A stretch of 50,864 nt of DNA from Verrucomicrobiota bacterium (GTDB lineage Bacteria; Verrucomicrobiota; Verrucomicrobiia; Opitutales; Opitutaceae): NCBI GenBank assembly GCA_016871595.1, contig VHCY01000006.1, positions 1 to 50,864 on the forward strand. Reading direction: 5' to 3'. Of the stretch, positions 1 to 50,864 are shown in pieces. The stretch's first letter is position 1; each line of letters begins with the position of its first letter. Both the position numbers and the translations under genes were made by a program. Under the pieces are notes generated by a model that saw only the letters and a program-made list of their open reading frames with translations, did not search any database and was not told the DNA's origin.

Positions 1-1125
1 TTCCGCGACGAGGACCTGCGCGCGGACCGGCAGATGGAGTTCACGCAGGTGGACGTCGAGGCGTCGTTCGTGACCCGCGAGGACATCTACGCGCTGTTCG
101 AGGGGATGCTGAGCCGGGTGTGGCGCGAGGTGCTGGGGGTGGAGATTCCCACGCCTTTCCTGCGGATGCCGTTCCAGGAGGCGATGGACCGCTTCGGGGT
201 GGACAAGCCGGACCTGCGCTTCGGCCTCGAGCTGGTGGATTTCTCGGAGACCTTCCGCACCTCCGCCTTCAAGGTGTTCCAGTCCACGGTCGAGTCCGGC
301 GGGGTGGTGAAGGCCCTCAACGCCAAGGGCCTGGCGGACGTCACCCAGGGCGAGTTGAAGGCGCTGGAGGACATCGCGCGTTCGCTCGGGGCGAAGGGTC
401 TGGCGTTCATTAAGGTGGAGGGCGGCGAGTGGAAGTCGCCGATCGTGAAGTTCTTCAGCGAGGCCGAGAAGGCGGAGCTCACCCGGCGGCTCAATCTGGC
501 GGAGGGGGATATCGTATTCTTCGCGGCCGCCCCGTGGGAGAAGGCGTGCGCCATCCTCGGCCGGCTCCGCCTGGAGGCCGCCCAGCTGCTCGCGCGGCGC
601 GGGCGCCTGACCATCCGTCCGGATGACTGGAAGTTCCTGTGGGTTGTCGACTTCCCGCTGATGAGCTACGACGAGGCGGAGAACCGCTATGTGGCCACGC
701 ACCATCCCTTCACCGCCCCGGTGCCCGAGGACGCGGCCCTGCTGGCGACGAACCCGAAGGCTGTGCGCGGGCAGCATTACGACGTCGTCCTCAACGGGAT
801 GGAACTCGGCGGCGGCTCGATCCGCATCCATCAGCCCGCCCTGCAGAAGCGGGTCTTCGAGGAGGTGCTGAAGATCCCGGCCGATGTCGTCGAGAGCCGG
901 TTCGGCTATATGCTAAAGGCCTTTACCTTCGGCGCGCCGCCCCACGGGGGGATCGCCTTCGGGCTCGACCGGATGGTCGCGCTCCTTTGCGGCACCACGA
1001 GCATCCGCGACGTGATCGCGTTCCCCAAGACCCAGAAGGGCCAGGACCTGATGGCGCAGAGCCCAACGCCGGTCACCCCGCGCCAGCTCCGGGAGCTGCA
1101 CATCGCGGTGGTACCCCCGCAGTGA
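1..1125 (+). CDS. aspS: Aspartyl-tRNA synthetase, C-terminal part (5' end outside window)
   Basis: Charges tRNA with aspartate in the cytoplasm. The frame is open from base 1, so the N-terminal anticodon-binding domain lies outside the window and 374 residues are visible. It begins inside class II motif 2 (FRDEDLRADRQMEFTQVD). It continues through a bacterial-type GAD insertion domain and ends with motif 3 (GIAFGLDRMVALLCG) and the usual SPTPV...LRELHI tail. One oddity is Met where the family nearly always has Pro in RQPEFTQ. The next gene, a PII regulator, is 87 bp downstream and functionally unrelated. The identification is secure. Whether the enzyme is discriminating or non-discriminating (tRNA-Asn) cannot be judged without the N-terminal domain. 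Confidence 0.97.
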   Translation, partial: FRDEDLRADRQMEFTQVDVEASFVTREDIYALFEGMLSRVWREVLGVEIPTPFLRMPFQEAMDRFGVDKPDLRFGLELVDFSETFRTSAFKVFQSTVESGGVVKALNAKGLADVTQGELKALEDIARSLGAKGLAFIKVEGGEWKSPIVKFFSEAEKAELTRRLNLAEGDIVFFAAAPWEKACAILGRLRLEAAQLLARRGRLTIRPDDWKFLWVVDFPLMSYDEAENRYVATHHPFTAPVPEDAALLATNPKAVRGQHYDVVLNGMELGGGSIRIHQPALQKRVFEEVLKIPADVVESRFGYMLKAFTFGAPPHGGIAFGLDRMVALLCGTTSIRDVIAFPKTQKGQDLMAQSPTPVTPRQLRELHIAVVPPQ

Positions 1126-1551
<426 letters not shown>

Positions 1552-1843
1552 AGTCCAGCCGGCCTGCAGAAGCCGTCGCGGGAGCGTTTCCGAGAGGGTC
1601 GGTGGGGTTCGCCGGGCTTTGCGTGCCCGTACACCGGGCGTTCTGACGCCGTGAAGCGGGTGGCCTCCAAGGGGGAGATCGGTGCCTTGGAATTCCTGCG
1701 CGGTGGGTGGTCAAAATCGCGGCTGCCTTGGCACGGGGCGTGCTTAAGGAGGGTGGGCCCGCCCTGCGGTCCCGATCCGGCCAAACGGGGTCTGTTCCCC
1801 GTGCGGCCGGTTGTCCACGTCCTCCAACCCAACCACCACGCGC
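1552..1843. other. 292-bp intergenic region upstream of amtB
   Basis: This is the largest gene-free stretch in the window. It holds a sigma-54-type promoter (1729-1744). I see no convincing small gene, terminator or NtrC-type dyad in the rest. The forward frame that crosses it from 1651 continues into the amtB coding region in another frame and has no recognisable protein content. Confidence 0.6.
1729..1744 (+). promoter_or_regulatory. Sigma-54 (RpoN) type -24/-12 promoter for amtB-glnK
   Basis: TGGCACGGGGCGTGCT matches the TGGCACG-N4-TTGCT consensus with one mismatch (G for the first T of the -12 element). The invariant GG (1730-1731) and GC (1742-1743) are separated by exactly 10 bases. 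The transcription start would fall near 1755, about 90 bases before the likely amtB start. RpoN control of ammonium uptake is well established in other bacteria. Use of this promoter here is inferred from sequence. Confidence 0.7.
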
Positions 1844-3304
1844 ATGTCCACCCGTATTCGTCGAATGAAGCCGTTCGCGCTCCTCGCCCTGCTTGCCGGG
1901 CTTTGCTGGGGATCGCTGTCCGCCCAAACCCCCGCGCCCGCGGCGCCCGCGGCGCCGCCCGCCCCGAAGGAGCCCACGATGGAACAGCGCATCGCGGACC
2001 TGGAGGCCTATGTGAACAACGGCGCCCGCACGCCGGACGTCGCCTCCAAGATCCCCGGTCCCGGTCCCGGCCACAACGCGTGGCAGATGGTAAGCACGGC
2101 GCTCGTGATCTTTATGACGCTGCCTGGTCTCGCGCTCTTCTACGGTGGCCTAGTCCGGCGCAAGAATGTCCTCTCGGTGCTCGCCCAGTGTATGGGCATC
2201 GCCGGGTTGGTCACGATCCTCTGGTGGGCGGTGGGCTACAGCCTCGCTTTCTCCGGGGGCAACGCGATCATCGGTGACACTGCCGCGAAATTCCTGACTG
2301 GCGTCGAGGGGGGCAAGACTGGCGCGGGCTACCACTGGATCAGCGACCTAATGTGGGCGATGTTCCAGCTCAGCTTCGCCATCATCACTCCCGCGCTCAT
2401 TGTGGGCGCGATCGCCGAGCGGATGAAGTTCCTCGCGGTGCTCGTCTTCGTGGCGCTCTGGATGTTCCTGGTCTACTTCCCCTTCGCCCATATGGTGTGG
2501 GCTTCGAACGGGCTGATGTGCGGCCCGCTTAACAAGGATGCGGCGATCAAGGCGATCGACTTCGCCGGCGGCACCGTGGTGCATATGACCTCCGGTTGGT
2601 CCGCCCTGGTGCTCTGCATCATCCTCGGCAAGCGCGTGGGCTTCGGCAAGGAGTCGATGCCCCCGCACTCGATGGTGCTCTGCATGGTCGGCACCGGGAT
2701 GCTCTGGGTCGGCTGGTACGGCTTCAACGCCGGTTCCGCCCTCGGCGCCGACGGCCTCGCGGCCAACGCCTTCGCCACCACCACCCTCGCGGCCGCCACG
2801 GCCGGCTTCACCTGGGCCGTCTGCGAATGGGTCCTCCGCGGCAAGCCCAGCGTCCTGGGCTTCTGCTCCGGCATCGTCGCCGGTCTCGTGGTGATCACCC
2901 CGGGCGCCGGCTTCGTGCTCCCGACCTCGGCGGTCATCATCGGCATCTTCGCGGGCGTCATCCCCTTCCTCGCCTGCGCCTACCTCAAGAAGGCCTTCGG
3001 GTATGACGACTCGCTCGACACCTTCGGGGTGCACGGCGTGGGCGGCACCCTGGGCGCGATCCTCACCGGGGTGTTCGCCGATCCGGCGGCCAACTCCGTC
3101 CTCGGGCCCGACGGGATGAAGCTGATGGACGGCCTGCTCGCCAACCAGCTCAAGGCCGTCGCCCTCACCATCGTCTGGTCGGTGGTCGCCACCGCGATCA
3201 TCGCCTACATCGTCAAGGCCGTCATCGGCCTGCGTCCCACCGAGGAGGCCGAACGCCAGGGCTTGGACATCTCCGAGCACGGCGAAGAGGGCTACGTCAG
3301 CTGA
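1844..3304 (+). CDS. amtB: Ammonium transporter with cleavable signal peptide
   Basis: An inner-membrane trimeric ammonium channel of the Amt family. From the ATG at 1844 it has 486 residues. A signal peptide (MKPFALLALLAG...LSAQ) is followed by a short Pro/Ala-rich stretch, a helical segment (MEQRIADLEAY) and then about eleven membrane helices. The family signature DFAGGTVVHMTSG carries the first pore histidine, and GVHGVGGTLGAIL carries the second. The C-terminal cytoplasmic tail that contacts PII is present. The start could also be the ATG at 1865 or a TTG at 1811; none has a clear ribosome binding site. A sigma-54-type promoter lies about 100 bp upstream, and a PII gene follows 20 bp after the stop, so amtB and the downstream glnK probably share a transcript. 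Confidence 0.95.
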   Translation: MSTRIRRMKPFALLALLAGLCWGSLSAQTPAPAAPAAPPAPKEPTMEQRIADLEAYVNNGARTPDVASKIPGPGPGHNAWQMVSTALVIFMTLPGLALFYGGLVRRKNVLSVLAQCMGIAGLVTILWWAVGYSLAFSGGNAIIGDTAAKFLTGVEGGKTGAGYHWISDLMWAMFQLSFAIITPALIVGAIAERMKFLAVLVFVALWMFLVYFPFAHMVWASNGLMCGPLNKDAAIKAIDFAGGTVVHMTSGWSALVLCIILGKRVGFGKESMPPHSMVLCMVGTGMLWVGWYGFNAGSALGADGLAANAFATTTLAAATAGFTWAVCEWVLRGKPSVLGFCSGIVAGLVVITPGAGFVLPTSAVIIGIFAGVIPFLACAYLKKAFGYDDSLDTFGVHGVGGTLGAILTGVFADPAANSVLGPDGMKLMDGLLANQLKAVALTIVWSVVATAIIAYIVKAVIGLRPTEEAERQGLDISEHGEEGYVS

Positions 3305-3312
3305 ACCCCTAA

Positions 3313-3663
<351 letters not shown>

Positions 3664-3686
3664 GGCTCCCCTCCGCGTTCGCGACC

Positions 3687-3720
3687 AGCCGGGACCCCGC
3701 GGGGTCCCGGCTGTTTTGTC
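3687..3720 (+). terminator. Rho-independent terminator after the amtB-glnK operon
   Basis: A perfect 26-nt palindrome (3687-3712; half-site AGCCGGGACCCCG) is followed directly by GTTTTGTCTTT. The stem is extremely GC-rich and is the clearest terminator in the window. It separates the nitrogen module from leuC, whose start is 75 bp beyond the stem. Confidence 0.88.
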
Positions 3721-3787
3721 TTTCCGTCCGGAAATAAGGCTTCCCCGGCCGCCCCGGGATCCTGTTACAGTCAGACCGATTCTTCCC

Positions 3788-5203
3788 ATGGCCAAATCCC
3801 TTTTCGAAAAAGTCTGGGCCGCCCACGCCGTGCGCACGCTCGCCAACGGCCAGACGCAGCTGCTCATCGGCACGCACCTCATCCACGAGGTCACGAGCCC
3901 CCAGGCCTTCGGGATGCTCCGCGATCTCGGCCTGAAGGTCGCGATGCCGCACCGGACCTTCGCCACCGTCGACCACATCGTGCCCACCGACCAGCTGGTC
4001 GAGCCGTACCGCGACCCGCTCGCGCAGGCGATGATGGAGGAGCTCCGCCGCAACTGCGCCGAGTCCGGGATCACGTTCTTCGACCGCGCCACCGGCAAGC
4101 AGGGCATCGTGCACATCGTGGGCCCGGAGCAGGGCATCACCCAGCCCGGCACCACCATCGCCTGCGGCGACTCGCACACCAGCACGCACGGGGCCTTCGG
4201 CGCCGTGGCCTTCGGCATCGGGACCACCCAGATCCGGGACGTCCTCGCCACCCAGACGATGGCCCTGGGCAAGCTGAAGGTCCGGCGCATCAACGTCCGC
4301 GGGAGCCTGCGGCCGGGCGTTTACGCCAAGGACGTCATCCTCCACATCATCCGCGTGCTCGGGGTCAATGGCGGCACCGGCTACGCCTACGAGTACGGTG
4401 GCGAGGTCTTCGACCGCTTCTCGATGGAGGAGCGGATGACCGTCTGCAATATGTCGATCGAGGGCGGCGCCCGGGCCGGTTACGTGAACCCGGACCAGAC
4501 CACCTTCGACTACCTCCGCGGCCGCCCGTACTCCCCGCAGGGCGCGGCCTGGGAGGCCGCCGTCGAGCGCTGGTGCGGTTTCGCCAGCGATCCCGGCTGC
4601 CCGTACGATGACGTGGTCAACATCGACGCGGCGGACATCGCCCCGACGGTCACCTGGGGCATCAATCCCGGCCAGGGCATCGCGATCACCGAATCCATCC
4701 CCGATCCCGCCCGCGCGACCGCCGCGGACGAGCGGGCCTCCATCGAGGAGGCGCTGGCCTACATGAAGCTCCGGCCCGGCGCCGCGATCAAGGGCACGCG
4801 CATCGACGTCGCGTTCATCGGTTCCTGCACCAACGGGCGGCTGAGTGATTTCCGCGAGGTCGCGCGCCACGTCCGCGGTCGCCGCGTAGCTCCCGGCGTG
4901 AAGGCGATCGCCGTCCCCGGCTCCCAGATCGTTGCCCTGCAGTGCGAGAAGGAGGGCATCGACCAGGTGCTGCGGGACGCCGGCTTCGAGTGGCGCGCCG
5001 CCGGGTGCTCGATGTGCCTCGCGATGAATCCGGACAAGCTGGTCGGCGACCAGCTCTGCGCCAGTTCCTCCAACCGCAACTTCAAGGGCCGCCAAGGCTC
5101 GCCCACCGGGCGCACGCTCCTGATGAGCCCCCTGATGGTCGCGGCCGCTGCCGTCACGGGCTCCGTGGCGGATGCCCGCGAGGTCTTCGCCGTCCACTCC
5201 TGA
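3788..5203 (+). CDS. leuC: 3-isopropylmalate dehydratase, large subunit
   Basis: The large subunit of the aconitase-family enzyme that isomerises 2-isopropylmalate to 3-isopropylmalate in leucine synthesis. It is 471 residues, the normal length for the bacterial LeuC type. The start [13 protein letters not shown] at 3788 is typical of the family; an in-frame upstream start at 3716 would overlap the terminator region and lacks homology. The [4Fe-4S] cysteines lie in [11 protein letters not shown] and in [11 protein letters not shown]. The substrate and nucleotide region [14 protein letters not shown] is also seen. leuD follows after 11 bp. leuA and leuB are not in the window. Confidence 0.97.
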
Positions 5204-5214
5204 CCCCCCCGCTT

Positions 5215-5817
5215 ATGGCCCTCGAGAAGATCACCGCCGTCACCGGCCGCGCCGTGTGCGTGCCGGGCAACGACATCGACACCGACCGCATCATCCCCGC
5301 GCGCTTTATGAAGTGCGTGACGTTCGACGGGCTGGGGGAGTTCCTCTTCCACGACGTGCGCAAGAAGGCCGATGGCACCGACCAGGCCCATCCGCTGAAC
5401 GACCCGCGCTTCCGCGGCGCCACGATCCTCCTCTCGGGCGCGAACTTCGGCTGCGGTTCCTCGCGCGAGCACGCGCCGCAGGCGATCCAGAAGCACGGCT
5501 TCCGCGCCGTGGTCGCGGAGAGCTTCGCCGAGATCTTCTTCGGCAACTGCACGACGCTAGGCATCCCCTGCGCCGCCGCCGCCCGCGCGGACATCGCCCG
5601 GCTCGCCGCCGCCCTCGAGGCGGATCCGGCCCTGCCGGTCACGCTGGACGTCGCCGCCGGGGAGATCCGCTTCGGCGGGCAGTCGATCCGCGCCGAGGTC
5701 CGCCCCGCCGCCCGCGACGCCCTCATCCACGGGCGCTGGGACGCGATCGGGGAACTCCTCGAGGGGCTCCCCGCGGTGCAGGCCCTCGCGGCCCGCACGC
5801 CGTACCTCGCCGCCTGA
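5215..5817 (+). CDS. leuD: 3-isopropylmalate dehydratase, small subunit
   Basis: The 200-residue swivelling subunit that completes the isopropylmalate isomerase with LeuC. Family motifs are GNDIDTDRIIPARFMK near the N-terminus, GANFGCGSSREHAP in the middle and AEIFFGNC. The ATG at 5215 gives the normal N-terminus. The gene is 11 bp downstream of leuC in an evident operon. The stop is only 4 bp from the convergent stop of the minus-strand cytochrome gene, leaving no room for a terminator between them. Confidence 0.97.
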   Translation: MALEKITAVTGRAVCVPGNDIDTDRIIPARFMKCVTFDGLGEFLFHDVRKKADGTDQAHPLNDPRFRGATILLSGANFGCGSSREHAPQAIQKHGFRAVVAESFAEIFFGNCTTLGIPCAAAARADIARLAAALEADPALPVTLDVAAGEIRFGGQSIRAEVRPAARDALIHGRWDAIGELLEGLPAVQALAARTPYLAA

Positions 5818-5821
5818 GCGG

Positions 5822-7909
5822 TCAGGGAAACGCCTCGCGCAGGTAGGCCACCACGTCGCGGATCGCCTGCGCGGGCAAGACGTTCCCCCACGGCGGCATC
5901 GGGTTCACCGCCGGGGGCTCCGGGAGCCGGCCTTCGGTGACGATGCGCGCGAGCTCCTCGTCCGAACGCGTCCGCAGACCCCGGGCCCCGGTGTAATCCG
6001 GGGTGCCCGCGGCCAGGGATCCCCTGCCATCCGCACCGTGGCACGTCGCGCAGTGCAGGCGGTAAAGGTCCGCGCCGGCCCGCGGATCGCCCGGCCGCGG
6101 CGCGGTCTCCGCCGAGGCGACGAGTTGCGAAGGCCCCGCGACGCTCGTGCCGTCGGCGAGGCGATTGAGGGTGTAGTACGAGACGCGATTCAGCAGCGGC
6201 GCGCCGCCCGCGCTGGTCACCGCGGAGGCCACGGTCAACTCGTGGACCAAGCCGGGCTGCACCTCCGCGAGCTCCAGGTGCAGGCGACGGCCGCCCGGCT
6301 CGAGCCGCGCGGTGGTCACCGGTACCTCGGTTTCCTCGCGGCGCAGCGAGCCGTCAAGGGGATGGTGGTCGTAGCGGAAACGCTTGAACCGGTAATGCCG
6401 CGCCTCGGCCGCGGCGGCGCCCATCGGCACGGTGAAGGTCAGGACGAATCCGCGCTCCGCCAGCCGCTGGGTGAGGATCTCCACGGGTGCGGTGCCGTCC
6501 CACGTGATGCGCTGGAGGCCTTCGTTCCCGCCGGTCGGCATCCACCCGCGGACGGTTTGGCCGAGGTAAAGGGCGCCATCGGGACCGAACGCGTGGCGCA
6601 TTCCACCCATCCGCAGACCCTGTCCGCGCAGAAACGGGAACGCGGCCCCCTGGTAGGCGCCGCCGACCTTTTCAAGGTCGATGCGCATCAGGACGGCGGA
6701 CACGTCCCCGAGAAAGACCTGGCCGGCGAAGGGACCGAATTTGCCGCCCGTCTGGTCCCAGACCGGCTGGCCCGGGGACGTGCCCATCAGGCCGCGCGGG
6801 AGGTAAACGGCTGGCGGCCGCCGCAGGCGCGAGACGTCCGCCGCCGACAGGCGCTGGTCCTTTAGCTCCGGATGCCACTTCAGGCTGTCGGGATGCCCGT
6901 GGAACGCCCCGCGCGCCACGTGGATCAGGACGGAAGTGGGCACCCACGCCCCGGCACAGTCGCTGATGAACAACTCGTCGTCCGGACTCAGCCCCACGCC
7001 GAGAGGCTGCCGAAAGCCGGAGGCATAGGGCCGGAACGTCCCATCCGTCGCGATCTGGAATGCCCAGCCCTGGAATTCCGCCACCGAGCGGTGGCCATCC
7101 GGCACCGCCCCCGGACCCGTCCAAGGCAGGTACTGCTCGGTCCGCAACCGTCCCCGGGTCCACGGCAGCTCGACCCCGCGCCCGAAGGAACAGAGGCCCG
7201 AGGAGGCGTAGAAGTTACCCGCACGGTCCCGGACGAGGCCGTAGGAGAATTCGTGGTAACTGCCGGTGATGCCCCAGTGGTCCGCCACCGTGGTCCGGAT
7301 CTCCGCGACGCCATCCCCGTCCAGGTCGCGGAGCCGCGTGAGCTCTGGGCGCTGGATCACAAAGACATCCGTCTCGTCCGCGGCGACGACGCCGAAGGGC
7401 TCGTGCAGCCCGTCCGCCAGCCGCCGCCACCGCCCAACGTCCGCGGGCCGGATCCATACCTCCCCGCGTCGGTTCGTCACGACCAGGCTGCCCCGGGGCG
7501 TGAACGCCACGCCCGAAACCTCCGGGATCATCGGCCGCGGCAAGGCCACGGTCTCGACCCGGTACGGGGTGCGCTGCAGCGCCGGCAGGCGCAGGTCCCG
7601 GTTCACGGTGGCCCCGGATGCGACCTCCAGGCGGAAGGTTGTCTCCTCGTGGTCGGGCGCGGTCACCCAGATCTCGTAGGCCCCGGGCGGCAGGGAGACC
7701 TCGAAGGTGCCGTCGTTCCCGGCGCGTTGGATCACCTGGCTGTTCTCTCGCCCCGCCAGCGCCGCGCCCTCGACGCGCACCTGCGCGAAGCGTGCGGGGC
7801 CTCCGCTCTCGCTCTCGATCCGGCCGGAGAGCCGGGCCGGGGCGGGGGCCGTGGCCAGCGCGAGGCCGACGGAGATCAGCGTGAGGAACCCGAGCCGCAG
7901 TGGCTTCAT
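5822..7909 (-). CDS. Secreted beta-propeller protein with C-terminal cytochrome c domain
   Basis: A 695-residue exported protein. The N-terminal signal peptide (MKPLRLGFLTLISVGLALA) is followed by a carboxypeptidase-regulatory-like beta-sandwich (~28-110). Next comes an NHL/sorbosone-dehydrogenase-like propeller (~125-480, with EVSGVAFTPRGSLVVTNRRG and DLDGDGVAEIRT). The C-terminal class I cytochrome c domain has one CATCH haem site (Cys620) and a likely axial Met671 in NPMPPW. Proteins of this build are frequent in Planctomycetes and Verrucomicrobia and are thought to take part in periplasmic sugar or alcohol oxidation; the substrate is unknown. Its ATG overlaps the stop of the upstream gene by 4 bp (ATGA), so translation is probably coupled. 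Confidence 0.85.
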   Translation of the reverse strand: MKPLRLGFLTLISVGLALATAPAPARLSGRIESESGGPARFAQVRVEGAALAGRENSQVIQRAGNDGTFEVSLPPGAYEIWVTAPDHEETTFRLEVASGATVNRDLRLPALQRTPYRVETVALPRPMIPEVSGVAFTPRGSLVVTNRRGEVWIRPADVGRWRRLADGLHEPFGVVAADETDVFVIQRPELTRLRDLDGDGVAEIRTTVADHWGITGSYHEFSYGLVRDRAGNFYASSGLCSFGRGVELPWTRGRLRTEQYLPWTGPGAVPDGHRSVAEFQGWAFQIATDGTFRPYASGFRQPLGVGLSPDDELFISDCAGAWVPTSVLIHVARGAFHGHPDSLKWHPELKDQRLSAADVSRLRRPPAVYLPRGLMGTSPGQPVWDQTGGKFGPFAGQVFLGDVSAVLMRIDLEKVGGAYQGAAFPFLRGQGLRMGGMRHAFGPDGALYLGQTVRGWMPTGGNEGLQRITWDGTAPVEILTQRLAERGFVLTFTVPMGAAAAEARHYRFKRFRYDHHPLDGSLRREETEVPVTTARLEPGGRRLHLELAEVQPGLVHELTVASAVTSAGGAPLLNRVSYYTLNRLADGTSVAGPSQLVASAETAPRPGDPRAGADLYRLHCATCHGADGRGSLAAGTPDYTGARGLRTRSDEELARIVTEGRLPEPPAVNPMPPWGNVLPAQAIRDVVAYLREAFP

Positions 7910-9162
7910 CGCGTCGCCTCCCGGCTCGCCCGGAGCAGCCGCACCGTGAATTCGCCGGCCGCCTGCCCCGTGAATCCCGCGTGTTCCGCCTCGCGGCGAG
8001 CGCCGGTCACCTCGATGAGTACCTCAGGCTGGGGCACGAGGCGCAGCCAGAGCGGGGCGGCGCCGGGTCCCACCGTGAATCGCCGCTCCAGGCCCCGGCC
8101 GGCCGGCGTCGCGCCCGGGTGTTCGGTCACGGTGCGCCCGGCGACCTCGTAGTGGAAATCGGGCATCCCGGCCCGCGTGGAGTGGCCGCGGAACCGCCAC
8201 GCCGCGGCGGGGCCCCCGGGCGACGTTCGCCAGGCGGGCTCCGCGGGCTCGCGGTACCAGACGGGGCCGTCGAGCCGGGCGGGCGCGCCCTGTTTCGTCA
8301 GCCAGCGCGGCCGTGGGTCCGCGAATTCCCCCGCCCAGAGGTAGTTGATCCCGCCGCGGACCGGATCGAGGCACACGCCCACGCCTTCGGGAAAGGTGAG
8401 CGCGAAGGAACCGGGATGCGCATCGGGCAAAACCGTCCGTTGCAGGTGGGGCGTCGCGCCGGGCACGGTTCGCCCCGCGGCCCACCAGACGGCCTGCGCG
8501 ATTAGGCGGCGCACCCCGGCCTCGTGCAAAATCGCCGGCGTCACGGCCGCTAGGTGCACAACGCGGCTCGCGCCGCCTTTGCGGATCCATACGAGCGGGG
8601 TCGTGGCTTCGCCCGCGGTCGCCTCCTGCAGCACGAAGGTGTCCGCGGTGAGCCCGCTCCAGAGGCGCAGCGGTTGGGGCGCCGGCGGTTCCGCTGGGCC
8701 ACTGGTCAGGGGATGGCCGTAGTCGCTGAGCACAGTGGGCGCGGCGCCCGGCGCAAAACGCCCGCCCGGCGAGGCGCCGAGCAGGGTGGTGACCTCCGCG
8801 GCGCCCCCGGGCCAGGTCGTCGACTCGGCGCCGAGGACGACGAGCGGTCGCGGGCGGGCCAGGAAACGCGCGAAGGCGGAGGCATCGGCGGAGCCCTGGG
8901 GCCCCGGACCGCGCCACACGACCACCAGATCGGCCGCCTCCGCGTCACTGACCAAGGTGAAGGGGGCGAGCGCGGCCGCGACGGCAGTGAGTTCCGCTTT
9001 GGATTCCGCAGGTGCGCCCAGGACGGCGACGCGCGGCGGGGCGGACGGCGCCGGGCCATCCGCCGCGAAGGAGGAGCCCCAGCCCAGCGCGGCGGCGAGG
9101 ACCGCAGCAGCAAGGAATTGGCGGGCGCGCGCGAGGTGGCGGTTCATGCGGCGAAGGCGCAT
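7906..9162 (-). CDS. Secreted protein, possibly ThuA-like (divergent)
   Basis: A 418-residue protein with a signal peptide (hydrophobic AAAVLAAALGWGSSFAA after a basic start). Residues ~45-240 alternate Val/Leu-rich strands with Ala-rich helices (RVAVLGAPAESKAE, DLVVVWRGPG, RPLVVLGAES, SRVVHLAAVTPAI). This recalls the glutamine-amidotransferase-like fold of the ThuA family, which is often encoded beside propeller/cytochrome proteins in this phylum. The C-terminal ~170 residues look like a beta-rich domain (GINYLWAGEF, WYREPAEPAW). The ThuA assignment rests on fold impression and context only. ATG 9162 has a GAGG eight bases upstream and lies 10 bp after the previous stop; ATG 9147 is an alternative. 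Confidence 0.6.
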   Translation of the reverse strand: MRLRRMNRHLARARQFLAAAVLAAALGWGSSFAADGPAPSAPPRVAVLGAPAESKAELTAVAAALAPFTLVSDAEAADLVVVWRGPGPQGSADASAFARFLARPRPLVVLGAESTTWPGGAAEVTTLLGASPGGRFAPGAAPTVLSDYGHPLTSGPAEPPAPQPLRLWSGLTADTFVLQEATAGEATTPLVWIRKGGASRVVHLAAVTPAILHEAGVRRLIAQAVWWAAGRTVPGATPHLQRTVLPDAHPGSFALTFPEGVGVCLDPVRGGINYLWAGEFADPRPRWLTKQGAPARLDGPVWYREPAEPAWRTSPGGPAAAWRFRGHSTRAGMPDFHYEVAGRTVTEHPGATPAGRGLERRFTVGPGAAPLWLRLVPQPEVLIEVTGARREAEHAGFTGQAAGEFTVRLLRASREATR

Positions 9163-9172
9163 CGGTCGGGCC

Positions 9173-9919
9173 TCAGGGCCGCGGCGCGGGCGGAGCCGCC
9201 TCGAGGATGAGGCGGCCGAAGCGGTCCGGGGTATGAAAGGAGGGCTTTGGCGTGACGGCCTGCGCCCACTGGCTGTACTGCGGATTGGTGCGGCCGCCGT
9301 GCCGGTTGAGGTTCATCCGCATCACGGTGCCGGGTCGCGGCGGCGTCGCGGGCGCGTGCGCGGCGAAGTTGCGCCACGGGATCGCGACCTCCACCCGCCA
9401 GACCCGGTCCTCGTCGGAATCATCGTTGAGCGTGCCCTCGTAGGTACCCGCCAGGATCACGCCCTCGGCGTCCCAGCGGGGGGCGCGGGGCTGGGTGGGG
9501 CCGTTGGGGCGGAAGTTGTCGAGGAGTCCGCCGATGACGTTGAACTCGAGGTTGAAGTAGACGCCGGGCTTGGTGGGGTCGGGCATCAGCATCAGCTCGA
9601 CGCAATCGTCCTCGGGGATGCGCCCGTCACGCTCGGTGTGCCGGGCGGTGATGTGCCGGTCATCGCACTCGAAGGCCAGGTAGAGGTAGGTGTCGTCCCA
9701 GACCAGGCGCGCGCGGGTCTGCTCGCGGGCGCCCGCCTTGAACCACGTGAAGACAAAATCCCCGGCGAGTGGCGCGGCGGCCCAGGCAGGGTCATCGAGT
9801 CGCCCATCGATCCGCGGGGGCGTGGCGGCACGAAGCGCGCGGTACTCGGGCAGGGGAGGGGGCTCGGCGGCGGATGCGGGCCCCGCGAGGAAGAGCAGGA
9901 TCACCAAGATTGGGCGCAT
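9173..9919 (-). CDS. Secreted carbohydrate-binding family 9-like protein
   Basis: A 248-residue protein with a clear signal peptide (MRPILVILLFLAGPASAAEP). The rest matches the CBM9-like/DOMON-type beta-sandwich found in secreted sugar-binding proteins. Hallmarks are RIDGRLDDPAWAAAP, ARLVWDDTYLYLAFECDD, the acidic EDDCVELMLMPDP, YFNLEFNVIGG and VWRVEVAIPWRNF. An in-frame start at 10129 adds 70 residues without homology and would bury the signal peptide, so 9919 is chosen. It is the first gene of a three-gene minus-strand operon with the ThuA-like and propeller/cytochrome genes (gaps +10 and -4 bp). It probably binds glycan or a haem-like ligand at the cell surface; the ligand is unknown. Confidence 0.85.
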   Translation of the reverse strand: MRPILVILLFLAGPASAAEPPPLPEYRALRAATPPRIDGRLDDPAWAAAPLAGDFVFTWFKAGAREQTRARLVWDDTYLYLAFECDDRHITARHTERDGRIPEDDCVELMLMPDPTKPGVYFNLEFNVIGGLLDNFRPNGPTQPRAPRWDAEGVILAGTYEGTLNDDSDEDRVWRVEVAIPWRNFAAHAPATPPRPGTVMRMNLNRHGGRTNPQYSQWAQAVTPKPSFHTPDRFGRLILEAAPPAPRP

Positions 9920-10037
9920 GAGTTTTGCCGCAGCTGGGTATGAGTGGAACCCCGCCAGGGAGCCGATGTAGATCCGGGATCCCCGCTGGTTAAAGGTTTT
10001 TTCTGGAGGTCCGGACTTGCGGGAATGAGGGTCCGTC

Positions 10038-10994
10038 ATGCGCGCACCCCTCGGCCGTCTTCTCCTGCTCGTGTCGCTCCTGCTTGGTCCGGTCGCAAAC
10101 CTGCGCGCCCAGCTGACCTTCGAGTTCAATTACTCGCTGGATACCGGCTTTTTCAGTGGCGCCAACGAGAGCCGACGGCTGCATCTGGAAACAGTGGGTA
10201 GCTACGTGAGCCAGTTCCTTACCGCCACTAGCCTGGCGGGCATCACCGCGGGCGGAAGCAACACGTGGACGGCCCAGTTCACCTCGCCTTCCGATCCCTC
10301 GACGACTCATTCCGTGACGAACCTTTCGGTCGCGGCCAACACGGTGGTGGTTTATGTCGGCGGAGCCAGCCTCGGGAGTTCGGTGCTGGCGCAGGCGACG
10401 CTCCCGGGTATCAGCGCCAGCGGGGAGTCGGCCTGGGTCAGTAATACCGTTTATAAGCGGACGGAAGGCCCCAGTGCGTACACTAGGGCAAGCGTCGCGG
10501 CGCTCTCCTTCAATTCCTCCACGGCGTGGTTCTTTGATTCCACGCCCCTCTCTAACAGCAGCTTCGCGGGCCAGTTCGACTTCTTTTCCGTGGCTGCGCA
10601 CGAGTTGCTGCACGTCCTCGGATTCGGCGATACCCGGGTAGGATCCGGATGGGATCGGAATCTGTTCAATGGCGCCTTCGCCGGAGGCAAAAGCGTCGAG
10701 GAAAAGTCGGACACCCCCTTCGGCGTGCCGCTCAACGCGGGCCGCGATCACTGGGCGACGAACACCTTAAGCTTCTCCACCCGAGACGGAGCGGTTCAGG
10801 AGACCCTGATGGATCCGGACATCGCCGCCGGGGTGCGCAAGTACCTGACGTCGCTCGATCTCCGAGCGATGCAGGACATCGGCTACCCGGCAAACTTCAC
10901 GGCCGTGCCCGAGCCGGCGACCTTCGGCGCCGGCGCGGGAGCGATAAGCCTCGTCTGGGCCTGGCGCCGCCGCGGGCGCCGGGATCAGAGCTGA
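10038..10994 (+). CDS. PEP-CTERM-anchored metzincin-type metalloprotease
   Basis: A 318-residue secreted zinc protease candidate. The signal peptide covers residues 1-24. The zinc site is HELLHVLGFGD (His188, Glu189, His192, Asp198), fitting HExxHxxGxxD in which aspartate replaces the third histidine. A likely Met-turn follows in ETLMDPD (Met257). The C-terminus is a complete PEP-CTERM sorting signal: VPEP at ~291, a weakly hydrophobic helix and the basic end WRRRGRR, which an exosortase would process. The body is rich in Ser, Thr, Asn and Ala, as in other exosortase clients. It is divergent from the CBM9-like gene (118-bp gap), and its 3' end overlaps the convergent NIPSNAP gene by 10 bp. 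No exosortase gene is in the window. Confidence 0.88.
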   Translation: MRAPLGRLLLLVSLLLGPVANLRAQLTFEFNYSLDTGFFSGANESRRLHLETVGSYVSQFLTATSLAGITAGGSNTWTAQFTSPSDPSTTHSVTNLSVAANTVVVYVGGASLGSSVLAQATLPGISASGESAWVSNTVYKRTEGPSAYTRASVAALSFNSSTAWFFDSTPLSNSSFAGQFDFFSVAAHELLHVLGFGDTRVGSGWDRNLFNGAFAGGKSVEEKSDTPFGVPLNAGRDHWATNTLSFSTRDGAVQETLMDPDIAAGVRKYLTSLDLRAMQDIGYPANFTAVPEPATFGAGAGAISLVWAWRRRGRRDQS

Positions 10995-11827
10995 GAGCAG
11001 GCGGCGGGAACGAGGAAGCGCGCGGTGTTGCGCGAGGTGTTGTTCGCCCAGCGGGGGTCGTCCTTCATCTTCACCCAGCGCGGGTCGGGGCCGAACTTCT
11101 TCCAGCCCGCGAGGTGCGCCTCGAGCGTCGGGCCGGAGGTGAAGTAGCGGAGATGGGGAAGGTTCGGGCCCGCGAGCGCCTGGCCGAAGAACACCGGGTT
11201 CATCCCCAGGTCCCGCATCAGCTGGGTCTCACCCTCGTCGAACATCGCCATCTTGTTGAGGGCCTTGAGCTCGCTGTGGCTCTCGTAGTCGCGCATCTCG
11301 AAGACCCGCCCGGGTGCCTTGGCCTTGGAGAAGGCGGGGACCTCAAGGCGGGGCATACTGGCGAAGGCGCGCAGCAGCCACGTGTCGACGCGCTCGAAGG
11401 CCGGCTTGGCCTTCTCCACCTGGAGATAGGCGGCGCCCGCGGCCTGCAGCTGCGGGTCAGTGACGAGGTCCGCGCTGACCGCGTGGAATGACTCGAGGGT
11501 CGCGTGCGGGATCAGGACCCAGAGCGGGCTGTCCGCGATCGGTTCGGAAGTCCCCTTGGGCTTGTCGACCTTGATCTCGGTGAAGACGCCGACCGGGCCG
11601 ACGTTGCGGCGGGCGAGCGCGGGGAGGAGGGCCTCGCCGAGGTAGGCCTCGACGGGGGCGCGTGGCGCGCTGGCCTTCAGGCGGGTGTCGGCCTTCAGGT
11701 GGTAGCAGCGGAGCTCGTAGTACTCGCGCCCGGCGGCCGCGGCGGCGCGGGCAGGGCGGGTCGAGGCGGCAAGGGCGGCGGCGGTGGCCATCGAGGAGGT
11801 CAGGAAGGTTCTACGGGAGGGGGACAT
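10985..11827 (-). CDS. NIPSNAP family protein with Tat signal
   Basis: The 280-residue product starts with a twin-arginine signal (SRRTFLTSSMATAAALAAS), so it is probably exported folded. Two NIPSNAP-type ferredoxin-like modules follow: YYELRCYHLKAD...LEAYLGEALLPALARRN and FEMRDYESHSELKALNKM with YFTSGPTLEAHLAGWKKF. Such proteins occur in planctomycete and verrucomicrobial secretomes; their role is not known. The ATG at 11827 is chosen because it places the RR motif at the extreme N-terminus; the frame extends upstream to 11893 without homology. It is divergent from the garR-like gene across a 112-bp spacer. Confidence 0.85.
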   Translation of the reverse strand: MSPSRRTFLTSSMATAAALAASTRPARAAAAAGREYYELRCYHLKADTRLKASAPRAPVEAYLGEALLPALARRNVGPVGVFTEIKVDKPKGTSEPIADSPLWVLIPHATLESFHAVSADLVTDPQLQAAGAAYLQVEKAKPAFERVDTWLLRAFASMPRLEVPAFSKAKAPGRVFEMRDYESHSELKALNKMAMFDEGETQLMRDLGMNPVFFGQALAGPNLPHLRYFTSGPTLEAHLAGWKKFGPDPRWVKMKDDPRWANNTSRNTARFLVPAACSQL

Positions 11828-11939
11828 AGGGGATGGCAGAGCGTCGGGCGCGCGCGCCGCGCTGGCAATCCCGGAGCGTGCGGAGAATTGCATCGCGCGG
11901 GGCCGCCGGGGTGTTTTTCACTCCTTCGCTCCATTCCTT

Positions 11940-12815
11940 ATGTCCTCCCCGCTCTCGATCGCGTTCATTGGCATCGGCGTGATGGGCCGAAGCATGGCCG
12001 GCCATCTCCTCCGCGCCGGCCACCGGCTCCACGTCCATAACCGGACCCAGGCCAAGGCGGCGGAACTGCTCGCCGCGGGCGCGGCTTGGCACGACTCCGC
12101 GGGCTCGGCGGCCGCCGCCGCGGACGCAGTGATCACGATGCTCGGCTTCCCGTCCGACGTGGAGGCGAGCTACCTCGGCGCCGGTGGGATCGTCGAGCGC
12201 GCGCGGCCGGGAGCGCTGCTGATCGATATGACCACCTCCAGCCCGGTGCTGGCGCGCCGGATCGCGGCCGCGGCCACCGCGCGCGGACTCGCGGCGCTTG
12301 ATGCCCCGGTGTCCGGCGGCGACCTCGGCGCCCGCGAGGCCCGGCTCGTCATTATGGTGGGCGGGGAGGAGGAGGCTTTCGTCCGGGCGCGTCCGCTCTT
12401 TGATCTGATGGGCAAGAACATCGCCCGCCACGGGGCCGCCGGGGCGGGCCAGCATTGCAAGATGGCCAACCAGATCGCCGTCGCGGTGGGGATGGTCGCC
12501 TGGGTCGAGGCGCTGGCCTACGCGCGGAAGGCCGGGCTCGATCCGGCGGCCGTCCACGCGAGCATCAGCGGCGGCGCGGCGGGCAGCTGGGCGCTGACCA
12601 ACCTCGCGCCGCGGGCCCTCGCCGGCAATTACGCCCCCGGCTTCTACGTGAAGCACATCCTCAAGGATATGCGCATCGCCCTCGACAGCGCCGCGGAGCT
12701 CCAGCTCGACCTCCCCGGCCTCGCCGTCGCGCGCCGGCTCTACGACGAGGTCGCCGCGCGCGGGCTCGACGAGTGCGGCACCCAGGCCCTCTATCAGCTC
12801 TACACCTCCCGCTGA
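11940..12815 (+). CDS. garR: Tartronate-semialdehyde reductase-like beta-hydroxyacid dehydrogenase
   Basis: A 291-residue member of the 6-phosphogluconate/3-hydroxyisobutyrate dehydrogenase family. It has a Rossmann motif GIGVMGRSMA (11-20), the substrate signature DAPVSGGDLGARE (121-133) and the catalytic lysine region GQHCKMANQ (Lys174, Asn177). It is the first of four tightly spaced genes with an aldolase and a glucarate-type dehydratase. Reduction of tartronate semialdehyde to glycerate (GarR role) is therefore the most economical assignment; 3-hydroxyisobutyrate dehydrogenase is the alternative on sequence alone. The ATG at 11940 gives a normal N-terminus. The downstream gene starts 3 bp after its stop. 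Confidence 0.85.
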   Translation: MSSPLSIAFIGIGVMGRSMAGHLLRAGHRLHVHNRTQAKAAELLAAGAAWHDSAGSAAAAADAVITMLGFPSDVEASYLGAGGIVERARPGALLIDMTTSSPVLARRIAAAATARGLAALDAPVSGGDLGAREARLVIMVGGEEEAFVRARPLFDLMGKNIARHGAAGAGQHCKMANQIAVAVGMVAWVEALAYARKAGLDPAAVHASISGGAAGSWALTNLAPRALAGNYAPGFYVKHILKDMRIALDSAAELQLDLPGLAVARRLYDEVAARGLDECGTQALYQLYTSR

Positions 12816-12818
12816 TCA

Positions 12819-13586
12819 ATGAGACTCTCCCCTGACTTCCGCCGCCGCGTCCTCGCGGGCGAATGGCTCACCGGCACCTTCCTCAATCTCGGCTCCCCGA
12901 TGACCGTCGAGATCGCCGGCCTGGCGGGCTTCGACTGGTTGCTGATCGACCACGAGCACGGTCCCGGTGGCGAGGACCTGCTGCTGCACCAGCTGCACGC
13001 CGCCGCCGCTACGCCCGCCTTTCCGGTCGTCCGCATCGCCCACAACGAGCCCGCGCGTTTCAAGCGGGTGCTCGACGCCGGCGCGAGCGGGGTGATGGTG
13101 CCCTACGTCAACACCGCGGCCGAGGCGCGCGCCGCCGCCGCCGCGATGCGTTACCCGCCCCACGGCACCCGGGGCGTCGCGAAGTTCAACCGCGGGGCCG
13201 GCTTCGGGGGTGATTTCGAGGAGTACTACCTCCACGCCCACGAGCGCCTGCTCGGGGTGATCCAGATCGAGACGCCGGAGGCGGTCGCGAACGCCGAGGC
13301 CATCGCGGCCGTGGACGGCGCGGACGTGCTCTTCGTGGGACCCACGGACCTCTCCTACAATATGGGGATCCGCGACCAGCTGGAGCACCCCGACTTCACC
13401 GCGGCCCTGCGCCAGGTTGCCGCCGCGGCCCGCCGCCACGGCAAGGCCGCCGGGATCCTCGTGCACCAGCCGGCCCTCGTGCCGAAGGTGCGGGAACTGG
13501 GATACACCTTCACCGCCCTGGGCAGCGACGGCGGCGCCGCGCGCGCCGGCCTGCTGGGATTCCTCGCCGGCCTCCGCGCCACCTGA
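12819..13586 (+). CDS. garL: HpcH/HpaI-type aldolase, 2-dehydro-3-deoxyglucarate aldolase-like
   Basis: A 255-residue class II pyruvate aldolase of the HpcH/HpaI/GarL family. Expected active-site residues are present: the base in DHEHG (His47), Arg72 in VVRIAHNE, Glu151 in QIET and Asp177 in GPTDLS. The last two bind the divalent metal. The glycine-rich segment RGVAKFNRGAGFGGDF is typical of the GarL/YfaU branch. It would split 5-keto-4-deoxyglucarate into pyruvate and tartronate semialdehyde, which the preceding reductase then uses. A related specificity (2-keto-3-deoxy-rhamnonate type) cannot be excluded. It is the second gene of the operon, with the dehydratase following after 7 bp. Confidence 0.87.
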   Translation: MRLSPDFRRRVLAGEWLTGTFLNLGSPMTVEIAGLAGFDWLLIDHEHGPGGEDLLLHQLHAAAATPAFPVVRIAHNEPARFKRVLDAGASGVMVPYVNTAAEARAAAAAMRYPPHGTRGVAKFNRGAGFGGDFEEYYLHAHERLLGVIQIETPEAVANAEAIAAVDGADVLFVGPTDLSYNMGIRDQLEHPDFTAALRQVAAAARRHGKAAGILVHQPALVPKVRELGYTFTALGSDGGAARAGLLGFLAGLRAT

Positions 13587-13593
13587 TCCGACG

Positions 13594-14880
13594 ATGCGTA
13601 TCACCGAGATGCATATCACCCCCATCGCCCTGGGGGATCCGCCGCTGCTCAATGCCGCCGGACTGCACGCGCCCTATTGCCTCCGCACGGTGGTCGAACT
13701 GCGCACCGCGGACGGGCTGAGCGGCCTCGCCGAGGTGCCCGGCAGCGTCGCGGTCGACGCCGCGCTGGCGGCCGTGCGTGAGACGGTCATCGGGGCCGAT
13801 CCGCGCAACTGGCAGGCGCTCCGCCAGCGGCTCGCTGACCAGGGCGCGCCCGAGGCCTCCGCGGCCCGCGGGAACAAGCCCTGGGACGGTCGCACCCGCG
13901 TGCAGGTCTTCAGTGCCCTGGATGTGGCCTGCCTCGACCTGCAGGGGCAGGCCTACGGGGTTCCGGTCGCCCAGTTGCTCGGCGGCGTGGTGCGGGAGCG
14001 GGTGCCCTATTCGGCCTACCTCTTCTACAAGTACGAGGGCGCCGGCGGGGAACTCGCCTTCGGCACCGATCCCGCGGCCACGGGCTGGGACGCGGCCCGC
14101 CAGCGCGCGGCGCTCGATCCGGACGGCATCGTGGCCCAGGCCGAGGCGATGGTCGCCACCTTCGGGTTCGCCTCGATCAAGCTCAAGGGCGGCGTCTTCG
14201 AGCCCGCGCAGGAGGTGGCCGCGATGCACGCGTTGCGCCGGCGCTTCGGCGCGGACGTCCCATTGCGCCTCGATCCGAACGCGCTCTGGACGGTCCCGAC
14301 CTCCATCCGTTGGGGCAGCGAGTTGGAGGGCGTCCTCGAGTACCTCGAGGACCCGTGCCGCGGGCAGGCGGCGATGGCCGAGGTGCGGCGCTCCCTGCGC
14401 CTGCCGCTCGCGACCAATATGTGCACCACCTCCTTCGACGACCTGCCGGGCAGCATCCGGCTGGGCTCGGAGGACATCATCCTCACGGACCACCACTACT
14501 GGGGCGGCCTCCGCACCTCGATGGAGTTGGCGGCCCATTGCCGCACCTTCGGCCGCGGCGTCTCGATGCACTCCAACAACCACGCGGGCATCTCCCTCGC
14601 GGCGATGACGCACCTCGGGGCCGCGATGCCCAACCTGTCCTACGCGCTCGACACGCATTATCCTTGGCAGTGGGAGGACATCATCGTGGGCGGCCGCCTG
14701 CCGATCGAGGACGGCTGCGTCACCCTCCCGCGTGAGCCCGGTCTAGGGGTCCGCCTCGACCGGGCCGCCCTCGCCCGGGCGCACGCCGCGTATGTGCGCT
14801 GCGGGCTGCGCGAGCGCAACGACGAGATCGAGATGCGCAAGAAGGTCCCCGGTTGGACCTTCCAGGCCACCCGCTGGTGA
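13594..14880 (+). CDS. gudD: Glucarate dehydratase-like enolase superfamily enzyme
   Basis: A 428-residue acid-sugar dehydratase of the mandelate racemase/glucarate dehydratase branch. The catalytic KxK is in SIKLKGG (Lys196, Lys198). Metal ligands are Asp227 in LDPN, Glu252 in LEDP and Asn275 in ATNM. The His-Asp dyad and substrate region are in LTDHHYW (~297-303) and MHSNNHAGISLA (His326 onward). The wording of these motifs and the C-terminal EPGLGVRLD closely follow known glucarate dehydratases. Together with the upstream aldolase and reductase, it completes glucarate or galactarate breakdown to pyruvate and glycerate. The ATG at 13594 is 7 bp after the aldolase stop; an upstream in-frame start would overlap the aldolase deeply. 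Confidence 0.88.
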   Translation: MRITEMHITPIALGDPPLLNAAGLHAPYCLRTVVELRTADGLSGLAEVPGSVAVDAALAAVRETVIGADPRNWQALRQRLADQGAPEASAARGNKPWDGRTRVQVFSALDVACLDLQGQAYGVPVAQLLGGVVRERVPYSAYLFYKYEGAGGELAFGTDPAATGWDAARQRAALDPDGIVAQAEAMVATFGFASIKLKGGVFEPAQEVAAMHALRRRFGADVPLRLDPNALWTVPTSIRWGSELEGVLEYLEDPCRGQAAMAEVRRSLRLPLATNMCTTSFDDLPGSIRLGSEDIILTDHHYWGGLRTSMELAAHCRTFGRGVSMHSNNHAGISLAAMTHLGAAMPNLSYALDTHYPWQWEDIIVGGRLPIEDGCVTLPREPGLGVRLDRAALARAHAAYVRCGLRERNDEIEMRKKVPGWTFQATRW

Positions 14881-14882
14881 CG

Positions 14883-15656
14883 ATGAGTGCCCTGCCGCAA
14901 CGCTTCGCCGGGCGCACCGCGCTCGTGACCGGGGGAGGGTCCGGCATCGGCCGGGCCATCGCCCTCCGCCTCGCCGCCGAGGGCGCCACGACCTGGATCC
15001 TCGAGGCGAGGCCCGAGGCTGCCGCCGCCGTCGCGCAGGAGATCCGCGCGGCCGGGGGACTCGCGGAGACCGTCACCGCCGATGTCACCGACACCGCCGC
15101 GATGGCGTCCGCCCTCGCCGCGCCGCCGCGTCTGGACGTGCTCGTCAACAACGCGGGCATCAGCCACGTGGGCGATGTGCTGGGGACAAAGCCCGAGGAC
15201 CTCGACCGGCTCTATGCCGTCAATGTGAAGGGGGTTTATCACGGGCTTCACTTCGGGGTGCCGCGGCTCCTGGAGGCCGGGGGCGGCGTCATCTGCAACC
15301 TCGCGTCGGTGGTCTCGAAGATCGCGCTGCCGCAGCGGTTCGCCTACGGGATGACCAAGGGCGCCGTGCTGGCGATGACCCTGTCCGTCGCGCGTGACTA
15401 CGTGGACCGCGGGATCCGCGCCAACTGCGTCTGCCCGGCGCGCGTGCACACGCCTTTCGTCGACGGTTTCGTGGCGAAGCACTATCCCGGCGAGGAGGCG
15501 GCCACGCTGGCCCGGCTGGCGGCCGCGCAGCCGCTGGGGCGGATGGGGCAGCCCGACGAGGTGGCGGCGCTGGTGGCGTTCCTGTGCTCGTCCGAGGCGG
15601 CTTTCATCACCGGATCCGCCTACGATATCGACGGAGGGGTAACGCTGCTACGGTGA
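14883..15656 (+). CDS. Short-chain dehydrogenase/reductase
   Basis: A 257-residue classical SDR. It has the cofactor motif TGGGSGIG (16-23), NNAG (89-92) and the catalytic Ser142, Tyr155 and Lys159 (YGMTK). A glutamate near position 41 after the second strand suggests NAD rather than NADP. The stretch around PARVHTPFVDGF and the C-terminal GSAYDIDGG resembles dehydrogenases acting on deoxy-sugar acids such as 2-keto-3-deoxy-fuconate. It starts 2 bp after the dehydratase stop, so it belongs to the same operon and probably oxidises the sugar entering the pathway or a side intermediate. The exact substrate is unknown. Its 3' end overlaps the convergent multiheme gene by 9 bp. Confidence 0.87.
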   Translation: MSALPQRFAGRTALVTGGGSGIGRAIALRLAAEGATTWILEARPEAAAAVAQEIRAAGGLAETVTADVTDTAAMASALAAPPRLDVLVNNAGISHVGDVLGTKPEDLDRLYAVNVKGVYHGLHFGVPRLLEAGGGVICNLASVVSKIALPQRFAYGMTKGAVLAMTLSVARDYVDRGIRANCVCPARVHTPFVDGFVAKHYPGEEAATLARLAAAQPLGRMGQPDEVAALVAFLCSSEAAFITGSAYDIDGGVTLLR

Positions 15657-17891
15657 CAGGAGGGCGGGCGCCTGCGGGTGACGCGGGTCGAGCTCCAGGA
15701 CCCGGCGGGCGGCGGCGGCAGCCCCGGCGCGATCGCCCTGTTGGCGGAGGATGGTCGCGCGGGCGTAGGGGTAATCCGGGACGCGGGGCGCGAGTTGCTC
15801 CGCCGTGGAGAGGGCCGCGATCGCCTCGGCGCTGCGGGACGTCTGGTGCAGGAGCAGGCCGAGGTTGTACCACGCGCGGTCGAAGCGGGGATTGCGGCGG
15901 ACGGCCTCACGGAGCGCGAGTTCGGCATCCGGCAACTGCCGGGCCCCGGCATAGGCGAGGGCGGCATTGAAGGCGGCGTCCGCGTCGGTGGGGTTGAGCT
16001 GCGCGGCCCGCCAGAGGGAGGCCGCGGCCTCGCCGGGACGGCCGAGTTCGTTGAGCACGATGCCGAGGGTGTCGTGCAGGCCGGGGGAGTTCGGGTCCCA
16101 GGCGACGGCCTGGCGCAGGGAGGCCTCCGCCTCGGCGGAGCGGCCGCGGTTGAAGAAATCCTGCCCGAGCCGCATCCGGCCGGCGGGCTGGTCGGCGCTG
16201 GCCGCGAGGTAAGTGTCGAGCTCCTGGCGGATGCGGGAGCCGGCGGGCAGTTCCGGGGAGAGCGGCCAGGCGGCGTCGAGGCGGACGAGGCGGACCGGAT
16301 CGTTGAGCATCGGGCGGAGCGCGTCGTTCTGGCCCGGGACGCCCGAAAGGATCTGGACGGCGGCGGAGCGCACCATCGGGTCGGCGTGGGTCAGGTGCTC
16401 GCGGGCCACGGCGGGCACGCGCGCGTCCCGGGTCGCCTGCGGGCGCGTGAGCAGCAGGAGTGTGGCGCGCCAGGCGGGAACGTCCTCGTTGGCGATGAAC
16501 TCGAGGAGGCGGTCAAGCGAGCCGGGCTGGCCGGCTTGGGCGGCGGCGACCACGCGGGTCCGCTGCCGCTGGCGATTCTCGAGTTTCGGCCCGTACCACT
16601 TCTCCGCGTGCTCGATGGCCCAGTCGACCGAGCGGTCCGTGTGGCACCGGTTGCAGGCGTTCGGGATCCCGAGCTCCTTGGTCAGGAGCGGGTCGGGCTT
16701 GGTGAAGCCGTGGTCGTGCCGCGGGTCCCGCTGCATATAGGTCGTGCGCGGCATATGGCACTCGACGCAGCGGCCGCCCGTGCTGCCGGGCAGGTGGTGG
16801 GAGTGGGCGACGGGGTCGATCACGGGCGCGTTGCCGCGCGGGGAGGGACCGTGGCATTGGAGACACAGGGAATTGTCCTGCACCGGCAGGATGGTCTTGC
16901 CGCTGTGGGCGTTGTGGCAGTCGAGGCAGGTCACGCCCGCCTTCCCGCCCATCCGGCTGGTGAGCAGCGAGGTGTAGTTGAAGTCCTCGTCGCGCACCTG
17001 GCCGTCCGGGTAGAAGACGTTGGCCTCGGTCGGCAGGGTGAGCCGGTAGTGGTCGTGATAGGACCCGCCGGGTTCGAGCCGGCCGGTAAGGAGCTCGTTG
17101 CGGGCGTGGCAAGGGGCGCAGGTCTCCTGGGCGCGCTGGAGCTCGGCGGCGGTGGCGCCCGGCCCACGGCCTCCCGGGGGGGAGGGCCGCGGCCGGAAGT
17201 GCGACTCCGGCAGGTCCCCGTGGCACTGGTAGCAGCCGACGCCCTGCTCCCGGAAGGTCGTGCGGTAGGTGTCGGTGGTGAGGTCGTAGTTCTTCCGGTA
17301 ATCCGTGAGGTGGCAGTGGGCGCACATCGAGTTCCAGTTCATCCCGCGCCCCATCCAGTGCCCCCATTCCCCGGGCCGGCGCCGCTCGTCCCCGAAGACG
17401 TTGAACCACTCCTTGCGGTGGGGATCCCACGCCAGCTCCGCCGCCTGGTAGGCGCCCCGCTCGCCCGGCACGACGTACTGCAGCAGCGGCGTGTGGCCGA
17501 TGACGAAGTCCGCGGCGTAGGTGTGTCCTGGATTCCCGTCGGCCCGGCGCTCGGTGAAGGTCGGCTTCCCGTCCTGCCAGCGAATCTCGTAGTCAACCCC
17601 GTGGAGGGTGAAGCGCTGCGGCGCGCCCACCGCGGCCGCGTCGGCCTGCGCGTCCACCGTCCGGTGCGCCAGCGCGTGATGGGAGCCCGCCCAATCACGG
17701 TAGATGTCCTCGTGGCACGTGCGGCAGTCCGCGGATTTCGCGGGCACGGTCGCGACCGCGGCCGCGGGTGCGGCGGTCGGCGACGGTTTCCCGCAGCCGC
17801 CCGTGGCGCCCGCGAAGAGGCCGGCCAACGCGGCGACGCCGGTGAGGGCGAGGCAGGCGCGAAGACGGGCGGGAAGGGGAAGGTCGGCCAC
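15648..17891 (-). CDS. Octaheme c-type cytochrome with HEAT-like and TPR regions
   Basis: A periplasmic or outer-surface multiheme protein of about 747 residues. Eight CxxCH haem sites are visible: CRTCH, CAHCH, CYQCH, CAPCH, CLDCH, CLQCH, CVECH and CNRCH, all in the N-terminal half. A HEAT-like helical segment follows (VPAVAREHLTHADPMVRSAA). The C-terminal third is about five TPR units (LHDTLGIVLNELGRPGEAA, AWYNLGLLLHQTSRSAEAI). The start is a best guess: the GTG at 17891 gives a basic N-terminus, a hydrophobic segment and a possible lipoprotein Cys33. The frame stays open to 18230 but would then run through the divergent gene. Members of this architecture are common in the phylum; the redox reaction is unknown. 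Confidence 0.85.
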   Translation of the reverse strand: MADLPLPARLRACLALTGVAALAGLFAGATGGCGKPSPTAAPAAAVATVPAKSADCRTCHEDIYRDWAGSHHALAHRTVDAQADAAAVGAPQRFTLHGVDYEIRWQDGKPTFTERRADGNPGHTYAADFVIGHTPLLQYVVPGERGAYQAAELAWDPHRKEWFNVFGDERRRPGEWGHWMGRGMNWNSMCAHCHLTDYRKNYDLTTDTYRTTFREQGVGCYQCHGDLPESHFRPRPSPPGGRGPGATAAELQRAQETCAPCHARNELLTGRLEPGGSYHDHYRLTLPTEANVFYPDGQVRDEDFNYTSLLTSRMGGKAGVTCLDCHNAHSGKTILPVQDNSLCLQCHGPSPRGNAPVIDPVAHSHHLPGSTGGRCVECHMPRTTYMQRDPRHDHGFTKPDPLLTKELGIPNACNRCHTDRSVDWAIEHAEKWYGPKLENRQRQRTRVVAAAQAGQPGSLDRLLEFIANEDVPAWRATLLLLTRPQATRDARVPAVAREHLTHADPMVRSAAVQILSGVPGQNDALRPMLNDPVRLVRLDAAWPLSPELPAGSRIRQELDTYLAASADQPAGRMRLGQDFFNRGRSAEAEASLRQAVAWDPNSPGLHDTLGIVLNELGRPGEAAASLWRAAQLNPTDADAAFNAALAYAGARQLPDAELALREAVRRNPRFDRAWYNLGLLLHQTSRSAEAIAALSTAEQLAPRVPDYPYARATILRQQGDRAGAAAAARRVLELDPRHPQAPALLSP

Positions 17892-17985
17892 GGCGAGGCG
17901 GGAGAAAAGGCCGCGTCCGCGCGGGAAGCAAGCGAACCCGGCTATGAGTTCGCCAACCGGGGCCGGCCCGACCACGTTGGCTCCT

Positions 17986-18603
17986 ATGGAACTTGACCTC
18001 GCCGCCCTCCCGCCGCGCGAAGCCCACGCCTGGATGATCGCCACGATCCTGCCGCGGCCGATCGCGTGGATCTCGACGATCTCGGGGGACGGCCGGCCCA
18101 ACCTGGCGCCCTTCTCGTACTTCCAGGCCGTCTCGGCGCGGCCGCCGCTGCTGCTGTTTGTCGCCGCCAACACCCGTGACGGCACGCCCAAGGACACCCT
18201 GCGCAACGTCCGCGAGGTCCCGGAATTCATCGTGCACCTGGTGCCCTATGCGCAGGCGGAGGCGATGAACGCCACCGCGGCCCCGCTGCCGTACGGGGAG
18301 AGCGAATTCACCCACGCCGGGGTCGCCGCCTCGCCCGCCACCCGCGTGCGCCCGCCGCGCGTCGCCGCCGCCCCGGTGGCCTTCGAGTGCGCGCTGGAGC
18401 GGGAGCTCGCCTTCGGCGACGGGCCCGGCGCGGCGACGGTGGTCTTCGGCCGCATCCTCCACGCGCACGTGCGCGATGACGTCCTCGGGCCCGACGGCCG
18501 GCCGGACCCGGCCAAGCTCGACCTGATCGGGAGGATGGGGGGCGAGGCCTATGCGCGGACGCGGGAACTGTTCACGGTCCGGCGTCCGAATGGCGCGCCG
18601 TAG
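17986..18603 (+). CDS. Flavin reductase-like (FMN-binding split barrel) protein
   Basis: A 205-residue cytoplasmic flavoprotein of the flavin reductase/DIM6-NTAB family. Characteristic sequence is the N-terminal ILPRPIAWISTISGDGRPNL and APFSYFQAVS, followed by a GTPKDTLRNVREVPEFIVHL segment and the late HAHVRDDVL strand. It probably binds FMN and reduces it or a small electrophile with NAD(P)H; the partner is unknown. The ATG at 17986 is preferred; ATG 17944 is in frame and adds 14 residues. It is divergent from the multiheme gene across 94 bp and convergent with a methyltransferase gene 15 bp downstream. Confidence 0.88.
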   Translation: MELDLAALPPREAHAWMIATILPRPIAWISTISGDGRPNLAPFSYFQAVSARPPLLLFVAANTRDGTPKDTLRNVREVPEFIVHLVPYAQAEAMNATAAPLPYGESEFTHAGVAASPATRVRPPRVAAAPVAFECALERELAFGDGPGAATVVFGRILHAHVRDDVLGPDGRPDPAKLDLIGRMGGEAYARTRELFTVRRPNGAP

Positions 18604-18618
18604 CCGCCAGGCGGCGGT

Positions 18619-19386
18619 TCAGTACCGCCGCGCCGCCCAGAAGCGGCAGTCGTCGGAAAACTCCCGGACGGCCTGCGTCTCCCGCGCGAGCTCGCGGCGG
18701 GCCGCGTCGAAGGTGTGGCTCCACCCCGTCGCGGCGAGATCGGCCAGCACCTCGGCCCGGTCCGGCAGGTGCATAAAGGTGCGGCCGTTCTCGTCCGCGA
18801 AATACCGGTCGCCGAACTCCACGAGCCGCGGGTCCTGCTCGCCCCGCGCCCAGCGCTCGGCCTCGAGCCGCCACAGGGCGCGTTCCACCCGCGAGCTCTC
18901 CCGGTCGTGGGTGGTGAAGAGCAGGGTCGCGCCGGGCCGGCAGGCCGCGTGCAGCCCGGCCAGCGCGCGCCGGCGGTTCTCCCGGCCCGGGATCTGCATC
19001 AGGCCGTTGAATGGGAACAGTGCGCCCGCCGCGGGTGCCACGCCGGCGGCGGCGAGGGCGGGACCGACACGGGTGGCGTCGGCCTCGAGAAACCGGATCG
19101 CCTCCGCGCCGCGCTCCGCAGCCAGGCTGCGGGCCTGATCGAGCAGTTCCGCCGCGAAGTCGAACGCGGTCAGGTGCCGGTATCCCAGTTCCCAGAGCCC
19201 GATGGTGACGCGACCCGCGCCGCAGCCGGCCTCGAGCAGGGGGGCTTCGCGATCCGGGAAGAACCGCTCGATCAGCAGCCGTTCCGACGCCCAGAGCCCG
19301 AGCCCGTGGGCGGCGCGGGTGTAGTGCAGCACCGCGGACAGGTCATTGAAGTCCGCGCGGACGGTGGCGGCGCTGATCCGGGGCAC
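18619..19386 (-). CDS. Class I SAM-dependent methyltransferase
   Basis: About 255 residues with motif I LLEAGCGAGRVTIGLWELGY, an acidic post-I region (LTAFDFAAELLDQAR), LEADATRV at motif II and the later LHAACRPGATLLFTTHDRESS. This is a methyltransferase-11/25 type Rossmann domain; the substrate is unknown. The proposed start is the GTG at 19386, just 9 bp beyond the stop of the upstream rRNA methyltransferase gene. The frame remains open far upstream only as an overlap with that gene. It is probably co-transcribed with it, but a joint function is not evident. Confidence 0.8.
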   Translation of the reverse strand: MPRISAATVRADFNDLSAVLHYTRAAHGLGLWASERLLIERFFPDREAPLLEAGCGAGRVTIGLWELGYRHLTAFDFAAELLDQARSLAAERGAEAIRFLEADATRVGPALAAAGVAPAAGALFPFNGLMQIPGRENRRRALAGLHAACRPGATLLFTTHDRESSRVERALWRLEAERWARGEQDPRLVEFGDRYFADENGRTFMHLPDRAEVLADLAATGWSHTFDAARRELARETQAVREFSDDCRFWAARRY

Positions 19387-19394
19387 GGTGGAAC

Positions 19395-20510
19395 TCAGCG
19401 CCGGCGCCAGGCGGCGAGGAACATCCCGTTCGCCTCGAGCTCCTGGGGCCAGAGCGTGACGCTGGCCGGGCCTTCCGTCATCCCGAAGAGCGGGGTCGGT
19501 TCGACTTCCGGATGCGCGGCGCCGAACGCGGCCGCCAGCTCGGTGGTCTCGCGCCGGGTGAGCGTGCAGACCGCGTAGATGAGCCTGCCGCCTGGCCGCA
19601 GGGCGGAGACGACGCGCTCGAGCAGGGCGCGCTGCGTGCCGGCCAGCTCGGCGACGTCCGCCGGTCCCGTCGTCCAGCGCGCGTGCGGGTTGCGCTGCCA
19701 GGTGCCCACGCCGCTGCAGGGGGCGTCGAGCAAGATGCCGTCGAACTTCGTCTTCGTGGGCAGCCGGGTGCCGCCATCCCAGGGGGCGACGCGGAAATTG
19801 AACACCTCCGCCCGCGCGGCGCGGCGCCGCAGGGTGGCCAGGCGCCGGGCGTTCCGGTCGGTCGCCCAGAGGAGGCCCTTGTTCTGCATCAGGTCCGAGA
19901 GGTGCAGCAGCTTGCCGCCCTCGCCGGCACAGACGTCCCACCAGGTCTCCCCGGCCCGGGGCGCGCAGGCGTGCCCGACGAGCTGGGAGGCGAGGTCCTG
20001 GATCTCGAAGGCGCCGCGATGGAAGGCGGGCGTGAGGAAAAGGTCCTGCGTGCCGGTGTAGCGCAGCGCATCCGGGGCGCGTTCCGAGGCGCGGCAGTCG
20101 CCGAGCTCGCGCGCGAGTCGGGCGGCGGTGCCCGGCCGGGCGCGGAGCCACAGCGCCGGTTCACGCTGCAGCTGGCGCAGGAACTCCGCGGGAACGTCCA
20201 TCTCGTCGCGCAGCCACGGCGGCACCGCGCGGGCGGCGAGGGCCTCGGGTTTCACCGCGCGCGGATCGGCGTCGAAGCGCGCCTGGAGCTCGAGCGCGGC
20301 GGCGACCTGGCGCTGGAGCGAGTCGCGGGCGGGGAGCCATTCGCGCCAGCGGAAGGAGGCGAAGACCGCGCGGCTGATCGCGCGGCGCTCCCGGCCGCCG
20401 AGCCGGCCGGAATCCGCGAGGTGGCGGCGCAGCACCGCGTCCGCCGGGAGTTCGCCGGTGACGCCGGCCAGAACGCGCGCGGCGTGGTTCAGGATGGCGG
20501 ATTCGTGCAT
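19395..20510 (-). CDS. RsmB/NOP2-family RNA 5-methylcytosine methyltransferase
   Basis: A 371-residue RNA m5C methyltransferase of the Sun/NOL1/NOP2 family. The SAM motif is WWDVCAGEGGKLLHLSDLM. The two family cysteines are in DAPCSGVGTWQRNP (general role in product release) and AVCTLTRRE (nucleophile). The N-terminal ~150 residues are a helical NusB-like region, as in RsmB. The most likely target is cytosine in 16S rRNA, though position specificity cannot be told. An ATG at 20510 is preferred over the TTG at 20513. It starts 22 bp after the dnaE stop and is probably part of that transcription unit. Confidence 0.9.
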   Translation of the reverse strand: MHESAILNHAARVLAGVTGELPADAVLRRHLADSGRLGGRERRAISRAVFASFRWREWLPARDSLQRQVAAALELQARFDADPRAVKPEALAARAVPPWLRDEMDVPAEFLRQLQREPALWLRARPGTAARLARELGDCRASERAPDALRYTGTQDLFLTPAFHRGAFEIQDLASQLVGHACAPRAGETWWDVCAGEGGKLLHLSDLMQNKGLLWATDRNARRLATLRRRAARAEVFNFRVAPWDGGTRLPTKTKFDGILLDAPCSGVGTWQRNPHARWTTGPADVAELAGTQRALLERVVSALRPGGRLIYAVCTLTRRETTELAAAFGAAHPEVEPTPLFGMTEGPASVTLWPQELEANGMFLAAWRRR

Positions 20511-20532
20511 CAAGAAGCCAGCGCGGGGCCGG

Positions 20533-23500
20533 TCACGACCGGCGCTTCCAGCGGCGGTCCTCCTTCAGTTCCAGGCGCCGTGTCTCCACCAGCACGCCGG
20601 CGACAGCGGGGTGCGCGCGCAGCTGCTGGAAGGAGGCGGCGTTGATCTTCCAGGTCAGCGCGGGGCTGGCCTCCGCCACCGGGGTGAAGTGGTCGGGGAA
20701 GGCGAAGGCGAACTCCACGCGGGTGTCCCCGACCTGGCGGTCGATCGTGGCGCGCAGCCGGGTGAGGAAATCGGGCGTATCCGGGGACTCCGGACGGAGC
20801 AGCCAGGTGACCTTGCTGACCAGGGCCGCGACCTGGGCGTCGAGCGGGTAGCACTCCTTGACGTTGAGGCGCGCGCCCTCGGCGTTGACGAGCACGTTGC
20901 CCTGCACGAGCACCAGCGCGTTCTCGCCGAGGGTCTGCCCGTAGGCGGCGTACCCGTCGGCGAAGAGGTTCAGCGCGAGGGTGGCCCGCTGGGTGGCAAG
21001 GGTGAAGGCGACCCAAGGCCGGTTGTCTTTCTTCGCGAGCTTCTTGACCAGGCTGCCGGCGATCCCGCAGAGGCGGAAGTCGGTGCGGTCCGGCTGCTGG
21101 AGCAACGCTTCCGGCGCAAAGGTGTCGATCGCCTCCGTCAGGCCCGCGTAGGCCTCGAGCGGGTGGCCGGAGACGTAGAAGCCGAGCAGTTCCTTCTCGA
21201 AGGCCAGCTTCTCCGCGGGCGGGAAATCCTCGGCCGCCGGCCGGGCCGGGGCGGCGCCGCGGCCGGGCGCGGGGGTGGCGGGGGCGGGGTCGCCGCCGAG
21301 GAGGTCGAGGAAGCTGTGCTGGCCGGCCGCGCGGTCGCGAGCCGCGGCGGCCGCGGCGGCCAGCGCGCCGTCGATCCCGTCGAAGAGGGCGCGGCGGGGG
21401 GCGCCCGCGTAGTCGAAGGCGCCCGTCTTCACCAGGTGCTCCAGCACGCGCTTGTTGATGGCGCGGCCGTCGATCCGGCGCGCGAAGTCCTCGAAGTCCC
21501 GGTAAGGCCCGCCCTGCTCGCGCTCGGCGATGATCTGCTGCGCAGCCAGCTCGCCCACGCCCTTGATCGCCCCCAGCCCGAAGCGGATGCGCCCGCCGAC
21601 CGGGGTGAAGGTCTCGCGCGACTCGTTCACGTCGGGACCGAGCACCGTGATGCCCATCGCGCCCGCCTCGGCGACGAAGTGGGCGACCTTGTCCGCGTTG
21701 CCGAGCTCCGCGGTGAGGACGGCGGCCATGAAGGCCACCGGGTGGTTGGCCTTGAGGTAGGCCGTCTGGTAGCTGACGAGCGCGTAGGCCGCCGAGTGCG
21801 ACTTGTTGAAGCCGTAGCTGGCGAACTTGTTGAGCAGGTCGAAGATCTCGTTCGCCTTGCGCTCGTCGAGGCGGTTCACGCGGCCGGCCCCCTCGACGAA
21901 CTTGAGGCGCTCCTTGGCCATCGCCTCGGCGTCCTTCTTGCCCATCGCGCGCCGCAGCACATCGGCGCCGCCGAGCGTGTAGCCCGCGATGATCTTGGCG
22001 CACTCCATCACCTGCTCTTGGTAGACGATGATCCCGTGCGTCTCGCGCAGCGACTGCTCGAGCAGCGGGTGCGGGTAGGAGACGCTGGCGGGGTCCTTCT
22101 TGCCGCGGGCATAGTCGGGGATGAACGCCATCGGGCCCGGGCGGTAGAGCGCGCAGATGGCGTTGATGTCGTCGATGTTCGACACGCCCACCTGGCGGCA
22201 CGCGTTCTGCATCCCCGGGGATTCGAGTTGGAACACGCCCACGGTGCGGCCGGCGTTGAGCAGGGCGTAGGTCGCGGGGTCGTCGAGCGGGATCGTCTCG
22301 ATGTCGAAGGCCGGATCCGCCCCGCGGCGGATGTGCGCCACCGCGTCCGCGATGACGGTGAGGGTCTTCAGCCCGAGAAAGTCCATCTTCAGCAGGCCGA
22401 GCTTGCCCACCGCGTTCATATCGAACTGCACCGTGATGTCGCCCTCCTGCAGGGTGAGCGGCACGAACTCCTCGAGCGGCTGGTCGGTGATGATGATCCC
22501 GGCCGCGTGCTTGCCGGTGTTGCGCACCATCCCCTCCAGCACGCGCGCCTGGTCCATAATGCGCTTGGCCACCGGGTTGCGCGCCACCTCGTCGCGCAGC
22601 TCCGCGCTCTTGGCGACCGCGTCCTCGAGGGTGATGTTGAGCTCGTCCGGCACCATCTTGGCCAGCCGGTCCGCCTCGGCGAAGGGCAGGTTGTGCACGC
22701 GCGAGACGTCGCGGATGACCATCTTCGCCCCGAGGGTGCCGTAGGTGATGATGTTGGCGACGCACTGCTCCCCGTACTTGCGGCGCACGTAATCGATCAC
22801 CTCGCCGCGCCGCCGCATGCAGAAGTCGATGTCGAAGTCCGGCGGGGAGACGCGCTCCGGGTTCAGGAAGCGCTCGAACAGCAGCCGGAAACGGATGGGG
22901 TCGAGGTTGGTGATCCCGAGCAGGTAGGCGACGAGGCAACCGGCGCCGGAGCCGCGGCCCGGGCCGACCGGGATACCCTGTGCCTTGGCCCAGGCGATGA
23001 AGTCCCAGACCACGAGGAAGTAGTCCACGAACCCGGTCACCCCGATGATCGCCAACTCGAACTCGAGGCGCACCACGAGCTCCTCGTCGCGAGTGAGGCC
23101 GGAGTAGTCGGGGGCCTGGGGCTTCTGGCCCGCCGGGGGATGACGGATGCGCTCCAGCCGCTCGGCGATGGCGGGTTGCGCGGCGACCAGCGCGGGATCG
23201 AAGCCGTAGCGTTGCCGCAGGCCCTCGAGGCAGAGGTGATGCAGGTAGCCCGTCCGGTCGGTCTTCACCTCCGGGGGGAGGGGATAGCGCGGGTAGCGCT
23301 CGCTGCCCTTGGGGAAGGGGATCGCGAGGTCGCACATCTCGGCGACGAGCCGGGTGTTGGGCACGGCGTCAGGGACCTCCGCGAACAGGCGCGCCATCTC
23401 CGCGCCCGACTTCAGGTAGAATTCCTGGCCGGTGAAGCGCATCCGCTTCTCCTCCTCGATCTTGGCGCCCGTCTGGATGCAGAGCATCGCGTCGTGCGGG

Positions 23501-24165
23501 CCGGCGTCGGCCTGCCGCACGTAGTGCACGTCATTCGAGCAGACCACCTTCAGGCCGAACTCCTCGGCGAGCTGGAGCAGGCCGGGGATGATCTGGCGCT
23601 GCTCGGGCAGGCCGTGGTCCTGCAGCTCGACGAAGAAATTCTCGCGGCCGAAGATCTCCACGAAGCGCCCGCACGCGCGGCGCGCCTCCTCCTCGCGGCC
23701 GTGCAGCAGGTGCTGCGGGACCAGCGAGGCGAGGCAGCCGGTGAAGCCGATTAGGCCCTCGGCGTGGCGCGCCAGGGTCTCGAGGTCAGTGCGGGGCTTG
23801 TAGTAGAACCCCTTCAGGTGGGCGTCCGAGACGAGTTTCAGCAGGTTCTGGTAGCCCCGGAGGTTTTTCGCGAGCAGGCCCAGGTGGAAGATGGTCTTCC
23901 CCTCGTCGTCGTTGCGCCCGTGTTTCTCCAGCCGCGAGTGCTCGACCAGGTAGAGTTCGCAGCCGATCAGCGGCTTCAGGCCGCGGGCTTTCGCCTGTTG
24001 GTAGAACTCGATCGCACCGTAGAGGTTGCCGTGGTCCGTCAGCGCCATCGCGCCCATCCCCATCTCCACCGCCCGCTCCACCAGCCGGTCGATGCGGCAG
24101 CAGCCGTCCAGGAGACTGTAGTCGGTGTGGACGTGGAGATGGACGAACTGGGGATCGGCGGACAC
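20533..24165 (-). CDS. dnaE: DNA polymerase III alpha subunit
   Basis: The replicative polymerase subunit, 1210 residues, the usual DnaE length. An N-terminal PHP domain starts with HLHVHTDYSLLDG (9-21). The polymerase core includes GPGRGSGAG (401-409) and the catalytic PDFDIDF (442-448, with Asp445 and Asp447). Helix-hairpin-helix sequences lie around VGELAAQQI. A likely internal beta-clamp-binding motif is QHSFLDLL (949-956), followed by an Ala/Pro-rich linker and the OB domain. The start codon is GTG at 24165. A C-terminal basic end (KEDRRWKRR) is present. Two methyltransferase genes follow on the same strand. Confidence 0.98.
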   Translation of the reverse strand: MSADPQFVHLHVHTDYSLLDGCCRIDRLVERAVEMGMGAMALTDHGNLYGAIEFYQQAKARGLKPLIGCELYLVEHSRLEKHGRNDDEGKTIFHLGLLAKNLRGYQNLLKLVSDAHLKGFYYKPRTDLETLARHAEGLIGFTGCLASLVPQHLLHGREEEARRACGRFVEIFGRENFFVELQDHGLPEQRQIIPGLLQLAEEFGLKVVCSNDVHYVRQADAGPHDAMLCIQTGAKIEEEKRMRFTGQEFYLKSGAEMARLFAEVPDAVPNTRLVAEMCDLAIPFPKGSERYPRYPLPPEVKTDRTGYLHHLCLEGLRQRYGFDPALVAAQPAIAERLERIRHPPAGQKPQAPDYSGLTRDEELVVRLEFELAIIGVTGFVDYFLVVWDFIAWAKAQGIPVGPGRGSGAGCLVAYLLGITNLDPIRFRLLFERFLNPERVSPPDFDIDFCMRRRGEVIDYVRRKYGEQCVANIITYGTLGAKMVIRDVSRVHNLPFAEADRLAKMVPDELNITLEDAVAKSAELRDEVARNPVAKRIMDQARVLEGMVRNTGKHAAGIIITDQPLEEFVPLTLQEGDITVQFDMNAVGKLGLLKMDFLGLKTLTVIADAVAHIRRGADPAFDIETIPLDDPATYALLNAGRTVGVFQLESPGMQNACRQVGVSNIDDINAICALYRPGPMAFIPDYARGKKDPASVSYPHPLLEQSLRETHGIIVYQEQVMECAKIIAGYTLGGADVLRRAMGKKDAEAMAKERLKFVEGAGRVNRLDERKANEIFDLLNKFASYGFNKSHSAAYALVSYQTAYLKANHPVAFMAAVLTAELGNADKVAHFVAEAGAMGITVLGPDVNESRETFTPVGGRIRFGLGAIKGVGELAAQQIIAEREQGGPYRDFEDFARRIDGRAINKRVLEHLVKTGAFDYAGAPRRALFDGIDGALAAAAAAARDRAAGQHSFLDLLGGDPAPATPAPGRGAAPARPAAEDFPPAEKLAFEKELLGFYVSGHPLEAYAGLTEAIDTFAPEALLQQPDRTDFRLCGIAGSLVKKLAKKDNRPWVAFTLATQRATLALNLFADGYAAYGQTLGENALVLVQGNVLVNAEGARLNVKECYPLDAQVAALVSKVTWLLRPESPDTPDFLTRLRATIDRQVGDTRVEFAFAFPDHFTPVAEASPALTWKINAASFQQLRAHPAVAGVLVETRRLELKEDRRWKRRS

Positions 24166-24310
24166 GCGCGGGCTGAGGGAAGCCGCTGCGCGTGGCCGGG
24201 CAAGAACCGAAACGTCCCGCCGCGCCGCGCGGGATTTGCGCTCGCCACGCGCGCCCGCCCGGACACGCTCTGCGCACCCCGCGCGCGGGTGTCCCGCGCG
24301 TCTCCCCCCG

Positions 24311-25534
24311 ATGAGCTCCTCCGCCCCCGTGCCCGTGCCTGCCCCGCTCCCGGACCGGCTGCAGTCCCTCGATGTCTACCGCGGCCTGATTATGATCTCG
24401 CTCGCGTGCAACGGCTTCGGCCTCGCCGCGACGGCGCGCAACCACCTCAAGGCCGATCCGGACTCCGGTTTCTGGGGCCTGGTCCTGCACCAGTTCGAGC
24501 ACGCCGAATGGCGCGGGGGCGGCTATTGGGACCTCATCCAGCCGTCGTTTATGTTTATGGTCGGCGTCTCGATGGCGTACTCCTACGTGCGGCGCCAGCG
24601 CGAGGGCGAGTCGTGGGGCCGGATGTTCGGGCACGCCTGCTGGCGGGCGGTGGCGCTCGCGGCGCTCGGCATCTTCCTCATCTCGAACGGCCGCAACGGC
24701 ACCGAGTGGTCCCTGATGAACGTGCTCACGCAGATCGGCCTCGGTTACCCGTTCCTGTTTTTGCTCTGGGGGCGGTCCGTGCGGGTGCAGGCGGGGGCGG
24801 TGGCGGCGATTCTGCTCGGGACCTGGATCCTGTACGCCGCTTATCCGGCGCCGGGGATCGATCCGGCCGCGGGGGCGCCGAAGGCGGGCGTCACCGCCGC
24901 CTGGGCGCAGCAGCACCTCGCCGGGGTGGGCGCGGCCTGGCACAAGAACGTCAACGTCGGGCACGCGATCGACACCTGGCTCCTGAATCTGCTGCCGCGG
25001 TCGGATCCCTTCGTCTTCAACGGCGGCGGGTACCAGACGATCAATTTCCTGCCGTCGCTGGCGACGATGCTGCTCGGCCTGATGGCGGGCGAGTTGTTGC
25101 GCTCGGGGCGCGAGGCGCGGGACAAGGCCCGCTGGCTCCTGCTGGCGGGGATCGCGGGCCTGGCCTTGGGCCTGCTGGGCGCGGCCCTGGGGATCCCGCT
25201 GGTGAAGCGGATCTGGACGCCGAGCTGGGCCCTGTGGTCGACCGGCTGGTGCGCGCTGATCTTGGGCGGGCTGTACTGGGCGGTGGACGTGCAGCGGTGG
25301 CGCGGTTGGACGTTCCCGCTGGTGGTGGTCGGGATGAACTCCCTTGCCATCTACGTGATGGGGATGCTGCTGCGGCCGTGGACGGCGAAGACGTTCCAGA
25401 CGCACCTCGGGTCGGACGTGTTCAAGGTGCTGGGCGCGGCGAACGCGCCGTTCGTGCAGGCGACCGTGGTGGGTCTGATGTTCTGGCTGGCCTGCTGGTG
25501 GCTCCACCGCCGCCGGATCTTCCTGCGCCTCTGA
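24311..25534 (+). CDS. Multipass HGSNAT/DUF5009-like acyltransferase
   Basis: A 407-residue integral membrane protein with about ten hydrophobic helices. The opening LQSLDVYRGLIMISLACNGF is the family hallmark of DUF5009/DUF1624 proteins, which are related to heparan-alpha-glucosaminide N-acetyltransferase. Other marks are YWDLIQPSFMFMVGVSMAYS, WSLMNVLTQIGLGYPFLFLL and VVGMNSLAIYVMG. It may transfer acetyl groups to sugars across the inner membrane; this is inferred from distant relatives. The ATG at 24311 is 145 bp from the divergent dnaE start. Its stop codon lies at the left edge of a long palindrome that separates it from convergent ABC transporter genes. Confidence 0.85.
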   Translation: MSSSAPVPVPAPLPDRLQSLDVYRGLIMISLACNGFGLAATARNHLKADPDSGFWGLVLHQFEHAEWRGGGYWDLIQPSFMFMVGVSMAYSYVRRQREGESWGRMFGHACWRAVALAALGIFLISNGRNGTEWSLMNVLTQIGLGYPFLFLLWGRSVRVQAGAVAAILLGTWILYAAYPAPGIDPAAGAPKAGVTAAWAQQHLAGVGAAWHKNVNVGHAIDTWLLNLLPRSDPFVFNGGGYQTINFLPSLATMLLGLMAGELLRSGREARDKARWLLLAGIAGLALGLLGAALGIPLVKRIWTPSWALWSTGWCALILGGLYWAVDVQRWRGWTFPLVVVGMNSLAIYVMGMLLRPWTAKTFQTHLGSDVFKVLGAANAPFVQATVVGLMFWLACWWLHRRRIFLRL

Positions 25535-25699
25535 GCCGGACTCATTCAGTTGGTCGGGTCGCCCCGAGGCGATTTGACGGCCCCTTTCGGTTTGCGTCAG
25601 CCGCTCCACATACCCTCCGGGTATGCGTCGGGCTTCCTCGACCGAAATCGGCTCGCCCTCTCGCCCCGCCGCTCCGCCGCCAACTGCATGAGTCCGGCT
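25534..25699. repeat. 166-bp imperfect palindrome (REPIN- or MITE-like)
   Basis: The 20-bp outer arms at 25534-25553 and 25680-25699 are complementary with one mismatch (left arm AGCCGGACTCATTCAGTTGG). The exact centre is a perfect hairpin, CATACCC-TCC-GGGTATG (25609-25625). The parts between also pair partly, with TTTCGGT-type segments matching on both sides. The element fills the space between two convergent genes, abutting the stop of the acyltransferase gene and ending 32 bp from the stop of the ABC ATPase gene. It may be a mobile non-coding repeat or a bidirectional terminator. Confidence 0.75.
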
Positions 25700-25731
25700 G
25701 ACGGAGCGCGGTCAGGAGCGGGATCCTCGGC

Positions 25732-26715
25732 TCAGATCTCCCCGAGCCGGACGCAGGCGGCCTCGCGGGCGGGGCCGGCGGGGACCAGCGGGGGGACCGC
25801 CTCCCGGCAGCGCGCGACCGCGTGCGCGCAGCGGGGATGGAAGGCGCAGCCCGACGGCGGGTTGATCGGCGAGGGCGGATCCCCCGGCAGCACCAGCCGC
25901 TGCCGCGTCCGCTCCACGTCCGGATCCGGCACCGGGATCGCGCTCACCAGCGCCTTCGTGTACGGGTGCTGCGGCCGCTCGATCACGTCCGCCGCCGTCC
26001 CCAGTTCCACGATCCGCCCCAGGTACATCACCGCGACCCGGTCGGAGATGTGCTTCACCACGGAGAGGTCGTGCGCGATGAAGATCAGGGTGAGGTCCAT
26101 CTCCCGGCACAGGCCGGCCAGGAGGTTCAGGATCTGCGCCTGGATCGAAACGTCGAGGGCCGAGACCGGCTCGTCCGCCACGACGATCCGCGGCTCGAGG
26201 GCGAGGGCCCGCGCGATCGCGATCCGCTGCCGCTGGCCGCCCGAGAACTCGTGCGGGTACTTGCGCAGGAACCGCGGCGCCAGGCCGACGCGCTCCATCA
26301 GGCGGTGCACGCGGGCCGGGATCTCCTCCGCCGGGCAGACGCCGTGCACCCGGAGCGGCTCGGCCAGGGTGTCGAACACGGTCATCCGCGGGTTGAGCGA
26401 CGCGTAGGGATCCTGGAAGATCATCTGCAGGTCCCGCCGGGCCGCCCGCACCTCCGCGGCGTCCGCGGTGGTCAGGTTGCGCCCGCCCAACAGCACGGTG
26501 CCCGCGGTGGTCGGCAGCAATTGCAGGATCGTCCGCGCCAGGGTGGATTTCCCGCAGCCGGATTCGCCGACGAGGCCCAGAACCTCGCCCTTCTTCACGC
26601 TGAGCGTGACGCCGTCGACGGCCTTCACCGTGCCCGCGTCGCGCCGGAAGATCAGCCCGCGGTGCAGCGGGAAGTGGGTCTTGACGTCGCGGAGCTCGAG
26701 GATCGGGGCGGACAT
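25732..26715 (-). CDS. Oligopeptide ABC transporter ATP-binding protein (OppF/DppF type)
   Basis: A 327-residue ATPase for a dipeptide/oligopeptide importer, acting on the cytoplasmic face. Walker A is GESGCGKST, the Q-loop is [10 protein letters not shown], the signature is [15 protein letters not shown], Walker B is [12 protein letters not shown] and the switch His is in IAHDLSVV. The C-terminal peptide-importer extension has the Cys-containing [11 protein letters not shown]. The ATG at 26715 is chosen; the frame extends to 26844 inside the upstream gene. It lies 13 bp after the OppD-like gene. Permease and substrate-binding genes are not adjacent, because the downstream neighbour is convergent. 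Confidence 0.93.
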
Positions 26716-26728
26716 CGGGCGGGAGGGC

Positions 26729-27703
26729 TCAGAGTTCTCCGGCGTGCGCGCGCGGGCACGCGTGGCGGTGGCCGGGGGCGGTCTCGCGCAACTCCGGTCG
26801 CTCGCCGCGGCAGGCCGCGACGGCGTGCTCACAACGGGCGGCAAACGCGCACCCCGCGACCGGCCGCGAAAGGTCCGGCGGCAGGCCCGGGATGGTGTAG
26901 AGGGTCGAGCCCTTGGCCTGCAGGGCCGGGATCGAGCGCTGCAGGGCGCGGGTGTAGGGGTGCTTCGGCGCGTGGAAGAGCGTCCGCGTGTCGGCCGTCT
27001 CCACGATGCGCCCCGCGTACATCACCTGCACGCGGTCGCACAGGCCCGAGACCACGCCGAGGTCGTGCGTGATGAAGATGACGGCCATCCCGAGCTCACG
27101 CTGCATCCGGCGGATCAGCTCCAGGATCTGCGCCTGCACCGTCACGTCCAGCGCGGTGGTGGGCTCGTCGGCGATCAGTAGCTCCGGCTTGGTGATGAGC
27201 GCCATCGCGATCATCACCCGTTGGCGCATCCCGCCGGAGAACTCGTGGGGGTAGAGGTCGAGCCGCCGCGCGGCATCGTTGATCCCGACCGCCTCCAGCA
27301 TTGCGAGGCCGCGGCGCCGCGCCTCCTCCCGAGGCAGCCGCTCGTGAATCAGCAGCGGCTCGATCAGTTGGTCGCCGATCCGCAGGTAGGGGTTCAGCGA
27401 CGTCATCGGATCCTGAAAGATCATCGCGATGCGCTTGCCGCGCAGGGCCCGTGCCTCCTCCGGCCGGCAGCGGAGCAGGTCCGTCCCCGCGAAGACCGCG
27501 CTGCCCCCCTCGATCCGCCCCGGCGGCTGCGGAATCAGGCCGAGGATCGAGTAACAAGTCACCGACTTGCCGGAACCGGATTCGCCGACGATGCCGAGGG
27601 TCTCGCCCCGCTCGAGACTGAAGCTCACCCCGTCAACGGCCCGCGTCACGCCGGTGCGGGTATGGAAGCTGGTCCGGAGATCGGTGACTTCGAGGAGCGG
27701 CAC
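26729..27703 (-). CDS. Oligopeptide ABC transporter ATP-binding protein (OppD/DppD type)
   Basis: A 324-residue partner of the OppF-like ATPase. It has Walker [10 protein letters not shown]-loop [17 protein letters not shown], signature [15 protein letters not shown], Walker [13 protein letters not shown] and switch ITHDLGVV. The C-terminal oligopeptide/dipeptide domain includes [14 protein letters not shown] and AGCAFAARC. The start codon is GTG at 27703, 24 bp after the stop of the acyltransferase-glycosyltransferase gene. The heterodimer with OppF would energise a peptide importer whose membrane parts must be encoded elsewhere. Confidence 0.93.
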
Positions 27704-27727
27704 TGGGGAAAGGGGTCTAGACGGGAA

Positions 27728-29629
27728 CTAGGCGGGGGAAATAGGCAACATCTCCCGCACGGCCGCCGCGACGTCCCCAGGCTTGAGCGCGGAGAGGTCG
27801 CCGCCGCCGTGGGGCGGGCAGCCCGGGGGCTGCAGCACGCGGTGCGGCGTGGCGAAGACCGGGCCGGTCCGGACTGGGTTGGTCGGGCCGAAGAGCGCGA
27901 GCACGGGCACGCCGAGGGCGTTGGCGAGGTGCATTCCCCCGGTGTCGTTGCTGACCAGCAGGTGGCAGGCGCCGAGCGCGGCGGCAAAGCCGGTCAGATC
28001 GGTCTCTCCCGCCCGGTTGCGCACGCGCCCTTCCGGCCAACCGGCGGCGACGGCGGCCGCGAGCGGGCGGTCCCCCGGGGTGCCGAACAACTCGAAACGC
28101 AACCCGGGCAACGCCTCGATCAGTGCCCGCCACGCGGGCACCGGCCAGCGCTTCGCGGGAAAGTTTTCCGACCCGACGATCAGGCCGATGGGCGCGTCTG
28201 GCCCCGGTTGCGGACGCGGGCCGAGTGGGCTGAGATCCGGCGACTCCGTGAGGCCGAAGTGGCGGAGGAACTCAGTCCAAAGCGCGAGCTGGTGCCGGCG
28301 CGATTCCTCCCCCTCCCCGGGCACCGGGAAGCGGTGCGAAAGCAGCGGCCGGCGCTGCCCGGCCCGGACGAGCCCGAAACGCTGGCGGGACCCGGCGCAC
28401 CACGCCTCGAGGTCGCCGCGCAGGGACTGCGTGAACAGCAGCCAGACGTCCGGATGCTCCGCGGCCAGCCGGCGGAAGGCGCGGAAGTAGCCGGGCCCGC
28501 GCGCCGGCAGCGGAACGAAGCGGTCCCCGAGGCCCCACGCCTCAAGGAGCGGGCCGAATGCGGCGCGGCCGACGAGGACGAGTTCCGCGTCCGGCCGGCC
28601 CCGGCGGAGGGCGCGGAGGAGCGGCGCCGCCATCACCACATCGCCGAGCCAGTTCGGCAGGCGGATCCAGATCCGGGTTCGGCGGGGAGGGGTGGTGATT
28701 CCGCGGGCGCTCAGCTCGGCGGCGAGCAGGTTGCGCTTCGATTCGAGTCGGAATCGGAGCGCGGGTTGGTCCTGGTGTCGCCAGCGGTCGTGCGCCCAGA
28801 GCCACGAGGCGCACAGATCCTCGTCCGCCGTGAGCAGGTCCTCGAGCCACCGGTTGAGGCCGAACGTGACGGCCTCCGAGGTGCCGTTGTGCGTGAGTTC
28901 ACGGGCCCCGATCTCGACGCGCCAGAAACCGTGGCGGCGCGGGTAGATCCCGTAGACGCGGGCCGAGAACTTCTCCGCCAGCAGGCCGGGCAGCTCGGTG
29001 GTCGCGCAGACGCGGCCGAACAGGGTGGTGAGCGCGCCCTGCAGCCCCGCATTCTGGTCGAAGAGGATGCCGACGAAACCGCGGCGCCGGAGAATCTTGA
29101 GGGCCTCGGCGAAGCCCTCCTTGCGCGAGAGCAGCCGCATCCCGAACCGCTCGCGGGCCGCGCGGACAAAACGGTCCGCGGCGGGGGAATCGAGCGGGCG
29201 GTAGATGATCCCGAACTCCGGGAACGTCCCCGGAACGGTGAGCGGCTGCGCGGTCTGCGCTTCCCAGTGCGCGAGGTGCGGTGAGCAGATCAGGGTGGGC
29301 GCCGGATCCGCCTGATGCCGGGCGTGCAACGCGAGCAACTCGGGTCCGGCCCAGGCGATGCGGCGCAGGCGCTCCGGGCCGAGGTAGGGCAGGGCGAGGG
29401 AGAGCAGTCCCGTCTCGACGAGGCGGCGGCAGCTCTCGCGGCCGATGCGGCGGCGCCAGGCCTCGTCCCGTTCCGGGAACGCGTGGTGCAGATTCGAAAG
29501 GATGAGCCGGCGGCGGCGCGGCAGGAGCAGGAAGATCGCGTCGCCGAGCGCGTGCGAAAGCAGGCGCAGCAGGCCCTCCGGGCAGAGCGCCGCGAGGCGG
29601 CCGAGGATTTGCAGGAGCGGGAGCAGCAC
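27728..29629 (-). CDS. Fused lipid A-type acyltransferase and GT9 (heptosyltransferase-like) glycosyltransferase
   Basis: A single ~633-residue frame with two enzymes. Residues ~1-290 match the LpxL/LpxM (HtrB) family: an N-terminal hydrophobic helix, NLHHAFPE, the HX4E catalytic motif HLAHWE (118-123), [12 protein letters not shown], and FDQNAG followed by LFGR. Residues ~317-633 match GT9, beginning [17 protein letters not shown] and containing [34 protein letters not shown] and [11 protein letters not shown]. Both activities belong to lipopolysaccharide lipid A and inner-core assembly at the inner membrane. The start is uncertain: GTG 29629 is proposed, 41 bp after the sulfatase stop. The upstream open frame overlaps the sulfatase gene. 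No frameshift is visible at the junction. Confidence 0.85.
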
Positions 29630-29670
29630 GGGGAGGATTCGCCGCCGGTCGCCCGGCGCGCGGGGCGGGC

Positions 29671-31197
29671 TCAGCGTTCGCCCGCCTTGGCCGCGGCCTT
29701 GCGCTTGCCGCCGCCTCCCTTGGCGCGGCCCGCGCCCGCGTTCCGCCTCGCCTCGGCCTCGGCCTCGACCGCCTGCATAAAGGCGGCGCGCCGCGCCGGA
29801 TCCTGACGCGCGCGGAACACTTCCAGCAGCGGGTCGCGGGTGCGGACCATCCAGGCCTCCAGCATCGCGGTGAGGCGTTCCTCCGTGGTGCGGTGCGCCG
29901 GCTGGCCGATCAGGTTGCGGAGGGCATCCGGGTCGGAGGCGTAATGATAAAGTTCCTCGGGGCGGCGGTGCTCGAAGAGGTCCAGCCGGGCGGCGAGCGC
30001 CGGGTCGGTGCGGGCGAGCGCCTGCATCCGCCGGAAGGTGTCGGTGCCGCGGGTCGCCGTCGCCATCACCCGCTTCCCGTCGGACCACGGGTTGAAGAGG
30101 TAGCCGTGCTCGCGGGTGATGATCGTCCGCATCGGGTGCCGGTGGCCGCCGGAGTTCTCGTTGTACTCCGCCACGATGTGGTCGCGTCCCTCCTGCCGTT
30201 CCCCGCGCAGCACCGGGGCGAACGAGCGGCCGTCAACCCCGGTCGGCAGCGGGAGGCCCAGCATCTCGAGGACGGTGGGCAGCAGGTCCACCCCGGAGAC
30301 GAGATGGCGGTCGTCCACGGCGCCGGCGCGGGTGACGCCGGGCCAGCGCACCATCCACGGCGTGCGCGTGCTGTGGAAGTAGAGCTGGGTCTTGGCGAAG
30401 GGCAGGGGCATCCCGTGGTCCGAGAGGAACATCACGACGGTGCGCTCCTCCTCGCCGGATTCCCGGAGGGCCGCGAGGATCGTGCCGAGCCCGTCGTCCG
30501 CGCGGCGCACCGACGAGTGGTAGCGCGCGAGCTCGGCCCGCACCTTGGGGTCGTCGAACAGGAATCCCGGCATCGGGACCTCGCCGGGAGTGAACACGCG
30601 GCTTGGCCGGTAGCGCGCGTCGGCGGCCGCGTCCTCGCCGAAGAACGGCTTGTGGGGATCCGCGAGGTTGAGATTCAGGAAGAACGGTTTCCCCGCGCGG
30701 CGGGCCTCGGCGATCCCGCGGCGCGCGCTCTCCCCGTAGGAGCCGGGATCCTTCTGGTGGAGCAGCGTGCCGTCCGGCCGCCGGTCGAGGATCACGTCCC
30801 AGCCGGGGTAGGGAGAGTAGGGAGTCGAATGTTCCACCTTGTGCCGGATCCCGGTGTAATAGCCGGCCGCGCGCAGCAGGTCCGAGAGGTGGGGCCAGCC
30901 GGGATCACGCACCTGGTAAAAGCCCTCGATGCGGTTGTTGTGCGGGTAGCGCCCCGAGAAGAGCACGTTGCGCGAGGGCATGCAGTTGCCGACCTGCACG
31001 AAGGCGTGCACGAAGCGCAGGCTGGTCCCCGCGAGCCGGTCCAGCTCCGGCGTCGCCCCGGGCAGCGGGCATCCGTAGACGCCGAGCGAATCGCAGCTCA
31101 GGTCGTCGGCGGTGACCAGCAAGAGGTTCCAGCGCGGCGTCGCGGCGAGGAGTGGCGCGGCGAGGGCGAAGAGTAGGGCGAGGCGGCGGGGTGGCAT
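29671..31197 (-). CDS. Secreted type I sulfatase
   Basis: A 508-residue arylsulfatase-family hydrolase with signal peptide MPPRRLALLFALAAPLLAAT. The formylglycine motif CMPSR begins at Cys72, and metal ligands are in TADD (29-32) and FLSDHGMP. The overall pattern (VQVGNCMPSRNVLFSGRYPHNNRIEGFY) is closest to heparan N-sulfatase-like bacterial sulfatases. It probably desulfates an extracellular glycan. Cys-type maturation needs a formylglycine-generating enzyme, which is not in this window. The last ~30 residues form an odd Lys/Gly/Ala-rich basic tail (GGGGKRKAAAKAGER). It is the first gene of the minus-strand run that includes the acyltransferase-GT9 fusion. Confidence 0.93.
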   Translation of the reverse strand: MPPRRLALLFALAAPLLAATPRWNLLLVTADDLSCDSLGVYGCPLPGATPELDRLAGTSLRFVHAFVQVGNCMPSRNVLFSGRYPHNNRIEGFYQVRDPGWPHLSDLLRAAGYYTGIRHKVEHSTPYSPYPGWDVILDRRPDGTLLHQKDPGSYGESARRGIAEARRAGKPFFLNLNLADPHKPFFGEDAAADARYRPSRVFTPGEVPMPGFLFDDPKVRAELARYHSSVRRADDGLGTILAALRESGEEERTVVMFLSDHGMPLPFAKTQLYFHSTRTPWMVRWPGVTRAGAVDDRHLVSGVDLLPTVLEMLGLPLPTGVDGRSFAPVLRGERQEGRDHIVAEYNENSGGHRHPMRTIITREHGYLFNPWSDGKRVMATATRGTDTFRRMQALARTDPALAARLDLFEHRRPEELYHYASDPDALRNLIGQPAHRTTEERLTAMLEAWMVRTRDPLLEVFRARQDPARRAAFMQAVEAEAEARRNAGAGRAKGGGGKRKAAAKAGER

Positions 31198-31241
31198 CGG
31201 ATGCGGGCGAGCGAGCCGGAAGCGGTCCGCCGCGTCAACCG

Positions 31242-31253
31242 CGCCCGCGGGCG
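31242..31253. other. 12-nt perfect palindrome in divergent spacer
   Basis: CGCCCGCGGGCG followed by TTTT lies in the 119-bp spacer between the divergent sulfatase and GMC oxidoreductase genes. It could be an operator. In such GC-rich DNA a palindrome of this length may also be chance. Confidence 0.2.
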
Positions 31254-31316
31254 TTTTGGGGTTGAAACGGAGGGCCGAAAGCGCGGACTCACCGCAGCCC
31301 CTTCCCCCTCAACCGA

Positions 31317-33020
31317 ATGAACATCGGCGGCGCCGGCACCACGCAGAACACCTATGACGCGATCGTCGTCGGCTCCGGCATCAGCGGTGGCTGGGCCGCG
31401 AAGGAGCTGACCGAGAAGGGCCTCCGCACACTGCTCCTGGAGCGCGGCCGCGACGTGAAGCACGGGGACTACCCCACGGCGATGATGGAGGCGTGGGAGT
31501 TCCCCGGCCGCAACCGGCGCTCGGGCACCGAGCTCGAGCGCCAGGCGAAGCAGAACCGCACCGGCTACACCACCCACCCGGCGTCGGCGCACTGGTTCGT
31601 CGATGACGTCGACAACCCGTATTCCGAGGACCGGCCGTTCGACTGGATGCGCGGCTACCACGTCGGGGGCCGCTCCCTGCTCTGGGGCCGGCAGTCCTAC
31701 CGTTTCAGCGAGCAGGATTTCGAGGCCAACGCGGTCGATGGGGTGGGCGTCGACTGGCCGATCCGCTACCGCGACCTCGCCCCGTGGTACGACCACGTCG
31801 AGCGGTTCTCCGGCATCAGCGGCCAGCGGGAGGGCCTCGCGCAGCTGCCGGACGGGGAGTTTCTCCCGCCGATGGCGATGAACTGCCTCGAGCAGGACAT
31901 CCGCGGCCGGCTGGCGGATAAGTTCAACGGCCGGGTGATGACCATCGGGCGCGCGGCCAACCTCACCGTGCCGCATCTCGGGCGCGGCTCCTGCCAGTAC
32001 CGCAACCGCTGCATCCGCGGCTGCCCCTACGGCGGCTACTTCAGCAGCAACTCCGCCACGCTCCCCGCGGCCTACGCCACCGGCCGGTTGACGCTCCGGC
32101 CCTTCTCGATCGTCACCGAGGTGATCCCCGCCGCGGACGGCAAGCGCGCGGCCGGGGTGCGCGTGATCGACGCGGAGACGCGCGAGGTGATCGAGTTCCG
32201 CGCGCGGGTCGTGTTCCTCTGCGCGTCCGCGGTCGCCTCGACCTTCATTCTCCTGAACTCGCGCTCCGACCGCTTCCCGCAGGGCTTCGGCAACGACAGC
32301 GGCGAGCTCGGCCACAACCTGATGGACCACCACTTCAAGGTGGGCGCCGCCGGGATCTCCGACCGCTTCGCCGACCGGTACTTCCGCGGGAACCGGCCGA
32401 ACGGGATCTACATCCCCCGCTTCCGGAACCTCGACGCGGCCACCCGGCGCAAGGACTACCTCCGCGGCTTCGGTTACCAGGGCAGCGCCAGCCGCCTCGA
32501 CTGGGCGCGACCCATCCGCGAGCTGAGCTTCGGCGCCGGGCTGAAGGCCGACCTCATCCGGCCGGGCCCGTGGCGGTTCGGGATCGGGGCGTGGGGCGAG
32601 TGCCTTCCGTACCACCGCAACCGGCTCTACCTGAACCCGGCGGTGCGCGACAAGTGGGGCCAGCCCACGGTCACGTTCGACTGCGCGTGGCAGGAAAACG
32701 AGCTCGCGATGCGCAAGGATATGCAGGCGGCGGCGGTCGAGATGCTTGAGGCCGCGGGCCTCCGGGACGTCCGCGGCTTCGACGACGGCAGCGCCCCGGG
32801 GCTTTGCATCCACGAGATGGGCACCGCGCGGATGGGCCGCGACCCGCGCACCTCCGTCCTGAACGCCTGGAACCAGGTCCACGCGGCGCCGAACGTCTTC
32901 GTCACCGACGGCGCCGCGATGACCTCCAATTCCTGCGTCAACCCCTCCCTCACCTATATGGCGCTCACCGCGCGCGCCTGCGACCACGCGGTCGCGGAGA
33001 TGAAGCGGAATCACCTGTGA
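31317..33020 (+). CDS. GMC family FAD-dependent oxidoreductase
   Basis: A 567-residue flavoprotein of the glucose-methanol-choline family, gluconate/sorbitol dehydrogenase type. The FAD dinucleotide motif is VVGSGISGGWAAKE (17-30). Next are the GRSLLWGRQSYRFSEQDF active-site loop, a CIRGCPYGGYFSSNSA segment with two cysteines, and the C-terminal LCIHEMGTARMGRDP and NSCVNPSLTYMALTARA carrying the His and Asn active-site pair. It has no signal peptide of its own. The next gene, a Tat-type small subunit, overlaps its stop by 4 bp, suggesting export as a complex, as in gluconate 2-dehydrogenase. The sugar or alcohol substrate is unknown. Confidence 0.93.
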   Translation: MNIGGAGTTQNTYDAIVVGSGISGGWAAKELTEKGLRTLLLERGRDVKHGDYPTAMMEAWEFPGRNRRSGTELERQAKQNRTGYTTHPASAHWFVDDVDNPYSEDRPFDWMRGYHVGGRSLLWGRQSYRFSEQDFEANAVDGVGVDWPIRYRDLAPWYDHVERFSGISGQREGLAQLPDGEFLPPMAMNCLEQDIRGRLADKFNGRVMTIGRAANLTVPHLGRGSCQYRNRCIRGCPYGGYFSSNSATLPAAYATGRLTLRPFSIVTEVIPAADGKRAAGVRVIDAETREVIEFRARVVFLCASAVASTFILLNSRSDRFPQGFGNDSGELGHNLMDHHFKVGAAGISDRFADRYFRGNRPNGIYIPRFRNLDAATRRKDYLRGFGYQGSASRLDWARPIRELSFGAGLKADLIRPGPWRFGIGAWGECLPYHRNRLYLNPAVRDKWGQPTVTFDCAWQENELAMRKDMQAAAVEMLEAAGLRDVRGFDDGSAPGLCIHEMGTARMGRDPRTSVLNAWNQVHAAPNVFVTDGAAMTSNSCVNPSLTYMALTARACDHAVAEMKRNHL

Positions 33021-33568
33021 ACCCGCCGGCCCTCGCCCCCTGCACCCGCCGCGAGGCGCTCGTCCGCGCGGCCGCCCTCGCCGGGCTGAGCCTCACGCCA
33101 GCGTGGCTTGACCGCGTCCTCGCCGCCGCCGTCGCCCCGGCGGCGACGCTCCCCCCCGCGCGGGCGGCGGTCCTCGCCGCGGCGGCGGAACGGATTTTGC
33201 CCCGCACCGATACGCCCGGCGCGGCCGACGTCGGTGTGCCGGCCTTCCTCGCCCGCCTGCTCGAGGGGTACGTGCCCGCGGCGGACCGCGACGCGGTGAT
33301 GGCGGGCCTCGACGCGCTGGAGGCGGCGGCGCGCGCGGCCCACGGGCGGGGTTTCGCCGAGGTGCCCGCGGCGGGTCAGGATGCCCTGATTCGAGCCGCG
33401 GCGGAGGCGGGCGGGCCGTTTTTCCCGCTGCTGCGCGAATACACGCTGCTAGGTTACTTCACCTCGGAGCGGGTCGGCCGCGAGGTCCTGCACTACGATC
33501 CGGTGCCCGGGCGCTGGGAGCCCTGCGTGCCCCTCGCGGAGGTCGGCGACCGGCTCTGGACCCGCTGA
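33017..33568 (+). CDS. Gluconate 2-dehydrogenase subunit 3 family protein
   Basis: A 183-residue small subunit with a twin-arginine-like N-terminus (CTRREALVRAAALAGLSLT). The mature part has the family features AAAERILPRTDTPGAADVGVP, a mid helical region, and PLLREYTLLGYFTSERVGRE with HYDPVPGRWEPC. The GTG start at 33017 overlaps the TGA of the GMC gene (GTGA), so translation is coupled. It probably guides the flavoprotein through the Tat pathway. The multiheme cytochrome subunit found in some three-subunit enzymes is absent here, so the electron acceptor must be encoded elsewhere. Confidence 0.9.
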   Translation: MNPPALAPCTRREALVRAAALAGLSLTPAWLDRVLAAAVAPAATLPPARAAVLAAAAERILPRTDTPGAADVGVPAFLARLLEGYVPAADRDAVMAGLDALEAAARAAHGRGFAEVPAAGQDALIRAAAEAGGPFFPLLREYTLLGYFTSERVGREVLHYDPVPGRWEPCVPLAEVGDRLWTR

Positions 33569-33631
33569 AGGCCGGTCCGGGAATGGCGGGGGTGGGAGGA
33601 GCCGCGGCGACACCTGCAGCACATCCGCCGC

Positions 33632-34894
33632 TCAGAGCAGCAGCAGGGCGGGGCTCTCGAGCAGCGTCTTGAGGGCGTTGAGGTACTGGGCGCCGACGGC
33701 GCCGTCGACCACGCGGTGGTCGCAGGACAGCGTGACGGTCAGCGTGTGCCCGATCTCGATGCGCTCGCCGCGCACCACGGGTTTCCGCACCACCGCGCCG
33801 ACCGCGAGGATGGCGGCGTTGGGCGGGTTGATGATCGCGCTGAAACGGGGGATGCCCATCATCCCGAGATTGGAGACGCAGAAGGTGCCGCCGGTGAATT
33901 CCGCCGGGGCGAGCTTCTTCTCCTTGGCGCGCTTGCCGAGGGACTTTGCTTCGGTGGAGATCGCGAAGATCGACTTCAGGTGCGCGTCGCGCACGACCGG
34001 GGTGATCAGGCCGTCCTCGATCGCGACCGCGAAGGAGACGTGTGCGGCGGCGAAGTATCGGATCTGATGGCCCTCCCACGAGGCGTTGACCCCGGGCACG
34101 CGGCGCAGCGCCTCGGCGCTGGCCTTCAGGATGAAATCATTGACCGACAGCTTCACCCCGTCGCCCTCGAGGGCGGCATTGAGCTGCTCCCGGAGCGTGG
34201 CCAGCGGGGCGGCGTCGATCTCGATCTCGACGTAAAAATGGGGCAGCTGGGTCTTGGATTCCAGCAGGCGCCGGGCGATGGCGCCGCGCATATTGGAGAC
34301 GGCGACGGTGCGCTCCTCCTGAATCGGGCCCTTGGCGAGGACTGAGCCGGCGGTGGCGCGCCCCGCCAAGGCGGGGGCCGCGGCGGCAGCAAGGACATCG
34401 GCGCGGCGGATGCGCCCGCCGGGGCCGGAACCCTGAATGCGGGCGAGGTCGAGTCCCTTGGCCGCGGCCAGTTTGCGGGCGAGCGGCGAGGCCTTGATCC
34501 GGCCGGCCGGGGCCGGGGCGGGAACGGGGGCCGGGGTGGCAGCGGCCACGGGGGCTGGTGCCGGCGCCGGAGCCGCGGGCAAGGCCGGGGCGGCGGCGGG
34601 AGCAGGCGCAGCGGCGGCCGCGGGAGCCCTGGGCGCGGGGGCCGGCGCGGCCTCGCCGGGCTTGCCGATGGCGCAGAGCGGGGCGCCGAGGGCGACCTGG
34701 GAACCGCCAGGGGCGTAAATCTTGAGGATCGTGCCGTCGAAGAAGCACTCCAGCTCCATCGTCGCCTTGTCCGTCTCGACCTCCGCGAGCATATCGCCCG
34801 CCTTCACGACGTCGCCCTCTTTCCTCAGCCATTTGGCCAGCGTGCCCACCGTCATGGTGTCGCTGAGCTTGGGCATTTCGATGATGTTGGCCAT
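33632..34894 (-). CDS. pdhC: Pyruvate dehydrogenase E2, dihydrolipoamide acetyltransferase
   Basis: The 420-residue core of the pyruvate dehydrogenase complex. It has one lipoyl domain (1-80, lipoyl-lysine in VETDKATMELE), a long Ala/Pro linker (~82-130) and the peripheral subunit-binding domain (KASPLARKLAAAKGLDLARI). The catalytic domain has HFYVEIEIDAAPL and the DHRVVDG active site near the C-terminus. A single lipoyl domain and the E1alpha-E1beta-E2 order are typical of the heterotetrameric-E1 type. It is last in the operon, 20 bp after E1beta. No dihydrolipoamide dehydrogenase (E3) gene is in the window. Confidence 0.95.
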   Translation of the reverse strand: MANIIEMPKLSDTMTVGTLAKWLRKEGDVVKAGDMLAEVETDKATMELECFFDGTILKIYAPGGSQVALGAPLCAIGKPGEAAPAPAPRAPAAAAAPAPAAAPALPAAPAPAPAPVAAATPAPVPAPAPAGRIKASPLARKLAAAKGLDLARIQGSGPGGRIRRADVLAAAAAPALAGRATAGSVLAKGPIQEERTVAVSNMRGAIARRLLESKTQLPHFYVEIEIDAAPLATLREQLNAALEGDGVKLSVNDFILKASAEALRRVPGVNASWEGHQIRYFAAAHVSFAVAIEDGLITPVVRDAHLKSIFAISTEAKSLGKRAKEKKLAPAEFTGGTFCVSNLGMMGIPRFSAIINPPNAAILAVGAVVRKPVVRGERIEIGHTLTVTLSCDHRVVDGAVGAQYLNALKTLLESPALLLL

Positions 34895-34914
34895 GGCGGT
34901 GCGGGAAGCTGGGT

Positions 34915-35892
34915 TCAGGCGAGCGTCTCGAGGGCGGCCTGGAGGACGCGGCGCGGGTTGGGGAGCTGCTCGACCTCGACGGGCGGGCTGTAGATCGCGG
35001 GCGCGTCGACGGTCGCGAGCCGGTGGATGGGGCCGTCGAGCTCATCAAAGGCCTCCCGCTGGATCATATAGGCCAGCTGGGAGCCGACGGAGGCGAAGGG
35101 CTTCTGCTCCTCGACGATCAGGACCCGGTGGGTCTTCGCGACGGACTTTAGGACCGAGTCGAAGTCGAGGGGGCGGATGGTGCGCAGGTCGAGGACCTCG
35201 GTGGAGATCCTGTGCTCGCGCTCGAGCACCTCGGCGGCGGCGAGCGAGTGCAGGACGGAGCGCCCGTAGGTGACGATCGTCAGATCCGTGCCGGCGCGCT
35301 TCACGTCGGCGAGGCCGAGCGGCACCACGTGCTCCCCGGCGGGCACCTCGCCCTTCTCCCCGTAGAGCATCGTGTTCTCGAGGAAGAAGACCGGGTCGTT
35401 GTCGCGGATCGCGGACTTGAGCAGGCCCTTCGCGTCGGCGGGGGTCGAGGGCACGACCACCTTCACGCCGGGGTGGTTGGCGAGGACGTTCTCCGGCGTG
35501 TGCGAATGGGTGGCGCCGACGTTGGTGCCGCCGTTGGCCGGGCCGCGGATCACGATCGGGCAGTGGATCTGGCCGCCGCTCATATAGCGCACGTTGGCGG
35601 CGTTGTTCAGGATCTGGTCGAAGGCGACGGAATAGAAGGACCAGAACATCAGCTCCATCACGGGGCGGACACCGAGCATCGAGGCGCCGATGCCGACGCC
35701 GATGAAACCGGCCTCGCTAATGGGGGTGTCTACAATGCGCTGGGGGCCGAAGCGGGCGAGCAGGCCCTCGGTGACTTTGTACGCACCGTTGAACTGGGCG
35801 ACTTCCTCGCCCATGACGACGACGTTGGGATCGCGTTCCAGCTCCTCGGCAAGGGCGTGGCGGACGGCTTCGCGGTAAGTGATGACAGGCAC
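34915..35892 (-). CDS. pdhB: Pyruvate dehydrogenase E1 component, beta subunit
   Basis: A 325-residue beta subunit of the thiamine diphosphate-dependent E1. Features are MPVITYREAVRHALAEELER, VVVMGEEVAQFNGAYKVTEG with the ThDP-contacting Glu, DTPISEAGFIGVGIGASMLG and PANGGTNVGATHSHTPENVL. The transketolase C-terminal domain follows with VLIVEEQKPFASVGSQLAYM. The start is a GTG at 35892. It is the middle gene of the E1alpha-E1beta-E2 operon (26 bp after alpha, 20 bp before E2). The branched-chain 2-oxoacid enzyme is the main alternative, but overall similarity favours pyruvate. Confidence 0.95.
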   Translation of the reverse strand: MPVITYREAVRHALAEELERDPNVVVMGEEVAQFNGAYKVTEGLLARFGPQRIVDTPISEAGFIGVGIGASMLGVRPVMELMFWSFYSVAFDQILNNAANVRYMSGGQIHCPIVIRGPANGGTNVGATHSHTPENVLANHPGVKVVVPSTPADAKGLLKSAIRDNDPVFFLENTMLYGEKGEVPAGEHVVPLGLADVKRAGTDLTIVTYGRSVLHSLAAAEVLEREHRISTEVLDLRTIRPLDFDSVLKSVAKTHRVLIVEEQKPFASVGSQLAYMIQREAFDELDGPIHRLATVDAPAIYSPPVEVEQLPNPRRVLQAALETLA

Positions 35893-35918
35893 GGTGGAAA
35901 GGGGCTGCGGCGGTCCGT

Positions 35919-37004
35919 TCAGGTGAAGAAGAGGCGTCCCTGCGAGCGGCGGTCCGCGGGGTTGTCCGCCTCCCAGTAAACATCGGTCTGGATGTCCGCC
36001 GGGGTGGGGAAGGGGCTGGCCTCCGAGAAGTCAGCCGCGACATCAGCCTCGGCCCGCGCCTCCGTGTCGATCTGTTCCGCAAGGGCAGGGGTGAGCACGC
36101 CCTCGGCCAGCAATTTGTCCTGGAAGAGCTGGATCGGGTCCCGCGTGCGGCGGTACTCCTCGATCTCCTGCTTGCTGCGGTAGGTGTTGTCCGGATCGGC
36201 GACCGAGTGACCCCGGTAGCGGTAGGTGTCGATCTCGACGGTGCTGGGCTTGCCGGTCTCGCGGGCGAGGGTGAGGAACTTGTCCATCATCGCGCGGACC
36301 TCGTAGACGTCGTGGCCGCTGCACTGGCCCCACTGCATATCGTAGCCGGCCGCGCGCTGGGCGAGTTCGCCGGCGGAGGAGCGCGCCTGGCTCGTGCCCA
36401 TCGAGTAACCGTTGTTCTCGATCACGAAGACCACGGGCAGGTTCCAGAGCGAGGCCAGGTTGTAGGCCTCGTGCACGGCGCCCTGGTTCACGGCGCCGTC
36501 GCCCATAAAGGCCATCGCGGCGCCCTTGAGGCCCTTGTACTTGAGCCCGTAGGCGAGCCCGGCGCCGAGGGGGATCTGGCCGCCGACGATCCCGTGGCCG
36601 CCCCAGAAATTCCGCGAGGGGTCGAAGTAGTGCATCGAGCCGCCCTTGCCCTTGGAACAGCCCGTGGCCTTGCCGTAGAGCTCGGCCATCAGCGGCTTCG
36701 GGTCCATCCCGACGGCGATCGCGTGCCCGTGGTCGCGGTACGCGGTGATGACGTGGTCGTTGGGCCCCATCAGCGAGCAGCAGCCGACGGCGACGGCCTC
36801 CTGGCCGATGTAGAGGTGGAGGAAGCCGCCGATCTTCTTCGCCTGGTAGGCACGGAGGCTGCGCTCCTCGAAACGGCGGATGCGCACCATCTTGCGGAAG
36901 AGCTCAACCCTGTCCTCCGGGGTCAGGCGGGCGTTCACGGGCGCCTGCGCGTGATCGGGGGCGGAGGGAGGGGAGGCTTCCTTGGCGGTCGGTTTCTTGC
37001 TCAC
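35919..37004 (-). CDS. pdhA: Pyruvate dehydrogenase E1 component, alpha subunit
   Basis: A 361-residue alpha subunit carrying the ThDP motif from MGDGAVNQGAVHEAYNLASL to FVIENN. It also has RRFEERSLRAYQAKKIGGFLH, GQEAVAVG, YRDHGHAIAVG, KGKGGSMHYFDPSRNFWGGH and the phosphorylation-loop-like YRYRGHSVADPDNTYRSKQE. The C-terminal ~15 residues (ADNPADRRSQGRLFFT) are longer than usual. The start codon is GTG at 37004. It is the first gene of the operon that oxidatively decarboxylates pyruvate to acetyl-CoA. Divergence from its upstream neighbour is not seen: the Nudix gene is on the same strand, 46 bp upstream. Confidence 0.95.
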   Translation of the reverse strand: MSKKPTAKEASPPSAPDHAQAPVNARLTPEDRVELFRKMVRIRRFEERSLRAYQAKKIGGFLHLYIGQEAVAVGCCSLMGPNDHVITAYRDHGHAIAVGMDPKPLMAELYGKATGCSKGKGGSMHYFDPSRNFWGGHGIVGGQIPLGAGLAYGLKYKGLKGAAMAFMGDGAVNQGAVHEAYNLASLWNLPVVFVIENNGYSMGTSQARSSAGELAQRAAGYDMQWGQCSGHDVYEVRAMMDKFLTLARETGKPSTVEIDTYRYRGHSVADPDNTYRSKQEIEEYRRTRDPIQLFQDKLLAEGVLTPALAEQIDTEARAEADVAADFSEASPFPTPADIQTDVYWEADNPADRRSQGRLFFT

Positions 37005-37050
37005 GGAGAACGAAGGTAAAGGACCAAGCTGCGGCTGCGGTTCCGGCGAA

Positions 37051-37581
37051 TCAAGCGCGGAGATTGCCGCCGGGCGCGGTCAGGACCTCCTCGAGTTCGA
37101 TCCGCAGCGGGCGGCCGGGGGCGCAATCCGCCTTCAGCGCCACGAAGCCGTCGCGGTGCCGGTCAAAGAGGGGCCAGAGGGCCTGGCGGTCAGTGTCGGG
37201 GAGCGGCAGGGCGTCGATCGCGGCGCGGGAGAAGAAGGCGAACCGGCCCTCGTCAATGGGCGGTGGGAGCGCGCGCAGGGGCACGCGGCAGCGGAAGAGG
37301 AACATCAGCCAATGGGCGTGGCCCTCGTAGGCCTTCTCCGCGATCATCGCGAACAGGTGGAAATCCGCCGTCGCGACGCGATGGCCGGTCTCCTCGAAGG
37401 TTTCCCGGACGGCGCACTCGAAGGGGGATTCCCCCCGCGCGGTCTCCAGCTTGCCCCCGATCGGGCTCCACACGCCCAGGTTGGGCGCCTTGGCCCGCAG
37501 CATCAGCAGCAGTTCCCCGGCCTCGTTCTCGAGGAAAACCAGGACGGCGAGTTTGTGGGCCAGCGGGGCAGGGGAGGACAT
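37051..37581 (-). CDS. Nudix hydrolase
   Basis: A 176-residue pyrophosphohydrolase. The Nudix box spans GGKLETARGESPFECAVRE and continues TFEETGHR. Compared with the consensus, two extra residues lie between the leading Gly and the first Glu, while the REx2EExG core is intact. The N-terminal strand HKLAVLVFLENEAGELLLML and the VWSPIGGK approach are normal. The substrate (oxidised nucleotide, sugar nucleotide or other) cannot be predicted. The ATG at 37581 is chosen; a longer frame up to 37953 runs across the divergent gene and has no homology. Confidence 0.88.
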   Translation of the reverse strand: MSSPAPLAHKLAVLVFLENEAGELLLMLRAKAPNLGVWSPIGGKLETARGESPFECAVRETFEETGHRVATADFHLFAMIAEKAYEGHAHWLMFLFRCRVPLRALPPPIDEGRFAFFSRAAIDALPLPDTDRQALWPLFDRHRDGFVALKADCAPGRPLRIELEEVLTAPGGNLRA

Positions 37582-37589
37582 ATGCCGCG

Positions 37590-37631
37590 AAAAGTTTAAG
37601 CGTGACCCCGGCTTGGGGGCGCTCAACTTTT
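37590..37631. other. A/T-flanked hairpin in the divergent spacer
   Basis: AAAAGTT (37590-37596) pairs with AACTTTT (37625-37631). Between them GCG/CGC and CCCC/GGGG segments can extend the stem around a short loop. The right side runs into TTTTTT just 3 bp before the GTG of the next gene. It looks like a terminator or attenuator placed in a 55-bp divergent promoter region. It may block read-through into the pilus-type locus or expose its start; the role is speculative. Confidence 0.35.
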
Positions 37632-37636
37632 TTCCG

Positions 37637-38239
37637 GTGCTCCGCCTCACCCGCGTTCTCGCCTGGGTCCTCGCGCTTCCGTGGGCCGCGGCCGCCCCGG
37701 GCCCCGCGCCGGCCGTCGAGGTGATGAACCTGCGCACCAGCCAGGTGCGTCCGGCCAATGGCGGCCCCGCGTGGCTGGAGACGACCCTGGCGCTCAACGT
37801 GCGGCCGGCGGGCGGCGGGCCCTCGCCGGTGGTCTCGGCGGTGCGGGTCGCCCTCCTGATGGCCTTCGAGCTCCCGGCTCCTGCCGGCGGCCCCCGCCGG
37901 ACACAGGCGTACGCGGCCGCGTTGGAGTGCGTCGCCCTCGAGCCCGGGCGCACGGAGGTGCGGTTCTACCTGCCCCCGGAAATCCTCAAACGGGACCAGA
38001 TCCGTACGGACCCCAAATTTTGGGGGGTCGAACTGACCGCGGGAGGCGAGGCGCTCCCCGCCGCGCGCACGGCGTACTCCGCCAACCTCGGCACGCCCGC
38101 CGCGCGGACGGATTTCCAGCGGCGCTGGGCGGCAGCAGCGGCCGCGAACGACGGGATCCTGCAGCCCCAGCATCTCACGCCTTTCGCGCTGGAGTACCCG
38201 CGTTCGACGCCTTCCGTCGTCCGCCGAGAACCGCGCTGA
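37637..38239 (+). CDS. Secreted protein of pilus-type locus, possible Amuc_1102 counterpart
   Basis: 200 residues from a GTG at 37637. The N-terminus MLRLTRVLAWVLALPWAAAAP is a signal peptide. The remainder alternates beta-strand-like segments (VEVMNLRTSQVRPANGGPAW, TEVRFYLPPEILKRD, FWGVELTAGGEAL) and suggests one compact beta-rich domain, then a polar tail. I recognise no catalytic motif. It is encoded directly before the PilM-PilN fusion (74-bp gap). Its place matches that of Amuc_1102 in the Akkermansia locus. That correspondence is by position and general character only. Confidence 0.6.
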   Translation: MLRLTRVLAWVLALPWAAAAPGPAPAVEVMNLRTSQVRPANGGPAWLETTLALNVRPAGGGPSPVVSAVRVALLMAFELPAPAGGPRRTQAYAAALECVALEPGRTEVRFYLPPEILKRDQIRTDPKFWGVELTAGGEALPAARTAYSANLGTPAARTDFQRRWAAAAAANDGILQPQHLTPFALEYPRSTPSVVRREPR

Positions 38240-38313
38240 AGGTTCGCCGTAACCATAATACGCTTGCCGCGTCTCGCCCCATTTGAAATCGCCTTACTCC
38301 TTCTTGCCCAATT

Positions 38314-40062
38314 ATGCGCCCCCCCCGCATCCTCGCCGTTGATGTCGGCGCCGGCCACGTCGCCTGCGGGGTGTTTTCCGTCGGCGCGTCGGGCCGGCTG
38401 GTGCTGCAGCAGTTCGCGCTGGAGCCGCACAGCCCCGATCCCGCGCACGACAACCGTTGGTCGCTGGAGGTGGCGCAGTCCCTGGGTGCGATCGTCGCCC
38501 GCCGCCGCCTCGGGGGCCTCGCCGCCCTCGCGGTTCCCGGGCACCTGGCGCTGACCAAGTTCATCAAGACGCCCTCCGTCGCGAAGGAGAAGCGGGGCCG
38601 GATCGTCGCCTTCGAGGCCGCCGAGAACATCCCCCACGCGCTCGAGGAGGTCGTCTGGGACCACGCCGTGATCGCGGACGACGGCTTCGACCTCGAGGTG
38701 CTGCTCACCGCGGTGAAGTTCGAGGCGATGCAGGCGCTCTGCACGGCGGCCGACGCCGCCGGCTTCCCGGTGGAGCGCGCCACGCCCGCCGGGGTCGCGC
38801 TGTACCACGCCTTCCGGCACACGCACCCGCAGCAGGCCGAGCCGGTGATCGTCGCCAACGTGGGCGCGCGCACCACCACGCTGCTCTTCGCGGAGGGCGA
38901 GCGCTTCTCGCTCCGCAGCCTGGGGCTGGCGGGCAACGCGGTCACCCAGGCCATCGCCGACGAGTTGCGCATCGATTTCGCCTCCGCGGAGACGCTCAAG
39001 CTGCAGGTCCTCACCGGGCAGACCGACCTTCCGGCCAACTCGCCCTCGCGCGCGGCGGTGCAGCGTGCGGCGGCCACCTTCTGCTCCCGGCTGCAGCTCG
39101 AGATCACCCGCTCGGCCGTAAATCACCGGCGGCACACGGGCGCGAGTCCCGCGGTCGCCGTGTACCTGACGGGTGGCGGGTCGTTGCTCGCCGAGCTTCC
39201 CGCCGTTCTCGCCGAAAAGCTGCGGCTGCCGGTCGAGCGCCTCGAGGTCCTGCGCCAAGTGGATGTCGCCGCGGATGCCCGGGCGGGCGGCGCCGAGAAT
39301 TCCGCCGCCGTGCTCGCGGACCTCGTCGGCCTCGCCACCCGGCTGGTCAACCCCGGCGAGCAGGAGCCCAGCCTGCTGCCGCCCGCGCTCACCCGGGCGC
39401 TGGCCTTCCGCAAGCGCCAGCCGAGGCTGCTCGCCGCCGCCGCCGCCGCGACCCTCGCCTTCGCGCCCCCCGCCTATTTCTATCACCACGTCACCCGCGG
39501 TCTCCAGGAACAGGTTTCCCGGTACGACGGGCGGCTCATGCCGTTGCGCTCGGTGCAGAACCGCAATGATGGCAACCTCCGGCAGATCGCCGAGGCGGGG
39601 CGCCAGATCGCCGCCCTCAAGGGGGCTTACGAGACCAAGGCCAATTGGGTGAACTTCCTCGCCGGGCTCCAAGAGCGGCTGGTCCAGATCGAGGACGTCT
39701 GGCTCGACCGCCTCCAGGTGCAGCGCCCGCCCGTGGAGGAGACCGCCCTCGCGGACGCCCCCCCGCCCCCGGAGGAGCCCGCGCCGGCCGGCCAAGCCCC
39801 CGCTCCCGCCGCCGCGGTGGAGCCCCCGCCCGCGCCCAAGGGCCCGCCCGTCCGCCTCGCCCTGAGCGGGCGACTGCTCGACGTGAAGAACCCGCAGTCG
39901 AAGGTCAGCCCGGAGTCGATCGAGCGGGTGAAGCGACTGCTGGCCGGTTTCGCCGGCTCGCCGTTCGTGACCGCGGTGGAGAACGAGCGCTTCGACACGA
40001 GCCAGAACGGCATTCTGCGCTTTGATTTCACGCTGGTGATCAACCCGCGGCAGACCCTCTGA
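38314..40062 (+). CDS. PilM-PilN fusion: actin-like ATPase joined to bitopic membrane subunit
   Basis: 582 residues with two type IV pilus platform components in one chain. Residues 1-~345 are PilM/FtsA-like, with phosphate-1 loop LAVDVGAGHVACGVF (7-21), phosphate-2 VIVANVGARTTTLLF (178-192) and adenosine motif YLTGGGSLLAEL (284-295). Residues 352-357 (PSLLPP) resemble the INLLP motif by which PilN tails dock in PilM. A transmembrane helix follows (~371-388), then a coiled segment, VWLDRLQVQ, a Pro/Ala-rich loop and a PilN-type ferredoxin-like domain (RLALSGRLLDV to FDFTLVIN). The start ATG is at 38314. The next gene follows after 9 bp. Confidence 0.85.
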   Translation: MRPPRILAVDVGAGHVACGVFSVGASGRLVLQQFALEPHSPDPAHDNRWSLEVAQSLGAIVARRRLGGLAALAVPGHLALTKFIKTPSVAKEKRGRIVAFEAAENIPHALEEVVWDHAVIADDGFDLEVLLTAVKFEAMQALCTAADAAGFPVERATPAGVALYHAFRHTHPQQAEPVIVANVGARTTTLLFAEGERFSLRSLGLAGNAVTQAIADELRIDFASAETLKLQVLTGQTDLPANSPSRAAVQRAAATFCSRLQLEITRSAVNHRRHTGASPAVAVYLTGGGSLLAELPAVLAEKLRLPVERLEVLRQVDVAADARAGGAENSAAVLADLVGLATRLVNPGEQEPSLLPPALTRALAFRKRQPRLLAAAAAATLAFAPPAYFYHHVTRGLQEQVSRYDGRLMPLRSVQNRNDGNLRQIAEAGRQIAALKGAYETKANWVNFLAGLQERLVQIEDVWLDRLQVQRPPVEETALADAPPPPEEPAPAGQAPAPAAAVEPPPAPKGPPVRLALSGRLLDVKNPQSKVSPESIERVKRLLAGFAGSPFVTAVENERFDTSQNGILRFDFTLVINPRQTL

Positions 40063-40071
40063 GCGCCCCCG

Positions 40072-41103
40072 ATGAACTGGTACCGTCACTATCCGGGATT
40101 TGCGATCGGCCTCACGCTCTGCGGGCTGGTCGCCGCGGGGGAGATCGCGTTGGGCGTGGAGCGGTGGATGGCCTCCCGCGCCGAGGCGACCCGGCTGCAG
40201 CAGCGCCGCGCCGAGCTTGAGGGGATGGGCCAGCTCAATCCCGCGCCGACGCGCGAGGTGGCGGCCGCGATCGAGGCCGACCTCGCCCGGGCGCAGGCCG
40301 CGTTGGCGTCGATGAAGGCGGAACTTTCCGGTCAGCCGGCCGCGACCGAGAAGCTGCGCGCGGCCAAGGTGCCCGCCGCGCGGACGGACGCGTTCTTTGA
40401 CCTCGCGACGTACGTGGAGCGGGTCAAGGAGGCGGCCGCCAAGGCCGGCGTGCAGCTCCGCCCGGAGGCGGCCCGGGCCGGCTTCGCGCAGTACGCGAAC
40501 GAGGGTCCCGAGACGGACCGCATCGAGCCCGTCTTCCGCCAGCGCCAACTGGCCGAGCACCTGATGAACCTCCTGCTCGAGGCCCGTCCCGAGGCGATCC
40601 TCGCGGTCCGGCGGGAACGTCCCCGGACGAAGGCCGAACGCGAGGCGGAGGCGCAGGCGATCGCCAACGGCCAACCGCCGCCGGCCCCGGAAGGAGGCGA
40701 CGGCCCCGACTTCTTCGCGCTGGATCCCCGGGGCAGCGCGCGCGTCCCCGGCTTCGTGGAGACCAGCGCCTTCCGGCTGACCTTCCAAGGTGAGACCGCC
40801 GCGCTCCGCCAGTTCCTGAACCGGCTCGCCGCCTTCGAGCTGCCGTTCGTGGTTCGCGAGATCGAGGTCGAGCCGGTGAGCGCCGAGGATGCCGCGGCGG
40901 ACGCCCCCGTGGCCGCTCCGGTGGTCGCGCTGCCGAACGCCGCGCCCGCGGCCCGCGAGCCGTCGCCCGCCCTCGCCGCCAAGGGGCCCGTGCAGACCCC
41001 GTTGGTGCCGAAATCAACCTCCCGCTTCTCCGTCACGGTGGAGCACCTTGAGCTCCTCACCCCGCCGCCCGCCGAGGGCGCCGCGGAGGCGGCCAACCCC
41101 TGA
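40072..41103 (+). CDS. PilO-like membrane protein, Amuc_1100 family
   Basis: 343 residues, bitopic. A short cytoplasmic start (MNWYRHYPG) is followed by one transmembrane helix (~10-30), a coiled-coil stretch (VERWMASRAEATRLQQRRAE) and periplasmic domains. Recognisable parts are NPAPTREVAAAIEADLARAQ, VPAARTDAFFDLATYVERVK, AEHLMNLLLEARPEAI and the late FRLTFQGETAALRQFLNRLA, followed by VVREIEVEPV. The layout follows Amuc_1100 of Akkermansia, a PilO-like envelope protein, including the long Ala/Pro linker before the final strand FSVTVEHLELL. It would pair with the PilN part of the upstream fusion. The identification rests on architecture and locus order. Confidence 0.78.
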   Translation: MNWYRHYPGFAIGLTLCGLVAAGEIALGVERWMASRAEATRLQQRRAELEGMGQLNPAPTREVAAAIEADLARAQAALASMKAELSGQPAATEKLRAAKVPAARTDAFFDLATYVERVKEAAAKAGVQLRPEAARAGFAQYANEGPETDRIEPVFRQRQLAEHLMNLLLEARPEAILAVRRERPRTKAEREAEAQAIANGQPPPAPEGGDGPDFFALDPRGSARVPGFVETSAFRLTFQGETAALRQFLNRLAAFELPFVVREIEVEPVSAEDAAADAPVAAPVVALPNAAPAAREPSPALAAKGPVQTPLVPKSTSRFSVTVEHLELLTPPPAEGAAEAANP

Positions 41104-41119
41104 CCCGGCACCCCGTCGC

Positions 41120-41992
41120 ATGGCCGCCCTCCCCAGCGAAAAAATCTACCTCGGACTTGCCCTGCTGGTCGTCGCCGGCTCCGCCGCCGGCTTTGGCACG
41201 CTGGTGCTGCGGCAGGAACACGCCGACGCGGTGCCGCTGCCCGCGGTGCAGTTGAGCGAGGAGCTCTACGCCGCGAAAGCCGTCGCCGCGCCCCCCGTGA
41301 AGGTCGAGGCGTGGTCCGCCCCGGCCCCGCAGACCCGCGGCCGGGAGTGGGTCTACGACGCTTTCTCGCCCCCCGAGATCTATTACAACAGCCGTTCACG
41401 GCAGTTTTCGGTCAAACCGCCCGCGAGCCTGGTCGAGGGTGACGCGTCCGCGCCGTTCGGGCTCGAGCTGGTCGGAGTGCGGCCGGAGCCCTTCCGCCTC
41501 CAGTTGATCGGCTACGTGGGCGCCGCCGGCAATTGGCGCGGCACCTTCCAGAACACCCGGACCGGCGAGGTGTTCCTTGCCGCCGCCGGGCGCCGTCTGC
41601 CGACCCTTGGACTCACCATCCGGAGCCTCGACGTCGGGAGCCAGCCCGTGGCCGTCGCCGAGAGCATGACCACCCGCCAGCGCGTCGCCTCGGCCGTGGT
41701 GCGCGATGAGCAGTCCGGGCGCGACGTCACGCTGACGCACCGCGAGCGCGTCTACACCGGCACTTTGTTCGCCTTTGTCGCGGCGCCGGGGCAGTCCGCG
41801 ACCCGCGAGGTCCGGTCCGGTGATTCCTTCAAGCTGGGCGAGGCCACCTACCGGATCGAGAAGATCGAGGCGACGCCACCCTCGGTCGAAGTGCTGAAGG
41901 AGGCCGCGAGCCTTTCCCAGCCCGACCGGCGGATTTTGCTGCCCCGCGAACCCGAGGCCCCCGAGGAGGGGAACCCCGTGCCGACCTCCTGA
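41120..41992 (+). CDS. PilP/GspC-like membrane protein, possible Amuc_1099 counterpart
   Basis: 290 residues with an N-terminal transmembrane helix (~9-30, LGLALLVVAGSAAGFGTLVL) and a periplasmic body. Two stretches look like homology-region domains of PilP/GspC. The first is FRLQLIGYVG to TFQNTRTGEVFLAAAGRRLP with LGLTIRSLDV; the second is TLTHRERVYTGTLFAFVA to SGDSFKLGEATYRIEKIE. In pilus and type II systems such domains link the inner-membrane platform to the secretin. It lies 16 bp after the PilO-like gene and 29 bp before the secretin gene. ATG 41120 is the only start that leaves the membrane helix at the N-terminus. Confidence 0.72.
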   Translation: MAALPSEKIYLGLALLVVAGSAAGFGTLVLRQEHADAVPLPAVQLSEELYAAKAVAAPPVKVEAWSAPAPQTRGREWVYDAFSPPEIYYNSRSRQFSVKPPASLVEGDASAPFGLELVGVRPEPFRLQLIGYVGAAGNWRGTFQNTRTGEVFLAAAGRRLPTLGLTIRSLDVGSQPVAVAESMTTRQRVASAVVRDEQSGRDVTLTHRERVYTGTLFAFVAAPGQSATREVRSGDSFKLGEATYRIEKIEATPPSVEVLKEAASLSQPDRRILLPREPEAPEEGNPVPTS

Positions 41993-42021
41993 CCCTTTCC
42001 CCGCCAATCCTTTCCTCTGCA

Positions 42022-44793
42022 ATGAATACCCGCCCCGTCCCCGTGTCCCTGTTCGTCGCGCTGGCCGCCGCCCTTTGCTGCTTGGCTCCCGTCGCGCGCG
42101 ATGTCCGGGCGCAAACCCCCACGGACACCAAGATCCGCCTGATGGCCGAGGCGCTCCGCGCGCGTGACGCAGGGGATCTGGCAGCGGCTCAGGAGGCCCT
42201 CGCCCGGCTCGCGGCGCTCAGCCCCGATGACCGAGCGGTGCAGCGGCTCCGGGCCGAGGTCGAGGCCCAGGCCCGCGCCCGTCCCGCCGCCACCCCGGTC
42301 GCGGCGGCGCCGGCGCGAACGGCCCCGGCGATGGTCGAGGTGCGCATCCCGGATCCGGCCCAACCGCCCCCGCCGTCCGCCCCGAGCCCGGAGCAGGAGG
42401 CCGAGGCCCTCGCTCGCGCGGAGACCGCCCGCCTGGAGCAGCTTGTCGCCACCGCGCAGACGCAGCTCTCCACCGCCCGCACGCAGGCCCGCGGGGGCCG
42501 CTACGAGGAGGCCATCACCACGGTGGACGCCGCCATCGCGGCGCTGCCCGCCAACCCGGTCACTCAGAAGGTCGCCGGCGACCTCCGGGCCGAGAAGGCC
42601 TCCGCCCTGCTCGACCGCGCCCAGGCGTTGGTCCGCGGTGGAGACATCGCCGGGGCGCGCGCCGCGATGATCGCCCACGATCAGCTGGCCAGCCCGAACG
42701 CCCGCGCCGCCGGGATCGAACGCCAGATCGCGCGCGCCGAGACGCGGCCGCTGGCGGCCGGCGTCGATCCGGCCTTCGTCTCCGACCGTGCCGCCACCGC
42801 CCAGCTCATCGCGAAGGGTCGGGCCCAGTACGTCGCGGGCGACTTGGATGGGGCGCAGGAGACCTTCCGCGGCATCGAGGCGCAGGAACCCGACAACACC
42901 GTCGCCAAGGGTTTCCTCCTCCGGATCGCCGAGGAGAAGACCGAGATGGGCGCGCTGAACCGCGAGAAGACCCGCGCCCAGTTGCTCGAGGAGGTCGCGA
43001 AGAGCTGGCAGCGCCCCGGGATTTACCAGGAGCGCCCCCGCGAGGCCGATCGTGCGGCCGCCGTCGGCCCGCTCGCCCAGAAGCTTTCCCAGATCACGCT
43101 GCCGGCGGTCAGCTGGACCCGGGCCCCGATCGGTGACGTGGTCGCCGCCCTGAGCGCGATCTCCGAGGAGTTCGACAACTCTGGCACCCCGGGCGCCAAG
43201 GGCGTCAACGTCGTCCTCATCGACACCAGCAACAAGAACCCCCTGGTCACGCTCACCCTGCGCAACGCCACCCTCAAGCGGGTCCTCGATTTCGTCACCG
43301 AGGCCGTCGGCTACCAGTACGAGGTGCAGGCCGACGCGGTGGTGGTCCGCCCGGGCGGCGAGACCACGACGCTCGAGACCCAGTTCTTCCCGGTCACCCG
43401 CGCCACGGTGCTGCGGATGACCGGCATCACCAGCGCGGCCTCCGCCACCGCTTCCCGCGAGGGTGGGGCGGCGGGCGAGGCCGAGTCCGCGGCGCCCGGC
43501 GGCGAGGCCGCCGCGATGAAGGCCTTTCTCCAACAGGCTGGTGTCAGCTTCACCGTCGAGGGCAGCTCGCTCGCCTATGACGGGTCCGCGATCCTCGTGA
43601 CCCAGACCGCGCGCAACAACGAGCGCATCCGCAACATCCTCGCCCGTTACAACGACGTCCGCCAGGTCGAGATCGAGGCCAAGTTTATGGAGGTGCAGGA
43701 GGGGGCGCTCGAGGAGCTCGGGGTCACCTGGAACCTGAACCGCCGCGGCATCGCCCGCGTCAACCCGTCCACCGGCGCGCCCGTGCTCGACGTGAATGGC
43801 CGCCAGATCTTCGACCCGCAGGAGACCTATACCAGCGCCGGGGTCACCCGCCCCCTGGTCGGCGCCTTCCCGAGCACCTCGAACGCGAACGCGCTCGTCA
43901 TCAAGGATCCCGCGATCTCTCTGTCGGAAACCGATCCGAACCAGACGCAGGGCCAGTTGCGGGTTCCGGTCTCGCCCACCGGCGTGCCCGGCAGCGTCCA
44001 GCTGGCGGCCACGGCCAACGCCCTCGCGAACATCGTCGGCTTCGTGGGTGAGTTCGATGTCAGCGCGGCGGTCCGCGCCCTCTCGCAGAAGCAGGGCACC
44101 GACCTGCTCAGCTCGCCCAAACTGACGGTGCTCTCCGGCAACCCCGCGAACATCACCGTCGCCCAGGAACTGCGCTACCCGCAGAGCTACGGCGAAATCC
44201 AGAGCCAGGTCGGCACCGGCGCGGTCGCCGGCGGCGCGGCCGGCGTGACGATCACCGCCGGGACGCCGCAGGAGTTCACCGCCCGCAATGTCGGCGTGGA
44301 ACTCAAGGTGACGCCCACCGTGGAGGAGGACGACTACAGCATCAGCCTCGACCTGAACCCCCGGGTCACCGAGTTCGAGGGCTTCGTCGAGTACGGCGGC
44401 CCCAGCGTCGCCATCTCGGGCACCACCACGGTCACCGTGCCGCCGGGCTTCTACCAGCCGATCTTCTCGGTGCGCGACATCTCGACCAAAGTCACGATCT
44501 GGGACGGCGCGACGCTCGTGATGGGCGGCCTGACCCGGGAGGAGGTCAAGAAGGTGAATGACAAGATCCCGTTCTTCGGGGACCTGCCGCTCGTGGGCCG
44601 GCTCTTTCGCTCGAAGGGCGAGAGCGCCCAGAAGCGCAACCTGCTGATCTTCGTGACGGCCAACCTCGTCAGCCCGGGTGGGTCGCCCAAGAAGCAGAAC
44701 CTCAAGAGCACGCCCGCCAACTCGCTCTTCCAGAACCCGACGATCGTGACCCCGGCCAGCGCCGAGCCGCGCACCCGCAGCAGCGCGAAGTAA
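42022..44793 (+). CDS. Secretin (PilQ/GspD-like outer-membrane channel) with N-terminal TPR-like region
   Basis: 923 residues. A signal peptide (VSLFVALAAALCCLAPVARDVRA) is followed by a ~280-residue helical, TPR-like region (AAQEALARLAALSPDDRAVQ, GRAQYVAGDLDGAQETFRGI). N-domains follow (ITLPAVSWTRAPIGDVVAAL, LRNATLKRVLDFVTEAVGYQ, RNNERIRNILARYNDVRQVE). The secretin core runs from KFMEVQEGALEELGVTWNL to the C-terminal LVMGGLTREEVKKVNDKIP and PFFGDLPLVGRLFRSK. It should form the outer-membrane ring of the pilus or secretion machine encoded upstream. The last ~50 residues are a polar extension. The giant Ig-repeat gene begins 18 bp after its stop. Confidence 0.92.
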   Translation: MNTRPVPVSLFVALAAALCCLAPVARDVRAQTPTDTKIRLMAEALRARDAGDLAAAQEALARLAALSPDDRAVQRLRAEVEAQARARPAATPVAAAPARTAPAMVEVRIPDPAQPPPPSAPSPEQEAEALARAETARLEQLVATAQTQLSTARTQARGGRYEEAITTVDAAIAALPANPVTQKVAGDLRAEKASALLDRAQALVRGGDIAGARAAMIAHDQLASPNARAAGIERQIARAETRPLAAGVDPAFVSDRAATAQLIAKGRAQYVAGDLDGAQETFRGIEAQEPDNTVAKGFLLRIAEEKTEMGALNREKTRAQLLEEVAKSWQRPGIYQERPREADRAAAVGPLAQKLSQITLPAVSWTRAPIGDVVAALSAISEEFDNSGTPGAKGVNVVLIDTSNKNPLVTLTLRNATLKRVLDFVTEAVGYQYEVQADAVVVRPGGETTTLETQFFPVTRATVLRMTGITSAASATASREGGAAGEAESAAPGGEAAAMKAFLQQAGVSFTVEGSSLAYDGSAILVTQTARNNERIRNILARYNDVRQVEIEAKFMEVQEGALEELGVTWNLNRRGIARVNPSTGAPVLDVNGRQIFDPQETYTSAGVTRPLVGAFPSTSNANALVIKDPAISLSETDPNQTQGQLRVPVSPTGVPGSVQLAATANALANIVGFVGEFDVSAAVRALSQKQGTDLLSSPKLTVLSGNPANITVAQELRYPQSYGEIQSQVGTGAVAGGAAGVTITAGTPQEFTARNVGVELKVTPTVEEDDYSISLDLNPRVTEFEGFVEYGGPSVAISGTTTVTVPPGFYQPIFSVRDISTKVTIWDGATLVMGGLTREEVKKVNDKIPFFGDLPLVGRLFRSKGESAQKRNLLIFVTANLVSPGGSPKKQNLKSTPANSLFQNPTIVTPASAEPRTRSSAK

Positions 44794-44811
44794 CCCGCCC
44801 CGCCGCCCGCC

Positions 44812-47800
44812 ATGCCTCCCTCCTTCCGCCGCGTCTCGTCGGTGCTGGCCGGCCTCGCCGCGCTGGCCGCCGCCCCGGTTGCGCTCGGCACGCCGTCGAT
44901 TAGCAGTTTGACCCCCGCTTCGGGTTCCATCTCCGGGGTGGTGAGTACCCCCTCAGGGCAGCCCATCACGGTCACAGCCACGCCGACTGCCGGGGCCTCC
45001 ATTGTTTCCGTGGTGGTCTCGGTGAACGGGAGCAGCCTTGGTAACGCCACGCTGACTGCGCCTTCGACCTACTCCTTGCCCTGGTTCCCGAGCGTCGCCG
45101 GCACCTACACCATCTCAGCCACGGTAACCGACAACTCGAACAACACTGCGGCCTCGCCGAACAACCTGACCGCCTCCAGCACTATCACGATTCCCGCGGC
45201 CCGCTCGGCGCAGGTTCTCGCCCCGTCGAACAACGGCTCCCTGGTGCTCAATTCCAAGGTCTTCCTGCGCGCCTCCGCCGCGATGTCCGACGGGGTGGTG
45301 CAACGGGTGGACTACCTGCTCGATCCCGGAACTCCGGGCGAGAGGCTCCTGACGTCCGCCAACCAGTCACCCTTCAACGCTGCCTACACGGTCTCCGGGG
45401 TAGCGGTTGGCACCCACGTGTTGATCGCGCGTGCGACCGCGAGTGACGGCGTGACGACCTTCGATTCGCCTCCGGTGAACATCAACGTGGTGTCCGCGGT
45501 GGGCAGCCCTCCCGTGCCCAGCCTGACCTCGCCCGCTGCGGGCGCCTACGTCGCCACCAGCACCGCCATCACCCTCGCGGCCACGGCTAGCGACCCGGAC
45601 GGGTTCATTCCGAGCACCCCGGGTGGCGGCCTCACCTTCTTCGCGGACGGCGACCCGATCGGCACGGATCTCACCGCTCCCTACACGGTCTCCTGGACCC
45701 CGACCGTGGCGAAATCCTACTCGCTCGTGGTGCAGGCGGTGGACGATCGGGGAAATACGGGGCAGTCCGCGCCCCTCATTGTCAACGCGGTTGCCTCGCT
45801 TCCCACCGTCACCCTTTCCGCCCCGACCACCGCGACGCTGGCCGCCGCAACCACCCTCAGCGCGACCGCCTCCGGCAGTGCCGGGGAGTCGGTCGCCACC
45901 GTCCGGTTCCTGGTTAACGGCGTGCCAGTCAGCGGTCTTCTCGGGACTGCCCCTTTCACGGCGTCCTGGACGCCCGCCGCACTGGGCAGTGCTTCCGTCA
46001 CCGCTCAGGTCACGGATACCGCGGGCATCACCGTGACCTCATTGCCGGCCAATGTCGTGGTCTCCGCGGCTAGCGGATCGGCCGTGTCGCTGCTGGCGCC
46101 GGCGAACGGGACCAGCTTGGCACAAGGCGCACAGGTCTTCCTGCGCTCCACGGCCGCCATCGCGGGCAATATCATCAGCCGCGTCGACTATTACCTCGAC
46201 GGCGCGCCGCTCCCCGGGGCGAGCGTGGGCCAGGCCCCCTACAATTTCGCCTACACCGTGAGCGCGGCGCCGGGGGTGCACACGCTCTTCGCCCGTGCGG
46301 TGGCCAGCGATGGGGCCACCAGCGTGGACTCGGCCGCCGTTTCCTTCACCGTTGTCCCGGCGGTGGGATTTCCGCCGGCCGTCGAGCTGACCAGTCCGGC
46401 GCCGGCTTCCTTTGTCCTCGTGGGCTCCCCGGTGCCTCTGGCCGCCGTCGCCTCCGACGCTGACGGCTTCATCTCGCCCAACGCCGGTGGCGGAGTGACC
46501 TTCTATGCGGACGGGGATCCCGTAGGTAGTGATTTGCTCGCCCCATACGCGTCCTCGTGGACGCCGACAGTCGCCAAGCTGTATTCGCTCCGCGCCCAGA
46601 CGGTAGACGACAAGGGTAACCTCGTGCTGTCCGCCCCGATTGCGGTGACGGCGCTCGCGGCGCTTCCCACGGTCGCGCTGGTGTCCCCGCCGACCAGCGC
46701 CTCGCAGGGCGTGCCCGTGCAGCTTACGGCTGCGGCCAACGCCAGTCCCGGTGCCTCCGTGGCGCGCGTCCTGTTCTTCGCTAACGGAGTCCAGATCGGT
46801 TCCCCCGCGCTGACTGTGCCATACAGCGTGTCCTGGGTTCCCGGGGCCTCGGGTCCCACCGCCCTGACCGTTCAAGTGATTGACTCCTTGGGCGCCGCGA
46901 TCACTTCCGCCCCGATTTCAGTCACGGTCGCGTCGACCAGCGCCCCGGTGGTGCTGACGGCGCCGGGCACTGGCGCGGTGGTGCCGGTCGGGACGCCGAT
47001 TGATGTCACGGCGACGGCGGCCGCGCCGACGGCGGGTGCGTCGGTGGCCCAGGTGCAGTTCCTTGCGGGCACGACGGTCATTGGCACGGTGAATACGGCG
47101 GTGGCCGGGGCTTACCGCATCAAATGGGCCCCGACGGCCGGCAACAGCACGCTGACGGCGCGGGTGACGGACACGCTCGGCGGGACCGCCACCTCGGCGC
47201 CCGTGGTGGTGACCGGCGTGGCGGCGACGACGGTCGCGCTGACCGCGCCCGCGGCCAACGCCAACGCCACGGTCGGCACGGCGCTGAACCTGGCCGCCAC
47301 CGCGGCGGCCACGCTTGGGGCGGTCATCACTCAGGTTGAGTTCTTGGCCGGGAGCGTTCCGGTCGGGATCGCCACCACGGCACCGTTTACCTTCGCCTGG
47401 ACACCGACGGTAGCGGGGCCGGTTTCGCTGACCGCCCGCGCCACCGACAGCTTCGGGACGGTCGTGGCCTCCACCCCCGTCTCGATCAACGTGGTCAACT
47501 CGGCCCCTGCCGCCACGATCACCAGCCCGGTGCCCGGAAACCTGCTGAATGCAGGAACGCCGGTGACGATCACGGCCGCCGTGGTTTTGGGGTCGTCCGG
47601 AGCGCCGGTCACGCGGGTCCAATTCCTGGCAGGAAGTTCCGTCGTGGCCACCGTGGCAGGGGATCCCTCGCTCGCCTCCTACTCGGCCACGTGGACCCCC
47701 GCCTCCGCGGGCGACTTCAATCTTAGCGTGCGCATCACGGACGCGAACGGAGCCGTCGCTACCTCCCCGGTGGTCAATGTGACGGTAGTCACAGTCAGCA

Positions 47801-50800
47801 CCCAGATCGTGATCACAAGCCCGTCCCCGGGTGGAGCGCAGGTCGGCACCCCCATCGTGATTTCCGCCACTGTAGATGCGGCGCCCGGGGTATCCATCAC
47901 TCAGGTCCAGTTCCTGGCCGGTTCCACCGTCGTCGCTACTGTCCCTGGCTCCGCCAACGCGACCAGTTACAGCGCCACTTGGACCCCGACGGTCGCCGGC
48001 TCCTACAACCTGACCGTGCGCACCACCGATTCCAACGGCGCCGTGCGCAATTCGGCGGCGGTGCAGATCGTGGCGCAGGCGACCACGGTCGCGTTGTCCT
48101 TGCTGCCCGCGGGTACCAGCATCCCCGTCAATTCCTCGCGCATGATCAGCGCGACTGCCTCCGCGCCCGCGGGGGTCGCCTCGGTGGAGTTCTTTTACGT
48201 CGGATCCGGCGGCGTCTCGCTCATCGGCAAGGACACCGCGCCACCCTACAACGTGCTGTTCACGGCTCCGGACGAGCCAGGGCCCCGTTTCCTCCGCGCG
48301 CGCGCCACCGACATCCTCGGTCAATCCGTGGACTCCGCTGACTTCGCGATCAGCATCACCGGGCAAATCGGGGTGGCTCCCACCTTGGGCATCCTCACGC
48401 CGGTCAGCGGCTCGTTCGTGGCTGCCAACAACACGGCCACGATCTCGGGCACCGCCACCGACGCCGACGGCTCGATCACCAGCGTCCAGGTGTTTGTGAA
48501 CGGCACCACCGCGGGACTCGCCGGAGCTGGTGTGACCGGCGTCACCAACGGGGTTTGGTCCGTCAACTGGACGCCTACCTCCTCCGGGGTGGCTTCCATC
48601 TCGGCGATCGCGACGGACAACGCCGGCAATGCCGTGGCCGCGCCCGCGGTGGGCGTGAACATCTCCGATAGCACGTCCCCGTCGATCTCCCTCAGCCTCT
48701 CCCCACGCACGGCGGCGGCCGCGGCGAGCACCACGTTGCCCAGCGGGGCCGTCCGCACGTTGGTGGCGGATGTCACGCCCTCCTCCGGCCGCGCCGTGGT
48801 CCGGGTCGAATTCTTCATCGATGGCACCAAGGTCGCCGAGGATACCTCCGCGCCCTACACATATCGTTACACCGCCCCTCCCCTAGCGGCGGGCGACCAG
48901 TCCCAGCCCTACGTGATCTCGGCGCGGGCCACCGACAACGCGGGAACGGCCCGTGACACCCAGATCTCGATGCTGGTCATCTCGCCTGCGGGCGGCCCGC
49001 CCACCGTCAACCTGCTCACGCCGGCCAACGGCGCCTCCACCACGCCGGGATCCGCCATCAGCCTCGCGGCCACGGCCACCTCCATCGACAGCACGATCGC
49101 GAGCGTCCAGTTCTATGTGAATGGCAGCCCCGCCCCGGTCAACGGGGGCAACGGCATCACCGCCGCGCCCTACGTCACGACCTTCGTGCCGACCCTGCCA
49201 GGGTCTTACGTGATCGACGCGATCGCGACCGACGCCCGCGGCAACACGGCGATCTCGGGTTCCGTGACGGTGTCGGCCGCCCTCCCGATCCCGACCATCG
49301 TCTTCACGGCCCCGAATCCGAACGCCACCGCCCGGGCCACGCCGGGGGTGCCGCTCACCCTCGCGGCCACGCCCTCCGTGCTGGGCGGCGGCGCGCAGTT
49401 CCTGCTGGTCGAATTCCTCCTCGACGGCGTGCAGATCGGCGCGGACACGACCGCACCTTACACCTTCTCGTGGATCCCGACGGCGGCCCAGCTCGGCGAG
49501 CGCGTCCTCACCGCCCGGGTCACCGACCTCAACGCCCAGGTCGTCACCTCGGCCCCCATCACCGTCAACGTCGCCAACGTGGTCGGCTCGCCGCCCACGG
49601 TCACGGTTTCCGCCACGCCGATCCCCGGGAACGGCCTGCAGACCGCCTCGACGGTGAACTTCCAGGCCCTGGCGGTCGCCACCGGCACCGGCTCCACGCT
49701 CCGCAACGTCGAGATCTTCCTCAACGACATCAGCATCGGCCTCGCGACCCGCGAGCAGACCACGAACTTCTACCGCCGGGCCTTCGACCTGAGCCAGTTC
49801 GACTTCAGCACGATCACGCCGACCATCAACGAGAACACCGGCGCGGTCACCTACCCGGTGCGGCTCTACGCCATCGCCCGCGACAGCAACAACAACCAGA
49901 CGGTCTCGCCGACGGTCAACCTGACCATCTTCCCGGCCACCAGCGCTCCGCCGACCATCCAGGTCCAGGCGCTGACCCCGACGAACATCACCGCCGGCAC
50001 TCAGTTCTTTATGCAGGCGAACCTCAACGACCCGGATGGCAACGTGAGCACCGTCCAGCTCTACGCCAACGGCAGCCTCGTGGGGAATTTCCCGAATCCG
50101 CAGCAGGGCCAGCTCCTGACCTACACCGCCAACACGGCGGGACGGTTCAACCTGTACGCGGTCGCCACGGACGAGACTGGCAACACCGCCGTTTCCACCC
50201 CCTCCATCGTCATTAACGTCACGGCTGTCACCGCCCCCACCACCGCCATCACCCGACCGTCGGACAACAGCACCGCGACGACCGTCGGTTCCCCCGTCTT
50301 CCTCGAGGGCACCGCCGTCAATGCCGTGACGACCCAGGTCCCGACCCTCCAGTTCATCGCCACCGCGGCCGGCGGCGCCCGCCAGGTCATCAGCGGCACC
50401 CGTGTCGGCACCACCACCAGCTACCGCGCGATCTGGACCCCCACCAATCCCGACACCTACACGATCACTACCCAGGCCTCCGTCGGCAACGTCCAGGGCA
50501 CGAGCACGACCTCCCGCCGGGTGGTCGTCAGCGATGTCGTGGGCCTGGCTCCGACGATCAGTCTGACCCGATCGCCCGGGGTCCTCGGCTACCCGACCTC
50601 GGCCCAGACCGCCTCCTCCGCGGACTTCGCGGCCACCGCGCAGGATCCCGATGGCGCCGTTGTCGCCGTCGAGTTCTTCCTCAACCGCTTCAGCATCGGT
50701 CAGGCGCGCCGGGATCCCCAAGGCAATACATGGCGCCTGCAGGCCTCGTTCGCCGGGCTCCAGCCCGGGGCGACCGAGATCGTGGCCCTCGCCCGCGACA

Positions 50801-50864
50801 GCTCCGGCAACGTCGTCCCCTCGGCCACGGGCTCCATCAACGTGACCGCCGCCGCCAGCATCGC
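44812..50864 (+). CDS. Giant secreted tandem Ig-like repeat protein (3' end outside window)
   Basis: An open frame from the ATG at 44812 to the window edge, at least 2017 residues. A signal peptide (basic MPPSFRR, then VLAGLAALAAAPVALG) is followed by about 20 Ig-like domains of ~90-115 residues. They resemble the Big_7/Big_9 bacterial Ig families. The recurring consensus is an entry such as PTVxLTSPA, then VxxVxFxxxGxxIGxxxxAPYxxxWTP, then GxYxLxAxATDxxG. I see no cysteine in the translated part. Domains 2-4 are a near-duplicate of domains 5-7. It starts 18 bp after the secretin stop, with no terminator seen, so it is probably co-expressed. An adhesin, stalk or matrix protein is likely; a catalytic or anchoring C-terminus could lie beyond the window. 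Confidence 0.88.
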   Translation, partial: MPPSFRRVSSVLAGLAALAAAPVALGTPSISSLTPASGSISGVVSTPSGQPITVTATPTAGASIVSVVVSVNGSSLGNATLTAPSTYSLPWFPSVAGTYTISATVTDNSNNTAASPNNLTASSTITIPAARSAQVLAPSNNGSLVLNSKVFLRASAAMSDGVVQRVDYLLDPGTPGERLLTSANQSPFNAAYTVSGVAVGTHVLIARATASDGVTTFDSPPVNINVVSAVGSPPVPSLTSPAAGAYVATSTAITLAATASDPDGFIPSTPGGGLTFFADGDPIGTDLTAPYTVSWTPTVAKSYSLVVQAVDDRGNTGQSAPLIVNAVASLPTVTLSAPTTATLAAATTLSATASGSAGESVATVRFLVNGVPVSGLLGTAPFTASWTPAALGSASVTAQVTDTAGITVTSLPANVVVSAASGSAVSLLAPANGTSLAQGAQVFLRSTAAIAGNIISRVDYYLDGAPLPGASVGQAPYNFAYTVSAAPGVHTLFARAVASDGATSVDSAAVSFTVVPAVGFPPAVELTSPAPASFVLVGSPVPLAAVASDADGFISPNAGGGVTFYADGDPVGSDLLAPYASSWTPTVAKLYSLRAQTVDDKGNLVLSAPIAVTALAALPTVALVSPPTSASQGVPVQLTAAANASPGASVARVLFFANGVQIGSPALTVPYSVSWVPGASGPTALTVQVIDSLGAAITSAPISVTVASTSAPVVLTAPGTGAVVPVGTPIDVTATAAAPTAGASVAQVQFLAGTTVIGTVNTAVAGAYRIKWAPTAGNSTLTARVTDTLGGTATSAPVVVTGVAATTVALTAPAANANATVGTALNLAATAAATLGAVITQVEFLAGSVPVGIATTAPFTFAWTPTVAGPVSLTARATDSFGTVVASTPVSINVVNSAPAATITSPVPGNLLNAGTPVTITAAVVLGSSGAPVTRVQFLAGSSVVATVAGDPSLASYSATWTPASAGDFNLSVRITDANGAVATSPVVNVTVVTVSTQIVITSPSPGGAQVGTPIVISATVDAAPGVSITQVQFLAGSTVVATVPGSANATSYSATWTPTVAGSYNLTVRTTDSNGAVRNSAAVQIVAQATTVALSLLPAGTSIPVNSSRMISATASAPAGVASVEFFYVGSGGVSLIGKDTAPPYNVLFTAPDEPGPRFLRARATDILGQSVDSADFAISITGQIGVAPTLGILTPVSGSFVAANNTATISGTATDADGSITSVQVFVNGTTAGLAGAGVTGVTNGVWSVNWTPTSSGVASISAIATDNAGNAVAAPAVGVNISDSTSPSISLSLSPRTAAAAASTTLPSGAVRTLVADVTPSSGRAVVRVEFFIDGTKVAEDTSAPYTYRYTAPPLAAGDQSQPYVISARATDNAGTARDTQISMLVISPAGGPPTVNLLTPANGASTTPGSAISLAATATSIDSTIASVQFYVNGSPAPVNGGNGITAAPYVTTFVPTLPGSYVIDAIATDARGNTAISGSVTVSAALPIPTIVFTAPNPNATARATPGVPLTLAATPSVLGGGAQFLLVEFLLDGVQIGADTTAPYTFSWIPTAAQLGERVLTARVTDLNAQVVTSAPITVNVANVVGSPPTVTVSATPIPGNGLQTASTVNFQALAVATGTGSTLRNVEIFLNDISIGLATREQTTNFYRRAFDLSQFDFSTITPTINENTGAVTYPVRLYAIARDSNNNQTVSPTVNLTIFPATSAPPTIQVQALTPTNITAGTQFFMQANLNDPDGNVSTVQLYANGSLVGNFPNPQQGQLLTYTANTAGRFNLYAVATDETGNTAVSTPSIVINVTAVTAPTTAITRPSDNSTATTVGSPVFLEGTAVNAVTTQVPTLQFIATAAGGARQVISGTRVGTTTSYRAIWTPTNPDTYTITTQASVGNVQGTSTTSRRVVVSDVVGLAPTISLTRSPGVLGYPTSAQTASSADFAATAQDPDGAVVAVEFFLNRFSIGQARRDPQGNTWRLQASFAGLQPGATEIVALARDSSGNVVPSATGSINVTAAASI
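45199..46068 (+). repeat. Ig-domain triplet, copy A
   Basis: This 870-bp stretch encodes three different Ig-like domains in a fixed order. The first has VFLRASAAMSDGVVQRVDYL, the second GGGLTFFADGDPIGTDL, the third ATVRFLVNGVPVSG. The same order recurs immediately downstream in copy B, so the unit of duplication is three domains rather than one. Confidence 0.8.
46069..46935 (+). repeat. Ig-domain triplet, copy B
   Basis: This 867-bp stretch directly follows copy A and repeats it domain by domain: VFLRSTAAIAGNIISRVDYY, GGGVTFYADGDPVGSDL and ARVLFFANGVQIGS. Length differs by one codon. Similarity is obvious in protein but clearly diverged, so the duplication is not recent. Confidence 0.8.

Follow-up and report, generated by a model that had tools for sequence, protein, structure and literature searches.

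The stretch of DNA analysed here (the window) is contig C6 of a 3.6-Mb genome in 444 contigs that is about 90% complete, and it comprises 50,864 bases. Its last part carries six open reading frames, all on the plus strand, which are five core genes followed by a giant Ig-repeat gene (Table 1).

Table 1. Coordinates of the five core genes, the junction and the Ig-repeat gene in the window
Feature	Position	Strand	Basis or remark
Small secreted protein, Amuc_1102 (MUL2A)-like	37637..38239	+	predicted fold compared with 7dsz
PilM-PilN fusion, Amuc_1101 (MUL2B)-like	38314..40062	+	NF045709, PF11104
PilO/Amuc_1100-like protein	40072..41103	+	NF038287
PilP/GspC-like protein (Amuc_1099 position)	41120..41992	+	position and homologs
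PilQ/Amuc_1098-type secretin, N-terminal TPR region	42022..44793	+	NF042912, PF00263
Spacer, secretin stop to Ig start	44794..44811	+	18 nt
Giant Ig-repeat (Big_7) protein	44812..50862	+	PF17957; open at contig end

The full open reading frame of the first gene spans positions 37451-38239, and the start at 37637 yields a protein of 200 amino acids, which is near the length of many orthologs. A sequence search of the PDB returned no match for this protein. When its AlphaFold model (pLDDT 90.1) was used as query, Foldseek retrieved the Amuc_1102 crystal structure 7dsz with an E-value of 5.7e-7, and 165 residues were aligned at 2.6 Å and 19% identity with a Z-score of 18.1. This entry was far ahead of any other listed one (Z 8.1), and the predicted structure of the first gene product is that of the Amuc_1102 fold. 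The PilM-PilN fusion matched Amuc_1101_fam (NF045709) with 297.2 bits (E 2.9e-88; cut-off 650), the Pfam family PilM_2 (PF11104) with 67.6 bits and the PilM of PDB entry 3jc8 with an E-value of 2.4e-17. For the third protein, we found a match of residues 1-304 to Amuc_1100_fam (NF038287; 79.9 bits, E 2.2e-22, cut-off 180) but none in Pfam or, by sequence, in the PDB. The fourth protein gave no significant match in the Pfam and NCBIfam scans. Its homologs were present at 74 of the 80 named loci, which are the best 80 of 551 recovered among 84,980 genomes, and from its position and these homologs in relatives it is a putative counterpart of PilP/Amuc_1099. Its start is most likely at 41120, a choice made by eye that corrects an earlier start. 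The secretin scored 414.4 bits against Amuc_1098_fam (NF042912; E 8.5e-124, cut-off 750) and 121.4 bits against the Pfam secretin domain (PF00263), with TPR matches at the N-terminus, and its structurally solved relatives in the PDB sequence search were GspD/PilQ secretins. Since all three NCBIfam scores are below the curated equivalog cut-offs (650, 180 and 750 bits), these proteins are family relatives rather than equivalogs of the Akkermansia proteins.

Over 6 kb of sequence upstream of the secretin was available at 55 named loci (best 80 of 551), and 40 of these had the order small secreted protein, PilM-N, PilO and PilP. At the remaining 15 loci, the small secreted protein was undetected, and in one of them (L258) the PilO and PilP matches fall in a single open reading frame. 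The five-gene order from Amuc_1102 to Amuc_1098 proposed in the initial annotation was borne out by the family scans and the 7dsz fold match, with the fourth gene placed by position only. The observation was thus confirmed, and the five genes at positions 37637-44793 belong to a type IV pilus of the Amuc_1102-1098 ("MUL2") kind, of which they represent the alignment complex and the secretin.

In the T4aP of Proteobacteria such as Pseudomonas and Myxococcus, the genes have the order pilMNOPQ with the secretin, and the motor genes are located elsewhere. The window shares with these operons the order of PilM, N, O, P and Q, the secretin and motor genes elsewhere, but it differs by the fused PilM-N, the extra Amuc_1102-like protein and the Ig gene at the end. 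With the Amuc_1098-1102/MUL2 locus of Akkermansia, it has the families and their order in common (Amuc_1099 by position only), although its scores fall short of the equivalog cut-offs and a giant Ig gene is added after the secretin. In the coded family f23, which we take to be Akkermansiaceae and which scores over the cut-offs, none of 9 loci contained a Big_7-like open reading frame. The core has already been described as Amuc_1098-1102/MUL2 (PMC5332112, PMC4960237, PMC13174399). In Akkermansiaceae, MUL2 has been described as a type IV-like pilus with which the cells attach to mucin or fucose-rich glycans, and for Akkermansia it is reported to be required for attachment to or uptake of glycans or mucin (PMC13174399). 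The PilQ of the Akkermansiaceae locus was located to the outer membrane by immunogold (PMC4960237).

The giant Ig protein matched PF17957 (Big_7) with 456.9 bits over 17 stretches in the Pfam scan. Its reading frame is cut by the contig end after 2017 amino acids, and this part contains no cysteine, has a pI of 4.59 and starts with what looks by eye like a Sec-type signal peptide. All 16 Big_7 matches in the own genome (E ≤ 0.001) fall in the reading frame at 44812, and a scan of the gene for DNA tandem repeats returned one weak row and nothing more. A match to the orthologous C-terminus (433.6 bits, positions 96-330) was found at C1:2-706, open at the contig edge. As the match begins with the second base of contig C1, C6 and C1 probably each carry one part of the gene, and the C-terminus of the window's Ig protein is most likely encoded by C1:2-706. 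In close relatives (G009, G014, G019), the complete Ig proteins have 2728-2917 amino acids. Among 18 complete Ig proteins beside secretins, the length varied from 1018 to 3189 amino acids, and between 3 and 24 Big_7 domains were counted per protein (8-24 Ig domains in the complete proteins of the main clade). The PilY1 tip adhesin of T4aP, a large secreted pilus-tied protein that mediates contact (PMC7541494, PMC8833165), has a job like the one we propose below for the Ig protein. However, the T4P_PilY1 domain was absent from the window Ig protein (Pfam scan, E up to 0.1) and from two full-length orthologs (E up to 0.01). A whole-genome search for PilY1 matched none of 57 genomes, and the control genomes were equally silent.

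To describe the linkage of the two genes, downstream genes were taken as simple open reading frame choices, made with no trained gene finder, and Big_7 was called with a local profile built from the window's 16 matches. The own genome and the coded genomes of the same genus provided 24 secretin loci, 3 of which had no usable downstream sequence; the in-genus loci L079, L099 and L102, which end inside the secretin or too soon past it, were left out. Here, we found the Ig gene immediately downstream of the secretin at 19 of 21 judgeable loci, and the two Ig-less ones (G002, G004) have a divergent secretin or locus. A called gap of 18 nt was seen at 10 of these 19 loci and one of 19 nt at another 2, and the overall range was -35 to 25 nt (3-25 nt in 17/19). 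The two negative gaps go back to early start calls, and in both cases an ATG lies 18 nt past the secretin stop. The uncounted locus L079 also has an ATG 18 nt past its secretin stop. Among the named loci (best 80 of 551), the secretin is followed by the Ig gene in 28 cases, by an exonuclease within 400 nt in 19 and by something else in 29, and 4 loci were left unassigned. The named loci overlap the coded genomes and therefore the two counts are not independent.

We then placed the Ig gene on a secretin tree of 79 rows from the same best 80 of 551 loci (L268, a fragment, was left out; L205, L219, L221, L226, L230, L240 and L269 were left out of the state count). The alignments A2 (secretins) and A3 leave out 5 of the 21 listed secretins and L199, respectively. 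From this tree, it can be seen that 22 of the 27 scored Ig cases sit in one secretin clade of 23 members (SH-aLRT 99). All 22 judgeable members of this clade carry the Ig gene, and the sequence of the 23rd stops 38 nt past the secretin. At least four changes of the Ig state occur on this tree. Outside the main clade, Ig genes occupy the corresponding position in L217/L222/L224 as well as in L254 and L267. In the order but outside the genus, 5 of 30 loci have it (G031, G138, G208, G038, G039; 4 of the 30 end less than 1 kb past the secretin). Outside the order, a Big_7-like open reading frame was found at none of 55 loci when all open reading frames were checked, 2 of these loci ending less than 700 bases past the secretin match. 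Of the 40 loci that have the small Amuc_1102-like gene, 18 also have an Ig gene, compared with 1 of the 15 loci that do not (best 80 of 551), and this comparison is uncorrected for descent.

Taken together, these sequence data indicate that the coupling of secretin and Ig gene is real and conserved more than by chance, and this conservation owes much to shared descent in one clade. The initial annotation had placed the Ig gene 18 nt past the secretin stop and had named its loss from this place in relatives, or a terminator and separate promoter between the two genes, as evidence against a coupling. The distance was confirmed (start 44812), although the gene described there is cut by the contig end; an Ig gene lies directly after the secretin in 28 of the 80 named relatives (best 80 of 551), and our scan of positions 44400-45100 detected no terminator-like or sigma70-like site. 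Such tight coupling to the secretin gene would also suit an Ig protein that is no adhesin but a scaffold by which the secretin is anchored or spaced within the envelope. However, a length of 1018-3189 amino acids among complete proteins is odd for a fixed envelope part and most relatives have the machine without the Ig protein, so that we consider this structural role very improbable.

Some genomes of the genus lack both partners. In G006 (85% complete), G015 (94%) and G022 (100%), the secretin matches were weak (best E about 1e-20), and neither a PilM-N match better than 1e-6 nor a linked-type Ig C-terminus was found. G005 has a diverged PilM (E 2.7e-41), and the Amuc_1098-type secretin and the linked-type C-terminus were not found in it. 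In G026 (80% complete), PilM-N and the Ig C-terminus lie on separate contigs and the Amuc_1098-type secretin was not found. G024 has the secretin and the start of an Ig gene, but a C-terminus of the linked type was not detected in it, so that absence calls by C-terminus can be false and are weak when taken alone.

The 5'-3' exonuclease (PF02739/PF01367 in the copy of L078) that lies directly 3' of the secretin at 19 of the 80 named loci also occurs within 160 nt past the Ig stop at 7 of 14 testable Ig loci (best 80 of 551); at the others, it lies 5.6 kb further on in one case and was not found in six. Its position directly after the secretin or just past the Ig stop makes the Ig gene look inserted into an old gene pair, and some loci look as if they were rearranged later, after the insertion. 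By eye, many loci of the phylum have an exonuclease-like neighbor followed by coaE- and rho-like genes, and coaE and rho adjoin MUL2 (PMC13174399, legend to Fig. 2). In other lineages, large secreted proteins of other kinds occupy the slot after the secretin, with PPC domains in L270 and PD40 stretches in L219 and L226. The best reading is that this operon slot gained a giant Ig surface protein in one Opitutaceae lineage.

An inserted gene might be a bystander, i.e. an ordinary adhesin without a tie to the pilus that came to lie 3' of a strongly expressed operon and shares its transcript, and the lineage restriction of the Ig gene fits this explanation. We regard it as unlikely, because the Ig gene is retained in 22/22 judgeable clade members (best 80 of 551) though the repeat number varies widely, it is not found in genomes that lack the locus, and in other clades, too, Ig proteins are encoded in this slot.

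On the window's contig, we found no motor gene, and the initial annotation had taken this as a hint at a motor-less export apparatus. This inference from absence was rejected, since PilT-, PilB/GspE-, PilC/GspF-type and prepilin-like genes are located elsewhere in the genome. On contig C17, a PilB/GspE-type, a PilT, a second PilB/GspE-type and a PilC/GspF-type gene stand in a row. For the PilT, a partial stretch gave 377.9 bits (cut-off 319.1), and its score was 454 bits when the whole genome was searched. The better of the two other ATPases reached 610.6 bits against PilB (cut-off 675.65) and 630.4 bits against GspE (cut-off 630.25). The latter cut-off is barely passed, and a call of this ATPase as PilB would rest on the neighboring PilT gene. 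The platform-type protein scored 363-367 bits, which is below all cut-offs. In general, the PilT calls exceed the curated cut-offs and the PilB, PilC and GspD calls do not. Additional ATPase or platform genes were detected on C8, C15, C41 and C148, and C7 carries a second PilT. We also found 16 N-methyl (prepilin-like) matches with E ≤ 0.01, all above the family cut-off, which are distributed over C8, C9, C24 and C37. Thus, the extension and retraction ATPases, the platform protein and the prepilin-like genes of a T4aP appear to be present in the genome as a whole, and the most plausible reading of the window locus is a T4aP alignment complex with its secretin, in a pilus system whose genes are dispersed. 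PilT is also kept in G005, G006, G015 and G022, all without the Amuc_1098-type secretin, and therefore motor and window locus are not strictly tied. The window locus itself has no GspE or GspF gene, and a GspD-E-F-like set lies on C15 (GspD-like 252.5 bits, cut-off 351.35; GspE-like 539.1 bits, cut-off 630.25; two T2SSF stretches).

Fourteen of the 15 complete main-clade proteins (best 80 of 551) end in a double module that closes with EVYDVDP or EVYDIDP. This C-terminal module is the best conserved part of the protein (62-81% identity compared with 51-64% in mid-protein, six pairs). For its model (mean pLDDT 72.9), the best Foldseek match was the tandem collagen-binding domain 5iku (E 3.2e-7, probability 1.00, TM 0.29/0.34), and VIA gave Z-scores of 8.7, 8.2 and 8.1 for 3afg, 1nqj and 5sv5, with which the N-terminal domain of an unrelated channel (9ev8, Z 8.3) ties. 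In a PDB sequence search with the 330-column C-terminus alignment A1, the matches up to E 0.5 fall on the first 53 columns, which represent the Ig domain that precedes the module, and two chance-level matches (E 0.53 and 0.95) touch the module. These borderline scores give a lead, not an assignment, to tandem domains of the collagen-binding/pre-peptidase-C-like type.

Per genome of the genus, we counted 15-64 matches to the module (rough counts, with 38 candidates scored in most genomes), and G006, G015 and G022, which are without the Amuc_1098-type secretin, had 53-61. The match reaches to within 0-4 residues of the protein end in 12 of 13 sampled paralogs, and in L287 another 191 residues follow. 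The 13 are single genes from 15 paralog rows; the other two rows, two open reading frames of a single stretch of C15 that a frameshift seems to have divided, were left out. From its sequence distribution, the module appears to be a surface or secretion cap that many proteins share. The secretin-linked C-termini form a group of their own against these paralogs (13/13 rows, SH-aLRT 100). A function as PilQ export signal, which the terminal place of the module in most of its carriers had suggested, was rejected, since genomes without the Amuc_1098-type secretin have as many matches. Because it is common to many unrelated secreted proteins, it is no sequence pointer to the pilus as export route.

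These observations bear on the idea of a dedicated exporter, according to which PilMNOPQ would be a type II-like secretion apparatus with the Ig protein as its client. Operon coupling, the joint absence of Ig gene and locus and the other large secreted proteins in the slot (L270, L219, L226) are in line with such a relation. On the other hand, the genome contains motor-type genes and a PilT retraction ATPase gene, the module does not need this PilQ, as its numbers in G006, G015 and G022 indicate, and most relatives keep the machine without an Ig gene. We therefore consider a dedicated exporter quite unlikely.

From the sequence evidence, our preferred interpretation, to which we assign a probability of roughly 0.55, is that the Ig protein is an adhesin or tether that works with the known Verrucomicrobiota pilus machine and was gained as an operon partner in one Opitutaceae lineage. 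Mechanistically, the small secreted protein, PilM-N, PilO, PilP and PilQ would form an envelope-spanning channel, and PilB-, PilC- and PilT-type proteins would build and retract the filament; their genes are present elsewhere, and we infer that they pair with this locus. The Ig protein would reach the periplasm by Sec and may cross the outer membrane through the secretin, through the type II-like system that is also present or by another route. At the cell surface, it would be a long, nearly cysteine-free stalk of Ig domains that usually ends in two pre-peptidase-C/collagen-binding-like domains, and together with the pilus it may act as a particle- or glycan-binding adhesin or tether. This adhesin reading is based on the identity of the core, the motor genes elsewhere, the tight linkage and its conservation, the joint absence, the insertion, its recurrence and the single group of linked C-termini, and also on the fact that the same machine has been tied to glycan attachment in Akkermansiaceae (PMC13174399). 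Counted against it are the PilT genes without this secretin, the borderline PilB call, the shared module, the 6/14 Ig loci without the exonuclease (best 80 of 551), the lack of an Ig gene beside the secretin in most relatives and shared descent.

A wider version of this interpretation is tentative and, in our view, somewhat unlikely as a whole. Here, the Ig protein would be the working end of the pilus machine, an adhesin unrelated to PilY1 whose reach is varied by gain and loss of Ig domains, and the slot after the secretin would be a general Opitutales site for large surface proteins (Ig, PD40 propeller plus Ig, PPC) by which one conserved glycan-grabbing machine is retargeted.

The initial annotation had considered the locus a candidate for an undescribed system. 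This does not apply to the core, which is the known Amuc_1098-1102/MUL2 machine. The giant Ig partner has been added to it, and conserved, in a lineage-specific manner; our literature searches did not find this association, and among the literature matches listed no title pairs an Ig gene with this pilus locus. For the source of substrate contact of the Amuc_1098-1102 machine, the Ig protein is a concrete adhesin candidate in freshwater Opitutaceae, and the variability of the slot 3' of the secretin hints at a way in which a single machine might be given new targets. Freshwater relatives of Akkermansia share the pilus genes with which this gut bacterium is reported to hold mucus, and in one of their lineages the very long, fibre-like Ig protein encoded directly after these genes is a good candidate for the component that grips the surroundings.

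The double module that closes the giant Ig-repeat orthologs was also found to cap many otherwise unlike secreted proteins of the genus (alignments A1 and A3). The module ends in ...VEVYDVDP, VEIYELP and similar motifs, and a rough count gave up to 64 module matches per genome. Pfam scans, which included two full-length Ig orthologs, yielded no match on the module. It may be a still unnamed domain for sorting or for capping at the surface, with a predicted fold similar to that of pre-peptidase-C domains. On contig C15 of the source genome, a module-bearing gene is divergent to a GspD-GspE-GspF-like set and appears to be broken by a frameshift. In genome G033, a secreted protein of 249 aa in which no Ig repeats were detected is related, at E 1.9e-25, to the double module at the end of the giant Ig protein. 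This protein is possibly an ancestral form or a shrunken remnant of the giant Ig gene.

Coordinates of module-bearing features
Feature	Position	Remark
Module carrier	L285:1344-3371	
Module carrier	L280:1828-3675	
Module carrier	L104:11493-13918	contig C15
GspD-GspE-GspF-like set and divergent module-bearing gene	L104:7654-13918	contig C15
249-aa secreted protein	L071:8235-8984	between secretin and exonuclease genes; contig shared with locus L236

In a second secretin clade (loci L222, L224, L219, L226), the gene 3' of the secretin carries PD40 propeller-like stretches, which are accompanied by Big_7 repeats in L222 and L224; in L219 and L226 this gene is cut by the contig end. L222 (CAMCZZ010000004.1) comes from a metagenome-assembled genome labelled Akkermansia muciniphila, and in the secretin tree its secretin clusters with Opitutaceae-labelled ones. 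This label is probably wrong. Four genomes of coded family f23 (G075, G299, G302, G288), which look Akkermansiaceae-like, carry two or three Amuc_1098-type secretins each at separate places.

Among the 55 named loci with more than 6 kb upstream of the secretin (from the best 80 of 551), the Amuc_1102-like gene was undetected in 15 (L229, L232, L244, L245, L247, L250, L255, L257, L258, L260, L261, L265, L267, L270, L273). Most of their secretins are short, L270 with 922 aa being one that is not. Of the 15 loci, L267 alone carries an Ig gene. The Ig partner may need the small Amuc_1102-like protein.
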